DNA from: a bacterium | GTDB taxonomy: Bacteria; JAJVIF01; JAGGVT01 | Direction of reading: 5' to 3' | NCBI GenBank assembly: GCA_021157815.1 | Contig: JAGGVT010000066.1 | Coordinates: forward strand, 1-49,301 | Length of the DNA stretch: 49,301 nt | In this document: in pieces, positions 1-49,301 of the stretch | How positions within the stretch are numbered: the first letter of the stretch is position 1 | Layout of the letters: every line of letters starts with the position of its first letter | Position numbers and translations under genes: made by a program | Notes under the pieces: model-generated | What the model was told of the DNA's origin: nothing | Databases searched by the model: none | The model's input: only the letters and a program-made list of their open reading frames with translations

Positions 1-582
1 AATATCAATTTCGACTCCACTATCCCGGGTTCAATCGCGACTTTCGGATACGATGATGAGGGAGTCAAGGCGCAAAAATCACTTGCTGTTAAAGACGGAT
101 TATTCGTCGGTTATCTGATGAGCAGACAATCAGCGCATAAACTTGGCAAAATGGTCGGCATGGATTTGAAATCCAACGGCGCGATGCGTGCAAGCGGATG
201 GAACAGAATACCAATCGTCCGCATGATAAGCGTCAATCTCGAACCGCGCGAAGGCTCACTGGAGGATTTAATCGCCGACACAAAGGACGGCATTTTCCTC
301 GACACGAATAAAAGCTGGTCGATTGACGATCACAGAATCAATTTCCAGTTCGGTGTCGAATGGGCGCGTGAAATCAAAAACGGAAAACTTGGTCAGGTCT
401 ATAAAAACGCAGTCTATACCGGAATCACTCCCGAATTCTGGAACGCCTGCGATGCAATCGGCGGTATGGAAGACTACCATGTCTGGGGACTGCCAAACTG
501 CGGCAAGGGAGATCCGATGCAGACAGCGCATGTCGCCCACGGAGTTCCGCCAGCAAGGTTTAGGCAAATTCAGTTTCTGTAA
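1..582 (+). CDS. tldD: TldD-family metalloprotease, C-terminal part (5' end outside window)
   Basis: The reading frame is open from base 1 and ends with TAA at 580-582, giving the last 193 residues of a TldD protein. TldD is the zinc-binding partner of the TldD/TldE (PmbA) heterodimer, which degrades unfolded or modified peptides and takes part in microcin maturation in enterobacteria. Visible family traits are the PGSIATFGYDDEG-like strand near the start, the YLMSRQSA turn and the glycine-rich end around WGLPNCGKGD. The N-terminal HExxxH-type zinc site lies upstream of the window, so it cannot be checked. The internal ATG at 118 is only a Met within this frame. The partner gene tldE starts at 2545, but an unrelated minus-strand gene sits between the two. 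Confidence 0.9.
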   Translation, partial: NINFDSTIPGSIATFGYDDEGVKAQKSLAVKDGLFVGYLMSRQSAHKLGKMVGMDLKSNGAMRASGWNRIPIVRMISVNLEPREGSLEDLIADTKDGIFLDTNKSWSIDDHRINFQFGVEWAREIKNGKLGQVYKNAVYTGITPEFWNACDAIGGMEDYHVWGLPNCGKGDPMQTAHVAHGVPPARFRQIQFL

Positions 583-605
583 TTAGTTTTTAAAAAATCA
601 ATTGT

Positions 606-634
606 AACCCGGCGTCCCCTCGCCGGGGTTTTTC
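606..634 (+). terminator. Rho-independent terminator after tldD
   Basis: CCCGGCG at 608-614 and CGCCGGGG at 621-628 form a GC-rich stem, followed directly by TTTTT (629-633). The position, 25 bases after the tldD stop, fits termination. A very similar hairpin lies at 6708-6733, so it may also belong to a dispersed repeat. Confidence 0.8.
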
Positions 635-639
635 TACGC

Positions 640-2331
640 TTAATAAGAAACCTGGCTGCCAGTTATTTCTTTCTTATATGATATTGGCTCGAAATCATTT
701 ATTTTTACCTTTAAAAACCGCTTATCCCCAAATTCAATCATCGAAACATGCTGAATTTGTTGAGTAAACATCACCATACATTGAGGCTTGTTTTGAACTT
801 CAGTGGTTAGTATTAGATTATATAAACATGCGTTATCAATAGCATATTCAACTGAAATGTATATGGAATCATAATTATTTCCAAGCCATGAACTTGTTTC
901 CTTACATGCGGGATAAATATTTTCAAATGATGTTTCAGGATTCCGTTCGAATGAATATTGCCTTATCCATGCCACATCTTTTTTTCCAAAATAACGCATA
1001 TATTTTGCATAGATATAATCTTCATCTTTGAAAATGAACAAATTTCGGTCAGTCGCATATTGTTTGGCAATTAGCGCAGTTGATAGGAAAGTATTGTTTT
1101 CTTTCTTGTTTTCTGGTACGAAGCCACAATGGTAATTATAGCATATATAGATAATAAGTAATATTGAGATAGCCACCTTGAATATCTTTCGCCTTGCGAA
1201 TACTTTAACACCATTCAGTAGAAACACGACCAGTGGAATCAGATAAAACAATCTGTGAAAACTGCAATATGGTGCAAAATACATTAATAATATTAAATAA
1301 GGGATAATCCACAAGATTATGTAAATAAGCAGAGAACTGTTCTTTCTTGATCTCGCCATTTCAAATATCCCATAAATTACAAAATATATTATTAATGAAA
1401 ATATAATCCACCCAATAGCTTTCAATGCCAATACATCCATATTCACTGTTGCATAGTCTTGCAGATGCAATACTGATCGTGTTACAGGCGCTACAAACAG
1501 AGTTTTATGGCTGTATATGCTGTAAAGAAGCCAACGTCCAACAAGTGGTTCAGATTGGTTTATCTCAGACAATACCCGGAATTCGCTTTTTGCATATTCT
1601 ATTATCCAATTAAAAAAAGATTCCAATGATGGTGATGAAGACGTAAGAAGGTACACTAATATGTATAATCCCAATAGCATTGCGAAAAATATTCGAAGCT
1701 TATGAGCTATGGCTTTATAGCAAACATTTGTATCGGACTTCACTTGAGCATAAATAAACGCGGGTAAATAGAGCATTGAAGCCTGATGAATTATTGTTGC
1801 TAGAAATAATACAATCCAGTCTGCATTTGTAACTCTCAATTTCTTCTTATGCATAATGAAGAATGTCATCCTGGCACAGCTGAAAGAGATAAGCGCAATC
1901 GATATAATGTATGGATTTGCATTTCTAAAATACGTACCGAAAGTGTATGAAACACCGATAATTAATACTCCAGCTAATGCAATGGCAAGTGAATCGGGAA
2001 ATATCTTTCGGAAAATATAGAAACATGAACCCATGAATACTAGACCAGCGATAATATTGATTATCACCAACATATCAATCGATTCAAAAACAAAACCCAG
2101 TTTAATCAGAAATATGTTAATAAGGTAGCAGAATGGGGCATAAAGAAGATGATGTTGGTGAAATAATTTGGGTTGATGCGGGTTTTGCATAAAATAAGCT
2201 ACATCAACCCCATCCCAATAATATGCATAATTTTTAATACAAATTAGAGTAACGATTGGAATCAAAAAAAGGATGTAAAGAAAGATGTGCTTAGGCTTCA
2301 TGCTAACTAAATATCTACTTGATGAATTCAT
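640..2331 (-). CDS. Polytopic membrane protein, GT-C glycosyltransferase-like
   Basis: This is a protein of about 560 residues with many hydrophobic helices (roughly ten by eye) and a soluble C-terminal domain of about 150 residues. The first periplasmic loop carries YYWDGVDVAYF followed by a His-rich stretch (HQPKLFHQHH). That layout, an acidic motif after the first helix of a polytopic protein, recalls GT-C enzymes such as ArnT/PMT that use polyprenyl-phosphate sugars. Without a family match this is inference. The start is uncertain: GTG at 2367, ATG at 2331 or ATG at 2301 are all in frame and none has a clear ribosome binding site. The gene is clearly more AT-rich than its neighbours and is inserted, in opposite orientation, between tldD and tldE, which suggests later acquisition. 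Its last codons lie inside a repeat-like sequence also seen near 6762. Confidence 0.6.
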   Translation of the reverse strand: MNSSSRYLVSMKPKHIFLYILFLIPIVTLICIKNYAYYWDGVDVAYFMQNPHQPKLFHQHHLLYAPFCYLINIFLIKLGFVFESIDMLVIINIIAGLVFMGSCFYIFRKIFPDSLAIALAGVLIIGVSYTFGTYFRNANPYIISIALISFSCARMTFFIMHKKKLRVTNADWIVLFLATIIHQASMLYLPAFIYAQVKSDTNVCYKAIAHKLRIFFAMLLGLYILVYLLTSSSPSLESFFNWIIEYAKSEFRVLSEINQSEPLVGRWLLYSIYSHKTLFVAPVTRSVLHLQDYATVNMDVLALKAIGWIIFSLIIYFVIYGIFEMARSRKNSSLLIYIILWIIPYLILLMYFAPYCSFHRLFYLIPLVVFLLNGVKVFARRKIFKVAISILLIIYICYNYHCGFVPENKKENNTFLSTALIAKQYATDRNLFIFKDEDYIYAKYMRYFGKKDVAWIRQYSFERNPETSFENIYPACKETSSWLGNNYDSIYISVEYAIDNACLYNLILTTEVQNKPQCMVMFTQQIQHVSMIEFGDKRFLKVKINDFEPISYKKEITGSQVSY

Positions 2332-2544
2332 CTTGAGATCTTTAATGTCACATAATGATAATACCACAAATTCCTCATCGAATTCACCAGACGCGTTGTA
2401 ATTTTAATCACACTTTGAGAAAAGCATCCGTCCTTTTGACATTCCGATGGTTTTCATCTAAAATTCAAAATATGCTATTTCTTTATAATTATATGTATAT
2501 TAGAATTGGTATATTTAAGAATCACAAATCAAAAGGACATTCAA

Positions 2545-3897
2545 ATGCTTGGTAAAGAAAAAATAGACGAACTTTTAAAACCATATCTCGACAGCAGCGA
2601 AGCTGATGAAATCGAGGCTACTTTCAGTAATACCAGCACGGGCATGACTCGATACGCCAACACCATAACGCATCAGACAATGCATGAGAATTCGGCGAAT
2701 GTTACGTTCAGGATTATCAAGGGCGGCAGAATCGGGGTTGCCGGTACAACCGACATGTCGAAAGAGGGCCTGGATAATGCCTTTAAGACAGCATTGAGTA
2801 TCGCTGACAGGAAAAAGCCTACGAAAAATTTCCCCGGATTTCCTGGCCCACAGGAATACAAAACGATCGACACCTATGTACCCGCTACTGTAGAGGCTGG
2901 CCAGGCTGGCAGAATTGCCGGAATCAAGAAGGTTTTCGACCTGGCTAAGAAACATGATTTAAACGTAGCCGGGCGGTTCAAATCCGGTGAATCTGAATTA
3001 ATGATTGCCAACTCCAAGGGTGTAAGGGCATACCAGCCGTTTACGTTTTTCGATATGTCGAATATCGTGATGCATCCAACGTTTTCATCATATTCAGCCG
3101 CAGTTGGCAGGGATATCACAAAGGTAGATTTCGACAAACTTGCGCAAACCGCAGTAGAGAAAACGCTCATGGGAATCAATCCGAAGGAAATTGATATTGG
3201 CAAATATGATGTCGTGCTTGAACCATCGGCGTTTGGTGAAGTAATGGAATGGCTTGGATATATCGGATTCACTTCAAAGTCAATCGAGGAGGGAACCGGA
3301 TTCATGTATGAGAAATTCGGCGAAAAAATCCTCGGCGATAATATCACTATCTATGATGACGCTCTCGATACTCGCGGAATGTGTTCGCCATTTGATTTTG
3401 AGGGTTTCCCAAAACAGCCTGTAACGTTCATTGATTCCGGTGTCGCGAAGGACGTTGTCTATGATACATATTCCGGCAAGCGTATGGGTAAAGAGTCCAC
3501 TGGGCATTCACTGGGCGCCAGAGGCATGGCTCAAGGCGCTATGCCGATGAACGTTTTCATGAATCCCGGTGAAAAACCTCTAGAGGAAATTGTCAAATCA
3601 GTTGAACGCGGAGTGCTTGTTACACGTTTCCATTATGTGAACGGTTTTCTCCATACGCCAACCGCTCAAATGACAGGAATGACAAGAGATGGTTTGTTCC
3701 TGATTGAAAACGGCGAAATTAAACATGGATTGAAGAACATGAGATGGACTGACAGCATGGTAAGAATTCTTAATAATGTCGCAGAGATATCCAGTGATGT
3801 TGCCATGATTCCGGCATGGTGGGATGAAGCCGGCTCATATATTCTTCCCGGTATTTTGATAAATGATTTTGAATTCACCGGCAAGTCTGATCATTGA
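2545..3897 (+). CDS. pmbA: TldE/PmbA-family protein, metalloprotease partner
   Basis: A 450-residue protein of the PmbA/TldE family, the subunit that pairs with TldD and lacks the zinc-binding HExxxH motif (none is visible here). Family features include the early TRYANTITHQ segment, the central VVLEPSAFGEVMEW region, the TGHSLGARG segment and the C-terminal VNGFLHTPTAQMTGMTRDGLFLIENGEI stretch in its usual place, split here by its motifs: TAQMTGMTRDG and LFLIENGEI. I chose ATG 2545 because AAAAGGA lies seven bases upstream; the frame is open further back to 2506 but that extension has no binding site. It probably formed a tldD-tldE pair before the minus-strand gene came between them. The function is well supported by family, and the substrate is unknown. 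Confidence 0.92.
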   Translation: MLGKEKIDELLKPYLDSSEADEIEATFSNTSTGMTRYANTITHQTMHENSANVTFRIIKGGRIGVAGTTDMSKEGLDNAFKTALSIADRKKPTKNFPGFPGPQEYKTIDTYVPATVEAGQAGRIAGIKKVFDLAKKHDLNVAGRFKSGESELMIANSKGVRAYQPFTFFDMSNIVMHPTFSSYSAAVGRDITKVDFDKLAQTAVEKTLMGINPKEIDIGKYDVVLEPSAFGEVMEWLGYIGFTSKSIEEGTGFMYEKFGEKILGDNITIYDDALDTRGMCSPFDFEGFPKQPVTFIDSGVAKDVVYDTYSGKRMGKESTGHSLGARGMAQGAMPMNVFMNPGEKPLEEIVKSVERGVLVTRFHYVNGFLHTPTAQMTGMTRDGLFLIENGEIKHGLKNMRWTDSMVRILNNVAEISSDVAMIPAWWDEAGSYILPGILINDFEFTGKSDH

Positions 3898-3911
3898 TTT
3901 TAATTAAATGG

Positions 3912-4140
3912 CAGAGGGTTTAAGAGAGTGTCGGAAAAGGTTGTTTTTACGATTCTCCCAATTGAAATCCCATGGGTGCCGCCCATACAGCCGTCTCGGC
4001 TTTATGGGTGAAATTGCATAACTTCGCAGTAATCACCCACAAATCACAAAAAGACGTGATGTGTGGGCGGCACCCGAGATTTATCAGGAGAATGGCAATT
4101 GAAAATCAATTTGCTTTTCCGACAGTCTCTAAACCCTCTG
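3912..4140. mobile_element. MITE-like palindromic element, 229 bp
   Basis: The ends are imperfect inverted repeats of about 28 bp: 3912-3940 begins CAGAGGGTTTAAGAGAG and contains GTGTCGGAAAAG, and the complement of 4113-4140 begins CAGAGGGTTTAGAGACTGTC. A second inverted pair lies inside (GGGTGCCGCCCA at 3973-3984 against TGGGCGGCACCC near 4064-4075). There is no transposase. No flanking duplication could be identified. The element fills most of the gap between tldE and the next lipoprotein gene and gives that reading frame a spurious upstream extension. Confidence 0.7.
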
Positions 4141-4157
4141 GTAATAGAATATCCATA

Positions 4158-4853
4158 ATGAAAGAATACTTTTTTCATATAACTCTGGCTTTGATACTGT
4201 TGTGCTCATCGGTTTGCATATACTCATGCGGCAGCAGAACCATTGTGGTTAAGCCATCCCCAAAAGCGCCTGAAAGTGAACCTGAGCCAATTGATATCCA
4301 CGATCATGAAGCAATAATGAAAAAGATGCCATCCAACAACATGGTGGTTAACGCTGAGGATGAGTTTGACGAAAATGCTGTGAATCCAATTGAATTCCAA
4401 AGCACATTTGCGATTTTGCTTAACGAAGGAAATCAAATAGGTTTCACAAAAGAAGATTTCTCATCCACCGCCAGATGGAACAAACTAATTCGGGAGAGAA
4501 ATAAAAAGACGGCATCTTTTCAAATTCGAGAGAACATCCATGTCGATAAGGTGATAATGCTCGAGGAAAAAACCAAAGAGGCAAATGATATTGCCCGGAA
4601 ATTCATTGAGGAGATAAAAGGCCTTGAAGAGAATCACCTTGTGTTTTTTCTTTCATTAGATGAAAAAAACGAAAACCAACTCGATTTATACTCATCGTTT
4701 GTCGGTTTGAATCTGGATAATCCCGCAAGACACGGAGTCGATAAGTTAAGAGAGTTGCCCGGCGTGATGTTCGAGGATGAGCATATCTTTATTTTCAGGG
4801 CTGCAACGTATATACCCAAACAATTTAAAAAATTTGTTCAATTGCCTGATTAG
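4158..4853 (+). CDS. Small putative lipoprotein of unknown function
   Basis: A 231-residue protein starting MKEYFFHITLAL, with a hydrophobic signal segment ending at Cys24 (IYSC-G). The lipobox is imperfect because of the Tyr at -2. The mature part begins with a Pro/Glu-rich linker (about residues 32-50), then a charged alpha/beta domain without any motif I recognise. The frame is open upstream to 3972, but that part is the mobile element, so ATG 4158 just after the element is the sensible start. The ribosome binding site is weak. The gene may have lost its native promoter to the insertion, or may use one inside the element. Confidence 0.65.
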   Translation: MKEYFFHITLALILLCSSVCIYSCGSRTIVVKPSPKAPESEPEPIDIHDHEAIMKKMPSNNMVVNAEDEFDENAVNPIEFQSTFAILLNEGNQIGFTKEDFSSTARWNKLIRERNKKTASFQIRENIHVDKVIMLEEKTKEANDIARKFIEEIKGLEENHLVFFLSLDEKNENQLDLYSSFVGLNLDNPARHGVDKLRELPGVMFEDEHIFIFRAATYIPKQFKKFVQLPD

Positions 4854-4890
4854 ATGTTTTCTTAAAGTTTCAGGAAATTGAATCTTAATC

Positions 4891-4919
4891 TTGACTCATA
4901 CTATTCTTGACAGTAATAT
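4891..4919 (+). promoter_or_regulatory. Candidate sigma-70 promoter for tpl
   Basis: TTGACT (4891-4896) and TAATAT (4914-4919) are separated by 17 bases. The site lies about 90 bases upstream of the tyrosine phenol-lyase start. It is judged by eye and has no experimental support. Confidence 0.4.
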
Positions 4920-5006
4920 CTAGTCTTTATATGCTCCAAATTGGGGCGTAATTTTTTCATTTATCGAATCAAAGCATTGTGCATTAATTATGGAGGCACA
5001 ATTTAA

Positions 5007-6407
5007 ATGACAGGCAACCAACGTATTCATACACAGGCGGAACCATACAAGATAAAAGTTGTCGAGCCCATAAAAATGACCACGATTGAATATCGCAGCA
5101 AATGCATTGAGGAAGCCGGTTACAACACGTTCCTACTTCGAAGTGAGGATGTTTACATTGATCTTCTAACCGATAGCGGAACCAGCGCCATGAGCGATAA
5201 CCAATGGGCTGGCATGATGCTTGGCGATGAGGCATACGCCGGAAGCCGTAATTTCTATGAACTGGAAAAGGCAGTTCGAGATGTATATGGTTTCAAGTAC
5301 ATTGTCCCAACTCATCAGGGACGCGGCGCTGAGCATATTATGTCGCAAATTCTGATTAATAAAGGCGACTACGTTCCAGGCAACATGTTTTTCACAACCA
5401 CACGACTTCACCAGGAACTTGCAGGCGGGAAATTCGTCGATGTGATAGTCGATGAAGCGCACATTCCATCCAATGAATTTCCATTCAAGGGTAATGTCGA
5501 TATGGACAAGATGCAGAAGCTGGTTGATGATGTCGGCGCTGACAAGATTCCATATGTATCACTTGAGGGTTGTGTCAACATGGCTGGCGGACAGCCATTC
5601 AGCATGGCTAACCTGCAGGACTTAAAGGAATTTTGCGACAAGCACAATATTCTTATCATGCTGGATGCCACGCGAATGATAGAGAATTCATATTTCATTC
5701 AGCAACGTGAAAAAGGCTATGGCCATAAAAGCGTAGCTCAAATTTTAAGGGAAATCTGCGACCTGTCAGATGGCTGCGCCATGAGTTCCAAGAAAGACCA
5801 TCTCGTAAACATTGGTGGTTTTCTCGCCATGAACGATGAGGAATTCTTTAGAAAGGCAAAAGCCATGGTTGTTGTGTATGAGGGACTTCACACTTACGGC
5901 GGCATGGCTGGCCGCGATATGGAAGCTGTCGCGCGCGGAATAAGGGAAGCAACTGAAACCGATGATCACGTTGCCGCCAGGATTCGCCAGACACAATATC
6001 TCGGTAATCGACTTAAAGATGAGGGTGTACCTATAATCCTGCCAATCGGCAGCCATGCGGTATTTCTGGATGCAAAAGCAATTCTTCCTCATGTCGACCA
6101 GGATGAATATCCCGCTCAAAGGCTTGCTGCTGAGTTATATGTCGAATCCGGTGTGAGGTCTATGGAACGAGGCAATGTGTCATCAGGACGAGATCCGGAA
6201 ACAGGTAAGAACAGAAGACCAAACCTTGAACTTGTACGATTGACAATTCCCAGAAGGGTTTACACGAATCTGCACATGGATGTCGCGGCTGAGGGCGTTT
6301 TTGCCATGATGGAGCGCCGTAACAGTATCAAAGGGTTAAAATTCACCTACGAGCCTGAAATGCTAAGGTTCTTCCAGGGACGTTTCGAACCTGTTGATTT
6401 AGTATAG
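5007..6407 (+). CDS. tpl: Tyrosine phenol-lyase (beta-tyrosinase)
   Basis: A 466-residue PLP enzyme of the tryptophanase/tyrosine phenol-lyase family, which cleaves L-tyrosine to phenol, pyruvate and ammonia. The length matches the family. Conserved blocks are LLTDSGTSAMSDNQWAGMM (about 53-71), PTHQGRGAEH (101-110), the AGGQP loop (193-197) and SSKKD (260-264), which carries the PLP-binding lysine. Two specificity positions favour tyrosine over tryptophan: FFTTTR near 128-133, with Thr where tryptophanases have Asp, and GVRSMERG near 385, with the Arg known to bind the tyrosine ring in Citrobacter TPL. GGAGG at 4992-4996 lies ten bases before the ATG. The gene stands alone, with no aromatic amino acid permease beside it. 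It allows tyrosine to be used as a carbon or nitrogen source, typically under anaerobic conditions. Confidence 0.93.
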   Translation: MTGNQRIHTQAEPYKIKVVEPIKMTTIEYRSKCIEEAGYNTFLLRSEDVYIDLLTDSGTSAMSDNQWAGMMLGDEAYAGSRNFYELEKAVRDVYGFKYIVPTHQGRGAEHIMSQILINKGDYVPGNMFFTTTRLHQELAGGKFVDVIVDEAHIPSNEFPFKGNVDMDKMQKLVDDVGADKIPYVSLEGCVNMAGGQPFSMANLQDLKEFCDKHNILIMLDATRMIENSYFIQQREKGYGHKSVAQILREICDLSDGCAMSSKKDHLVNIGGFLAMNDEEFFRKAKAMVVVYEGLHTYGGMAGRDMEAVARGIREATETDDHVAARIRQTQYLGNRLKDEGVPIILPIGSHAVFLDAKAILPHVDQDEYPAQRLAAELYVESGVRSMERGNVSSGRDPETGKNRRPNLELVRLTIPRRVYTNLHMDVAAEGVFAMMERRNSIKGLKFTYEPEMLRFFQGRFEPVDLV

Positions 6408-6502
6408 TTTCTGAATGACGCGTCATTAATAAGCAAGAATTGAATTATTCGTCCCTGAAAAACCATGTTTTTAGATATTGCGTTTTTATAAAAATATATT
6501 TT

Positions 6503-6678
6503 CTGGGAGCGCTGGTCCCCGACCGGCACCTGAACTTTCAAAATAAAATGTAAAAACGGGAATCTTACAAATATGGTTGATTAACTCACCGCCTATCTTT
6601 GGTATGTCGTTTGTTAGATAAGCTAAATTGATTTCTATTAACCTAACAAAGGTGCCGGTCAGAGACCAGCGCTCCCAG
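6503..6678. repeat. Inverted-repeat element, 176 bp
   Basis: CTGGGAGCGCTGGT at 6503-6516, continuing to CCGGCACCT (6531), is repeated inverted at 6650-6678 with only a few mismatches over 29 bp. The interior is AT-rich and has no reading frame. It looks like a non-autonomous mobile or palindromic extragenic repeat. No target duplication is visible. Together with the hairpin at 6708-6733 it fills most of the 458-base gap after tpl; otherwise I see only AT-rich sequence there. Confidence 0.65.
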
Positions 6679-6707
6679 GGGATAAACATAAGTACTTTAA
6701 ATATGTA

Positions 6708-6733
6708 ACCCCGTGTCCCTTCACCGGGGTATT
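6708..6733 (+). terminator. Hairpin resembling the tldD terminator
   Basis: ACCCCG (6708-6713) pairs with CGGGGT (6725-6730), followed by ATTT. The sequence and its downstream flank (TTAATGAGAAACCGGGCT, near 6762-6780) match the region 606-662, so this is a dispersed repeat that can also act as a terminator. Confidence 0.45.
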
Positions 6734-6865
6734 TACGTAAATTCAACCTCATTTTTCCCGGTTAATGAGAAACCGGGCTACATGCTAACTCACATTTTGT
6801 GTGGCACGATAAAAATGATAGAATTTTTGTTTCGTATAAAAAGCTAACCGGGATGGATAAACATA

Positions 6866-7705
6866 ATGAGAATCACGATATTTGCATCAATTACACTTCT
6901 TTTCATAATCGTATCACTTGGATGCTCCGCAAGCCATGAGGTTGACAAGTCCATTGTTCTTGCGGATGTTGGAGGCGAGGAGATAATCCTTAAAGATGTA
7001 TTTGAAAATCCCTCCTTTGTAATGATTGTTGAAAACCTGATAAAGGAAAAAATTATCAAGCAGGAATACAAAGCGCGTAATCTTGTTTTTGACGAAGAAA
7101 ATATGAAAAAGGAATGGGACAATTTTGTTCTTTCCAGAGCCCAGGGTGATGAGGCTAAGCTCATAGAGGATTTGAGAAATCAGGGAGTAACTGTTCTTTT
7201 TATGAAGAACCAGGTCAAACTGCAGGTTATGTTCCAGCAGCTAATCAATGATGAATTCCCTGTTACGCTTGAAGATGCCCGTGAGGAATTCGAGGGCAAC
7301 CTTCAAGCAAACCAGCGAATGTATGCCGGAAAGGTTCCTGAAAAACAGGATAATCCTGAGTCTATAACCTTCGATGATGTTTCCGAGTTTGTCATTGATA
7401 ACTTGAAACAACGAGTACTATCAAAAGAAGCACAGAATTTCATTGATTTGCTTTCGGATGAATATGAAAACAAGGGTTGGGTAAAGAATTACGTCAAGCC
7501 ACTGGAACTCAAGGATTTAACCACAATAAAGAAAAAAGAGGAAAACATTCAGGAAGTGGATGCATCAAGAATAAAGCCGGCAGAGGTTAAAAGGACGCAT
7601 GAGAATAAATCTGAGGAGAAAAAAGAAACTGAGGATGAGGATAACTCCGACAAAACCAGCAATGACACTCCGGATGAACCGGAAGAAGACAACAGCAACC
7701 ATTAA
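6866..7705 (+). CDS. SurA-N-like lipoprotein without PPIase domain
   Basis: A 279-residue exported protein. The signal segment ends in VSLGC (Cys20), a good lipobox. Residues 30-130 are predominantly helical, with a pattern like the N-terminal chaperone domain of SurA/PrsA (LIKEKIIKQEYKARNL followed by an EENMKKEWDNF segment). There is no parvulin PPIase domain. The last 60 residues are very rich in Glu, Lys and Asp and are probably disordered. It is first in a three-gene operon; the next gene starts 18 bases after its stop and encodes a second SurA-N-like protein. A periplasmic or outer-membrane chaperone role is inferred from this resemblance, not proven. Confidence 0.7.
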   Translation: MRITIFASITLLFIIVSLGCSASHEVDKSIVLADVGGEEIILKDVFENPSFVMIVENLIKEKIIKQEYKARNLVFDEENMKKEWDNFVLSRAQGDEAKLIEDLRNQGVTVLFMKNQVKLQVMFQQLINDEFPVTLEDAREEFEGNLQANQRMYAGKVPEKQDNPESITFDDVSEFVIDNLKQRVLSKEAQNFIDLLSDEYENKGWVKNYVKPLELKDLTTIKKKEENIQEVDASRIKPAEVKRTHENKSEEKKETEDEDNSDKTSNDTPDEPEEDNSNH

Positions 7706-7723
7706 TCTGCGCGAGGAAATGAT

Positions 7724-8473
7724 TTGATAAGTAAAACAAAAGTAATAAGAGATATTCTAATAATAATCGGATTGATTATTATTTTCGTGATTGCTGAAAA
7801 GGCGTTTTTCAAACGACAGCCGGATTCAACACCAGCAAATCCTCATCAAAATACGATGGGTGTTATGGGAACAATGGGAGCAGACCAATCCGGAGATGAA
7901 TCCTTTGATATTGATAATCCCCAAATCGCGATGAAAATTGATGGCAGGGAATATTCAATAGGTGAAATCGGCACTCATGCAAGAACCTATTATGTTATGA
8001 TGAATGGTGGAATTTCAGGACTGACAAAAACCGCCAAAACAATCGCGATAAAGCAGGCAATGAAGCGAATCCTTTCTGATGCCGCGATTATGAAAGGCGT
8101 TGAAGAATTCAATATTCACATATCAGAGGATGTAATCGAAAAGGAGATAGCTAACATAATTGAGGAGCAGGGTGGAAAAGAGAAATTCCAAGATTTTTTG
8201 GATGAATTCAATGTTACAGAGGATTCTCTAAGGAAACGCATTGGGAAAGATCTTGTTCAAAACGCATTAATGAACGCTGTAATCGACAAGCTTGATATTT
8301 CGGATGAATCCGAAGAAGCGCAGACTGAAGCTTTTAATGAATGGCTGAAAAATACTACTTTAACCCTTGAAGTCGCTATACTTGATCCTGAATTACTTGA
8401 GATTATCAAAGGGCAGCTATCGATGCCACATGATCAAATTCACGAACATTCTGATGAGATTTCTGAAAAATGA
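7724..8473 (+). CDS. Membrane-anchored SurA-N-like protein
   Basis: A 249-residue protein with TTG as start: GAGGAA at 7713-7718 lies six bases before it, and the nearby ATG at 7720 is followed at once by a stop. One transmembrane segment (about residues 8-24, ILIIIGLIIIFVIAEK) anchors it. A Met/Gly-rich linker follows, then a helical region (about 80-210) containing the SurA-N-like sequence KQAMKRILSDAAIMKGVEEF and an EEQGGKEKFQDFLDEFNV segment, typical of SurA/trigger-factor-like chaperone folds. No PPIase domain is present. Its stop overlaps the start of the glycosyltransferase gene by four bases (ATGA), so the two are translationally coupled. Confidence 0.7.
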   Translation: MISKTKVIRDILIIIGLIIIFVIAEKAFFKRQPDSTPANPHQNTMGVMGTMGADQSGDESFDIDNPQIAMKIDGREYSIGEIGTHARTYYVMMNGGISGLTKTAKTIAIKQAMKRILSDAAIMKGVEEFNIHISEDVIEKEIANIIEEQGGKEKFQDFLDEFNVTEDSLRKRIGKDLVQNALMNAVIDKLDISDESEEAQTEAFNEWLKNTTLTLEVAILDPELLEIIKGQLSMPHDQIHEHSDEISEK

Positions 8474-9600
8474 GAATTGCAGTACTCGGTCCGACATATC
8501 CAATCAAGGGTGGAATATCTCACTATACAACTCTGCTGGTTGAACATCTGAGAAAACGCCACGATGTCGATTTCCTGAGTTTCAAATATCAATATCCAAA
8601 ATTTCTCTATCCCGGAACAGGCCAGTTTGACTCAAGTGAAAAGACAATCGCAGTTGAAAACGAACGCATATTTCACTCATTGTGGCCTCCAAGCTGGAAC
8701 AGAATCGTTAAAAGAGTAATCGACAGCGATTGTGACCTTCTTATCACCGCCTGGTGGACTTATTTCTTCGCTCTTCAAAACGCGCTTATAAACTATCGTG
8801 TGCGTAAATCACATAAGCGTGTGATGTATATCTGCCATAATGTGAAGCAGCATGAGAACCGACCATTCGAATCTTCCTTTACCAATCTGGCTTTCCGCGA
8901 TGTTGATTATTTCATTGTCCACTCAACTGAGGACAGGGATAACCTTCTTAAGTATCGAGACGATGCAAACGTAAAGATTAACGTGCATCCAACGTACGAC
9001 CATTTTGCAAATATGTATGACGAATCGAAAATAGCCGAGATAAAATCGAAAAAGAAACCCAACACTGTGTTTTTTTTTGGAGTTGTCAGGCCATACAAGG
9101 GGCTTAAATATCTGGTCGAGTCTTTTCCTCTTGTATTAAAAGAGATTCCTGACGCGCATCTTTTAATTGTCGGTGATTTCTGGGAAAGTGAGGATGACTA
9201 CCGCAAGCTCATTAAGGAGCTTGGAATCACCAGTCGAACGGAACTGATTAACTCATACGTTCCCAATGAAAATGTCGGTGATTATTTCCATCTCGCGGAC
9301 TGCCTCGCGCTGCCATACACATCCGCGACACAAAGCGGAATTGTGCAGATATCATACGGATTCAATCTTCCGGTTATCGTTACGCGAGTTGGAGGCCTTC
9401 CTGAAGTTGTGGATGATGGCGCTACGGGCGCGATTGTCGAGCCTGAAAATTCTAATGCTCTTGCTGAGGGTATAATCAGAGTTTTGAAAAATCCAAATAG
9501 AGACAGCTATCCACAGAGGATCAAGGAATATAGCCGTAAATTCAGTTGGGATAACATGATTGATACGATAGAGAGTTTTTTTACTTCCGAAGTAAGTTAA
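8470..9600 (+). CDS. Glycosyltransferase, GT4 family
   Basis: A 376-residue GT-B-fold glycosyltransferase. The N-terminal PTYPIKGGISHYTTLLVEHL (about 9-28) is the acceptor-domain entry loop of GT4 enzymes. The C-terminal half has FFFGVVRPYKGLKYLVESF (about 200-218), the ALPY segment and the PVIVTRVGGLPEVV...G motif near 303-320, which binds the sugar-nucleotide. No membrane segment is seen, so it acts in the cytoplasm, probably at the membrane. The donor and acceptor are unknown. It is the third gene of an operon with two chaperone-like exported proteins, which points to assembly of a surface glycan or glycoprotein. The stop codon is immediately followed by an inserted miniature element. Confidence 0.88.
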   Translation: MRIAVLGPTYPIKGGISHYTTLLVEHLRKRHDVDFLSFKYQYPKFLYPGTGQFDSSEKTIAVENERIFHSLWPPSWNRIVKRVIDSDCDLLITAWWTYFFALQNALINYRVRKSHKRVMYICHNVKQHENRPFESSFTNLAFRDVDYFIVHSTEDRDNLLKYRDDANVKINVHPTYDHFANMYDESKIAEIKSKKKPNTVFFFGVVRPYKGLKYLVESFPLVLKEIPDAHLLIVGDFWESEDDYRKLIKELGITSRTELINSYVPNENVGDYFHLADCLALPYTSATQSGIVQISYGFNLPVIVTRVGGLPEVVDDGATGAIVEPENSNALAEGIIRVLKNPNRDSYPQRIKEYSRKFSWDNMIDTIESFFTSEVS

Positions 9601-9826
9601 TTTAAATGGCTCTTCAATAAACTGTGTGGGTTATTTGCACCCCCGTAAAAAAAGGGGCATTCCCCGATAACGGGGTACGTCCACATGAGACTTCAAATCT
9701 GATGTTATCAATATACTATGCTGTAACCCCTTATTTATACTGTGTTTATTCACTTGGTTGGGACATTCCCCTTTTTTTACTCAATCTAAACTCAACCCAC
9801 ACGATTTATTGAAGAGCCATTTAAAT
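9600..9826. mobile_element. MITE with 8-bp target-site duplication, ISL3-like ends
   Basis: The element occupies 9608-9818 (211 bp) with terminal inverted repeats of about 25 bp starting GGCTCTTCAATAAA and ending TTTATTGAAGAGCC. Both sides are flanked by an identical 8-bp ATTTAAAT (9600-9607 and 9819-9826). GGCTCTT termini with 8-bp duplications are the usual signature of the ISL3 family, from which it is probably derived. An inner inverted pair (GTAAAAAAAGGGG near 9647 and CCCCTTTTTTTAC near 9768) makes the whole element a hairpin. There is no transposase gene. The left duplication overlaps the last base of the glycosyltransferase stop codon. Confidence 0.85.
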
Positions 9827-9920
9827 ATTAATCCCGTGAACTTTAAGATCGCACATCCTGTACGTATGGGCGCCGCTTGTAAAGTGTCTCAGAACATCAT
9901 CAGAATATATATAGTTCGTC

Positions 9921-10074
9921 ATTCCCGCGAAAGGGACTGTTGAAAAACCTAATTATGTAGGGGCAGGTCTCTGTGCCTGCCTTTAGGTTTGCTGTAAATA
10001 CAGGGCAGCCACAAATGGCTGCCCCTACGGTTCGGGATAAAACAAGCTTTTTCAACAAGCCCGAAAGCGGAAAT
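9921..10074. mobile_element. Miniature element nested in an extragenic hairpin, copy 1
   Basis: A 128-bp insert (9934-10061) has ends GGACTGTTGAAAAA and TTTTTCAACAAGCC. It splits a hairpin repeat of the form ATTCCCGC-loop-GCGGGAAT: the left arm is 9921-9928 and the right arm 10067-10074, where it reads GCGGAAAT. CGAAAG occurs on both sides (9928-9933 and 10062-10067) as a 6-bp duplication. An uninterrupted hairpin lies nearby at 10173-10192. Copy 2, at 23314-23469, is in the opposite orientation. Confidence 0.8.
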
Positions 10075-10172
10075 CCAATTATTTCTTGAACCATACGCTA
10101 AATCATTTTGTACTCGTACATCCTCTTAAATAGAGTTGTTTCATAGTCAATGCTGGTTCAGAAGAAAAATGG

Positions 10173-10192
10173 ATTCCCGCTTTCGCGGGAAT
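10173..10192. repeat. Uninterrupted extragenic palindrome (REP-like)
   Basis: ATTCCCGC, loop TTTC, GCGGGAAT: a perfect 8-bp stem. It is the unoccupied form of the site that holds miniature elements at 9934, 23016 and 23328. Its outer flank (CGTCATTCCCGCG and a CAGGTCGAATAA block further out, read on the minus strand) is shared with the copy near 22975-23010, so the repeat unit is longer than the stem. Confidence 0.8.
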
Positions 10193-10258
10193 GACGTGTT
10201 ATTCTACCTGACGTATTATTCGACCTGTATAACCGTTCATACTAAAAGAGCTGTTTTG

Positions 10259-11656
10259 TCAGTTACCGCTGTGAACCTCAATATTCTCTCGAATGAAAAA
10301 CCAGCCAAATCCGCTTATAGTGCTTATAAACAGCGTCATAAACAGCAGCTTTAGAAAATTTGGTTCATCCTTTTTACTTGGCAAATACGCGCTATCAAGC
10401 ACGGCAAAAACCTTTTCCCCTTTATCCATGTAGCTTTCGCCAATCTCCTTAAGGTCTCTGAATTGATTAAGCATGGCTAATTTCGAAACCTTCTGTCTTT
10501 GAAGGTAAATAAACTCATTTTCAATTTCAGGCAGTTTATCCAGAAGCTCTTGAGTTTCTTTTTTGTGTTTCTCAAGCCATACAGCTTTTGCGGATTCAAC
10601 AGTCAGAGTTGCCAGAAGGTCCGACGCATAACCTTTTTCATTATCAGCGAGATGATGCATAAATAATTTCTTCGATATTTCAACCCTGTCCGACCAGTAT
10701 TTAAGTTGCGGAGTGTCCTCCTTATAAGTCATTTCGGCCTGCGCAAGATTAATGGAATCCCAGAAAAGGCGAGACATGATAACTGCGAGCATTGGATCAG
10801 ACATGACATCCAGGATTGAATATTGCATTTCATCTTTTTGAGAAACGCCGTAACTATCCATCACTTCAATTCGTTTTTGCGAATCGAACAACAACTCGCG
10901 GCTTGCAATCGCGCGGCTTTTTGCCTGTACCAGTTTTGATTCAGTTGTGTATAGATGTCCCATTATGCTGGACAGGTGATTAGCCGGTGCGATAATTCCA
11001 GATGATGATTTCAACTTCGCCTGTTTGGTTTCGATATCCAACAGTTCAATCTCAAGCTTTTTGATATTTTCACTTACCGCTTCGATTGGCTCCAGGTTGT
11101 TTACAAGACTGAGTTGATTGATAAAATCCGTGAAAAGGTCCGTATATCTGTTTACAATTGCCTTGGCAATCGCCGGTTCCACAAAGGTATATTCGATATT
11201 GTAATGCCCTGCCTCTCGGTCTAAAGAAACATCCAGATTCTTTGTAAACGCAAGCACGATTTCCTCTGATGACATACTGCCGTTATCGAAATGGTGACGG
11301 CATCCGACATCATCCATGATTTGAAAGACAGTGGTACGAGCATAAAAAAACGGTGTGAAATCGAAAGTTGATTTGTCCATCTGGTCATACAGGAAATTCC
11401 AGAACGGGTCACGCAGGCTTAGCGTTTGAGATTTCTCTCCTTCAGGAACGGGATATCTGCTCGGTAACGCGCCTTTTTTAAATGCAGTCCACGGTTTTCG
11501 TGTGTTTTCCATTATCACCAGCGACTGCGATTTATATCCCGGTGGGCTGATAAAATAAAACACGACGCTGAAAACAATCGCGCAACACCATATCACTACA
11601 AATTTCCACTTGTAGCGAATGAAGATTTCAATTATGCGCCGAATCTCATATCCCAT
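10259..11656 (-). CDS. Wzz-like polysaccharide chain-length determinant protein
   Basis: A 465-residue protein with the architecture of Wzz/PCP proteins: a cytoplasmic N-terminus, a first membrane helix (about 16-36), a large periplasmic part with extended coiled-coil helices (about 180-415) and a second membrane helix near the C-terminus (about 432-455, LLFMTLFISTISGFGWFFI). PCP proteins control the length of O-antigen, exopolysaccharide or capsule chains made by Wzx/Wzy systems. There is no C-terminal tyrosine kinase domain. It starts 12 bases after the acpS stop, so it is probably co-transcribed with acpS. No Wzx/Wzy genes are nearby; the only other glycan genes in the window are the GT4 gene at 8470 and the lone neuB. 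Confidence 0.75.
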   Translation of the reverse strand: MGYEIRRIIEIFIRYKWKFVVIWCCAIVFSVVFYFISPPGYKSQSLVIMENTRKPWTAFKKGALPSRYPVPEGEKSQTLSLRDPFWNFLYDQMDKSTFDFTPFFYARTTVFQIMDDVGCRHHFDNGSMSSEEIVLAFTKNLDVSLDREAGHYNIEYTFVEPAIAKAIVNRYTDLFTDFINQLSLVNNLEPIEAVSENIKKLEIELLDIETKQAKLKSSSGIIAPANHLSSIMGHLYTTESKLVQAKSRAIASRELLFDSQKRIEVMDSYGVSQKDEMQYSILDVMSDPMLAVIMSRLFWDSINLAQAEMTYKEDTPQLKYWSDRVEISKKLFMHHLADNEKGYASDLLATLTVESAKAVWLEKHKKETQELLDKLPEIENEFIYLQRQKVSKLAMLNQFRDLKEIGESYMDKGEKVFAVLDSAYLPSKKDEPNFLKLLFMTLFISTISGFGWFFIRENIEVHSGN

Positions 11657-11668
11657 ATGCGATATGTT

Positions 11669-12052
11669 TTAGCCCTCGATTATCACAACCGCCGCCGCTG
11701 ATTGTTTTGTGTGAGTAAGAGATAAAAAGATGCGTTTCATCCCCGCTTTTTTAAACTCAATCTCCAGTGTCTCAGACATTTTGATAAATGGCTTTCCGCT
11801 TTCTTCAACCAGAACTTCGACATCAATATGGCCGCACCCGGCAGGCCATGGCCCACCAAGAGATTTGAAAACAGCTTCTTTTGCCGCGAATCGAGCCGCG
11901 TAATGCTGGGCTGGCTTTCTTTTAGACGAGCAATACTCGCGCTCCGATTGCGTGAAATTCTTTTCACAAAACCTTCCCTTGTAGGTTTTCAGCGAACGTT
12001 CAATTCGTTTAATTTCGACTATGTCCAATCCGATTGAGATTATCATAAGCAT
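11669..12052 (-). CDS. acpS: Holo-[acyl-carrier-protein] synthase
   Basis: A 127-residue AcpS that transfers 4'-phosphopantetheine from CoA to acyl carrier protein, giving the active carrier for fatty-acid synthesis. The magnesium-binding motif GLDIVEIKRIE (Asp at about 10) and the second signature FAAKEAVFKSL (about 55-65) are intact, as is the C-terminal LSLTHTKQSAAAVV strand. The length is normal. ATG at 12052 or 12046 could be the start; neither has a strong binding site. It serves the fab genes at 36-42 kb, although acpP itself is not in the window. Confidence 0.93.
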   Translation of the reverse strand: MLMIISIGLDIVEIKRIERSLKTYKGRFCEKNFTQSEREYCSSKRKPAQHYAARFAAKEAVFKSLGGPWPAGCGHIDVEVLVEESGKPFIKMSETLEIEFKKAGMKRIFLSLTHTKQSAAAVVIIEG

Positions 12053-12119
12053 GATGATAATTCAGAACGGGCATGTTAGACAATATAAATATAAATATTT
12101 GTGGGATTTTCAGGAAAGC

Positions 12120-13109
12120 CTAAGCGCAGAGTTCTTTCACTTTATCAAGGAGTTCTTTTTTTTTCAACGGTTTAACAAGGAAATGACGTATACCTGCCTT
12201 GTAAGCCATGAAAATCACTTCATTTGTTGGATCCTCAAGAGTTAGAATAAAAGGAATGTTCATAGCCTTGGTGCTTTTACGTATTTTTTTTGAAACCATA
12301 AGGCTGTCCCAATCATTTGGTTTTACCTCCATGATTACAATATCAACTTCCTCCCTGAGAATACTCCTAATCAAATCCTTTAGCGAATTGAAATCCGCCA
12401 CTCCAATATTTTCCGATTCCAGGATTTGGCAAATAATCTCCCTGTCAGATTTATGTGTATCGTAAACCACAACAATTGTCCTGTCACTCCAGTCTATTTC
12501 AGGCTCAAGCGAACACACGAAAAGATTCTCACCTGATATCCTCGGGATGATTAAATGAAAAGATATTTCAGGATAATCATCAGGCTTGTACAAATAGGTT
12601 GTAATTAGATAATCATCCACAGGTAAATTCTCGAGTGATTTCACATCCGGTTTGAATTCCGCTTGAGACGTTTCTTTGTGTTCCAAAACATATTCACGTG
12701 AGAAAACCATTCCAAGAGTCTGGGTTACACCCCCAGCCAGATAGCCTACAAACTCCTCGAAATTTTCCTCATCCTCAGATGAAAGTTTGCCTTGCTCAAT
12801 ATTGGATTTAATCTCATCCTCAGGAGAAATCATCATAATTCCTGTTAAAACGTGCACCGCTGTAGGGTCAGCTATAAAAAACACTTCTCCCTTTTCAATG
12901 CCATTAATAGCCAGTTTTGATATTAAACTGATACCGCCGACAATCTCAGCAATGTCAGGAACGGTTGCCATTCTTGGTTTGCTGTATTCAAGCACCACCT
13001 CGGCGTTAAAAGCTTCTTTTATGGCTGCTTCCATGTTATTAAGCTGTTTCTTGAAAAAAGCATTTACCTTTTCCCGCGATTCTTCCGGTATTTTCTTTAG
13101 TCTTACCAT
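12120..13109 (-). CDS. CheX/CheC-like domain fused to a degenerate receiver domain
   Basis: A 329-residue two-domain protein. Residues 1-200 resemble the CheC/CheX/FliY phosphatase fold (a GEVFFIADPTAVHVLTGIM strand-helix unit, and a helix EEFVGYLAGGVTQTL at about 118-132), but where the CheX helix has ExxN this one has ExxG. Residues 210-329 form a receiver domain: VVVYD (Asp217), DIVIME (256-261), FILT (Thr290) and FLVKP (Lys313). The phosphoacceptor position is Glu261 instead of Asp, which would prevent normal phosphorylation and may mimic the active state. I infer a role in chemotaxis or type IV pilus signalling; the divergent neighbour is a pilin-like gene. There is no kinase nearby. Confidence 0.7.
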   Translation of the reverse strand: MVRLKKIPEESREKVNAFFKKQLNNMEAAIKEAFNAEVVLEYSKPRMATVPDIAEIVGGISLISKLAINGIEKGEVFFIADPTAVHVLTGIMMISPEDEIKSNIEQGKLSSEDEENFEEFVGYLAGGVTQTLGMVFSREYVLEHKETSQAEFKPDVKSLENLPVDDYLITTYLYKPDDYPEISFHLIIPRISGENLFVCSLEPEIDWSDRTIVVVYDTHKSDREIICQILESENIGVADFNSLKDLIRSILREEVDIVIMEVKPNDWDSLMVSKKIRKSTKAMNIPFILTLEDPTNEVIFMAYKAGIRHFLVKPLKKKELLDKVKELCA

Positions 13110-13406
13110 AACTCTCCTGAAGTAATATCCTTTTTCATGGTTGATGATAAAACAATCAGATACAAAGAAATCAGATAAACTTCCTCAGGAAGTGTTTTCG
13201 AAAATGCTTTCTGTCACGGCGATTTCATGTTCATATTTTGCCTTTTTGTCAAATTTGGAATCCATGCGTTTTCAAAGATAATATGGTATAATTCAAGTGG
13301 ATAAAGAGAAATAAGGTTACCTTCCAGGGGTTCTTCAAAGGTTAATTATTCTGAGGATTAACTTGTAGCAGGAACAAATATATTTTAAGATTAACTTAAC
13401 AAATAC

Positions 13407-13435
13407 TTGACTATTATTTTAGGAACTCGTATAAT
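13407..13435 (+). promoter_or_regulatory. Strong sigma-70 promoter for the pilin-like gene
   Basis: TTGACT (13407-13412), a 17-base spacer and a perfect TATAAT (13430-13435). Transcription would start about 80 bases before the GTG at 13522. This is the best sigma-70 promoter seen in the window. The rest of the 412-base divergent region (13110-13521) is AT-rich and shows no other feature I can support. Confidence 0.75.
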
Positions 13436-13521
13436 TTGTCCATAACTTTGCAAGTAACAAAGCTTGCTATAGGAATTAACCTTTAAAAACATTTTCCTAC
13501 GGGAAAGGAGGTGAATATTAA

Positions 13522-14046
13522 GTGATTAGAAACGAACGAGGTTTTACCTTGCTTGAGCTTCTGGTGGTAGCTTCAATTATAGCAATTATCGCCGCTATCG
13601 CAATCCCGCAGCTCCTGAATGCCAGGAGATCTGCCTGGGAAAACCGATGCAAACTTACCCTCAGGGCTCTTGGCTCATCGCAGCTGGCATATATGGACGG
13701 TAACCTTAAGAAGGATTATGGTAGCTGGAGTGCAATGACAGATGCTGACTACATCCAGGAAGGCTATAATCGAACGAACATGATCGACAACTATTCGATT
13801 ATCTGCTTCCAGATTGCAATTTCAAAAGAGATTGGAAACACTGGATACACAGCCAGTGACTCAACTTTCACCATCGTTGCTGTACCACGAAGCGATAAAA
13901 ACCGACTGCGAACATTCGCAATCGGAGATGACCAGACACCACGTGTATATGTTGGTGATGAAGCAACATGGGACGCTGCAATAGCAGTTCCAGAAGAGCT
14001 GGCATTTTCATTAAGCGACATCACGCAGTGGGAACCGCTAAGGTAA
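13522..14046 (+). CDS. Type IV pilin-like / pseudopilin protein
   Basis: A 174-residue protein with a class III signal: MIRNERG cleaved before F (residue 8), then FTLLELLVVASIIAIIAAIA, with Glu5 of the mature protein conserved, followed by a globular domain. The leader is recognised by prepilin peptidase PilD, and the protein would enter a type IV pilus or type II secretion pseudopilus. A GTG start is supported by AAAGGAGG at 13504-13511, ten bases upstream. A strong promoter upstream and a terminator downstream (14075-14100) make it a single-gene unit. The pilus machinery is elsewhere. The C-terminal domain lacks an obvious disulfide pair, as in many geopilin- or GspG-like proteins. Confidence 0.9.
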   Translation: MIRNERGFTLLELLVVASIIAIIAAIAIPQLLNARRSAWENRCKLTLRALGSSQLAYMDGNLKKDYGSWSAMTDADYIQEGYNRTNMIDNYSIICFQIAISKEIGNTGYTASDSTFTIVAVPRSDKNRLRTFAIGDDQTPRVYVGDEATWDAAIAVPEELAFSLSDITQWEPLR

Positions 14047-14074
14047 TTTGCAAGGCTTACGAAGCAAGCAAGGA

Positions 14075-14100
14075 AGCCACGCCGAAAGGCGTGGCTTTTT
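14075..14100 (+). terminator. Rho-independent terminator of the pilin-like gene
   Basis: AGCCACGCC (14075-14083), loop GAAA, GGCGTGGCT (14088-14096) and a T run ending at 14100. It has a perfect 9-bp stem with a stable tetraloop. Confidence 0.92.
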
Positions 14101-14122
14101 ATTTTGCCATTTATCAGCTAGG

Positions 14123-14818
14123 TTACATCCTCGACAAACGCAGTTCACCAAATGCCAGGTCGTTCAAGCGTTCATGGCTCAGTATCCTAATCGACCTGGC
14201 CTTTGTGAATGCGATTATGTCATCACTTACCATGCGCCTCATTATTCTTGATAACGTTTCAGGAATTGTTCCCAGAAGATTTGCCAGCTGGCTTTTACTG
14301 ATTTCAAGATGCACTATATCGGAATTGTCATTTTGTTCACTCTGAAGGAGAAGATATGTTGCCAGCCTTGCCGGTACATCTTTCAAAGATAGTTCCTCGA
14401 CTTTGGAAACCAATTCTCTCAATCGTCCTGAAAGATCAGCCAGCATTTTCATAGAAAGTGATGAATCCATTTTGACAAGTTCGATAAATCTATCGCGTGG
14501 AAAGAAAAGCAAAATTGAATCCCTTAAAGCATCCGCGTAAGCTGGATAATTTCCATTCGAAAAAACAGCAACCTCACCGAAAGGCTCACCTTCTCCAATC
14601 ACATGAATTATCTGTTCCTTTCCATCTGGTGAAATCCTGAATATTCGCACCTGTCCTGAAATAACAATATAGAATCCAAGCCCCTCATCATCATTGGTAA
14701 ATATCATCTGTTTTTTCCGGCATTTTTTCTCAATTGCGATTTTGGCAAGTTCCTCGTGTTGTTGGTCGTTTAGACCGCTAAATAAAGCAGTTTCAGCTAT
14801 GTGTTTTTTCTTGTCCAT
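14123..14818 (-). CDS. Crp/Fnr-family transcription regulator, HcpR-like
   Basis: A 231-residue regulator: cyclic-nucleotide-binding-like beta-roll (about 10-125, with GEGEPFGEVAVF near 85-96), dimer helix (about 125-150) and a winged helix-turn-helix (about 165-220, LEISKSQLANLLGTIPETLSRIMRRM). There is no N-terminal cysteine cluster as in FNR, so it does not carry that iron-sulphur centre. It is transcribed divergently from hcp, and a perfect palindrome at 14848-14861 lies between them. This arrangement is typical of HcpR, which regulates hybrid cluster protein genes in response to nitric oxide or nitrosative stress. The assignment to HcpR rests on context; the family itself is sure. Confidence 0.88.
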   Translation of the reverse strand: MDKKKHIAETALFSGLNDQQHEELAKIAIEKKCRKKQMIFTNDDEGLGFYIVISGQVRIFRISPDGKEQIIHVIGEGEPFGEVAVFSNGNYPAYADALRDSILLFFPRDRFIELVKMDSSLSMKMLADLSGRLRELVSKVEELSLKDVPARLATYLLLQSEQNDNSDIVHLEISKSQLANLLGTIPETLSRIMRRMVSDDIIAFTKARSIRILSHERLNDLAFGELRLSRM

Positions 14819-14847
14819 ATTTTTACCAAAGAAAAAATAGCACTAGT

Positions 14848-14861
14848 TTGACTTAAGTCAA
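14848..14861. promoter_or_regulatory. Perfect palindrome, likely HcpR operator
   Basis: TTGACTTAAGTCAA has the TTGAC-N4-GTCAA form expected for a Crp/Fnr-type dimer. Its centre is about 42 bases upstream of the start expected from TAAATA at 14885-14890, which is class II activation geometry for hcp. It is only 29 bases before the regulator's own start, so it may autoregulate as well. Confidence 0.65.
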
Positions 14862-14910
14862 GGACAGACTTTCATGAGCCTGATTAAATAATTATTAGTT
14901 GGTGGGAGAC

Positions 14911-14938
14911 CTGAATAAAACTATTTAATATTATTCAG
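14911..14938. promoter_or_regulatory. Inverted repeat in the hcp leader
   Basis: CTGAATAA (14911-14918) and TTATTCAG (14931-14938) are exact inverted repeats 12 bases apart, 25 bases before the hcp ATG. It could be a second operator or an RNA hairpin in the leader. Its function is unknown. Confidence 0.3.
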
Positions 14939-14963
14939 TCAAAACTGAAAAGGAAAAAAAGAT

Positions 14964-16595
14964 ATGTTTTGTTACCAATGCGAACAAGCGGCAAAAGGAA
15001 CCGGCTGTGATGTCAGCGGAGTATGCGGCAAAAAGCCGGATGTTGCATCTCTTCAAGATTTACTGACTTATTTGGTTCAAGGACTTTCGCAAGTCGCGGT
15101 TGAGGGATGGAAAGCCGGAGTTGTTGACGATAAATTAAACGCCTTTACAACTCAAGCCCTTTTCGCAACTCTGACCAATGTTAATTTCGATCCGGAACGC
15201 TTCGTTGAGTATATCAACCAGTGCGTTGATTTAAGAGAATCGTTGAAGGATAAGATTAAATCAGCGGGAGGAAATGCGGATTTCCCGGATGGCCCTGCAA
15301 CTTTCAAGCCTTCGGAAACACTCGATGAGATGATTAAGCAGGGAGAGGCTCTTTATTTATTCACTCAATCACCTGATGACGACACCGATGTTTTCTCTCT
15401 GAAAAGCCTTCTTATTTTCGGCCTTAGAGGCGTTTCCGCGTATGCTGATCACGCTGAGATTCTCGGTAAAACCGATGATGCAGTCTATGCCTTTATTCAT
15501 GAAGCAATGGCGGCATCAGCGCGTAAAGACCTCACTCTGGATGATGCTCTTGGACTTGTTTTTAAATGCGGTGAAGTAAACTTTAGAGCAATGGAACTTC
15601 TCGATTCCGGCAATACTGGAACATACGGGCATCCAGTTCCTACCAGCGTACCCCTTGGCGCAAAAGCGGGAAAGGCGATTCTGATTTCAGGACATGATCT
15701 TGCTGACATGGAAGCGCTTTTAAAACAAACTGAAGGGAAAGGAATTAATATTTACACACATGGTGAAATGCTTCCTCTGCATGGTTATCCCGAGCTGAAG
15801 AAGTATCCGCATTTTTACGGCCATTACGGTACTGCCTGGCATAACCAGAAAAAGGAATTCGCTGAATTCCCCGGCTCGATTCTCATGACCACTAACTGCA
15901 TTCAAAAACCGTCTGAATCGTATTTTCAAAATATATTCACATCAGGATTAGTCGGATGGCCCGGAGTTAAACACATTAGTGATAGGGATTTCACACCTGT
16001 AATCGAAAAAGCGCTTGAAATGGAGGGCTTCACTCAAACAACTAACGGAAAATCCGTTATGGTAGGATTCGCCCGTAACGCTGTGCTTGGTATTGCGGAT
16101 CAAATCATCGAAGCAGTGAAAAACAAGGATATTCGCCACTTTTTCCTCGTTGGCGGATGCGATGGCGCTCGCAAGGAAAGAAGTTACTATACCGAGTTCG
16201 TTCAGAAAGTACCGTCCGATTGTATCGTTCTTACACTCGCATGCGGAAAGTTCAGATTCTTCGATATGGATTTGGGAGATATCGGAGGCATTCCGCGATT
16301 GCTGGATATCGGCCAGTGCAACGATGCCTATTCCGCGGTGCAGATAGCTTTGGCGCTTGCAAATGCATTTGACTGCGGAATTAATGACCTTCCGCTATCG
16401 ATGATTATCTCGTGGTATGAGCAGAAAGCGGTTTGCATTTTACTTACGCTTTTGTATCTCGGTGTTGAGGATATCCGCCTTGGACCAACACTGCCAGCGT
16501 TTATCTCACCGAATATATTGAACGTACTGGTTGAGAAATTCGCGCTTAAACCGAATGGCACTGTTGATGAGGATTTAAAGGCAATTCTTGGATAA
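14964..16595 (+). CDS. hcp: Hybrid cluster protein (hydroxylamine reductase)
   Basis: A 543-residue Hcp of the anaerobe type. The N-terminal cluster ligands are Cys3, Cys6, Cys15 and Cys21 (C-x2-C-x8-C-x5-C). Hybrid Fe-S-O cluster ligands are recognisable in order: GHD (His), THGEM (Glu), TTNC (Cys), GGCDGA (the persulphide Cys), LACGK (Cys), IGQCND (Cys) and WYEQKA (Glu and Lys). The protein reduces hydroxylamine in vitro and acts as a nitric oxide reductase in E. coli. It is cytoplasmic. AAAAGGA lies upstream of the ATG. No Hcr-type reductase gene is adjacent, which is common for this class. The divergent Crp/Fnr regulator and the operator suggest induction by nitrosative stress. Confidence 0.95.
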   Translation: MFCYQCEQAAKGTGCDVSGVCGKKPDVASLQDLLTYLVQGLSQVAVEGWKAGVVDDKLNAFTTQALFATLTNVNFDPERFVEYINQCVDLRESLKDKIKSAGGNADFPDGPATFKPSETLDEMIKQGEALYLFTQSPDDDTDVFSLKSLLIFGLRGVSAYADHAEILGKTDDAVYAFIHEAMAASARKDLTLDDALGLVFKCGEVNFRAMELLDSGNTGTYGHPVPTSVPLGAKAGKAILISGHDLADMEALLKQTEGKGINIYTHGEMLPLHGYPELKKYPHFYGHYGTAWHNQKKEFAEFPGSILMTTNCIQKPSESYFQNIFTSGLVGWPGVKHISDRDFTPVIEKALEMEGFTQTTNGKSVMVGFARNAVLGIADQIIEAVKNKDIRHFFLVGGCDGARKERSYYTEFVQKVPSDCIVLTLACGKFRFFDMDLGDIGGIPRLLDIGQCNDAYSAVQIALALANAFDCGINDLPLSMIISWYEQKAVCILLTLLYLGVEDIRLGPTLPAFISPNILNVLVEKFALKPNGTVDEDLKAILG

Positions 16596-16659
16596 CATCT
16601 TTACGATATTGGATACCGGTCCCACTCACTCTCCTTGGAAATGATGTTAGAGGGACCAA

Positions 16660-16701
16660 GCGGGGCTTATAAAATCCGTTGTATGGATTGATAAGCCCCG
16701 C
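16660..16701. terminator. Long hairpin between convergent hcp and MBL-fold genes
   Basis: GCGGGGCTTAT (16660-16670) pairs exactly with ATAAGCCCCGC (16691-16701). An inner AATCC/GGATT pair extends the stem. There is no long T run on either side, so its efficiency as a terminator is uncertain, but its position between convergent genes fits that role. Confidence 0.6.
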
Positions 16702-16708
16702 GCTGCAT

Positions 16709-17362
16709 TTACAGTATTTCTATAATTCTACCCGCGCCGCCATCCATGAAAGCGTCAGGATATAGTGATTTCAATTCGGATTTGTGTTTCGTGCAGTGTG
16801 TAGCGCAGATTAAATCGAGGTTTTTGACTTTCTCAAAATCGTTGAAACCGTGAAGGCCTCCCACAATTGCATAAATCTTTCCCCATTGCGATGCGTCATC
16901 CAGAATAGTACTGACTAATGGGTGTGAGCATCCAACGACAACAACGATTCCTTTCTCTGTTTCCACCGCGAGCGATATTTCCGTAAGGTCATACCCGATG
17001 CCTTTAAGTTCACTTGTTGAATAGATGCCGTCGTGTAGTTTGATCGGCTTGCTAATTCTGATTACATCAGGGGAATTGACTGTCGTTTGGAACTGAGATG
17101 GCACATATACTCTGACAGGCCTGATTTTAAGAAACTCCCCCAGCCCGCCCTGGTGGTCCCAGTGGTCATGAGAGATGAATATTTCATCGATTGATTCCGG
17201 GTCGATATCGAGTTTACTCATGTTTGCCAGGAGGATTGAGCCTTTCGCGCCGGTATCAAACAGGATTCGTTTTTCGTGCGCATCGACAATGCATGAGAAG
17301 CCGAAATCGTCTTGAAGATTTTTGTCGTAAGCAGTGTTGTCGTAGATGATTGTAATTTTCAT
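16709..17362 (-). CDS. Metallo-beta-lactamase-fold hydrolase
   Basis: A 217-residue MBL-fold protein. The metal-binding motif SHDHWDHQGG (HxHxDH, about 64-73) is intact. The other MBL ligands are suggested by GCSH (about 144-147) and the C-terminal ATHCT region. The early FDTGA strand (about 35-39) is also typical. The sequence resembles the MBL subfamily that includes the methanopterin-related ribofuranosylaminobenzene phosphate synthase-like proteins, which in bacteria mostly have no known function. There is no signal peptide, so it is cytoplasmic. It converges on hcp and is probably independent of it. A short palindromic element lies immediately upstream and may carry or have replaced its promoter. 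Confidence 0.82.
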   Translation of the reverse strand: MKITIIYDNTAYDKNLQDDFGFSCIVDAHEKRILFDTGAKGSILLANMSKLDIDPESIDEIFISHDHWDHQGGLGEFLKIRPVRVYVPSQFQTTVNSPDVIRISKPIKLHDGIYSTSELKGIGYDLTEISLAVETEKGIVVVVGCSHPLVSTILDDASQWGKIYAIVGGLHGFNDFEKVKNLDLICATHCTKHKSELKSLYPDAFMDGGAGRIIEIL

Positions 17363-17368
17363 TTTTTT

Positions 17369-17503
17369 ATTGGGTCAGACACCTTTTATTTTGTTTGAAT
17401 TCCTCATGTGAAGAAAAGATAAAAAATATAGTGCTTGTTTAGTCTTTTACAATATTATACCACATGAGGAATACCTAGATGTGCCATTGGTGTCTAACCC
17501 AAT
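17369..17503. mobile_element. MITE-like double inverted repeat, 135 bp
   Basis: The outer ends are ATTGGGTCAGACACC (17369-17383) and GGTGTCTAACCCAAT (17489-17503), with one mismatch. Inner ends ATTCCTCATGTG (17399-17410) and CACATGAGGAAT (17461-17472) are exact. It has no coding capacity. It begins seven bases upstream of the MBL-fold gene start, so the transcript or promoter of that gene runs through it. No target duplication can be assigned. Confidence 0.65.
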
Positions 17504-17541
17504 TACATTTCCTTCGGATATGATCAGGATGAAGTACAAAA

Positions 17542-18810
17542 CTACGTTTTGTATTTCAATAAAATCGAATACTGTTCATCGTTGGGGAATTTTGCGCCGA
17601 CGCTTATGTCGTTATCGCCGACTGTGATATAACCTGAGAATGTGCAGCCTCTGAGTGATTCCTTTTCAAGGTGATGATAGTTTTCTCCCTCGAATAGCAC
17701 AATGTCCTCGGCGTATGGCACATCTATTTTGAAATGGTACTCCCTGCCGGATTTTAGAATTCCATGCATTGGTGAGTAAAGGTATGCCTTCCGATATCTG
17801 AAATCACCGAGAGTTTCGGGAAAGTGGGATGAATCATCGGCAGATGAGGATGCGTTGATTATGTAATCAATCGCCCAGTCGTATGTTTCCTGCCTGCCTT
17901 TCGCTGCAAATACCCTTAGTGTGTATTTGCCCGGTTTGGGGAATAAAACATGGATGTAGTAGATGCCATCTCTCTGTTGAGAAAATGTTAATGCCTTATC
18001 CAACTCGATATCATTTTTCAACAGTTGTGCAATGATGCTGATATCATCCGGGGCGCCTAATTCCACTGTTAAATTATTACCTGTTGATATTACACATTCA
18101 GGATGGCTTTTGATTTTCAGGTTGTATCTGAAGAATGACGGTTTAAGATACGCGAGCAACAGAAATTTGCTCTTTGAAATTGGATTTTTCACAAGCTGCC
18201 ATTTGGGATTTTCAGGAAAATGGGTGAAGATTAATTCCTGTGGTTCAGTTAGAAAATAATGCTCCTCGAATCGGCGGACATATTCTCCATTATCGCCTAT
18301 ATAACCCGCTCCCCATGTGCAGTCGAGAAGACAGAATACGCCATCAATTTTAACAGCGTTCCATGAGTGATTCGACTCGTCAAAATCAGCGCCGGGAATG
18401 TAGCTGTATCCCTTCGCGAATCCCGTTATGGTTTCCACTTCAAGTCCCGCTGACTTTGCCAGTTGCTCGAAAAGCACTGAATATCCCTGACAGACTGAAC
18501 TCCTGTGTTTAAGAACATCATCAGCCGACATTCTTTTTGCGGTTTGGCTTCGTAAAGCATCGACATCATAGGATATGTTGTGTGTAATCCACCGGAATAT
18601 TGCCCGAACTTTTTCAGTATCGTTTTTAGCTGGAGCGGTCAGGTACGATGCGAGTTCATCGATTGAACGGGTAACACTGCGAGGAGCGTTAATTGCGTGA
18701 TTGTCGATTTGGGAATACTTGTTTTGCGATGCCTGTGAATCTGAATTCTTTATGGCAAACAAACCAAGAACAATTAGAAACGTGATTATTTTTGTGACCC
18801 TATTCTTCAT
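17542..18810 (-). CDS. Exported transglutaminase-like (KY-type) protein
   Basis: A 422-residue protein with an N-terminal signal segment (ITFLIVLGLFAI), then a transglutaminase-like fold at about 45-190. The cysteine-protease triad is recognisable: SVCQGYS (Cys about 108), NHSWNAVKI (His about 147) and LLDCTWGAGY (Asp about 161). The LLDCTWGAGY-x-HYF layout resembles the kyphoscoliosis (KY) peptidase group. The C-terminal half (about 215-422) is beta-rich and probably forms Ig-like domains. It may be a periplasmic or surface peptidase or cross-linking enzyme; the substrate is unknown. Its start overlaps the end of the HEAT-repeat gene by 11 bases, so the two are coupled. Confidence 0.8.
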   Translation of the reverse strand: MKNRVTKIITFLIVLGLFAIKNSDSQASQNKYSQIDNHAINAPRSVTRSIDELASYLTAPAKNDTEKVRAIFRWITHNISYDVDALRSQTAKRMSADDVLKHRSSVCQGYSVLFEQLAKSAGLEVETITGFAKGYSYIPGADFDESNHSWNAVKIDGVFCLLDCTWGAGYIGDNGEYVRRFEEHYFLTEPQELIFTHFPENPKWQLVKNPISKSKFLLLAYLKPSFFRYNLKIKSHPECVISTGNNLTVELGAPDDISIIAQLLKNDIELDKALTFSQQRDGIYYIHVLFPKPGKYTLRVFAAKGRQETYDWAIDYIINASSSADDSSHFPETLGDFRYRKAYLYSPMHGILKSGREYHFKIDVPYAEDIVLFEGENYHHLEKESLRGCTFSGYITVGDNDISVGAKFPNDEQYSILLKYKT

Positions 18811-19984
18811 TACCTGTTTTAAGAATATCGAGAGCTTCTTCTATCCTGCCAATTACAAATGGATGCTTAGCCTGTTTTAGTAGATATTCCAGAAATTCAT
18901 CCGCATCAGGTTGATTCTTCGTTAGTCCTATCAGCGTTACAGCATAACCTCGAAGTTTCCACATGTCAGTGCCTGTGTTTTGGATTATCATATCATAAGC
19001 GGGGTAAAACGCCTGCTCCTTGTGCTTTAGGGCTGTTTCAGTATCAATTTCAGAAATATTCTCAAGGTAGCGTATTAATGCATCAAAACAGCATAGTTGC
19101 TTTTGAGAATTGGCTGGCAGATCATATATCGATATTATCAGTTCATCAAAGGAAACAGCACCCATTGCCTCTGATGACAAGCTTAAAATCGCTGCCTGAC
19201 GGACTGAACCAAGATCATCGTCAAACGCACCAATCAGTGAATTTACGGCGGAAGCATGGGGAATATATCCCAGAGCAATCGCGGTGTTTAGCCGAACAGG
19301 CTCCGTATCATCATTCAGGTATTCAGCAATTGTATCAATAAGCTCGGGATCGCGCATTTTACCCAGTGATGGGATTATTGAACGCAGAACCTTTTTATCC
19401 TTTTCAATTTCCAACGCTTTGAGCAATGCTTTTACAGCCTTCTTGTCCTCTCTCATTAACCCAAGTTTTAATGGGTCATCCTGAGTTGCTATGAAAGTGC
19501 AGTCGCCAATAAGGTAAGCGGCGTGACGGCGTGTCTCCGGGTCATCATCTTTCAGATAATCAATTAGATATTCGCTTGCCGGATATCCGATTCCTCGTAC
19601 GATATTATCGAGCGTTATACGTCGTCTAAAATCAGCTGATGAAAGATATTTTGCAAGAATTGGTGCAATCGCATCAGCTCCCAGTTCAATTAGAGCAGAA
19701 CGGCTGGGATAACGAACATCGATATGCTCCCCATCCCATTCGCTTGCGTTTATGAACAGTTCCAGGATTGCGTCATCTGATGGAACGCCATCGAATTCCA
19801 TTAGTATTTGCTCAGGAGTTCGAACACCCTCAGGCAGTTTGGGTTCGGCATCCTGTGCGAATAAAGTAGCCTGAAAAGTTGCCGTGATAAAACAAACCAA
19901 CATCAAGGCGTGTATAACATTAAGCCCTAATCTTATGCCACCCGTGCATCTTTTCTGAATATACTTGTACAATCTAATCATCAT
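18800..19984 (-). CDS. Exported HEAT-repeat protein
   Basis: A 394-residue protein with a signal peptide (hydrophobic segment about 23-42, cleavage near LFAQDA). From about residue 75 there are repeated helical pairs of the HEAT/PBS-lyase type: DDDPETRRHAAYLIGD, RSIIPSLGKMRDPELIDTIAEYL, TEPVRLNTAIALGYI and LGSVRQAAILSLSSEAMG. Such solenoids bind proteins; no catalytic motif is visible. Its end is translationally coupled to the transglutaminase-like gene. The start has two adjacent Met codons and a weak binding site. Confidence 0.78.
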   Translation of the reverse strand: MMIRLYKYIQKRCTGGIRLGLNVIHALMLVCFITATFQATLFAQDAEPKLPEGVRTPEQILMEFDGVPSDDAILELFINASEWDGEHIDVRYPSRSALIELGADAIAPILAKYLSSADFRRRITLDNIVRGIGYPASEYLIDYLKDDDPETRRHAAYLIGDCTFIATQDDPLKLGLMREDKKAVKALLKALEIEKDKKVLRSIIPSLGKMRDPELIDTIAEYLNDDTEPVRLNTAIALGYIPHASAVNSLIGAFDDDLGSVRQAAILSLSSEAMGAVSFDELIISIYDLPANSQKQLCCFDALIRYLENISEIDTETALKHKEQAFYPAYDMIIQNTGTDMWKLRGYAVTLIGLTKNQPDADEFLEYLLKQAKHPFVIGRIEEALDILKTGNEE

Positions 19985-20123
19985 TCCACACCGGGATTAC
20001 GAGTACTAATAATGCAAAATACTGCCTGTCGAATAAATCTGGCTGGTAGTCTTTTGTGCATAATATCCACCCTGAAATGAGTATGTTCGAATCTAATGAA
20101 GAACTAAGAGTTATTGTGGAATA

Positions 20124-20148
20124 GCAGTGGATTTAAACCCTCTGCTAA
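20124..20148. repeat. Short imperfect palindrome shared with 39486-39510 and 3912
   Basis: Read on the minus strand: AGCAGAGGGTTTAAATCCAC then TGCT. A near copy on the plus strand at 39486 reads AGCAGAGGAGGTAAACCCAC then TGC, and GCAGAGGGTTTA also forms the left end of the element at 3912. Both the 20124 and 39486 copies lie just after the 3' end of a minus-strand gene. Confidence 0.45.
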
Positions 20149-20172
20149 CTCAATATTATTTCGGGAAGTAAC

Positions 20173-21258
20173 CTATTCCACTTCCGTCGCCCAGAGTTTA
20201 ATCTCGCCGTCCTTGCAGCCTGAAACGAGCATCTTGCCATCAGGGCTGAACGCTACCGAAAGGACAGTCTGATTATGCCCCTCCAAAGTGCGAATTAACT
20301 CACCTGTTTCAGTTGACCACAATTTGATTATTTTATCACCGCCGGATGATGCAATCATGCTGCCATCCGGACTGAAAACCACACAGTGAACCCAGCTGTC
20401 GTGCGCATCGATTGACTGAATCAATTCACCGGTAATTACAGACCAAATTTTAATTGTTTTATCCTTGCTTGCGGATACAAGCAGCCTGCCATCGGGACTG
20501 AAATCGATTGAATAGACGCTTACGGGATGGTCCTCGAACGGACGGTAAATCCATTTCCCGCTTGATACCATCCATAGCACAATTTTGCCATCCTGGTCGG
20601 CTGATGCCATAATCCTGCCGTCCGGACTGAAAGCCACACAATTAACCTGATTCGCATGTCCTTCATAGGTGCGAATCAAATCACCATCCTTGACAGACCA
20701 TAGTTTGATTGTTTTGTCGTGATTTCCTGTCGCGATTGTTTTTCCATCCGGTGAGAAAGCGACCGATTCATTCCAGTCGCTGTCATCTGAAATAAAATTC
20801 ACAAGTTTATGGTCATTGACAGACCACAAATCAATCCTGTTTCCGCAAGTTGCCGATGCGATTGTTTTGCCATCCGGGCTGAAAGCAATCGAGCGGATAT
20901 CCCGGATATCGTAATTCTGGTTCTCAAGCAGGCAAATAGGCTGCCCTGTGGCTGATGACCATAATCTTAGAGTTTTATCTGAACCGCCGGACGCTATCAG
21001 TTTGCCATCCGGGCTGAAAGCGACTGAATTAACCGCATATTCATGCCCTTCGAGAGTTTGGATCAGGAGGTTAATTTCCGGCTCCGGTTCTTCCTCCTCT
21101 TCTTCAATCAGATCATCCACTGAACCCGGTTCAGGTATTAAAAATGTACCCTTTGATGGTTCCATGGATTCCTTTTCAGGTTCTTCAACTTCCGCAACAG
21201 CTGTTTGCACGCAGATAAGGATTAGTGCCAGTATGGTAAGAAACGCGAAGTTACGCAT
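20173..21258 (-). CDS. Exported WD40 beta-propeller protein
   Basis: A 361-residue protein with a signal peptide ([19 protein letters not shown]) and an acidic Pro/Glu linker (about 25-62), then seven WD40 repeats (about 68-361), each with SFSPDG- or AFSPDG-like turns and an LWS/IWS end. Seven blades make a complete propeller, so the domain looks intact. The high similarity between blades suggests recent internal duplication. Such propellers are protein-interaction platforms; no enzyme domain is present. GGAGG lies seven bases before the ATG. Together with the HEAT and transglutaminase-like genes downstream on the same strand it forms a set of exported interaction-domain proteins. Confidence 0.9.
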
Positions 21259-21537
21259 TTTTAACCTCCGGATATGTTCAATGGCTTTTAATATTTAATA
21301 AACTTTAAGACAGTTTACGCAGTTCCATATTTTAATGCAAGCCTGAATGTTCTCAGTTTTAAAGCAAAAAAGTCACGATAGTATTGACAATTTGCCTTTG
21401 TTTCATGTTCATCGCAAGATGTGAATGCTGAACTGATTTTATTATCGCCACAAATCAGTGGATATTTCATATAATGGAAATCATACAACTTAAAAATTTA
21501 AACCGCCTGCGTAATCACAGACGGTGTTTTTCTCAAA

Positions 21538-21611
21538 CAGGCCCGGAGGGACTCGAACCCCCAACCCTCAGTTCCGAAGACTGATGCTCTGTCCAGTTGA
21601 GCTACGGACCC
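21538..21611 (-). tRNA. tRNA-Arg (anticodon UCG)
   Basis: Read on the minus strand, 5' GGGUCCG pairs with CGGGCCU in the acceptor stem (G-U closing pair). The anticodon stem UCAGU/ACUGA encloses the loop CUUCGGA, giving anticodon UCG (codon CGA). A five-pair T stem encloses UUCGAGU. CCA is not encoded. The rest of the 21259-21786 gap is AT-rich and shows nothing else I can support. Confidence 0.93.
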
Positions 21612-21786
21612 ATGTGTTTTTCCTCACTATTTATCAGTGGAAAATTATACCGTAAGATTGCCAGGCATGCAGTGTTTATCTAAAATTTATACTGATTTGA
21701 ATCATTCAGGTTTACAAATCGTGTGATTAATGTACTATTTCAAAACATTGAATTATGATATCGCAATGAATCACAGGAGATAAAAT

Positions 21787-22848
21787 ATGAGTGAAGAAAA
21801 AAAGATAACCAATACCATAGGACTTCCTCCAGGCACGCTTGTTCATGTTGGCGAGGAACAAAGCAAGAAAATCAGTATCTCAATGATAGAATACGACAAT
21901 GAGAATCTAACCCGGAAAGAGATAACATCGATTGATGAGTGTTTTCCAATATCAGACACCGACACAGTCAAATGGATAAATATAACCGGTCTTCATGAGG
22001 TTGATGTAATTGAAAACGTCGGGAAATATCTTGACCTTCATGCCTTGATACTTGAGGATATTCTTAACACCGAACAACGGCCTAAAATCGAGGATTTTGA
22101 GAATCATGTTTTTATCACTCTCAAGATGCTGACATTCGACGAGGAGGATTACGAGGTCGATTTGGAACAGCTCAGTATTGTGCTTGGCAAAAACTACGTC
22201 ATCTCCTTCGAGGAGAAAGCTGTAAACGCTTTGGATATCCTTCTAAACAGGCTTAAAAAGAACGGCACCAGATCAAGATTTATGAACGCTGATTATCTCG
22301 CGTACTGCATGATTGATATCGTTGTGGATAACTATTTCGAGTTACTGGATAAAATCAACAACCGTATTGAATTCCTCGAAGATGAACTTATTGAGAATCC
22401 TACATCTGACATACTTCAGGATATTTATGAATTAAAGCGCGAGCTGATTTCATTGAAAAAGTCAATTTGGCCCCTTCAGGAAATAATAGGAGCTCTTCTC
22501 AGGTTAAACTCATCTCTGATTAATCCGTCAACTCTTTTCTACCTTGAGGATGTTTTTGACCACGTGCGCCAAATAATGGATACAGTGGATATTTACAGGG
22601 AGACTGTGTCCGGCATGCTTGACACCTACAGATCAAGCATTAGCAACAAATTAAATGACATCATGAAATTTTTAACCATCTTCGCAAGCATATTCATTCC
22701 ACTAACTTTCATCACTGGCGTTTATGGCATGAATTTTAATTTCATGCCGGAACTCAACTGGCATCTTGGGTATTACATCGCATGGTCAATCATGATTCTG
22801 ATTACAGTTGGAATGGTTGCATTTTTCAACAAGAAAAAATGGCTTTAG
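21787..22848 (+). CDS. corA: CorA-family magnesium/cobalt transporter
   Basis: A 353-residue CorA protein. The N-terminal two-thirds form the cytoplasmic alpha/beta and stalk-helix domain (LHALILEDILNTEQRPKIEDF near 88-108 is typical). Two transmembrane helices lie at the C-terminus (about 290-312 and 325-347), separated by the signature YGMNF (about 313-317) and the acidic loop MPELN. It assembles as a pentameric channel in the inner membrane for Mg2+ (and Co2+ or Ni2+). The basic C-terminal NKKKWL tail is usual. AGGAGA lies just before the ATG. It is a single gene with no leader element that I recognise. Confidence 0.96.
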   Translation: MSEEKKITNTIGLPPGTLVHVGEEQSKKISISMIEYDNENLTRKEITSIDECFPISDTDTVKWINITGLHEVDVIENVGKYLDLHALILEDILNTEQRPKIEDFENHVFITLKMLTFDEEDYEVDLEQLSIVLGKNYVISFEEKAVNALDILLNRLKKNGTRSRFMNADYLAYCMIDIVVDNYFELLDKINNRIEFLEDELIENPTSDILQDIYELKRELISLKKSIWPLQEIIGALLRLNSSLINPSTLFYLEDVFDHVRQIMDTVDIYRETVSGMLDTYRSSISNKLNDIMKFLTIFASIFIPLTFITGVYGMNFNFMPELNWHLGYYIAWSIMILITVGMVAFFNKKKWL

Positions 22849-22998
22849 TAATTTCATTCTTACTTTGCACTCACCTCTACTGAATTTCTATAACCCCTGT
22901 ATTTATGCGGTTTCCATTTGCTCTTTATGTGCTGCAAATTTTAAAATGTGTGCTTCAAATGCGATGTCAGGTCGAATAACCTGTCAGGTCAAGTATCC

Positions 22999-23236
22999 CG
23001 TCATTCCCGCGAAATAGTCTGTCGGAAAAAGGGGTAGGTTTTAATGTAACCCGCAATGCCTTTATAAAAAAACATGAATCAATTCTGCAACGTTCGCAGG
23101 CATTCCGGGGTTGCGCATATCTACCCACTTCCCCGGCATGCCTGATTCACCTTGCAGTTAATTGTTGATTTTGTTCGGGACGGCATGACCGGGTTACGGT
23201 GTTAACAGGCTTTTTCAACAGGCTCGAAATCGGAAA
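22999..23236. mobile_element. Miniature element nested in an extragenic hairpin, copy 3 (divergent)
   Basis: A 209-bp insert (23016-23224) has ends AGTCTGTCGGAAAAA and TTTTTCAACAGGCT. It lies in the same hairpin loop as copies 1 and 2, flanked by a 6-bp CGAAAT duplication (23010-23015 and 23225-23230). The interior differs from the other copies and has its own inverted pair (TAACCCGCAATGCC against GGCATGACCGGGTTA). Confidence 0.7.
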
Positions 23237-23313
23237 TCCATTTTTCTTCTTATTCGAATATAAAAAAATAAGATTGAAATACCTGTACGATAGTCTGATT
23301 AAAGGCAAAATTA

Positions 23314-23469
23314 GATTCCCGCTTTCGGGCTTGTTGAAAAAGCCTATTATATCCCATACCGTAGGGGCAACTCTCCGTGGTTGCCCTGTATTTATGCCAA
23401 TATTTAGGGTAGGCACAGAGACCTACCCCCTACATTCAGCCCTTTTTCAACAGCCTCTTTCGCGGGAAT
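23314..23469. mobile_element. Miniature element nested in an extragenic hairpin, copy 2
   Basis: A 129-bp insert (23328-23456), reverse orientation to copy 1 and clearly the same sequence along its whole length (shared blocks such as TAGGGGCA, CAGGGCA, CACAGAGACCT). It is flanked by CTTTCG (23322-23327 and 23457-23462) and enclosed by GATTCCCGC and GCGGGAAT arms. Confidence 0.8.
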
Positions 23470-23504
23470 AACAGATTCTTGTTTCGCGGGAATGACAGAT
23501 TCTT
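23458..23504. repeat. Two direct copies of a hairpin half
   Basis: TTTCGCGGGAATAACAGATT (from 23458) and TTTCGCGGGAATGACAGATT (from 23482) lie 24 bases apart with one difference. They are tail fragments of the extragenic palindrome family. Confidence 0.6.
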
Positions 23505-23525
23505 TATCCTATTTCCTGAAAGCAA

Positions 23526-23550
23526 AAACCACCCCTTTCGGGGCGGTTTA
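23526..23550. terminator. Terminator, probably bidirectional
   Basis: AAACCACCCC, loop TTTC, GGGGCGGTTT. On the minus strand it is followed by TTTTGCT and ends the TPR-like lipoprotein gene 28 bases after its stop. On the plus strand it is followed by ATTTTTAT. Confidence 0.8.
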
Positions 23551-23577
23551 TTTTTATCTTTCGCTATATCCCAATAC

Positions 23578-24612
23578 TTACTGAATTGGATTGTTTGAAT
23601 CGAATTCGATAAACTCAGCCAAAGCTGTAAGCAGCTGAAGTGATCCGACATTCAAATCATTACTAACAATCAGCTCATCTATTTCACTTTGCTGAATAGA
23701 CTCGCCAATCACGTAACGATTGTAAAGCTGGCAAGCTCTAAGGTCGTCCGCTGTGATTTGATCATGAGCTGAATCATAATCCGGATTAGCTTCAAGCGCT
23801 CTTTCGATTGCATCAAGAGCATCCGGCATATAAGGATTTGTGAAACCATATATGAACATTTTTCCGTTATACTGAACCGGATCAAGCAGTACAGTATTTG
23901 CAACGAGAGTCATATACGCTCCAGCCATGCCAACATACGCATCCGCATCATTCGGATTTGCGATTGCTACAATAAAATTCGAAACCGCATCTCCCCATTC
24001 ATATCCACGGTTTGGGGGGCCTAATCCTGACCTGTCACGGCCGCGTTTGGCGTAAACCCATCCAGTTCCGGTATATGCACTTGAACTCTGCGAAAGCGAA
24101 TCCGCATAACGAGTGTTCAACGCGCGTTCGAAATGATAAAGCGCGAGGTTGTATTGTTTAACCTTATAGGCTGTCCAACCAAGCATTAACTGCTCGCTAT
24201 TCATCACACAATCACCCAGGTCTTCCACACCACCAGATGTAAAGGAAAGAACACGGTCATATCCTATCAATCTGCCAACTGCGGAATCCGCATGTTCAGC
24301 TTTCAGGATTATGGTTGTGTTCAACGGGAGATTCGTGAACGAGAAGTCACCCATTACAGGACCTGCTTGTTCAGGATGATATACCGCTGACATAGGATTC
24401 ATATCCTCGTCGAAAAGCTGTACATCAACAAAAACACCACCAAGCGGAGTTCCTTCAAGATCCACCACTCGTCCGGAAATAGTTCCCAGATTTGGATTGC
24501 CCTGCTGCTGCCCTGATGGAGGTGTAATCGGGTCAGGATCGCTCCCACCACTGCATCCCCCCAAAACCGCTATTAAGAGAATAAAAGCAATATAATAAAA
24601 AATATTTTTCAT
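23578..24612 (-). CDS. TPR-like lipoprotein with carboxypeptidase-regulatory-like N-domain
   Basis: A 344-residue lipoprotein. The start ATG 24612 is chosen because AAGGAGA lies six bases upstream; in-frame Met codons further up have no site. The signal peptide ends in LGGC (lipobox), followed by a Ser/Gly/Pro-rich linker. Residues about 45-130 resemble a carboxypeptidase-regulatory-like beta domain (SGRVVDLEGTPLGGVFV, then SFTNLP). From about 140 the sequence is helical with TPR-like pairs (LMLGWTAYKVKQYNLALYHFERAL, and DALDAIERALEANPDYDSAH). It is likely a periplasm- or surface-facing scaffold. It lies 65 bases after the S8 protease gene, probably in the same transcript. Confidence 0.78.
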   Translation of the reverse strand: MKNIFYYIAFILLIAVLGGCSGGSDPDPITPPSGQQQGNPNLGTISGRVVDLEGTPLGGVFVDVQLFDEDMNPMSAVYHPEQAGPVMGDFSFTNLPLNTTIILKAEHADSAVGRLIGYDRVLSFTSGGVEDLGDCVMNSEQLMLGWTAYKVKQYNLALYHFERALNTRYADSLSQSSSAYTGTGWVYAKRGRDRSGLGPPNRGYEWGDAVSNFIVAIANPNDADAYVGMAGAYMTLVANTVLLDPVQYNGKMFIYGFTNPYMPDALDAIERALEANPDYDSAHDQITADDLRACQLYNRYVIGESIQQSEIDELIVSNDLNVGSLQLLTALAEFIEFDSNNPIQ

Positions 24613-24677
24613 GATTAATCTCCTTGAATGTTTCATCACAAATCTATATGAAAACATTAACACTCCGGGAATGAACC

Positions 24678-26630
24678 CTATGAGTGATGGAATCCTGTAA
24701 TTTCAATTGTTGTTTCACCGGTTACAGTCATCGGAACCTCAGGATTCTGTCGGAAGTCCATTGGAACTCCGGTGAACTGAATCATTAATGTACCCTTCTG
24801 AGGTGCAGTATCCTGATCCAAATGCACTCTGCCAATATACAGGTCATCCGTGAATTGCACCATACACAAATTGTTCGGGAAGTACATTGGCAATCCACCA
24901 CTGGTAAGTTGAATCGTGATTTCCTGATCAATTTCACCATCGTTGTCAGTGTCATAACCTACAAGGTAACTTACAGCTCTGCCTTCATTAATGAACATTT
25001 CGATTGGCGGATCAACTGAGTAGTCAAAATAAATCGGCGTTTCGACTGGATCCATCAACCTGTAACGGCTCTTAACCACGAATATGATATCGCCGTGCAG
25101 AATCGGATTTGTGAAAGCCTTGATAAGAACAGGCTCAGTAATCGGTTTCGGATGGTAGCTTCTCTGAAGCGCTTCAACACAATCAATTAAACCCCATCCT
25201 GTCTGGTCGTCTATTCCTGCAACGCCGACAATGTCGAAATTGCTTGAATCCTTAAGTATATCAACAACCTCGTCCGGCCTTAGGAATGGGAACTGAGACC
25301 ATATAAGCCCAACCAATCCGGATACCTGGGCAGCCGCGAATGATGTTCCATTGCCTACCGCATAGCCCTCCGAAAACTCGGTTGGATATGTTGAAAGAAT
25401 GTTATATCCCGGAGCCACAACAAACGGTTGAGTTTCAATTGATTCTGTCAAACTCGGGATGTTCGTTGTTGACAATGAATTGTTCGCATAGTCAACCGCA
25501 CCGACTTTTACAACATATCGGTTGTTGGCGGGATAAATGGATTCTATTCCATCATCAATAGACGTGCCGTCATCACCGGCTGCCGCGACACAAAGAACGT
25601 GAACTGTTTCCATACATTCACTAATCGCGCTGTATTCAGCCTGCGACTGTCCTATTGTGTTCGGAACGGTGTAGCCATAACTCATGTTGATAACCATTTT
25701 TGCGTTGAACGGGTCAGCGAATATTGTCTGCAGTGGGAATGTAAAATTCTGATCCTCACCGCGAAGGTCGTTAAACCTTCCAAGCGCGAACATTATTCCC
25801 TCTGCGCTTGTGAAACTATCAGCTACACCATCGTTATCCAGAACCTTCACAGGAAGGATTCGTGGATTCCAGGCGGTGCCAGCTATTCCCTGTCCGTTAT
25901 GGGTAAGCGCGCCAAGGATACCTGTAACAAGCGTACCGTGGCCATGGCCATCCATGACATCCCTGTTGCCATCAACGAAATTCCAACCGTCAAGAATTTT
26001 TACGCCATCAAATTGTCCGGTTGAAATCATAATGTCAGGATGGTTCATATCGATACCAGTATCCAGAACCGCGATTACAACATCACTCTGCTGGGGAATG
26101 ACTGCAAGATCGCTTCCCGGCTCAATAAACCAGGCTTCCGGAGCGTTTATCTGCTCAAGATATGCCTGTTCAGATAAACGGGGATCATTCGGTTCCACGC
26201 GAAGCTGTTTCGCGTATGTGCGGAATATCGGTTCCGCAACTTCGATATTTTCCTCATCCCATAAATCATCAAGAAGATTTACAAGGGATTCGCCACCAGC
26301 CATTTTTAGCCGGTAGAATCCAAGCTCCGTAATCACCTTCATTACTGACAGATGGTATTCGTTTAAAATGCTGTCCCGCTGTTCATCTGTTATTCCATCA
26401 ACGAATTTGATGGAAATCTCGTGGGACAAAACACGATCTTCAATACGTAAGCTTTCGATAGATGCCAGTTTGACATCTTCTGTAACTATGATTCCTCTGT
26501 CGATTGCCGCATCACTACTGCGATCTGGTGAGACAATCCGGTTAACATCAGATTGTGAGCACGCAAACGCTGCAACAATGAATACTCCGAGAATCAGAGC
26601 TAATGTCAGAAGTTTTACCTTGGAATACAA
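24678..26630 (-). CDS. Subtilisin-like (S8) serine protease lipoprotein
   Basis: A 650-residue lipoprotein protease. TTG is the start: CGGAGG lies six bases upstream. The signal peptide ends in AAFAC (Cys24). Residues about 65-140 look like an inhibitor I9-type propeptide. The S8 triad is present: VIAVLDTGID (Asp190), GHGHGTLVTG (His231) and GNGTSFAAA (Ser430). The oxyanion-hole position, usually Asn in AAAGNxG, is Asp353 here (AAAGDDG), a change known from the proprotein convertase PC2. A beta-rich C-terminal domain of about 150 residues follows. It is anchored to a membrane and should process exported proteins. A structured RNA element lies about 140 bases upstream. Confidence 0.92.
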   Translation of the reverse strand: MYSKVKLLTLALILGVFIVAAFACSQSDVNRIVSPDRSSDAAIDRGIIVTEDVKLASIESLRIEDRVLSHEISIKFVDGITDEQRDSILNEYHLSVMKVITELGFYRLKMAGGESLVNLLDDLWDEENIEVAEPIFRTYAKQLRVEPNDPRLSEQAYLEQINAPEAWFIEPGSDLAVIPQQSDVVIAVLDTGIDMNHPDIMISTGQFDGVKILDGWNFVDGNRDVMDGHGHGTLVTGILGALTHNGQGIAGTAWNPRILPVKVLDNDGVADSFTSAEGIMFALGRFNDLRGEDQNFTFPLQTIFADPFNAKMVINMSYGYTVPNTIGQSQAEYSAISECMETVHVLCVAAAGDDGTSIDDGIESIYPANNRYVVKVGAVDYANNSLSTTNIPSLTESIETQPFVVAPGYNILSTYPTEFSEGYAVGNGTSFAAAQVSGLVGLIWSQFPFLRPDEVVDILKDSSNFDIVGVAGIDDQTGWGLIDCVEALQRSYHPKPITEPVLIKAFTNPILHGDIIFVVKSRYRLMDPVETPIYFDYSVDPPIEMFINEGRAVSYLVGYDTDNDGEIDQEITIQLTSGGLPMYFPNNLCMVQFTDDLYIGRVHLDQDTAPQKGTLMIQFTGVPMDFRQNPEVPMTVTGETTIEITGFHHS

Positions 26631-26759
26631 AGTTGTTCCTCCGAACTATGGAGTTATTATTCCACCCAATACGGGTGGCGAATAAATTTATAAAAACTAT
26701 AATTCAATTCCATCCATTCACTAATTCCAGGAAATCACCAAACACCCCTGTTTAAATAA

Positions 26760-26853
26760 TAAAAGAACCCACGAGCCGGGCGGGAATCCGTTCGTTATCA
26801 TCCGTCCCAAGCATTAGTGCCATCAGCCCGTGGCATATTACCGGTTTATCCGG
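26760..26853 (-). ncRNA. Structured RNA candidate between neuB and the S8 protease gene
   Basis: On the minus strand, CCACGGGC (26833-26826) pairs fully with GCUCGUGG (26776-26769), closing a region that holds two smaller stems (GCA/UGC, and GGGA with UCCC). It is followed by UUCUUUU, and preceded by a CCGGAUAAACCGG mini-hairpin (26853-26841). It could be a branched terminator for neuB, or a leader element of the protease gene. It matches no riboswitch consensus I know. The remaining sequence in 26631-26959 shows nothing else. Confidence 0.45.
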
Positions 26854-26959
26854 CTTTAACAAAGCAAATTTCATGCAGAGTATAAATTAAAAGACTGTAA
26901 TTGTCAATAGAAAATAAGCTATTTTATGTAAATTCCTGCCACTTTCTGATAATTGCCGT

Positions 26960-28033
26960 TTATGTTCCTTTCCTCGACTCTTTGCCCTGCATCTTGCTAT
27001 TTATCGCAATTTCCCCTGCTCCACTCAGATATTCCATGGATAACGAAGCGCCCTGGGGTATTTCTTTAATTGATATCATGCCGATTACAGTATCAATCAT
27101 TGATGCGGGAGTATCGCCTTCTGGACGAGCGATTTTAAGGCACTCTCTTGTGATGCATGTTCCCGGTTTTATATCCATCGCAGCGTATAGTCCACGACGA
27201 GCCACTTCTCTCGATGATTCCTCTTTCACACTCGGTTTTTTCTCGCCATCACCAAGCATTATTTCAAGCTTTCGCGTTCTCTCTATAATCGTTTTAAGTT
27301 CACTCTCATCAGCGGAAAGACTCTGATCCGGTCCTGGAAGATTTTTGTCAATCGTGAAATGCTTTTCTATGAATGTAGCGCCAAGAGCAACGGCGCTTAG
27401 AATCGCGAGGTCTCCGATATAATGATCAGAATAACCCACATCGCGTCCCAGAGTTTCTCGCATGTTTTTAATTACCCGAATGTTCATTTCAGTTTCATCC
27501 GGCGGATAGCTGGAAACGCAATGCAATGGAATTACACAACTCGCGCCATTTTTTTCAAGAATATCAATTGCCTCAATCACTTCTTTCATGTACCCCATGC
27601 CGGTTGAAAAGATAACCGGTTTATTATATGAAGCGATTGTTTTCATCAAAGGGAAATTTGTCAAGTCGCCCGATGCTATCTTAAACGCGTCAACTCCGCA
27701 TGATAAGAGCATTTCAGCGCTTTCCTCATCGAACGGCGTTGAAATAAAGTTCATTCCTTCAGCCCTGCATATATCTCGCAGATATAAATGGGCTTTTTCA
27801 TCCAGCTCGCTTGTCTTGAAAATGTTGTATAGTTCCGGCATTTTAAGCGGAGACGCGAGCAGTTCTGACTTGTATGTCTGGAATTTAACGCCCTCAGCGC
27901 CGGTTCGAGCCGCGGCGCGAATCATCTCGGCCGCAAGGTCCAAATCGCCATTGTGATTCAATCCAATTTCAGCAAGGAAATAGACTTTCTCTTTTGATGC
28001 TATCCGACGATTGCCAATTCTGAATTCAGCCAT
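26960..28033 (-). CDS. neuB: NeuB-family sialic/legionaminic/pseudaminic acid synthase
   Basis: A 357-residue enzyme of the NeuB family, which condenses phosphoenolpyruvate with an N-acyl-hexosamine to give a nine-carbon nonulosonic acid. The N-terminal TIM barrel shows LAEIGLNHNGDLDLA (about 20-34), GVKFQTYKS (about 48-56), IASGDL, STGMG, and SDHYIG with VALGATFIEKHFTID (about 215-240). The C-terminal SAF/antifreeze-like domain is at about 285-350 (ARRGLYAAMDIKPG, then GMISIKEIPQG). GGAGA lies six bases before the ATG. The exact sugar cannot be told from sequence alone. It stands alone here, without the CMP-transferase (NeuA) or epimerase (NeuC), which would have to be elsewhere. The product would go into surface glycan or glycoprotein. 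Confidence 0.88.
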   Translation of the reverse strand: MAEFRIGNRRIASKEKVYFLAEIGLNHNGDLDLAAEMIRAAARTGAEGVKFQTYKSELLASPLKMPELYNIFKTSELDEKAHLYLRDICRAEGMNFISTPFDEESAEMLLSCGVDAFKIASGDLTNFPLMKTIASYNKPVIFSTGMGYMKEVIEAIDILEKNGASCVIPLHCVSSYPPDETEMNIRVIKNMRETLGRDVGYSDHYIGDLAILSAVALGATFIEKHFTIDKNLPGPDQSLSADESELKTIIERTRKLEIMLGDGEKKPSVKEESSREVARRGLYAAMDIKPGTCITRECLKIARPEGDTPASMIDTVIGMISIKEIPQGASLSMEYLSGAGEIAINSKMQGKESRKGT

Positions 28034-28179
28034 AATACTCTCCGGGATTATGTTTAAGTCACATTAAATCAAGTCTCCCCAACTATAGTAAATATCGCCT
28101 TTAAGAGAGGTATATTTAAACGAAATGGAAAAAAGAAATCATGTTAAAGACTAGCAGAAAAACACTTTACGCTTAAAAT

Positions 28180-28773
28180 TTATTCAAAAGTGCTTTTTAA
28201 TTCATTAAGCCTTGATATGCATTTTCTTAAACTTGAGCTATTTTTGGCTGCCACAACAGGGTCCCAATATGACAAGGCAAATTCTGCGATTCTTGATGCA
28301 TAAGCAGGTCCGACTTTTCTCATACCTTTGGTAGTTGGAATTATATCTTCCTTGATGCTTTTAAACCGTGATCTTTTAGCTAACTCAATTACAAATCCTT
28401 TGGGGTCATCTATTGATTCAGGATTTTCTGGAATTTTGTTTTTATTTACTCCAATGAATTTTGCAAAAGCTACCTTATCCGCTAATAGCCATGCTTCAAT
28501 TTCTCGGACAGCAATTCTAAATATTATATGCTTCGCAGGTTTGGGAAGAAGCTTTTCACATAAAATCGGAGGGCATTCTGCATCATCCAAATCTCTTAAT
28601 GCAAGCCAGGGACTATACTTGGCGGCATTATTATAACCAGAAATCTTCTTATCAAAATTCCCAGCACCTCCTTCATTGTGCATAGTTTTTATGGTCAATC
28701 CGATATTCTCACACAGAACTCTTACGACCACTGCATCAGTATATCCTTCCACCGTAATATTAATCGCAACCAT
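28180..28773 (-). CDS. TOPRIM-like protein (DUF4276-like), partner of the ATPase
   Basis: A 197-residue protein with TOPRIM features: Glu9 in ITVEGYTDAVVV and an acidic DLDD at 61-64 (ALRDLDDAECPP), the E and DxD elements used for metal binding in OLD-type nucleases. The region EIEAWLLAD (about 93-101) is typical of DUF4276-like proteins. It starts three bases after the stop of the ATPase gene, so the two are coupled. By analogy with OLD/PARIS-type ATPase plus TOPRIM pairs, it is likely the effector of an anti-phage module. That function is inference. Confidence 0.75.
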   Translation of the reverse strand: MVAINITVEGYTDAVVVRVLCENIGLTIKTMHNEGGAGNFDKKISGYNNAAKYSPWLALRDLDDAECPPILCEKLLPKPAKHIIFRIAVREIEAWLLADKVAFAKFIGVNKNKIPENPESIDDPKGFVIELAKRSRFKSIKEDIIPTTKGMRKVGPAYASRIAEFALSYWDPVVAAKNSSSLRKCISRLNELKSTFE

Positions 28774-28776
28774 GTT

Positions 28777-29925
28777 TTAACCTATATTTGGAATATTGGG
28801 TAAGGACAACTGCCAACTTTCTTTTGGGGCAACTTTGGGAATCACCGCATCGGCAATAGTCAAGCCACCATCCAACAGCGCTTTTACTTCTTTATCATCT
28901 TTGGCACATCTTATTTCTGTGCCATTCAGGCTTGGAATCAGCATTAATACTTCATCTACTCCAATCCCGGAATCCTCTAATAGCTCATTTGAATGCGTTG
29001 TAATAAAAATCTGTCTTTTTTGTTTTTTCAGCATTCTTTGAAGCAATTGAGGAATATGTCGAACAATCTCGGGGTGTAATGATAATTCAGGCTCCTCAAG
29101 AAGGACTGGTCCAGTTCCATCCAACACAACCCATAATAAACCGATTAATCTCAGTGTGCCATCGGAAAACTGATCCTCTCTTTGCCATCCTGCCTTGGGT
29201 CTCCAGTGTTTATAACAACCCTCGATATGAGGAATCCCGCTTTTATCATGTGTTATTTTTAATCCTTCAAGTTGGGGAATTGCAAACTTTAATGCAGCCG
29301 ATATTTTCTTTAATCTTGAAACTCGAGTTTTTTCAATTGTTCTTGCAATCTGGTTAATAAAGTCACTTCCGTAAGGATCTTCTATTTTTCCAACATATCT
29401 ATCCGGTTCTTTCACAATTTGCGGCACAATATGTCTGTAGTGAAGAGATTTAAAAAACTGATATATCCCTCTATATGCCTTATTTGCGCTTGATTGCTCA
29501 AGATATGTTTGCCTTAATCTCTCCGGGTCCCCTTTATCCCCATCATTGGGACGTTCAAGTAGGATTTCATCATTATGAATTACATTCTCATTCTTAATAA
29601 TAATTCGACGTTGTTTATCCTGGCTGAACGCTATTTTATATTTCCATTCAGGTTTTTCGAAATCATTACCTAATTCCACATTCAACTCAACGTTAGAATT
29701 TCTTCTTGCCGCCAGGCATCGAAGTTTTGATACGCCACCTCTTTTTTCTATAGCCTCACGCAGTCCCCCGCCAACAGAAACAATGTCTCGAAAAAACCGG
29801 ATTGCATCCAGAAAGTTTGACTTGCCTGAAGCATTAGGACCAACGATAAATGAACGTTGAGCAAGTTCAACATCTATACATTTGAAATTGCGCCAATTCT
29901 TTAGTTTTATTCGTGTAATCCGCAT
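28777..29925 (-). CDS. RecF/OLD-like AAA ATPase of a two-gene defence-like module
   Basis: A 382-residue ABC-type AAA ATPase. The start at ATG 29925 has GAGG six bases upstream; an earlier Met at 29949 has none. Motifs in order: the KLKNWRNF beta strand typical of RecF/SMC-like heads, Walker A GPNASGKS (29-36), signature FSDGTLRLIGL (about 252-262), Walker B VLLEEPELSLHPE (about 275-287) and H-loop ITTHSNEL (about 308-315). The insert between the two halves is short, without a long SMC coiled coil. It precedes the TOPRIM gene with only three bases between. Such ATPases sense phage components and control a nuclease in OLD, Gabija and PARIS systems. The role here is inferred from architecture. 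Confidence 0.85.
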   Translation of the reverse strand: MRITRIKLKNWRNFKCIDVELAQRSFIVGPNASGKSNFLDAIRFFRDIVSVGGGLREAIEKRGGVSKLRCLAARRNSNVELNVELGNDFEKPEWKYKIAFSQDKQRRIIIKNENVIHNDEILLERPNDGDKGDPERLRQTYLEQSSANKAYRGIYQFFKSLHYRHIVPQIVKEPDRYVGKIEDPYGSDFINQIARTIEKTRVSRLKKISAALKFAIPQLEGLKITHDKSGIPHIEGCYKHWRPKAGWQREDQFSDGTLRLIGLLWVVLDGTGPVLLEEPELSLHPEIVRHIPQLLQRMLKKQKRQIFITTHSNELLEDSGIGVDEVLMLIPSLNGTEIRCAKDDKEVKALLDGGLTIADAVIPKVAPKESWQLSLPNIPNIG

Positions 29926-29999
29926 GTATTGCCTCGTATGAGCTATCAACTCAAATATAGCATAATTTCAATTAGGATTTTTGATAATAATTGAAATTC

Positions 30000-31862
30000 T
30001 CAATCCCCAAGATTCATTGTTTCCATTGCTTTCATTGTTATCTCGGTTTCCAAATCGAATATTGGATATTTGACATCGATTTCAATATCGTTACCCAGTT
30101 GTGTCAGCCATTCCTGCAGCATTGGATAGATTCGCACGTTATTCATGGATTCGATTATGTCATCCTTGACCGTATCAAACGATTGCTCCTCTTTCGCAAC
30201 CTTTTCCGTTAGTTTGACAAGGTAGAATCTATCCTGAATGAACATCATTTCACTGTTTTCGTTTATTTCCATTGAAAAGATTTTATCCTCTAGTTCAGTA
30301 AATGGACCAACGAACAAACCTCGTGGCCACAGTGTTCCGATATCGCCGCCATCATCCTTTGTAGCATCATCAATTGAATATTTCCGTGCGGTATCCGCGA
30401 AAGAAGCGCCGTTCTGAATTTCCGAAATCGCGGATTTCATATCATCCTCGGTATCAGTAACGATGATCGAGAATCTCACTCTTTCAGGAATCTGCCAGCG
30501 TTGCTTGTTGTTCTCATAATATTTTTTCGCCATATCCTCCGTAATATCCACGCCAACTTCTTCCGCAAGCAAATCGCGTTTTTTAATAAAAACCTTCTTT
30601 GCGAGAAGTTCCCGATAAATAGCATCCCGGACTTTATCCATATCAAAAGCGTTCTCAAGGGTTTTGATCTTTTCCTCACCGTATGTGCTGGCAAGCATTT
30701 TCTGCGGTTCGTTCCTGTCCACCTCGACTCCCAGAGATTCAGCCCTTTGAGAAATCGCCATGTTCTCTATCAGTTCCTGCAGTATTTCCTGGCCATGCTT
30801 TCCAATGAGAAAAAAGAGCATTTCCTGTTCGGAAATTTCTTCGCCATTAACCTTGACAACAGTCGGATACACAAGGCAATTCTGTAATGGCTGGCTTAGT
30901 TTTTCCACCTTGACAAAGTTAGTCTGCTCATCATCATTGGTTTCGAAGATTGGATAGACAACCTCTATCTTTGAGGTATCCCTGTATTCAGCAAGTTTTT
31001 CCTTTACAAAAGGGTCAACCGCTTCCAGCGCAAGAAGATGTCCGATATAATCGCTTACCTCTTTGAATTTTTTTTCAACCTTCTGAAGCCGTTGAGTCGG
31101 CATTACGATAAAGTGATTATTTTCAATCGAAATGACATCGCTGAATTTGTTGAGGGGCAATTCAAATATTACATCCTCCAGATTTGTCAACGGCCCGCGG
31201 AAGAATCCTTTGGGGATCATTTTACCTATATCGCCGCCATTCCCCGCAGTCGCCTTGTCAATTGAGTATTTAACGGCTACATCAGCAAATGATGTTCCAT
31301 CTATCAACTCATCATGCGCTTTTTTAGCTTCCTCGGAATTTTCAGCGACAATGATACTGAATCTTACAACAGCGGGACGTGACCACATATCGGAGTTCTG
31401 CAGATAATAATCAAGCGCCTTTTCGCGAGTTATCTCTATTCCCTTCTCGGAAATAAGACTCTCAATCATTGCGTCATATACTTTCTCTGAGAGGTGTTCA
31501 CGTTCAACAGCTCTAAGAATTTTATCAACATCAAATGATTCAGCTAGTTCATCGAATTTAGCCTCACCATACATTTTCATCATTTCTTTACGAGGTTTGT
31601 CCGGGTCTATGGTTACGCTATAAAAATCAGCTTTTTGGGCAAGAATAGCATTTTCAATCAGCTCTGCGAGAATATCCTGCCCGTTTCTGCCAATTAAAAA
31701 ATAGAGAAGTTCGGCTTCATAGATTGGTTCTGAGTTTATCGTAACCACAACGGGCGCAATAAGAGCATCTTTTTTAGCCGCCTGCGCGGATTGATACGGC
31801 AGAGGAACACACAAAAATATCACTACTGCCAATAGTACAAGAAAATATTTCTTTGAATTCAT
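30000..31862 (-). CDS. Exported foldase with two tandem SurA-N/parvulin PPIase units
   Basis: A 620-residue exported protein, MNSKKYFLVLLAVVIFL then a signal-peptidase site near QSAQA. GGAG seven bases before ATG 31862 decides this start over the Met at 31883. The mature protein is two similar halves. Each has a SurA-N-like helical segment beginning with a VVTINSEPIYEAELLYFLIGRNGQ or VVKVNGEEISEQEMLFFLIGKHGQ repeat, and a parvulin PPIase domain (VRFSIIV, then FADVAVKYSID and GGDIG; second copy VRFSIIV, FADTARKYSID, GGDIG). It is likely periplasmic and helps fold outer-membrane or surface proteins. It is the last gene of the long operon, 26 bases after coaBC. Confidence 0.87.
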   Translation of the reverse strand: MNSKKYFLVLLAVVIFLCVPLPYQSAQAAKKDALIAPVVVTINSEPIYEAELLYFLIGRNGQDILAELIENAILAQKADFYSVTIDPDKPRKEMMKMYGEAKFDELAESFDVDKILRAVEREHLSEKVYDAMIESLISEKGIEITREKALDYYLQNSDMWSRPAVVRFSIIVAENSEEAKKAHDELIDGTSFADVAVKYSIDKATAGNGGDIGKMIPKGFFRGPLTNLEDVIFELPLNKFSDVISIENNHFIVMPTQRLQKVEKKFKEVSDYIGHLLALEAVDPFVKEKLAEYRDTSKIEVVYPIFETNDDEQTNFVKVEKLSQPLQNCLVYPTVVKVNGEEISEQEMLFFLIGKHGQEILQELIENMAISQRAESLGVEVDRNEPQKMLASTYGEEKIKTLENAFDMDKVRDAIYRELLAKKVFIKKRDLLAEEVGVDITEDMAKKYYENNKQRWQIPERVRFSIIVTDTEDDMKSAISEIQNGASFADTARKYSIDDATKDDGGDIGTLWPRGLFVGPFTELEDKIFSMEINENSEMMFIQDRFYLVKLTEKVAKEEQSFDTVKDDIIESMNNVRIYPMLQEWLTQLGNDIEIDVKYPIFDLETEITMKAMETMNLGD

Positions 31863-31888
31863 TTGAATCTCCGCCAGTTTCATTTTTT

Positions 31889-33091
31889 TTATATCATGGA
31901 TGCTATTTCATCCACGATTCCCTTTGCGATGTTTATCTTTAAATCTCGTTTAATTGTTTTCTCGCAGTTTTTATCCAAAACAACGACTTCGTTATACTCA
32001 GAGCCAAATCCGATATCTGAACGTGAGATATCATTCGCAATAATCATATCCAGTCCTTTCGATTCAAGTTTGCTTTTTGCTCTTGAAATCATATACTCGC
32101 TTTCAGCGGCGAATCCAACTATAAACCTATCCCCTCTGTCTTTTGCGAGGTTTGCGATTATGTCATCCGTTGGCTCAAGTTCAATTGTGATGCCACCATC
32201 AGAGCGATGAAGTTTTTTATCTGATTGTTCTTTTGGTTTGAAATCAGCCACAGCCGCCGCCATTACAAGAAGATCGCATGATGGAAATTTCGAATCAAGA
32301 ATATCCTTTAAATCCGCAGCTGTTTTAAATTTCGCTATTTCATCCACGCCCGGGTCAGGCAGATCAACGGATGAAATAAGCGTTACCTTTGCTCCGCGTT
32401 TTTTCAATTGCTTCGCGACAGCATATCCCATTTTGCCACTCGATCGATTTGAAATCACACGAACAGGGTCAATCGGCTCCTCGGTGCCTCCAGCCGTAAC
32501 AATCGCGTTTATGTTTTTCATGTCACGTGTTTCATCAAGAGCCTTTATTACAACATTATAAATGACATCAACGGATGCCAGTCTCCCCTCCCCTGTCTCA
32601 CCACAAACGAGTTCACCCTCCTCAGGGTCAATGATAATAACGCCACGTTCTTTCAGAATTTCCAGGTTTTTTTGCGTTGCGGGGTTATGATACATTCGGT
32701 AATTCATAGCAGGAACGATAACAAAAGGTTTTTCTCTGGTACCGTAAAATGCCATAGATATTAGAGAAACAGGATCATCCGCAATGCCGGATGCAATTTT
32801 CGCAATGATATCCGCGGTAGCAGGAGCGATAAGCATCAAATCCGCAATATCCGCCAGCTCGATATGGCCTACATTTCCCTCAATGCTGCTGTCGAAAATG
32901 TCAACGACAGTTTTTTTGGATGAAAGGCATGAAACTGTCAGAGGTGTGATAAATTCAGTCGCCGCTTTGGTCATTACAGGATGCACACAAAATTTGTCCT
33001 TCACAAATAGACGAATGAGATCGCATGCCTTGTAAGCCGCAATCCCACCGGTAATTCCAATAATTATGTTCCCTGCAGCAGTCAAAATCAT
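31889..33091 (-). CDS. coaBC: Bifunctional phosphopantothenate-cysteine ligase/decarboxylase
   Basis: A 400-residue CoaBC (Dfp). It makes 4'-phosphopantetheine in two steps: CTP-dependent ligation of cysteine to phosphopantothenate (CoaB, C-terminal) and FMN-dependent decarboxylation (CoaC, N-terminal). Evidence: GITGGIAAYKACDLIRL (about 12-28) of the flavin domain, His in GHIELAD, the substrate-binding PAMNYRM (about 128-134), and the CoaB NRSSGKMGYAVAKQL block (about 211-225). It supplies CoA and so, through AcpS, the acyl carrier protein cofactor. It lies 24 bases after rpoZ, a common neighbour in many phyla. Confidence 0.95.
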   Translation of the reverse strand: MILTAAGNIIIGITGGIAAYKACDLIRLFVKDKFCVHPVMTKAATEFITPLTVSCLSSKKTVVDIFDSSIEGNVGHIELADIADLMLIAPATADIIAKIASGIADDPVSLISMAFYGTREKPFVIVPAMNYRMYHNPATQKNLEILKERGVIIIDPEEGELVCGETGEGRLASVDVIYNVVIKALDETRDMKNINAIVTAGGTEEPIDPVRVISNRSSGKMGYAVAKQLKKRGAKVTLISSVDLPDPGVDEIAKFKTAADLKDILDSKFPSCDLLVMAAAVADFKPKEQSDKKLHRSDGGITIELEPTDDIIANLAKDRGDRFIVGFAAESEYMISRAKSKLESKGLDMIIANDISRSDIGFGSEYNEVVVLDKNCEKTIKRDLKINIAKGIVDEIASMI

Positions 33092-33115
33092 GGTTATCCC
33101 GATATTTCGCCAGGA

Positions 33116-33538
33116 TTAATCGTCATCATTTACGCTAATGTCCTCTTTAAGTATCTTGGGAGGATAATCGTCATCCAACACACCAACTTCAGGTCCTAAT
33201 TCATCAACCTCTTCAACGTTCTTTTCATCAACGGCTTCCTCGCTGCTTTCAGGCGATTCATCAACATCAGTGGCAATGCTGGCATCTAATTTCACCTTTT
33301 CAGCATCCATGGAAAGGGGCAGTTCAATCTGGTCACCGTCAGCTGATTCACTCGATTGTAATTTCTTGAAATTAAATTCAACATTACCATCTCTTATTTC
33401 GTCCAACGCCTGTTGAAGCGGCTGAGTATTATCACGATCTTTCTTTTTAATTTCAATCGCGCGTCTTCCCGCAACGGCCGCAAGTTCATACATTCCATGA
33501 ACAGTTTCTAAAAGACTATCGATACTTGGTGTATCCAT
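33116..33538 (-). CDS. rpoZ: RNA polymerase omega subunit with acidic tail
   Basis: A 140-residue omega subunit. ATG 33538 with GAGGTGAT upstream is preferred to the longer frame from 33601. The core is in the first 60 residues: GMYELAAVAGRRAIEIKKK (about 16-34) and PLQQALDEIRDG (about 40-51), which are the Rpb6-like motifs that bind beta'. The remaining 80 residues are strongly acidic (runs of Glu/Asp/Ser) and have no counterpart in the common short omega (about 70-90 residues). The gene order gmk-rpoZ-coaBC is conserved in many bacteria, which supports the call. Confidence 0.88.
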   Translation of the reverse strand: MDTPSIDSLLETVHGMYELAAVAGRRAIEIKKKDRDNTQPLQQALDEIRDGNVEFNFKKLQSSESADGDQIELPLSMDAEKVKLDASIATDVDESPESSEEAVDEKNVEEVDELGPEVGVLDDDYPPKILKEDISVNDDD

Positions 33539-33631
33539 TCGACTTATCACCTCTGGATAAATTCCTTTTTTTCGATGAATTATCCTAAACCATATATCCA
33601 TTCGACAACATCAACAGATTAAAAGTTGATT

Positions 33632-34261
33632 TTAACTGTTCTGCCTGAATGTCTGAATGACTTTTTCATAAACCCATCGTGATCTGTTATATTCACCGCG
33701 GATAGCCATTTCGGCATCGTCAATCGCGGTATCAAGATTATCGTTAATAATTATATAGTCGAAATACTTCGCTTCGTCAACTTCACGAACCGCTTCTTTT
33801 AATCTCCTTTCCAATTGATCCACGTTTTCAGTGTTTCTGTCCTTTAGCCTTTGCTCAAGTGTTTTTTTATCCGGCGGTACTATAAACAAACTAACTTCGT
33901 CCACCATTGGATGCGTTCTCACACTTCTCGAACCCTGGACATCAATTTCCAACACAGCGATTTTCCCCTGCTCAATAAGATCTTTCACATTCTCGACAGG
34001 AGTACCATAGAATTGGTCATAAACAATCGCCCACTCCAGAAAGCCTTTCTCCTGAACCTTTTGCTGAAACTCCTCCTTTGTAACGAAATGATATTCCACT
34101 CCGTCTTCTTCACCTGTACGAGGTGAGCGAGTAGTCCAGGATGTTACCACTGACATATCCTCAAATCGCTTCAGCAACCCAATAATGACAGAACCCTTTC
34201 CTGCACCGGATGGTCCTGATATTACAAGTAGAAACCCTGGATATTTCTTTTCGCTCATCAT
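33632..34261 (-). CDS. gmk: Guanylate kinase
   Basis: A 209-residue GMP kinase (GMP + ATP to GDP + ADP). The P-loop SGPSGAGKGS is at about 15-24, the GMP-binding TSWTTRSPRTGEEDGVEYHF segment at about 39-58, and the usual family length is met. Its start overlaps the end of ispA by four bases, so it is translated from the same message. Cytoplasmic. Confidence 0.96.
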   Translation of the reverse strand: MMSEKKYPGFLLVISGPSGAGKGSVIIGLLKRFEDMSVVTSWTTRSPRTGEEDGVEYHFVTKEEFQQKVQEKGFLEWAIVYDQFYGTPVENVKDLIEQGKIAVLEIDVQGSRSVRTHPMVDEVSLFIVPPDKKTLEQRLKDRNTENVDQLERRLKEAVREVDEAKYFDYIIINDNLDTAIDDAEMAIRGEYNRSRWVYEKVIQTFRQNS

Positions 34262-35154
34262 TTACGCCTTTCAATAAGGTAATCGGCCAGTTTTTTGAGG
34301 AAATCTGTTTTAGGAAGTCCAATCAGAGCGTCCTTTGCCCTGTCAACCGCCTGTTGTGCCTGCGTACGCGCTCCTTTCAGCGTGTAAGCTGATACATAAT
34401 TCGCTCTTTTAATTTCCGCATCATGTCCAACATCTTTCCCGAGTTCCTCGACTGTTGATGTTTCATCTAGAATATCATCCGTAATCTGGAATGCCAGTCC
34501 GAATTCCATGGCGTAACTGGTAAGTTTCTCCAGTTCGTTGTCAGGCGCTTTTGCAAGAATAGCACCCATCCTGAGACTTGCGCAGAAAAAACTCGCAGTT
34601 TTCATCTGGTGAAGACGAGTTATTCCCTCAAGGTCAGATGCATTTCTTGATGGGTCGAGGTCCAGCACCTGTCCACCCAGAACGCCATCCACACCAAGCG
34701 CGTCGGATAGTTCATCAATTACTCTCAGCACTGATTCCGCTGAAAAACGCTTAACACCTTCTCTGGCAATTACACCATACGCCATATTTAAATATGCATC
34801 ACCAGCTAGAGTCGCCAATGCCTCGTTAAATTCCCTATGAAGAGCAGGTTTTCCTCTTCTTAGCAACGCATCATCCATGCACGGTAAATCATCGTGAACA
34901 AGAGTGAATGACTGTATATATTCAAGAGCGACCGCAACAGGAATCAACTTCGATTTTTCCACGCCATACATCTCGCCTGCTGTAATTGCGAGAATTGGCC
35001 TTAGGCGCTTTCCACCGTTTAACACAGAATAACGCAACGCCTCCCTGATGCGTGGAGGAAAATCATTATCGTAACGAAGCTGTTTATCCAGTTCAGAGTC
35101 GATTTCACTCTTCAAACCGACAAGTTGCTCTTTCAAGTCCATTTTACAGTTCAA
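34258..35154 (-). CDS. ispA: Polyprenyl diphosphate synthase (farnesyl/geranylgeranyl type)
   Basis: A 298-residue trans-isoprenyl diphosphate synthase. The two Asp-rich motifs are intact: the first in LVHDDLPCMDDALLRRGKP (about 82-100, DDxxxxD form) and the second in FQITDDILDE (about 217-226). The product is probably farnesyl diphosphate (C15), the precursor of undecaprenyl lipid carrier and quinones; chain length cannot be fixed by eye. The frame overlaps the acyl-CoA dehydrogenase end by 11 bases; an internal ATG at 35142 is an alternative start. Situated between fatty-acid and nucleotide genes in the long operon. Confidence 0.92.
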   Translation of the reverse strand: MNCKMDLKEQLVGLKSEIDSELDKQLRYDNDFPPRIREALRYSVLNGGKRLRPILAITAGEMYGVEKSKLIPVAVALEYIQSFTLVHDDLPCMDDALLRRGKPALHREFNEALATLAGDAYLNMAYGVIAREGVKRFSAESVLRVIDELSDALGVDGVLGGQVLDLDPSRNASDLEGITRLHQMKTASFFCASLRMGAILAKAPDNELEKLTSYAMEFGLAFQITDDILDETSTVEELGKDVGHDAEIKRANYVSAYTLKGARTQAQQAVDRAKDALIGLPKTDFLKKLADYLIERRK

Positions 35155-36316
35155 ACAGTCCTTTTTTAATCACATTTCTTGAGATTACAAGCCGTTGAAT
35201 CTCGTTTGTACCCTCGTAAATCTGCTTGATTTTGGCGTCGCGCAGATGTTTTTCAACAGGATATTCCTTTGAGTAACCGTAACCGCCCATAATTTGAATA
35301 GCTTCGAGACATACTTGAACACACATGTCACTGGCATACATTTTCGCCTGCGCCGCTTCAGAAGTGCATCTTTCACCATTGTCCTTAAGCCACGCGGCAT
35401 GCATTACAAGCCATCTTGCAGCTTGAATTTCCGTTGCGAGATTCGCAAACTTCCATTGTGCAGATTGAAAATCCGTAATTAACTTGCCAAACTGCTTTCG
35501 TTTTTTTGCGTATTCAAGAGCTTCATGCAGCGCCTGAAATGCTATTCCCACAGCCGCGGCGCCCATGCCGATACGTCCGCCATCAAGCACGTTCATCGCA
35601 ACTTTGAATCCCTTTCCCATATTCTTATCGCCGCCAAGTAAATTTTCATAGGGAACCTTTAGATTTTCGAAGAAAAGCTCTGTCTGATGCGAACCGCGAA
35701 TTCCCATCGTATCCTCGACATGGCCTGTTGTAAATCCCTCCATTCCTTTCTCAATGATTATAGGAGAAATGCCCATTAAACCTCTTGATGGGTCTGTCAT
35801 TGCAATGAGAATAATTACGCTTGCAACATCGCCGTTGGTAATCCACTGCTTGTGCCCATTGACAAGAAAGTGTGATTTGTCCTCTGATAGAATAGCGGTT
35901 GTCTGGATGTTAGACGCATCGCTTCCAGCTTCCGGTTCAGTCAGTGCGAACGACCCGATATATTCCCCTGTAGCTAGTTTTGGAAGATATTTTTTCTTCT
36001 GCTCATCTGTTCCAAAGTTGATTATGGAATAACAGCAAAGCGAGTTATGGGCACCCATTAAAGTCGCGAGTCCGGCCTCACCTCTTGCTAGTTCCTCAGC
36101 TATTATCACGGTTTGTGTGTATGTCAATCCGGCACCGCCATATTCAGCAGGAACATAGGGGGCGAGATATCCAAGTTCACCCAATTCCTTTATTAGTTCC
36201 TGCGGTATCTCACGCGATTCATCAATTTGCTTGCCAAGTGGAAGCGCTTTTTCCTGCGCCCACTTGTGAATCGATTCTTTTATCATGCGAGTTTCTTCAT
36301 CAAGACTAAAATCCAT
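35144..36316 (-). CDS. Acyl-CoA dehydrogenase
   Basis: A 390-residue FAD-dependent acyl-CoA dehydrogenase of the short/medium-chain type. Signatures: the FALTEPEAGSDA block (about 123-134), QFGKLITDFQSAQWKFA (about 271-287), IMGGYGYSKEYPVEKHLRDAKI (about 342-363) and the terminal IYEGTNEIQR (about 365-374), in which Glu is the catalytic base. It oxidises an acyl-CoA to enoyl-CoA and passes electrons to an electron-transfer flavoprotein; no etf genes are in the window. It lies between fabF and ispA with short gaps, so a catabolic-type enzyme is embedded in a biosynthetic run. Possible alternative roles are branched-chain acyl-CoA or lipid-remodelling steps. Confidence 0.93.
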   Translation of the reverse strand: MDFSLDEETRMIKESIHKWAQEKALPLGKQIDESREIPQELIKELGELGYLAPYVPAEYGGAGLTYTQTVIIAEELARGEAGLATLMGAHNSLCCYSIINFGTDEQKKKYLPKLATGEYIGSFALTEPEAGSDASNIQTTAILSEDKSHFLVNGHKQWITNGDVASVIILIAMTDPSRGLMGISPIIIEKGMEGFTTGHVEDTMGIRGSHQTELFFENLKVPYENLLGGDKNMGKGFKVAMNVLDGGRIGMGAAAVGIAFQALHEALEYAKKRKQFGKLITDFQSAQWKFANLATEIQAARWLVMHAAWLKDNGERCTSEAAQAKMYASDMCVQVCLEAIQIMGGYGYSKEYPVEKHLRDAKIKQIYEGTNEIQRLVISRNVIKKGLFEL

Positions 36317-36413
36317 TTTTTAACCTCCGGGAGTTCGGCACTCCGTTTGTTTTTGTTTTAAATATATAATCCTGCAACCACACCTGAATCAAATGTGGTT
36401 GGAAATAAATTTC

Positions 36414-37649
36414 TTACGGTGCTTTAATAACCAAACACGCGTTCTGGCCGCCAAATCCAAAAGAGTTTTTCATCATATACTTAATCTTGTGTTCACGCGA
36501 TTCCCCAGCGACATAATCAAGATCACAATCCGGGTCGGGGAATTCGTAATTCGCGGTTTGATGAATCATTCCGTGCTGCATTCCCATAAGGCTTGCTGCC
36601 AGTTCAATCGCACCGCTTGCGCCTAGAAGATGTCCGACTACCGATTTCGTTGAACTAATCGGAATTTTATACGCCCTGTCGCCAAATACCGCTTTAATAG
36701 CCTCCGTCTCTGCTTTATCGTTTAGTTGAGTGCTTGTTCCATGCGCGTTTATGTAATCAATATCATCTATGGAGATACCGGCATCCTTCAAAGCCATGTT
36801 AATGCACCTAATAGCACCTTCTCCGCCGGGAGATGGCGCTGTAATATGGTATGCGTCCGCGCTTAAACCGTAGCCGATTACCTCACCGTAAATTTTCGCA
36901 TCACGTTTTTTAGCGTGTTCCCACTCCTCTAACATAATAGTAACGCCGCCTTCTCCTACAATAAAACCGTCACGCTCTTTGTCGAAAGGCCGGCTGGCTT
37001 TTTCAGGAGCGTCATTGCGTTTGGACAGGGCGCCCATGTTGGCAAAGCCGGCATAACCGGATGGAACTACACCGGCTTCCGAACCGCCTGTCAACATTGC
37101 ATCCGCGTTTCCGAGCCTGATATGGTTAAATGACTCTCCCAATGCGTGTGTTGATGATGCGCATGCTGTTACAACCACAAAATTAGGCCCCTTTAGCCCA
37201 TGATGAATCGCTACTATACCGCTTGACATATTTGGAATTGACGCCGGAATATAAAAAGGCGAAACGCGTTTCGGTCCAGCATTGTCGAGTTTTACAGCAT
37301 CCCTGCAAAGGACTCCCAAACCACCAATTCCGCTGCCAAGTATGACGCCAAATCTATCCCTGTCGCATTTATCCAAATCGATTCCCGAATCCTCCACGCA
37401 CAATTTCGATGCGGCAATCGCGAAATGTATAAATCGGTCAGTTCGTTTAATTTCCTTTGCGTCCATGAACTCTTCCGGCTTGAAATTAATACATTCACCG
37501 GCAATTTGAACCGAGTAATCTTCAACATCAAAAGCCTGAGTCCGTCTGATACCGGAAATCCCATCCCGTGCATTTTCCCACAGGATATCATTGCCCGTTC
37601 CAAATGTTGAGATAACTCCCAAACCTGTTATTACTACCCTGCGTTCCAC
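36414..37649 (-). CDS. fabF: 3-oxoacyl-ACP synthase II (FabF)
   Basis: A 411-residue beta-ketoacyl-ACP synthase II that elongates acyl-ACP with malonyl-ACP. GTG at 37649 is the likely start: GGAGG sits five to six bases before it, and the protein then begins MERRVVITGLG as usual for FabF. The upstream ATG at 37670 has no site. The catalytic Cys is in TACASSTHALGES, and the two His in NAHGTSTQLND and KSVVGHLLGASGA. The length is normal. It follows fabG by 45 bases. In most fab clusters acpP lies in this gap; there is no room for it here. Confidence 0.96.
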   Translation of the reverse strand: MERRVVITGLGVISTFGTGNDILWENARDGISGIRRTQAFDVEDYSVQIAGECINFKPEEFMDAKEIKRTDRFIHFAIAASKLCVEDSGIDLDKCDRDRFGVILGSGIGGLGVLCRDAVKLDNAGPKRVSPFYIPASIPNMSSGIVAIHHGLKGPNFVVVTACASSTHALGESFNHIRLGNADAMLTGGSEAGVVPSGYAGFANMGALSKRNDAPEKASRPFDKERDGFIVGEGGVTIMLEEWEHAKKRDAKIYGEVIGYGLSADAYHITAPSPGGEGAIRCINMALKDAGISIDDIDYINAHGTSTQLNDKAETEAIKAVFGDRAYKIPISSTKSVVGHLLGASGAIELAASLMGMQHGMIHQTANYEFPDPDCDLDYVAGESREHKIKYMMKNSFGFGGQNACLVIKAP

Positions 37650-37694
37650 TAAAACCTCCAGGGATTTCATAATGATAAATATAATATATAAATC

Positions 37695-38447
37695 TTAAAA
37701 AACAGCGCCGCCGCCGGTTACGGTTAATTCGCAGCCGCTTATATATCTCGCTTCGTCGCTTGCAAGAAACCGTACAGCATAAGCTACTTCCTCAGGTTCT
37801 CCAAATCTTCCCATCGGAATTCTGCTAATGAAAAACTCTCTTCTTTCATCTGTTATGTCATCAAGCATTTTTGTGTTTATTATTCCCGGGATAACTACAT
37901 TCGATGTAATATTCCTCGACCCCAGTTCCAAAGCCAGCGATTTTGATAATCCATGCAAAGCCGCTTTGCTGGCGGAATAAAGCGTTTGCGCCGGTGAACC
38001 CGCAGTCGCGGCCGGTGATGAAATATTAATTATTCTTCCGTATCTATTTTTCATCATGTGTTTCACCGCAAGCCTGGTCAGGTTCATTAGTCCAAACAGG
38101 TTAGTGCCAAACACGAAATCCATATCAGCATCTTTCTGGCGGATAAACAATCCCTCCTGATTCACTCCCGCGTTGTTTACCAGAATATGAAGATTTTCAG
38201 ATTCATCAATGATTTGCGAAATAATAGAATCGCGAGATTTTGAATCCGTTATATCGCCCGAAATAGCAACCGCCATACCGCCGTTTGATTCTATCTCACT
38301 TACAACCTCATCCGCTTTTTGTGAGTTCTTATTATAATGAACATAAACCTTCGCTTCAGCTGATGCCAGCACAACAGCAATCGCGCTTCCTATTCCGCCG
38401 GATGCGCCTGTAACCAGAGCGGTTTTATTTTCCAGTTTGAAATCCAT
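37695..38447 (-). CDS. fabG: 3-oxoacyl-ACP reductase (FabG)
   Basis: A 250-residue short-chain dehydrogenase. NADPH-binding TGASGGIGSAI (about 14-24), LVNNAGVNQ (about 87-95), and the catalytic Ser and Tyr-x3-Lys in ISSPAATAGSPAQTLYSASKAA are intact. It reduces beta-ketoacyl-ACP in the first reductive step of elongation. Its ATG shares one base with the TGA stop of fabD, so the two are tightly coupled. Confidence 0.95.
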   Translation of the reverse strand: MDFKLENKTALVTGASGGIGSAIAVVLASAEAKVYVHYNKNSQKADEVVSEIESNGGMAVAISGDITDSKSRDSIISQIIDESENLHILVNNAGVNQEGLFIRQKDADMDFVFGTNLFGLMNLTRLAVKHMMKNRYGRIINISSPAATAGSPAQTLYSASKAALHGLSKSLALELGSRNITSNVVIPGIINTKMLDDITDERREFFISRIPMGRFGEPEEVAYAVRFLASDEARYISGCELTVTGGGAVF

Positions 38448-39412
38448 CAGTTGTCTTTTACATCAACCCCAATTTCCTTAAGCGATGCAAGAGTATTCAT
38501 TAGCTGTCCCGGATTGCTCACATTGAACAGTTTAAAATCAGCCATATCGCTGTACCCGCGTTTTATCATTGGCATAAGTACAGTAGGACCGAATTCTATA
38601 AACGTGTCTATTCCCTCCGAAAGCATAAATCTTACCGATTGATCCCACAAAACGGCATTCGCAATTTGCTCCGATAAAATGTTCGGCAATTCACCACAGT
38701 CCTGATTTGGTACACCGTCAGCGTTTGTAATCACCGGGTAATGCATTGGATGAAACTCGGTTACAGCCAGTTCCTTTGAGAATTTTTCCCTCGCGGGATC
38801 CATCATTCGACTGTGAAACGGAGCGGAAACCTTAAGGGGAATCGCTTTTTTAATTCCATATTCAGGCGCTTTTTCCATTGCAAGTTTCACAAGTTCCTTT
38901 TCACCTGAAATGACAATCTGAGATGGAGTGTTGAAATTAGCGATTTCGAGGCATCCATCCAGGCCAAGGTCGGTTATAAGTTTCCCAATCTGCATTAAAT
39001 CCCCTCCCAGAAGCGCCGCCATACCGCCTTCACCAATTGGAACAGCGTCCTGAATGAACTGCCCCCTTTTATTTACAAGCCTGACTGCATCTTTCAACTC
39101 CAACGCCTGCGAAACAACAAGCGCGGAAAATTCACCAAGTGAATGTCCGGCAAGATATACAGGTTCAAGGTCGCATCTTTTTCGAAATGCTCTGAAAGCG
39201 GCTACGCTTACTGTCAATATCGCCGGCTGAGCAAATTCAGTTTTGACCAGTTCCTCAATAGGCCCTTCAAAAATAAGGCTAATGAGGTCAATATCGATAG
39301 CTTCATTCGCCTGTTCGAAAACCTCACGGGATTCGGGAAATTCATCATATAGTTCCTTTCCCATACCTATTTTCTGTGCCCCCTGCCCGGGGAATACAAA
39401 TGCAGTTTTCAT
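38447..39412 (-). CDS. fabD: Malonyl-CoA:ACP transacylase (FabD)
   Basis: A 321-residue FabD. GQGAQKIGMGKEL is at about 8-20, the active serine is in GHSLGEFSALV (about 89-99), and the Arg and His sites follow in KRGQFIQ and SAPFHSRMM. It loads malonyl groups onto ACP for each elongation round. A 99-base gap separates it from fabH upstream, in which the short repeat at 39486-39510 lies; a separate promoter is possible but none is clear. Confidence 0.95.
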   Translation of the reverse strand: MKTAFVFPGQGAQKIGMGKELYDEFPESREVFEQANEAIDIDLISLIFEGPIEELVKTEFAQPAILTVSVAAFRAFRKRCDLEPVYLAGHSLGEFSALVVSQALELKDAVRLVNKRGQFIQDAVPIGEGGMAALLGGDLMQIGKLITDLGLDGCLEIANFNTPSQIVISGEKELVKLAMEKAPEYGIKKAIPLKVSAPFHSRMMDPAREKFSKELAVTEFHPMHYPVITNADGVPNQDCGELPNILSEQIANAVLWDQSVRFMLSEGIDTFIEFGPTVLMPMIKRGYSDMADFKLFNVSNPGQLMNTLASLKEIGVDVKDN

Positions 39413-39485
39413 ATTTTACAACGCTCTACGGCATCCAAACCGTGCATTTTTATTCTTTAGGTGAACAACTCTATTTATTTTGAAT

Positions 39486-39510
39486 AGCAGAGGAGGTAAA
39501 CCCACTGCGC
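39486..39510. repeat. Short palindromic repeat between fabH and fabD
   Basis: AGCAGAGGAGGTAAACCCAC then TGC, a near copy of the minus-strand sequence at 20148-20124. It lies two bases after the fabH stop. It may be a repeat remnant or a weak processing site. Confidence 0.4.
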
Positions 39511-39511
39511 A

Positions 39512-40630
39512 CTATATATCCATGCTGATGTTTTTCTTTCCGTTTACACCAGCCGGAACTGTAATCTTCTGTTCCTCAATCGCTTCCTTCGTATCCGCTA
39601 TCGCTGTTGAATCCTGAAGTGTATTTTCAATTCCCCATTCCATCAGGGCGGCTGCGTATGTCAACCCGGCGCCGAAAGTAAGTATTATCATCTTGTCGCC
39701 TTTTTTAAGCCGGTTATCCTTGAAAGCATCATGTACGCATAAAGGAATGCTTGCCGCGGTGGTATTTCCATAACGGTCAATGTTGTTATAACTCTTTGTC
39801 GCCATATCAAGATGAAGAGCTGACATTACACCTTTCACAATTCGAATGTTCGCCTGATGAATACATACCATGTCTATGTCATCCAGAGTCAAACCATTTC
39901 GCTGTGTGATTTCCCGTGCAAGTTCCGCCATGTGCTTTATCGCAAGTTTGAAAACTTTGTTGCCTTCCATTTTTACAGTGTGCATATTCTTTTTGACAGT
40001 TTCAAAAGATGTCGGATTCAAACTTCCACCAGCCGGCATATAGAGAATTTCTCCCTGACGGCCATCCGCCCTGATTATGTAATCAACCAGACTTCCCCTG
40101 TCTTCCGGCACATTTTCAAGAACAACCGCTCCAGCGCCATCGCCAAAAAGTACGCAGATCCCACGGTCATTGTAATCAATAATCGAACTCATAACTTCAC
40201 TGCCGACAACCAACACCTTTTTAACATTGCCAAGCGCCATTTGTCCGTGAGCAATTGAAAGCGCATAGATAAATCCGCTGCAAGCCGCGAGAACATCAAA
40301 CGCTCCACAATCCCCGGCTCCAAGTTTTGCTTGAAGCGTACACGCTGTTGATGGAAATAATCTGTCTGGAGTTACCGTTGCGACAATGATAAGGTCAAGT
40401 TCCTCGGGAGCAACACCGCTCATTTCAAGCGCTTTCACAGCAGCTTCGTATGAAAGGTCGCTGTTTGGTGTGCCTTTTTCAACAATGTGCCTTGTCTTCA
40501 CACCGGTTCGTTTGGTAATCCACTCATCAGATGTGTCGAGATACGATTCAAAATGAGCGTTATCCAGTGTTTTTTCAGGAACATACATTCCAATACCGGT
40601 AATTGATACATTTTGAATATTATTATTCAT
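39512..40630 (-). CDS. fabH: 3-oxoacyl-ACP synthase III (FabH)
   Basis: A 372-residue KAS III that starts fatty-acid synthesis by condensing acetyl-CoA with malonyl-ACP. The catalytic triad is intact: Cys in AACSGFIYAL (about 113-122), His in IHQANIRI and Asn in YGNTTAASIP. The core ends near residue 330 in FGAGLTYAAALMEW; about 40 extra residues follow (rich in Thr, Glu, Lys), longer than common FabH. GGAG of its binding site overlaps the end of plsX. Confidence 0.94.
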   Translation of the reverse strand: MNNNIQNVSITGIGMYVPEKTLDNAHFESYLDTSDEWITKRTGVKTRHIVEKGTPNSDLSYEAAVKALEMSGVAPEELDLIIVATVTPDRLFPSTACTLQAKLGAGDCGAFDVLAACSGFIYALSIAHGQMALGNVKKVLVVGSEVMSSIIDYNDRGICVLFGDGAGAVVLENVPEDRGSLVDYIIRADGRQGEILYMPAGGSLNPTSFETVKKNMHTVKMEGNKVFKLAIKHMAELAREITQRNGLTLDDIDMVCIHQANIRIVKGVMSALHLDMATKSYNNIDRYGNTTAASIPLCVHDAFKDNRLKKGDKMIILTFGAGLTYAAALMEWGIENTLQDSTAIADTKEAIEEQKITVPAGVNGKKNISMDI

Positions 40631-40636
40631 ATCCGT

Positions 40637-41701
40637 TTACTCCATATCATCAGAAGCCCCGGTAATAACCGCGGTTTCTTTCATGTTGTTTGCTATTTCT
40701 TCAGAAATACTTCCAGCCAGGTTCGCATTCGCCAATTTTTGGGCAAATTCAAGAGCGTTAGCTATCGTCGATGCCTGCGATTTACCATGAGTAATTACCA
40801 CATTCCCCTTTACACCCATTATCAAAGCGCCACCGTATTCACGCCAATCCATCTTTCTTCTTATCGATTTAACCGAACCGCTAATCAGCATTGCCCCAAG
40901 ACGCTCTTTCCATCCACTGCTTGAAACTATCTCTCTGAAAGCATTAAAAAATACTGTCGCGGTTCCTTCAAGAGTCTTGAGCATGATATTCCCTATGAAA
41001 CCATCACATACTATGACATTCGCTTTGCCATCAAAGATTTCATTTCCCTCAATGTTACCAATGAAATTTAATTTACTTTCACTGAGAAATTCATGTGCTC
41101 TTTGAACAATCACGTTTCCTTTTGATTTCTCTTCACCGATGTTCAAAAGCGCAATCGACGGCTTCTCTTTTTTCAGTACTTTCTTTGCGTAAAAATGCCC
41201 CATGACAGCAAACTGATAAAGGTTTTCAGGTGAACAGTCAGTGGATACACCGGCATCCAACAACACTGATTCAACTTTTGGCGTGGGCATAGGAATTGCA
41301 ATTGCGGGACGAAAAATCCCAGGCGTGTCTCCAAGCACCCATTTAGCCGCAACGAGCATCGCTCCTGAATTACCGGCGCTTAATACTGCCGACGCTTTTT
41401 TATCCCGAGCCAGTTCAAAAGCGCGCGCCAGTGAATTGTCCGGTTTCTTTTTCATTGCGCGAACAGGTGAATCGCCCATTTCTATCTGCTCTGAGGCATG
41501 AAAGATTTTCAGGCAGTCTCCGCCGGAATTGCCAAGTTCCTTTCGGATAACCTTTTCATCCCCTACAAGTATTACATGGACTCCTTTCGATGCGGCAATA
41601 ACAGCTCCCTGAACAATCGCGGATGGCGCATTATCGCCACCCATCGCATCAAGGGCAATCCATTTAATTCCGTTATTCAAGTCGCTGTCTTTTCTATCCA
41701 T
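40637..41701 (-). CDS. plsX: Phosphate acyltransferase PlsX
   Basis: A protein of about 354 residues. PlsX converts acyl-ACP to acyl-phosphate for PlsY, the first step of phospholipid synthesis in most bacteria. IALDAMGGDNAPSAIVQGA (about 15-33), ALLNIGEEKSKGN and VVCDGFIGNIMLKTLEG are typical blocks. The start is uncertain: ATG 41701 gives the shorter form, TTG 41725 the longer. No rpmF gene precedes it, unlike in many genomes. It opens the long minus-strand run, with fabH six bases later. Confidence 0.92.
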   Translation of the reverse strand: MDRKDSDLNNGIKWIALDAMGGDNAPSAIVQGAVIAASKGVHVILVGDEKVIRKELGNSGGDCLKIFHASEQIEMGDSPVRAMKKKPDNSLARAFELARDKKASAVLSAGNSGAMLVAAKWVLGDTPGIFRPAIAIPMPTPKVESVLLDAGVSTDCSPENLYQFAVMGHFYAKKVLKKEKPSIALLNIGEEKSKGNVIVQRAHEFLSESKLNFIGNIEGNEIFDGKANVIVCDGFIGNIMLKTLEGTATVFFNAFREIVSSSGWKERLGAMLISGSVKSIRRKMDWREYGGALIMGVKGNVVITHGKSQASTIANALEFAQKLANANLAGSISEEIANNMKETAVITGASDDME

Positions 41702-41854
41702 AACAAAATTAGCAGGCAGTATCAAGCATAAAAAAATAAACCTTCCATGCTCCCTACCGGCGAGCTTTTAGCAAAACGATAATTATAAGTGATTTCAACA
41801 TGATTTTGAAATGTTAATTTTACTTTTTGGCGATGTTAATCTTTATCAATCAAA

Positions 41855-41881
41855 GAAAAAATCCCCCGCGTGAGCGGGGGA
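41855..41881 (-). terminator. Rho-independent terminator of the 41926 lipoprotein gene
   Basis: On the minus strand TCCCCCGC, loop TCAC, GCGGGGGA, followed by TTTTTT. Perfect 8-bp stem. Confidence 0.92.
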
Positions 41882-41925
41882 TATACTTGTTCATCATCGT
41901 GAACCTTGATACTTAAATAATGGTT

Positions 41926-44532
41926 CTACGGATCAACGGTGCAGATTGTGATACCAGCATCGCTAAGAACATAAAGCATGTCATCAGCTTTGTCGTAATC
42001 CATTCTAATCGGGGCGCCGTTTCCACTCCATCCTGATGACCAGATCCAAGTAAGACTGTCGTCAAACTTCTGGAATCGATATTCACCAGAACCATGGTCT
42101 TCGAGTGTGAGAATGTTCCCTGCAGAATCAACTGCCAGGTCACGACCGCCTGAGAATTGTTCATCATCTGTGCCATATGTACCGTGGGTTGCGATTGTTA
42201 ACGCATTTCCATCATAAGTAAAGCAGGTACCTACAATGGAAATGAAACCCGCCGAAGAAGTTGTGTATAAAACAGCTTCATTATTAGTGCTCGGCATGTG
42301 GTGCATACCTTTGATTCCATAATCATCCGGGAAGAGAAAACTAGCGGACAAGTTATAACCACCCAGAGCAAAGATGTTGGAATCATCGAAACCTATCATC
42401 CAGTTTGCAGGTACACAAGACGGGTGGATCCTGGCGATACATGTCACACCGTCTCCACGGCCCGGAACATCAACTGTATCTGTTACATCATCAACAGATC
42501 CAGCGCCAGTGCCACACTGGAAATGATAGCAGCATATTCCTGTAGTCGCTGTAGTTCCGGCAACAGACCATGGAGCAACTCGAGCACCAGCAAAATTGGT
42601 AACAAGAGTTCCGCCAGTGGAAACATCAATCCGGTTAAACTCGCGACTACCCCAACCAGACCCGGTTTGCGGTTGCGCCATACCTGTACCGCCTGAGTTG
42701 ATAACCTGCATGCTTGAAAGGTCATTCGCGTACTGGAGAGCTGTTCGAGTTCCAGTGTTTTCATAACCACCAGTATTTCCAGTAGCAGGATGGTCCGCAA
42801 CGACATATACAAACGAATCATCCTGAACACCTATATCGAACCATTCATCTTCATCAATAATTGGCTCAAAATCTTCCGGGTAGACATGTATGATCATGCA
42901 GGTGTCAACTGTGACTTCGCATGTATCGAATACTGTTACGTTTGGAACTGAGCAGCTGTCTGTCGCCCTTACGGCAACGGTATAGGTAACAGGATCTTCA
43001 GGAGGAGTTCCGCAGTTCGGATTGTCGAAGGGGCCAAGAAGTACTGCAGCGCCTGTTCCATCTACATCGAATGTGGTACCGTCATAATCCATATCCCATT
43101 CAATAGAAACAATTGGATCTCCACCATTCGCACTTCCAACAGTACATGTGAAGTTAATACTTTGCCCTGAGACAACTCCGCTTACCGGACATGTTGGTGT
43201 GTCAATTGTTCCTGTAATAGGGCCACATCCAAGAACCACAGTAGCTGTAAAGATCTGATAAGTCGCATACTCCGGCATTGAATAGTGAACAAGCTCGACT
43301 CCGTCAGGTGAATCGATCATGAAATCCCGACCATCTGCCGGTGCCATTACCGCACGTTCATCTGTAACCTTGACAAGGCCAGTGTACTCACCAGGTGCAA
43401 GCAGATTTTCATTAGCTATTGCCAATGTGTAAACCCACGGGTCATCAGGCAGGCCGGTAGCGGTAGGAACATCAGGAACTGCCAAAGTGTTGAGAGCGGT
43501 ATTCATTCCCGGAATCTCAACTGAAACGCCTGATGGTTCACTAGCGGCATAAATTTCAGATGGGTCTGCATCAGCAAAATCTGCAGCAGTTGCTACAGTA
43601 GCGCCAATCTGCCAGTCATAAACATCAACAACAACGTTATAAGTTGCAACGCTGTCATTGTCATCCCAGGTATTACCCATAGCTGGTGGATCCACGCCCT
43701 CAGGCGGTGTTACAGCTACTTTCCACGCGGCTTTTCGGTTAAACTCAGGATTGTAGTACTTCGGGTGAAGCCTGTCGGGTCTCCTCGCACTGAAACCATA
43801 TCCCATTGTGAGATACATATCGAACGTCATTGCGGGTCCCGAAAGGTTGAATCCGACATCGAATGATAGTCCCACTGTACCCATCTCGAACTTATTCAAT
43901 GTTGATGTGCCAGTATCGCTGTCATCAATGACAAGGAAATATGGCAATGCGGCATCGTCATCGATAACATCCGCAAGCTCAGTGGTAAAACCATCCGGGT
44001 CAACACAATTGTCAGGATACACACTCTCTCCTGTCAATGCGTAGGTTACAGGCGTTCCTCCAGTTGGTGCAATTACCATCGCGAGATCGAATACATCGAG
44101 ATCAAGGCGATTCGCCGCGGTTGGCGGCTCACTGGTGTTACCCTTCTTGAAAGGATGGCTTATTTCAAATGTTAACAAAACATTGCCGTCCGGGGTTATT
44201 TCAACACCAGTCATTTTCAAACAAGTCGGGCAGGGCTTTATAGTGAAAAACCCTAGACCGCTAACGATATAATCCTCCCCAATAGCTCCTACGCGTTTTG
44301 ATACAAGTTCAGTTGTCAAATCCGAATTGATTGTCAGCTCATAAGCGCCAAACAAACCAATCGCGTTAAATGAACTTTGTGCATCAGTCACGCCAATAAT
44401 CGGTACATTATCCATTGAACCTGTTGTTTTCTCCGGTGTTAGTGGGTTGGAGCCACCACCGCTTGAACATCCAATCAGGAATGCAACAATGGTTAGTACG
44501 ATTACTAATACAAAAAATCTAATGCGGACCAT
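41926..44532 (-). CDS. Giant lipoprotein, paralogue of the one at 44877
   Basis: An 868-residue lipoprotein. ATG 44532 is chosen because GGAGG lies six bases upstream; the frame is open further to 44646 but lacks a site. The signal peptide ends in FLIGC (about residue 22), then a Gly/Ser/Pro-rich linker. The first 430 residues align with the 44877 protein: a CxxC (PCPTC), an HPF turn, a NRLDLDVFD block, DDSDTGTSTLNKFEMG and a DMYLTMGYG strand. After that come Ig/PKD-like beta domains (about 440-560, with CPVSGVVSGQSINFTC) and a long C-terminal part of about 290 residues with propeller-like strands (FDDSLTWIWSSGW). Function unknown; most likely displayed on the cell surface or periplasm. No homologous family is known to me. 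Confidence 0.8.
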   Translation of the reverse strand: MVRIRFFVLVIVLTIVAFLIGCSSGGGSNPLTPEKTTGSMDNVPIIGVTDAQSSFNAIGLFGAYELTINSDLTTELVSKRVGAIGEDYIVSGLGFFTIKPCPTCLKMTGVEITPDGNVLLTFEISHPFKKGNTSEPPTAANRLDLDVFDLAMVIAPTGGTPVTYALTGESVYPDNCVDPDGFTTELADVIDDDAALPYFLVIDDSDTGTSTLNKFEMGTVGLSFDVGFNLSGPAMTFDMYLTMGYGFSARRPDRLHPKYYNPEFNRKAAWKVAVTPPEGVDPPAMGNTWDDNDSVATYNVVVDVYDWQIGATVATAADFADADPSEIYAASEPSGVSVEIPGMNTALNTLAVPDVPTATGLPDDPWVYTLAIANENLLAPGEYTGLVKVTDERAVMAPADGRDFMIDSPDGVELVHYSMPEYATYQIFTATVVLGCGPITGTIDTPTCPVSGVVSGQSINFTCTVGSANGGDPIVSIEWDMDYDGTTFDVDGTGAAVLLGPFDNPNCGTPPEDPVTYTVAVRATDSCSVPNVTVFDTCEVTVDTCMIIHVYPEDFEPIIDEDEWFDIGVQDDSFVYVVADHPATGNTGGYENTGTRTALQYANDLSSMQVINSGGTGMAQPQTGSGWGSREFNRIDVSTGGTLVTNFAGARVAPWSVAGTTATTGICCYHFQCGTGAGSVDDVTDTVDVPGRGDGVTCIARIHPSCVPANWMIGFDDSNIFALGGYNLSASFLFPDDYGIKGMHHMPSTNNEAVLYTTSSAGFISIVGTCFTYDGNALTIATHGTYGTDDEQFSGGRDLAVDSAGNILTLEDHGSGEYRFQKFDDSLTWIWSSGWSGNGAPIRMDYDKADDMLYVLSDAGITICTVDP

Positions 44533-44876
44533 TACAAACCTCCAAAAAAGAATTGAACTTAGTAAATAATTGCTAGATGGAATATTACTTAATCTATGGA
44601 CGTAAGCTGCAAAGACAACGCTTTGTGCTTTCTTCCATGCTCGCATTATAGTAAAAGTTTCACCTTAATTCAATTCTTATTTAAAAATATTTTACCAAAA
44701 TAATTCACTGCTCAGCTACATCTCCACACTAGCTCGCTTTCACGGAGCATGCTCAGATAGAACCTCTAAATTCATATTTTATCGATTTCTCTCTCAACGT
44801 TGACACTTTTTGTCGTATAATGATGCCAGTTGTTATCAACTGATTTTCTCGAACATGTTATTTCCGGAGGGATAAA
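44533..44876. promoter_or_regulatory. Divergent intergenic region of the lipoprotein pair (344 bp)
   Basis: AT-rich region holding the starts of both genes. A TATAAT at 44816-44821 is the only good -10 hexamer seen and would serve the plus-strand gene with a leader of about 50 bases, but no -35 box stands 16-18 bases upstream. No palindromic operator or repeat family member was found. Confidence 0.3.
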
Positions 44877-47800
44877 ATGAGAATATTTAACTTTTTTGCC
44901 GTTCTTTTGGTTTTGATTTTCATCGGATGTTCATCCGGCAAATCACCTGTAACGCCCGATTTTAGCGAACTGTCGGAGTATTCCGACTGCCTGCCCGTTA
45001 TTGGGCTGATTGAATCTGGAGAATCATCCAACGCTATCGGAATGATTGGCGCTTACGAGATGACTGTAAATTCTGATGAGAAAACAGCTGAACTTGTAAC
45101 CAAACGCGTTTCCGCATTGGGTGAGTCATATATTGTAAGCGGTTTATCCTACTTCACAACTGTTCCATGCAAGGATTGCCTTGCCATAACGGGACTAACC
45201 TTAACCGGTGAAGGATATGTGAAAATCAATTTCGATGTAAGACACCCATTTAATCCGGGAGACCCATTGGAACCTCCATCCGCTAAAAATCGACTTGATC
45301 TCGATATTTTCGATACCACTTTGATTATCATGCCAAAAAATCGCACAACTACATACTTCCCAAAAACATACACGAGTATCTATCATGAAATATGCCCTCA
45401 TGCGGATGGCTTCACGCGTGAATTGTCCCAGCTGAATGAGGAACTTTCAGCATGCCCATATTATCTAATCGTTGATGATTCCGAAACCGGTGTGAACACT
45501 TTCAACAAATTGGCTATGGGGCAGTACGAGACCATAAATGTCTATCTCAATACTGAAGGAGTTACCACATTCGATCTCTACCTGACAATGGGATACGGCG
45601 CAAGCGCGACTTTTTTCGAAAGGCTTGATCCACAATATTTCAATCCTGAGTTTAATAGAAAGAACGCCTGGAAAGTTGAGGTAATTCCACCCGAGGGAGA
45701 TGACGCACCTGATCCTGAAAACACATGGACTGATTACGATTCCACCACTCCACGCACTGTAACTGTAAAAGTCTGGGATTGGCAGCATGGTTGCACGGAT
45801 ATTTCAAATCCTCCTGTCGGGCATGGGGATATCGCGTTCCCATCTAATGTCGCGAAAGTACAAGTGGAAATCCCCGGCATGTTGAATCACCTGCCTGAAT
45901 CCGATACTCCAGTTAGCGGAACAGGCATTAACGCTGATGATCCGTTGGTTTACGAAATTGAAATCGCAAACGAAAGGCTGCTTTCTGAGGGTAAATATCC
46001 CGGTCTTGTTCGTGTCCTTGATGAACGGGAACCGCTCGCTATTGGTGAACCGGGTGTAACCGATTCGCTTATTAATGTTCCTGACGGCGTATCCATTGAA
46101 TGGCTCGGAATGCCTGAATATGCTACATACCAGGTTTTCACTGCAAGCGTTGTTGTTCATCCATGCAACGCATTTGGTGCGTTAACCACACCACCGGACG
46201 ATGTATTCGATACAAGAAGCGGTGAAAATGTTATTTTCATTCTGGATGTCGAGGTTGCAGGCGGTAATCTGGCCGCATACTGGGTTGACTGGGGAACCGG
46301 TGATTATACCGAATCAAACACAACGGGAGAATTCGAACAGATATTCATTGATGATGACTGCCCCGTTTTCGCGGATGATACTCATATTGTTAGATTCGGC
46401 GTTGAGATGGATTGCAATCCGGGTTTCATTATAGATATAGATGAAGTAACTATTAATGTGACTGAGTGTCCCCTGTGTTATTCGGATGGTTCAATCACAT
46501 TGCCATCGGGAGAGGAATACGACGCTGAAAGCGCGGAGATTATCACTTTCACACTTGAAACGACTCCTGTTGGAGGAAATATAATCAGCTACTGGGCGGA
46601 TTGGGGTTCCGGCGAATTCACTGAATCAAGCAGTGAACCTGAATTCACGCACCAGTACTTCGATTCTGACTGCCCATTTTTCGCGGATGACCGTTATTTT
46701 GTACGGTTCGGAACTGAACTCGACTGCTATTCGGGGAACATCGTTGAATTCGACGCAATCATGGTCAACATATCAACTTGTCCTATATGTAATGCCACAG
46801 GTGAAATTACATCTCCAACCGGAACTGAATACGATGCCGCAAGCGGTGAATTGATAAATTTCGTTCTGGATGTCGTTCCTGAAGGAGGCGAGATTGTCGC
46901 ATACTGGGCGGATTGGGGTTCCGGATCTTATGAGGAATCGAGCGCACTTCCTGAAATGTCTCACCGATTCATCGATGATGACTGTCCCTCCTTTGCGAAT
47001 GATATCTATATCGTTAATTTTGCCGTAGAGATGGACTGCAATCCCGGATACATGATTTTCATTGACACAATTACAATTAATCTCACATATTGTCCGGGAG
47101 ACCCAAATCCGGTTGATGATTTGACTATTACTGTGAATCGTCTTGGATCAAGCGATCAATACAGAATTCACAACTTCGCTCCCTTCACGCTCACATGGGC
47201 TGACCCGGGCGGGGATACGTTCGATTACGCAATTTATCGCGATTCCGACCCTTCAGATGGTTTGATTAACAATCTCGAACTCGTAGGAATTAGCGCTGAT
47301 ACGGACTGGGATTCGCCATCATCTCATCTCGATTTGGACGGCATGAGATATGTGGAGGGAGCATCGTATGTGGTTTATTCACGCAATATCGCCGGTTCGG
47401 AGGCATCATCTGGCAGCCAGATAGCGCATGTGATAGTATCCAGCGCTGAAACCGCCCCATACTGGTCGCCGTTCAATTCAGAAGGTTGGACATCAAACAA
47501 CGAATCGGGGGAGACATCCGATTATGAGTTCTTCCCATTTGTAAGCTATGAATATCCAGCTGGAGGTTCAAAAGCGGTCTGGTTTGGGCACAAGCTGGGG
47601 AGTGCAAGTATTGGCAGATGGAAAGGAATATCACGGGAAACTCCCGATGTCCCTGATTCAACAGTCAGAATTCTCGATTTCTCAATGGAAAAACATCGGT
47701 ACGGATGAGGTGACGGTTACTGGAACATGCCAGGTGGCATGATTATCGGAACTTGTTCATCACCACAGCCAACCGCCGGTTTCTCAGATTCAACGAATAT

Positions 47801-48083
47801 CGACGTCGCGAAAGCGTATTCAACCGGCAGTTACACAGGTTACATGATTTCTGATTCGCTAGTACCAACCATTTTCGACAGTGTCCCAAGCGGATATAAT
47901 TCGTGGCGATGGTCATCAATCTCAGGAAGTTCCCGCTATCTATGCGGTGGCGATTTAAACGATCCCACAGACGGCGGCAATCCGGATGACCCGTACGTTA
48001 TTGTACAGATTTGCGAATCAGTTTTAGCGCCGGGTAAAAATGTCTATATAGGTCTGGATGACTTTTCAATCGTGATTTACTAA
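44877..48083 (+). pseudogene. Giant lipoprotein with three tandem repeats and an in-frame TGA
   Basis: The frame runs from ATG 44877 (GGAGGG seven bases upstream) to a TGA at 47706-47708 after 943 residues, and continues open in the same frame to TAA at 48081-48083, giving a full length of about 1068. The downstream part has normal coding character (GGDLNDPTDGGNPDD, GLDDFSIVIY), so the TGA is a nonsense change, a sequence error or a read-through site. The N-terminal signal ends in FIGC. The first 430 residues match the divergent paralogue (PCKDC, HPF, NRLDLDIFD, DDSETGVNTFNKLAMG). Three tandem repeats of 104 residues (46164-47099) have PKD/Ig-like strands and paired cysteines. Then a fibronectin-like part and a C-terminal domain, which the stop separates. 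Likely surface-exposed. Confidence 0.7.
46164..47099 (+). repeat. Three tandem 312-nt repeats inside the lipoprotein gene
   Basis: The landmark TACTGGGYKGAYTGGGG recurs at 46278, 46590 and 46902, exactly 312 bases (104 codons) apart. Copies two and three share TACTGGGCGGATTGGGGTTC. Each unit ends in a Cys-Pro turn (TECPLC, STCPIC, TYCPGD). Confidence 0.85.
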
Positions 48084-48093
48084 GGTTTGCACT

Positions 48094-48306
48094 TAAGACA
48101 GTGATTTGGAAATAGATCTGTCCATCACCGGGGATATCGCGCGAGGTGACATTCTTATCTCGCTTTTCTGCATCCCTGCAGTCTTTATCGGAACTTGGGT
48201 GGGTATAAGGATTTTCACTAAAACACCGCATAGCGTATTCAATCGAATTGTGCTTTGCTTGCTTAGCGCAAACGCGCTGATTCTGATTGTAACATCTTTA
48301 CTGTGA
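48094..48306 (+). pseudogene. 3' remnant of a TauE/SafE-type permease gene
   Basis: An open frame of about 66 codons, ending TGA at 48306, encodes only a loop and two hydrophobic segments (GDILISLFCIPAVFIGTWVG, then FNRIVLCLLSANALILIVTSLL), which resemble the C-terminal end of TauE/SafE sulphite/anion exporters. There is no ATG start or ribosome binding site, and a stop precedes it at 48094-48096. The upstream part of the gene is absent. Treated as a truncated pseudogene. The stretch to 48404 has only a weak inverted repeat (CATCCTTG near 48354 and CAAGGATG near 48396). Confidence 0.5.
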
Positions 48307-48404
48307 TGTGGTTTAACCTGGAATATATCAAAGTGCCATTGCCGGGAGATTCGGCATCCTTGCCGGAAAGTTTGGTGCTTCAGCACCCCTGTCTGCAAGG
48401 ATGT

Positions 48405-48623
48405 TTAAACAACAATAGGGATAAGGTTTTTAATGTCAATCTCAGACGAATCTGGCTCCTTGAAGAGTCGGCTGGCACCTAATATCTCTATCCCGACCAT
48501 CTTCTCACCCACAGCAAAATCAATCGCAATGTCATCAGTTAATCACACAACCCGACATTCGTGCTCCCCTTCAATGAGTCGAATATATAATGCATCCGCT
48601 TCTTTATCATATGAAATTTTCAT
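48405..48623 (-). pseudogene. DUF2283-family gene interrupted by TGA
   Basis: Starts MKISYDKEADALYIRL with AAGGAGA seven bases before ATG 48623, which is the classic DUF2283 N-terminus (short proteins of about 70 residues, often near toxin-antitoxin genes). Codon 27 is TGA (48545-48543), and the same frame continues with LTDDIAIDF, then VGIEILGASRLF, the expected C-terminal motif, to a TAA at 48405-48407. The break is one base from CGA (Arg), the kind of change expected for a nonsense mutation. It is probably inactive. Confidence 0.75.
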
Positions 48624-48677
48624 TTCGCATCTCCTTGCTGGAAAAAACCAATTTGAAGGTTAAGTACTACAAGGAAA

Positions 48678-48905
48678 TCATTTCCTTAATATTTTAACAA
48701 AATCATCGACGGATAATCCTGCGGTTCGGATAATTGCTCTCAAAGTCCCAGGGGCAAGCTCACGATGCATTGGAATTGATAAACTAGCAATGTTTCCAGA
48801 TTTAAGCATAATAACATGACTACCACGTTGACGATCAACACGCCATCCCCCACGCTCGAAAGCCTTTACGGCATCGGAACCTGAAATCACAGGAAGTTTT
48901 GGCAT
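48678..48905 (-). CDS. hicA: HicA-family mRNA interferase toxin
   Basis: A 75-residue HicA (YcfA-like) toxin with the double-stranded-RNA-binding-like fold and the active His in QRGSHVIM (about residue 30). VISGSDAVKAFERGGWRV and HRELAPGTLRAIIRTAGLS are the typical start and end. It cleaves translated mRNA when free of HicB. The ATG follows the hicB stop directly. Size and motifs are complete, so it should be active. Confidence 0.93.
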   Translation of the reverse strand: MPKLPVISGSDAVKAFERGGWRVDRQRGSHVIMLKSGNIASLSIPMHRELAPGTLRAIIRTAGLSVDDFVKILRK

Positions 48906-49112
48906 CTAAACATTAACCTCAACTTCACGTATGGTCACAGTTAATGGCATACCAGCAGATACACGCGCTTCAAGACATCCTTGGATTGCTTCCTGTATAT
49001 TCACCAACGCTTCTTTTTCAGTCTTGCCTTGTGAAATACAACCAGGGATCGATGGGCATTCAACTACAAACATGCCAGTTTCATCTTGTTCCAATGTTAC
49101 GATTAGTTTCAT
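48906..49112 (-). CDS. hicB: HicB-family antitoxin
   Basis: A 68-residue HicB antitoxin of the short type. ATG 49112 is supported by GGAGG seven bases upstream; an earlier in-frame Met at 49139 is not. FVVECPSIPGCISQGKTEKEALVNIQEAI is the usual HicB partial RNase-H fold, recognised by its CPSIPGCISQG core. It has no C-terminal DNA-binding domain, so autoregulation, if any, depends on the N-terminal part. The toxin gene hicA follows without a gap. The pair is intact beside a decayed region. Confidence 0.93.
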   Translation of the reverse strand: MKLIVTLEQDETGMFVVECPSIPGCISQGKTEKEALVNIQEAIQGCLEARVSAGMPLTVTIREVEVNV

Positions 49113-49173
49113 TTGTTTACCTCCACTTAATTTTACCACTTGTTAAAACCATAATCCAAAAATGCAAAAAGTC

Positions 49174-49260
49174 ATGGCGATGACCTACTCTCCCACCTTG
49201 CGGCAGTACCATCGGCGCTGAAGGGCTTGACTTCCATGTTCGGGATGAGAACGGGTGCTA
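49174..49260 (-). rRNA. 5S rRNA, 3' part recognisable; 5' end not seen
   Basis: Read on the minus strand from about 49260: CACCCGTTCTCATCCCGAAC, GGAAGTCAAGCCC, AGCGCCGATGGTACTGC and GTGGGAGAGTAGGTCATCGCC are the classic 5S core and 3' helices. The sequence that should form the 5' strand of helix I, complementary to the ATCGCCATGAC end, is missing from 49261-49301. Either this is a broken or partial 5S, or the window contains a rearrangement there. Confidence 0.75.
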
Positions 49261-49301
49261 TGTTTCAGAGAAGGTCCAAGAATGTTTCCAGGTCAATTTG
49301 G

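Follow-up and report, generated by a model that had tools for sequence, protein, structure and literature searches.

The window, meaning the whole stretch of 49,301 nucleotides analyzed here, carries an intact glycosyltransferase gene with a short repeat-bounded element directly behind its stop codon. The next downstream gene of fair length is convergent (10259-11656). The features at the junction are as follows.

8470-9600, + strand: intact host gene upstream of the element, encoding a group 1/family 4 glycosyltransferase (GT4) of 376 aa (PF00534, E 2.2e-29; PF13439, E 3.6e-9)
9600-9607, no strand: left target-site duplication ATTTAAAT, which overlaps the GT4 stop codon by one base (position 9600); the octamer length is backed by 46 family members
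9608-9632, + strand: left terminal inverted repeat (TIR), GGCTCTTCAATAAACTGTGTGGGTT, for which a family consensus was also derived
9645-9665, + strand: left inner palindrome arm (GTAAAAAAAGGGGCATTCCCC), from the inverted-pair search
9666-9759, no strand: central region with no convincing gene, different in the third, more diverged element form
9760-9780, - strand: right inner palindrome arm, part of a single long hairpin
9794-9818, - strand: right TIR, reading inward GGCTCTTCAATAAATCGTGTGGGTT, with 24/25 positions as in the ISL3 relic end from Nitrospirales
9819-9826, no strand: right target-site duplication ATTTAAAT

The initial annotation had described a complete miniature element with base-exact borders and a perfect 8-bp duplication, and both points hold: the element, GGCTCTT...AAGAGCC, measures 211 bp (9608-9818) and is flanked on either side by ATTTAAAT (9600-9607 and 9819-9826). 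Its 25-bp TIRs are identical at 23 of 25 positions. Together with the duplications they form inverted arms (9600-9632 and 9794-9826) that are 94% complementary across 33 nt, and the inner inverted pair (9645-9665 and 9760-9780) is 86% complementary across 21 nt. Taken alone, each strand of the whole element forms a single long hairpin, with energies of -74.9 and -80.4 kcal/mol and z values of -7.8 and -7.9. A 62-aa ORF at 9624-9812 was taken as a chance frame. Short, bounded by TIRs and with no plausible gene in its 211 bp, the element has the architecture of a MITE.

The GT4 stop codon, TAA, occupies 9598-9600. The duplication therefore begins on its last base, the first A of ATTTAAAT, and the protein encoded by the ORF at 8470-9600 is unchanged, as had been proposed. 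The octamer is AT-rich and, also as described earlier, palindromic; since only 2 of the 22 perfect octamers found in the family (see below) are palindromes, the palindrome at the GT4 site is incidental. An ISL3-type MITE has landed behind a sugar-transferase gene without damaging it, and it is one of several dozen copies.

The family was collected from the draft assembly of the same genome, which is fragmented (221 contigs, 3.2 Mb) and 90.88% complete. A blastn search with the element gave 141 first-look candidates, of which 40 places were scored (window copy included, matches of the element's own arms excluded). From 60 fetched stretches (124 kb) and the window, 46 paired elements of 189-221 bp were obtained, after one alternative pairing in stretch L088 was discarded. 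Their TIR consensus is GGCKCTTCAATAAATYGTGTGGGTT. Over the whole assembly, 63 + 59 = 122 TIR-like ends were counted at up to three mismatches versus 0 for the reversed pattern, and the family therefore comprises approximately 60 copies. Many contigs end in or beside copies of the element (e.g., in the fetched loci L067, L076, L080, L086 and L089, among others), as is expected where repeats break a short-read assembly, so that this count probably underestimates the real number of copies. Among 15 sequences, three element forms were distinguished: one of 211 bp, one of ~192 bp lacking 18 bp of the left inner arm (a stretch starting right after the A-run of the arm at 9645-9665), and one with a diverged center. 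The copy nearest to the window element is 98% identical to it; as about half of the paired copies also keep perfect duplications, the burst is not ancient.

The duplications themselves were assessed across the 46 paired elements. The two 8-bp flanks show no mismatch in 22 elements, one in 8, two in 4 and three or more in 12, i.e., at most one mismatch in 30/46, whereas among 2,070 control pairs, made by re-pairing flanks among the copies, only 0.14% were perfect and 1.7% had at most one mismatch. Flank identity is 33-36/46 at each of positions -1 to -8 and drops to 8/46 at position -9, and the duplication is therefore exactly 8 bp long. The 22 perfect octamers have an A+T content of 89%, versus 56% in the flanks. 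It might be argued that a palindrome came to be flanked by AT-rich octamers by accident or through misassembly, given that ATTTAAAT is itself AT-rich and palindromic and that the genome is a fragmented draft of 221 contigs. Such an artefact is refuted by the genome-wide family, by the 46 paired copies with independent flanks and by the re-paired control, and we consider it extremely unlikely. For the 12 elements with no recognizable duplication (at least three mismatches), recombinational swapping of duplications was considered as a source, and only one exact match was found in all comparisons.

Two empty sites, each with a single target copy, were identified in the same genome for other copies of the family. 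One of them lies within the window:

23025-23133, + strand: empty-site relative of the L056 insertion site, not part of the element, with the single octamer AGGTTTTA versus AGATTTTA

Across the joint, the L056 locus, in which AGATTTTA stands on either side of the element, is 91% identical to this stretch over 109 bp. In the second case, L046 and L032 are 89% identical across 84 bp without gaps, and the octamer is present once. Both are copies that inserted in other repeats whose unfilled relatives persist. As befits a MITE, the family offers many copies with duplications (46 paired, 22 perfect) as well as empty target sites, these being two in number, paralogous and for copies other than that of the window. 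Since the exact 8-bp duplications differ in sequence from copy to copy and the empty sites carry one copy, the 8-bp duplication was produced by insertion, into AT-rich DNA.

The copies are mainly intergenic. Counted after removal of the element and one duplication, 41/46 lie outside ORFs of at least 80 aa; sites within ORFs number 5 at this threshold and drop to 3 and 2 when it is raised to 100 and 150 aa. The intergenic share of octamers with at least seven A/T in this window is 24%, and a binomial test against this background, which comes from the window alone, gave 6e-19 (entered conservatively as 40/46 instead of 41). There is also a bias toward gene ends: 20 of 47 stop sides versus 5 of 42 start sides lie within 30 nt of the nearest ORF end (unverified ORF calls of at least 80 aa; Fisher p 0.002). 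The gene next to the MITE in L055 and in L045 now terminates at a stop codon that lies in the MITE's terminal repeat, and the last residues of its protein have been replaced.

This placement, together with the long hairpin (z close to -8 for either strand), is what could be expected of a functional intergenic repeat, such as a terminator, a small RNA or a protein-binding hairpin, that selection copied behind genes without any transposition, the octamers being a by-product. We regard this as very improbable. Exact duplications of differing sequence and single-copy empty sites demand insertion, no terminator-like site was called over the window element, and AT-rich targets combined with selection against insertions near starts also account for the stop-side bias. 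As a sole explanation it is refuted by the empty sites, while a secondary role may remain. The placement fits AT-rich targeting plus purifying selection, with no function required.

The same intergenic region also holds a member of a second miniature family, at 9933-10062; elements of this family measure 130-131 bp, and the window has another at 23327-23457 and a probable diverged copy ending at 23225. Its ends, GGGGCTGTTGAAAAA, occur 123 times exactly in the genome, and 111 ends (up to three mismatches) stand immediately behind ATTCCCGC(GAAA/TTTC). The copies sit at the centers of palindromes: the flanking arms are complementary at 8 or more of 10 positions in 18/25 cases versus 62/5,000 random pairs, and the four bases GAAA or TTTC are repeated at the break in 11 of 20 fetched copies. 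The targets belong mostly to one repeat family, so that the cases are non-independent; L165, L168 and L171 represent different palindromes. The landing site is a REP-like palindrome, CGTCATTCCCGCGAAAGCGGGAATCCATTTTTCTT, found at 9917-9933 and 10162-10196 of the window and elsewhere in the genome. The behavior resembles the inverted-repeat targeting reported for IS1272 (PMC5678879) and the insertion of IS elements into REPs (PMC1525189), and this second family is more unusual than the ISL3-like MITE. The ISL3-like MITE of L046 lies inside a longer repeat that starts with CGTCATTCCCGCGAAAGCGGGAATCCATTTTTCTT, and in L056 (880-1430; G000:C43) an ISL3-like MITE is nested in a second-family copy, which gives the relative order of both insertions there.

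Turning to the source of the MITE, the initial annotation had linked its GGCTCTT ends and 8-bp duplications to the ISL3 family and suggested looking in the genome for an ISL3 transposase with matching ends. None was found there by any of the three queries used. Neither the ISL3 DDE domain (PF01610) nor the ISL3 zinc ribbon (PF14690) was detected in the 91%-complete assembly, in searches that were positive in control genomes, and a relic protein gave no match to the assembly in a search run with no positive control. A full-length partner was also sought from the ends. Inspection covered the first 100 entries of a list of 149 places, all 87 of a second list and the unpaired ends in the fetched stretches, and among these no TIR-like end bounded a transposase gene. 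Convincing unpaired ends run on into the interior of the MITE or reach contig ends. The divergent end of L085, examined as a candidate partner, belongs to an old MITE-like copy cut by the contig end, with no transposase. This genome thus yielded no autonomous ISL3 element sharing the MITE's ends; a partner of this kind usually accompanies a MITE but is not indispensable.

Outside the genome, matching ends were found next to remains of ISL3 genes. PF01610 is present in 5 of 40 genomes (own included), and the sole case from a same-class genome, a C-terminal ISL3 remnant (L023), has no matching ends. A loose TIR pattern run over the genome_contigs collection returned 24 stretches. Three of these, from the Nitrospirales MAG RBC_NOB5 (L100, L103 and L112; two of the relics recur as L140 and L141), read GGCTCTTCAAAAAATCGTGTGGGTTGA, which is 24/25 of the MITE TIR. 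Both ends could be placed in two of the relics, giving lengths of 983 and 988 bp and duplications of 8/8 and 7/8, and the third leaves its stretch. They contain broken ISL3 transposases (PF13542, E 2e-11; PF14690, E 3.9e-10; PF01610, down to E 1.1e-13), whose reading frames are interrupted and whose copies contain stops. The match to the MITE is confined to one end, the opposite one reaching 16/25. In a fourth stretch (L123, from a Nitrospirae MAG), a related end adjoins an ISL3 C-terminus, and the remaining 20 of the 24 gave no ISL3 match. At 5 of 9 plasmid ISL3 loci (L125, L126, L127, L129 and L132), GG(C/T)T-type ends were seen together with perfect 8-bp duplications; L130 has a weak 7/8 pair, and no pair was resolved in L124, L128 and L131. 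The MITE therefore shares with ISL3 insertion sequences both the GG(C/T)TCTTC-type ends, present in the RBC_NOB5 relics and in published ends, and an AT-rich 8-bp duplication, of the same length as at the plasmid loci. As no resident ISL3 transposase was found, the proposed ISL3 link rests on the 24/25 relic ends in another organism and on the parallel from Microcystis (PMC11448079), which support it.

The preferred reading, to which we assign a probability of roughly 0.88, is that of a 211-bp MITE that kept only the ends needed by an ISL3-family transposase and was mobilized in trans. ISL3 is the best-supported source. We infer that an ISL3 enzyme did the mobilization, its gene having since been lost, being unassembled or having been brought by a visiting element. 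Candidate families with 8-bp duplications also include IS1595, IS66, IS256 and ISAs1, and the MITE might have been moved by another transposase family that makes duplications of this length, the ISL3-like ends being coincidental, which would agree with an assembly that contains neither PF01610 nor PF14690. The terminal GGCTCTTC, the 24/25 identity to ISL3 relic ends and the published ISL3 MITE (PMC11448079) speak against such a coincidence, which is unlikely. Rather improbable, too, is a variant that treats the elements as an orphan family of ~60 hairpins, placed preferentially behind stop codons, at least two of them supplying the stop, with no resident transposase, and that has them either moved by a non-ISL3 enzyme or retained as a 3'-end module of their host genes.

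With an ISL3 transposase as the mobilizing enzyme, the insertion at GT4 can be pictured as follows. The transposase, acting in trans, would bind the 25-bp terminal repeats and excise or copy the element. A staggered cut of 8 bp in AT-rich target DNA would then receive it, and gap repair would double ATTTAAAT. Landing between convergent genes, right behind the GT4 stop, the insertion would have been harmless and hence retained.

Multiplication was seen in one genome. Among 40 genomes (own included), the body of the MITE was found in its own genome only, and the three nearest of the genomes examined, of the same class but other families, are all without the element. In 385 genomes (own included), the TIR at up to three mismatches gave, outside the own genome, one three-mismatch match (G359) with no element around it. 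A TIR pattern in which one position was two-fold and another free returned 0 stretches outside the own genome in genome_contigs, and a looser pattern returned 0 in viral_contigs. Under ISL3 and MITE search terms, no paper describing this particular family was found. The case provides a clean, base-exact burst of an ISL3-type MITE in a poorly sampled lineage, with empty sites within the same genome, and, after that of Microcystis, a second high-copy MITE with ISL3-type ends. Annotators of this assembly should also be aware that copies of the element account for some of its contig ends and short intergenic ORFs.

Neither the kind of element nor its ISL3 source is new, in view of three publications (PMC11448079, PMC6305408 and PMC10969869). 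The MITE of Microcystis aeruginosa PCC 7806 (187 bp, 31-33 identical copies, GGCTCTTCG-type ends, 8-nt duplications) was assigned to ISL3 through the matching ends of resident ISL3 elements (PMC11448079). It shares with the window family GGCTCTTC-type ends, 8-nt duplications, a mainly intergenic location and a stem-loop fold, and differs in having imperfect TIRs of 9 nt (versus 25) and resident ISL3 transposases; the two are likened by description only (PMC11448079). The RBC_NOB5 ISL3 relics resemble the window MITE in one end (24/25) and in their AT-rich 8-bp duplications, but they are 983-988 bp long, carry a broken ISL3 transposase and match at only 16/25 in the other end. ISArsp7, an ISL3-family element listed with GGCTCTTCGCGG at its ends and a repeat of 8 bp, likewise shares the GGCTCTTCGC... 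ends and the duplication length; unlike the MITE, it is 1,451 bp long, resides on Arthrobacter plasmids, encodes its own transposase and has a duplication, CCTTTGCC, that is not AT-rich (PMC6305408). Chunjie of Geobacter uraniireducens and QMITE2 of Coxiella differ in that the passages on them name no ISL3 link, the string 'isl3' being absent from the review; like the window family, they occur in dozens of mainly intergenic copies with size variants, and their duplications fade with age (PMC10969869). Intergenic placement, fading duplications and, for QMITE2, a location mainly in 3' untranslated regions are thus known for MITEs (PMC10969869).

Follow-up and report, generated by a model that had tools for sequence, protein, structure and literature searches.

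Known insertions into REPs and hairpins

Hairpin targeting has been described for IS1272 of the IS1182 family and for TnSha1 in Staphylococcus. Their target hairpins are unrelated in sequence, are often terminators and have no primary consensus, and insertion removes the stem-loop without any target duplication (PMC5678879, PMC4923244). Duplication of the loop is drawn in PMC5678879 only as one theoretical branch of the model; the IS review, as quoted in these two papers, describes palindromic targets of IS1182 members and may also note loop duplication. A different set of elements, IS1397, ISKpn1, ISPsy8, ISRm22 and IS621, which belong to the IS3, IS110, IS4, IS256 and IS5 families, insert at a fixed point of a REP, sometimes at its symmetry axis and sometimes with a short direct repeat, in one REP type and with one duplication length (PMC1525189). 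REPs of the CGTC-1 class, Neisseria dRS3 included, are defined by an 8-bp stem, a 4-nt loop, a (C)GTC tag, a CCA tail and head-to-head pairing, and CGTC repeats have no dedicated transposase (PMC3733652). Bacterial miniature elements (MITEs) are short and non-coding, have IS-like terminal inverted repeats and reach high copy number (PMC3733652; reviewed in PMC10969869).

The inserts reported here resemble the MITEs in all these respects, and they share with IS1272 and TnSha1 the unrelated hairpins as targets and, probably, the IS1182-family transposase. They differ from the staphylococcal system in that the movers are MITEs and that in most copies, about 10 with inverted flanks aside, both stem halves are kept and the loop is duplicated. 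Unlike the REP-inserting elements, they occupy many unrelated hairpins with varying duplication length. Their main target is the same as the CGTC-1 REPs, which are thus here the target and not the mobile element. Hairpin-loop targeting with loop-sized duplications is the feature of the present MITEs, and in the open-access papers searched we found no description of it for MITEs.

Three MITEs in the window and their genome-wide group

The window, that is, the whole stretch of DNA analysed (49,301 nucleotides), corresponds to the whole of C150, one of the 221 contigs that make up a draft genome of 3.2 Mb. Three inserts and an empty hairpin are present in it, each within 1 bp of the place assigned by an initial annotation. 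The properties ascribed to them there, related ends, the same place in the hairpin and loop copies as flanks, were seen at all three inserts: each element splits a ATTCCCGC-loop-GCGGGAAT hairpin and has a copy of the loop on both sides. The features are as follows.

9921-9928, left stem half ATTCCCGC of target hairpin 1, a CGTC-type REP (37 intact copies of the hairpin in the genome)
9929-9932, left copy of the target duplication GAAA (loop) of hairpin 1; CGAAAG with the neighbouring bases counted
9933-10062, plus strand, MITE of family A, 130 bp, ends GGGACTGTTGAAAAAC and GGGCTTGTTGAAAAAG (14 full-length copies, at least 92% identical)
10063-10066, right copy of the target duplication GAAA of hairpin 1
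10067-10074, right stem half GCGGAAAT of hairpin 1, one mismatch to the consensus
10173-10192, empty hairpin ATTCCCGC-TTTC-GCGGGAAT, inverse partner of hairpin 1 (head-to-head REP pair)
23003-23010, left stem half of target hairpin 2
23011-23014, left copy of the target duplication GAAA of hairpin 2; CGAAAT if extended
23015-23225, plus strand, MITE of family B, 211 bp, ends TAGTCTGTCGGAAAAA and GAGCCTGTTGAAAAAG
23226-23229, right copy of the target duplication GAAA of hairpin 2
23230-23237, right stem half TCGGAAAT of hairpin 2, degraded
23315-23322, left stem half ATTCCCGC of target hairpin 3
23323-23326, left copy of the target duplication TTTC of hairpin 3; CTTTCG if extended
23327-23457, minus strand, MITE of family C, 131 bp, about 80% identical to family A
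23458-23461, right copy of the target duplication TTTC of hairpin 3
23462-23469, right stem half GCGGGAAT of hairpin 3

The element ends were set by the terminal inverted repeat, which begins four bases before CTG, and with these ends what is duplicated is the 4-nt loop (GAAA or TTTC). Duplications of 6 bp (CGAAAG, CGAAAT and CTTTCG) had been proposed initially. The duplications themselves are present, and their length depends on where the element is taken to end, because the bases beside the 4-bp duplications match too: if the element in a ATTCCCGC hairpin is taken as two bases shorter, the repeat becomes 6 bp, which counts one base on each side of the loop. The first two inserts had also been regarded as the same element and the third as having a different interior; in fact it is the first and third that are related (about 80% identical), and the second belongs to another family, having only the ends in common with them.

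The three inserts are non-autonomous miniature transposons (MITEs), members of a group with at least 87 copies across the genome. Searches with the first and second window copies gave 49 and 57 genome matches, respectively, and the end GNCTGTTGAAAAAG occurs 146 times in the genome (72 forward and 74 reverse), the reversed-pattern control giving 0. From these, 87 distinct copies with both good ends, shared as GGGGCTGTTGAAAAAG, were extracted, a number that is a lower bound, as it comes from the stretches read around search matches. They are 86-395 bp in size and non-coding, carry terminal inverted repeats, and in 52 of the 87 are flanked by a direct repeat of 4-6 bp. At least four families were distinguished: family A of 130 bp, family C of 131 bp, family B of about 210 bp and family D of 190 bp, with a few copies unassigned. 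When 115 relatives were searched with the MITE, only short matches to its interior palindromes were obtained, and a look for an orthologous empty site in a relative gave none.

Target hairpins and duplication of the loop

The commonest target is the ATTCCCGC hairpin, which is present as 37 intact 20-mers in the 3.2 Mb genome (reversed-pattern control, 0). With the sequence (C)GTCATTCCCGC-GAAA-GCGGGAATCCA, it has the 8-bp stem, 4-nt loop, CGTC tag and CCA tail of a CGTC-1 REP, and its copies pair with inverse copies head to head. The initial suspicion that loops of REP-like repeats are preferred is right, and it was drawn too narrowly, since at least six palindrome types besides the REP hairpin, with different stems and loops, hold the MITEs. 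The stems of the targets have no common sequence. The other targets are listed below.

GCAGGC-AGGAT-GCCCGC (33 intact copies of the type in the genome)
CGCGGAC-AGCCTT-GTCCGCG
GCGCCGCA-GTAGCC-TGCGGCGC
GTAGGGTGGAT-TTAAA-ATCTACCCTAC
GCTGGT-TTCTA-ACCGGC
GATGC-TAAA-GCATG
CCGGC/GCCGG variant of the ATTCCCGC hairpin, with compensated stem, at L191

The half-stems that flank the elements pair far more often than by chance: 64 of the 87 copies have at least 6 of 8 positions paired, where random positions reach this in 2.2%, and 52 copies have at least 7 of 8, a level seen at 0.3% of random positions. The initial annotation had named, as the outcome that would speak against targeting, that most copies lie outside such hairpins or lack duplications. 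What was found is the opposite, with about 64 of the 87 copies in a recognisable hairpin and 52 with a direct duplication.

Direct repeats of at least 4 bp were found in these 52 copies, and comprise 29 of 4 bp, 20 of 5 bp and 3 of 6 bp. At the 4-bp duplications the mean uninterrupted stem rises from 0.17 to 6.1 bp, and the jump lies exactly at the edge of the duplication. In 43 of the 52 targets, re-joined and folded as DNA, the loop either equalled the duplication or was shorter than it by one pair, symmetrically placed: the repeat corresponded to a 4-nt loop for 26 of the 4-bp repeats, to a 3-nt loop plus the closing pair for 14 and a 5-nt loop for one of the 5-bp repeats, and to a 4-nt loop plus the closing pair for two of the 6-bp repeats. 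Among the other nine, three are symmetric, the predicted loop extending by a further base at either side, and six are shifted or gave no fold. One and the same 130-bp element of family A is found with all three duplication lengths, 4 bp (L016, L017), 5 bp (L026, L027) and 6 bp (L022, L028), while its own length stays constant at 129-130 bp at the 4-, 5- and 6-bp sites. Read at the level of sequence, these are MITE families with shared ends, inserted at the hairpin axis with loop-centred duplications of variable length.

The remaining 35 copies have no clear duplication, and in about 10 of them the half-hairpins are inverted rather than direct. Simple loop duplication does not explain these inverted-flank copies; they possibly arose by recombination between the arms of a REP pair or by IS1272-like replacement. 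No short palindromic precursor turned up when one was looked for in these copies.

Besides targeting, the initial annotation had considered the spread of an already nested unit, in which one MITE inserted into a REP and was then copied around along with it. REPs are themselves dispersed, the genome has nine Y1 (RAYT-like) transposase genes, and most family A copies in the REP point the same way, as nested spread would have it. The MITE sequences, on the other hand, do not cluster by target. The distance within copies occupying the same hairpin and between copies in different ones is 0.043 and 0.042, respectively, for family A (permutation p 0.53) and 0.048 and 0.049 for family C (permutation p 0.35), and in both families the nearest neighbours are mostly in another hairpin type. 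Nested spread is therefore rejected as the main explanation. The REP hairpin also holds MITEs in both orientations, members of families A, B and C share one insertion nucleotide, and the elements use at least six hairpins that are unrelated. As regards a REPIN/RAYT unit, the flanks of five of the nine Y1 genes were read and contained neither the REP1 hairpin nor the other target hairpins, one weak partial match aside, which is consistent with the published statement on CGTC repeats (PMC3733652). We consider it highly improbable that nested spread accounts for the group, and it may still apply to a minority of copies. Independent insertion into many hairpin types is, by these comparisons, what the copies indicate.

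A candidate IS1182-family source and the proposed mechanism

Profile searches of the genome with PF05598 and PF13751 gave a few transposases. One of them lies in an element on contig C90 (L078:1303-2297), whose ends GGGGCTGTTGAAAAAGCCTATTAT and GGTATTTCAACAGCCCC surround fragments of an internally deleted transposase gene. The fragments match the IS1182 family by NF033551 and Pfam, below the full-length cut-off, as the gene is internally deleted. Like family C copies, this element starts with GGGGCTGTTGAAAAAGCCTATTAT, and its first 24 bases are the end of most family C copies, the family C copy in the window (23327-23457) having two differences from the outer 24 bases common to the others. Half of a GTAGCGCTG hairpin adjoins the start of a second fragment, on contig C56. 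As to the full-length insertion sequence that the initial annotation recommended seeking, the C90 element is the only insertion sequence found with matching ends, and it is decayed; in the draft genome, which is about 91% complete, only decayed copies and no intact transposase copy with MITE ends were detected. A search of the genome contigs collection for the IS protein gave just two weak matches, in Neisseria (34% identity). As to the ends, an insertion sequence of a Sinorhizobium plasmid annotated as IS1182 family ends in GGGGCTGTTGAAGAA, and annotated IS1182 elements elsewhere have the common end GGGGCTGTTGAA.

These data suggest that a C90-type IS1182-family transposase mobilised the MITEs in trans; a decayed element with the same ends is present in the same genome. 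Descent of the MITEs from another IS family (e.g. IS5-like), the likeness to IS1182 ends being convergent, appears improbable. DUF772-type transposases of other groups do occur in the genome (L076, L077), and there are MITE-like ends near L077; however, identity over 24 bases was seen only with the IS1182-type C90 copy, and the common end of the annotated IS1182 elements again connects the MITEs with that family.

IS1182-family elements in other genomes were compared. The unrelated complete genome G065 contains an intact 1762-bp IS with a 488-aa transposase (NF033551, 367.9 bits), and all six of its readable copies are inside hairpins, most with terminator T-runs. Direct repeats of 8 or 9 bp, equal to the loop or to the loop plus closing pairs, flank five of the six, and the sixth fits if one end is moved by one base. 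The single copies in G338, with the loop CAAG duplicated, and in G349, in a REP-like hairpin with CAA, agree with this. The copies in Sinorhizobium (L202/L203), G032, G050 and G138 have direct repeats and no convincing hairpin, and those in G347 and G143 no clear hairpin. Hairpin targeting by all IS1182 elements was rejected on account of these copies; the mixed behaviour indicates that some members of the family have the trait and others do not. For the IS1182 copy of the class-mate G001 the element ends were searched for and not found.

It is likely, in our judgement, that a transposase of the IS1182 family moved the MITEs, choosing its targets by their hairpin structure and duplicating the loop. 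In the mechanism that we propose, an IS1182-family DDE transposase acting in trans would pick extragenic hairpins by their structure, either an extruded cruciform or a single-stranded stem-loop. The element ends would be joined on each strand either at the loop or in the stem at a distance of one base pair, so that the stagger would equal the loop; gap filling would then duplicate the loop directly (4, 5 or 6 bp here) and leave half of the stem on each side of the inserted element.

DDE transposases normally give one fixed duplication length. This bears on the main rival, recognition of a dyad-symmetric B-form duplex rather than an extruded hairpin, which we regard as rather unlikely. Many two-fold symmetric transpososomes favour palindromic targets, and a palindromic preference at REPs has been reported for several IS families with no proven extrusion, for instance ISRm22, whose 6-bp repeats lie at the palindromy axis (PMC1525189); moreover, the present evidence is drawn entirely from sequence. 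A duplex target nevertheless predicts a fixed stagger, and dyad symmetry by itself leaves the variable duplication length unexplained: one element here gives 4, 5 and 6 bp and the G065 element 8 and 9, the varied duplications are each centred on the hairpin loop, and the stems share no sequence. It thus appears that the enzyme recognises a fold in the target rather than the symmetry of duplex DNA.

With regard to the family, we lean slightly towards the view that a group of IS1182-family transposases reads DNA shape, namely an extruded hairpin whose loop sets the stagger, so that duplication length would be a property of the target rather than the enzyme, and that loop duplication (here and in G065) and IS1272 replacement would be two outcomes of one reaction. 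Dozens of natural insertions whose duplication length tracks the hairpin loop provide direct sequence evidence for structure-guided target choice. Such choice may help to explain the accumulation of mobile elements in REPs and terminator hairpins and the sparing of genes, and it would link the stem-loop replacement of staphylococcal IS1272 to a wider trait of the IS1182 family.

Flanks of the miniature elements

Some miniature elements (MITEs) of the window's own genome are flanked by inverted half-hairpins, for example GTCATTCCCGCGAAA / TTTCGCGGGAATGAC, and the direct duplication is absent from these copies (stretches L045, L122, L124, L125, L127, L128, L051 and L172). In the same genome, the motif AAATGTCGAAAGTCGAG directly abuts half hairpins and takes the place of one flank (L053, L074, L180 and L188); it resembles the border of a different repeat. 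A MITE end was found at, or at most about 130 bp from, the start or stop of several contigs (C7, C19, C76, C77, C103 and C127); therefore, it is probable that the assembly broke at near-identical MITE copies.

Transposase genes and an IS1182-family element

Nine Y1 (RAYT-like) transposase genes were identified in this single 3.2 Mb genome (contigs C65, C216, C189, C151, C56, C83, C182, C85 and C84). In two Sinorhizobium meliloti plasmids (L202 and L203), an IS1182-family element lies at similar sequence, apparently within IS256-type transposase genes; the 5-bp repeats at the element in L202 and L203 are TACGT and CGGGT, and these insertion sites show no convincing hairpin.

Interior of families A and C

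The interior of both MITE families consists of GTAG-type palindromes paired head-to-head (GTAGGGGC...GCCCCTAC).

Locations of GTAG-type palindrome pairs
Window positions 9957-10028: pair in the family A MITE
Inside window positions 23327-23457, reverse: pair in the family C MITE
L025:69-156: standalone pair

Since the pair in L025 is present without MITE ends, IS ends may have captured a REP (repetitive extragenic palindrome) pair between them in families A and C.
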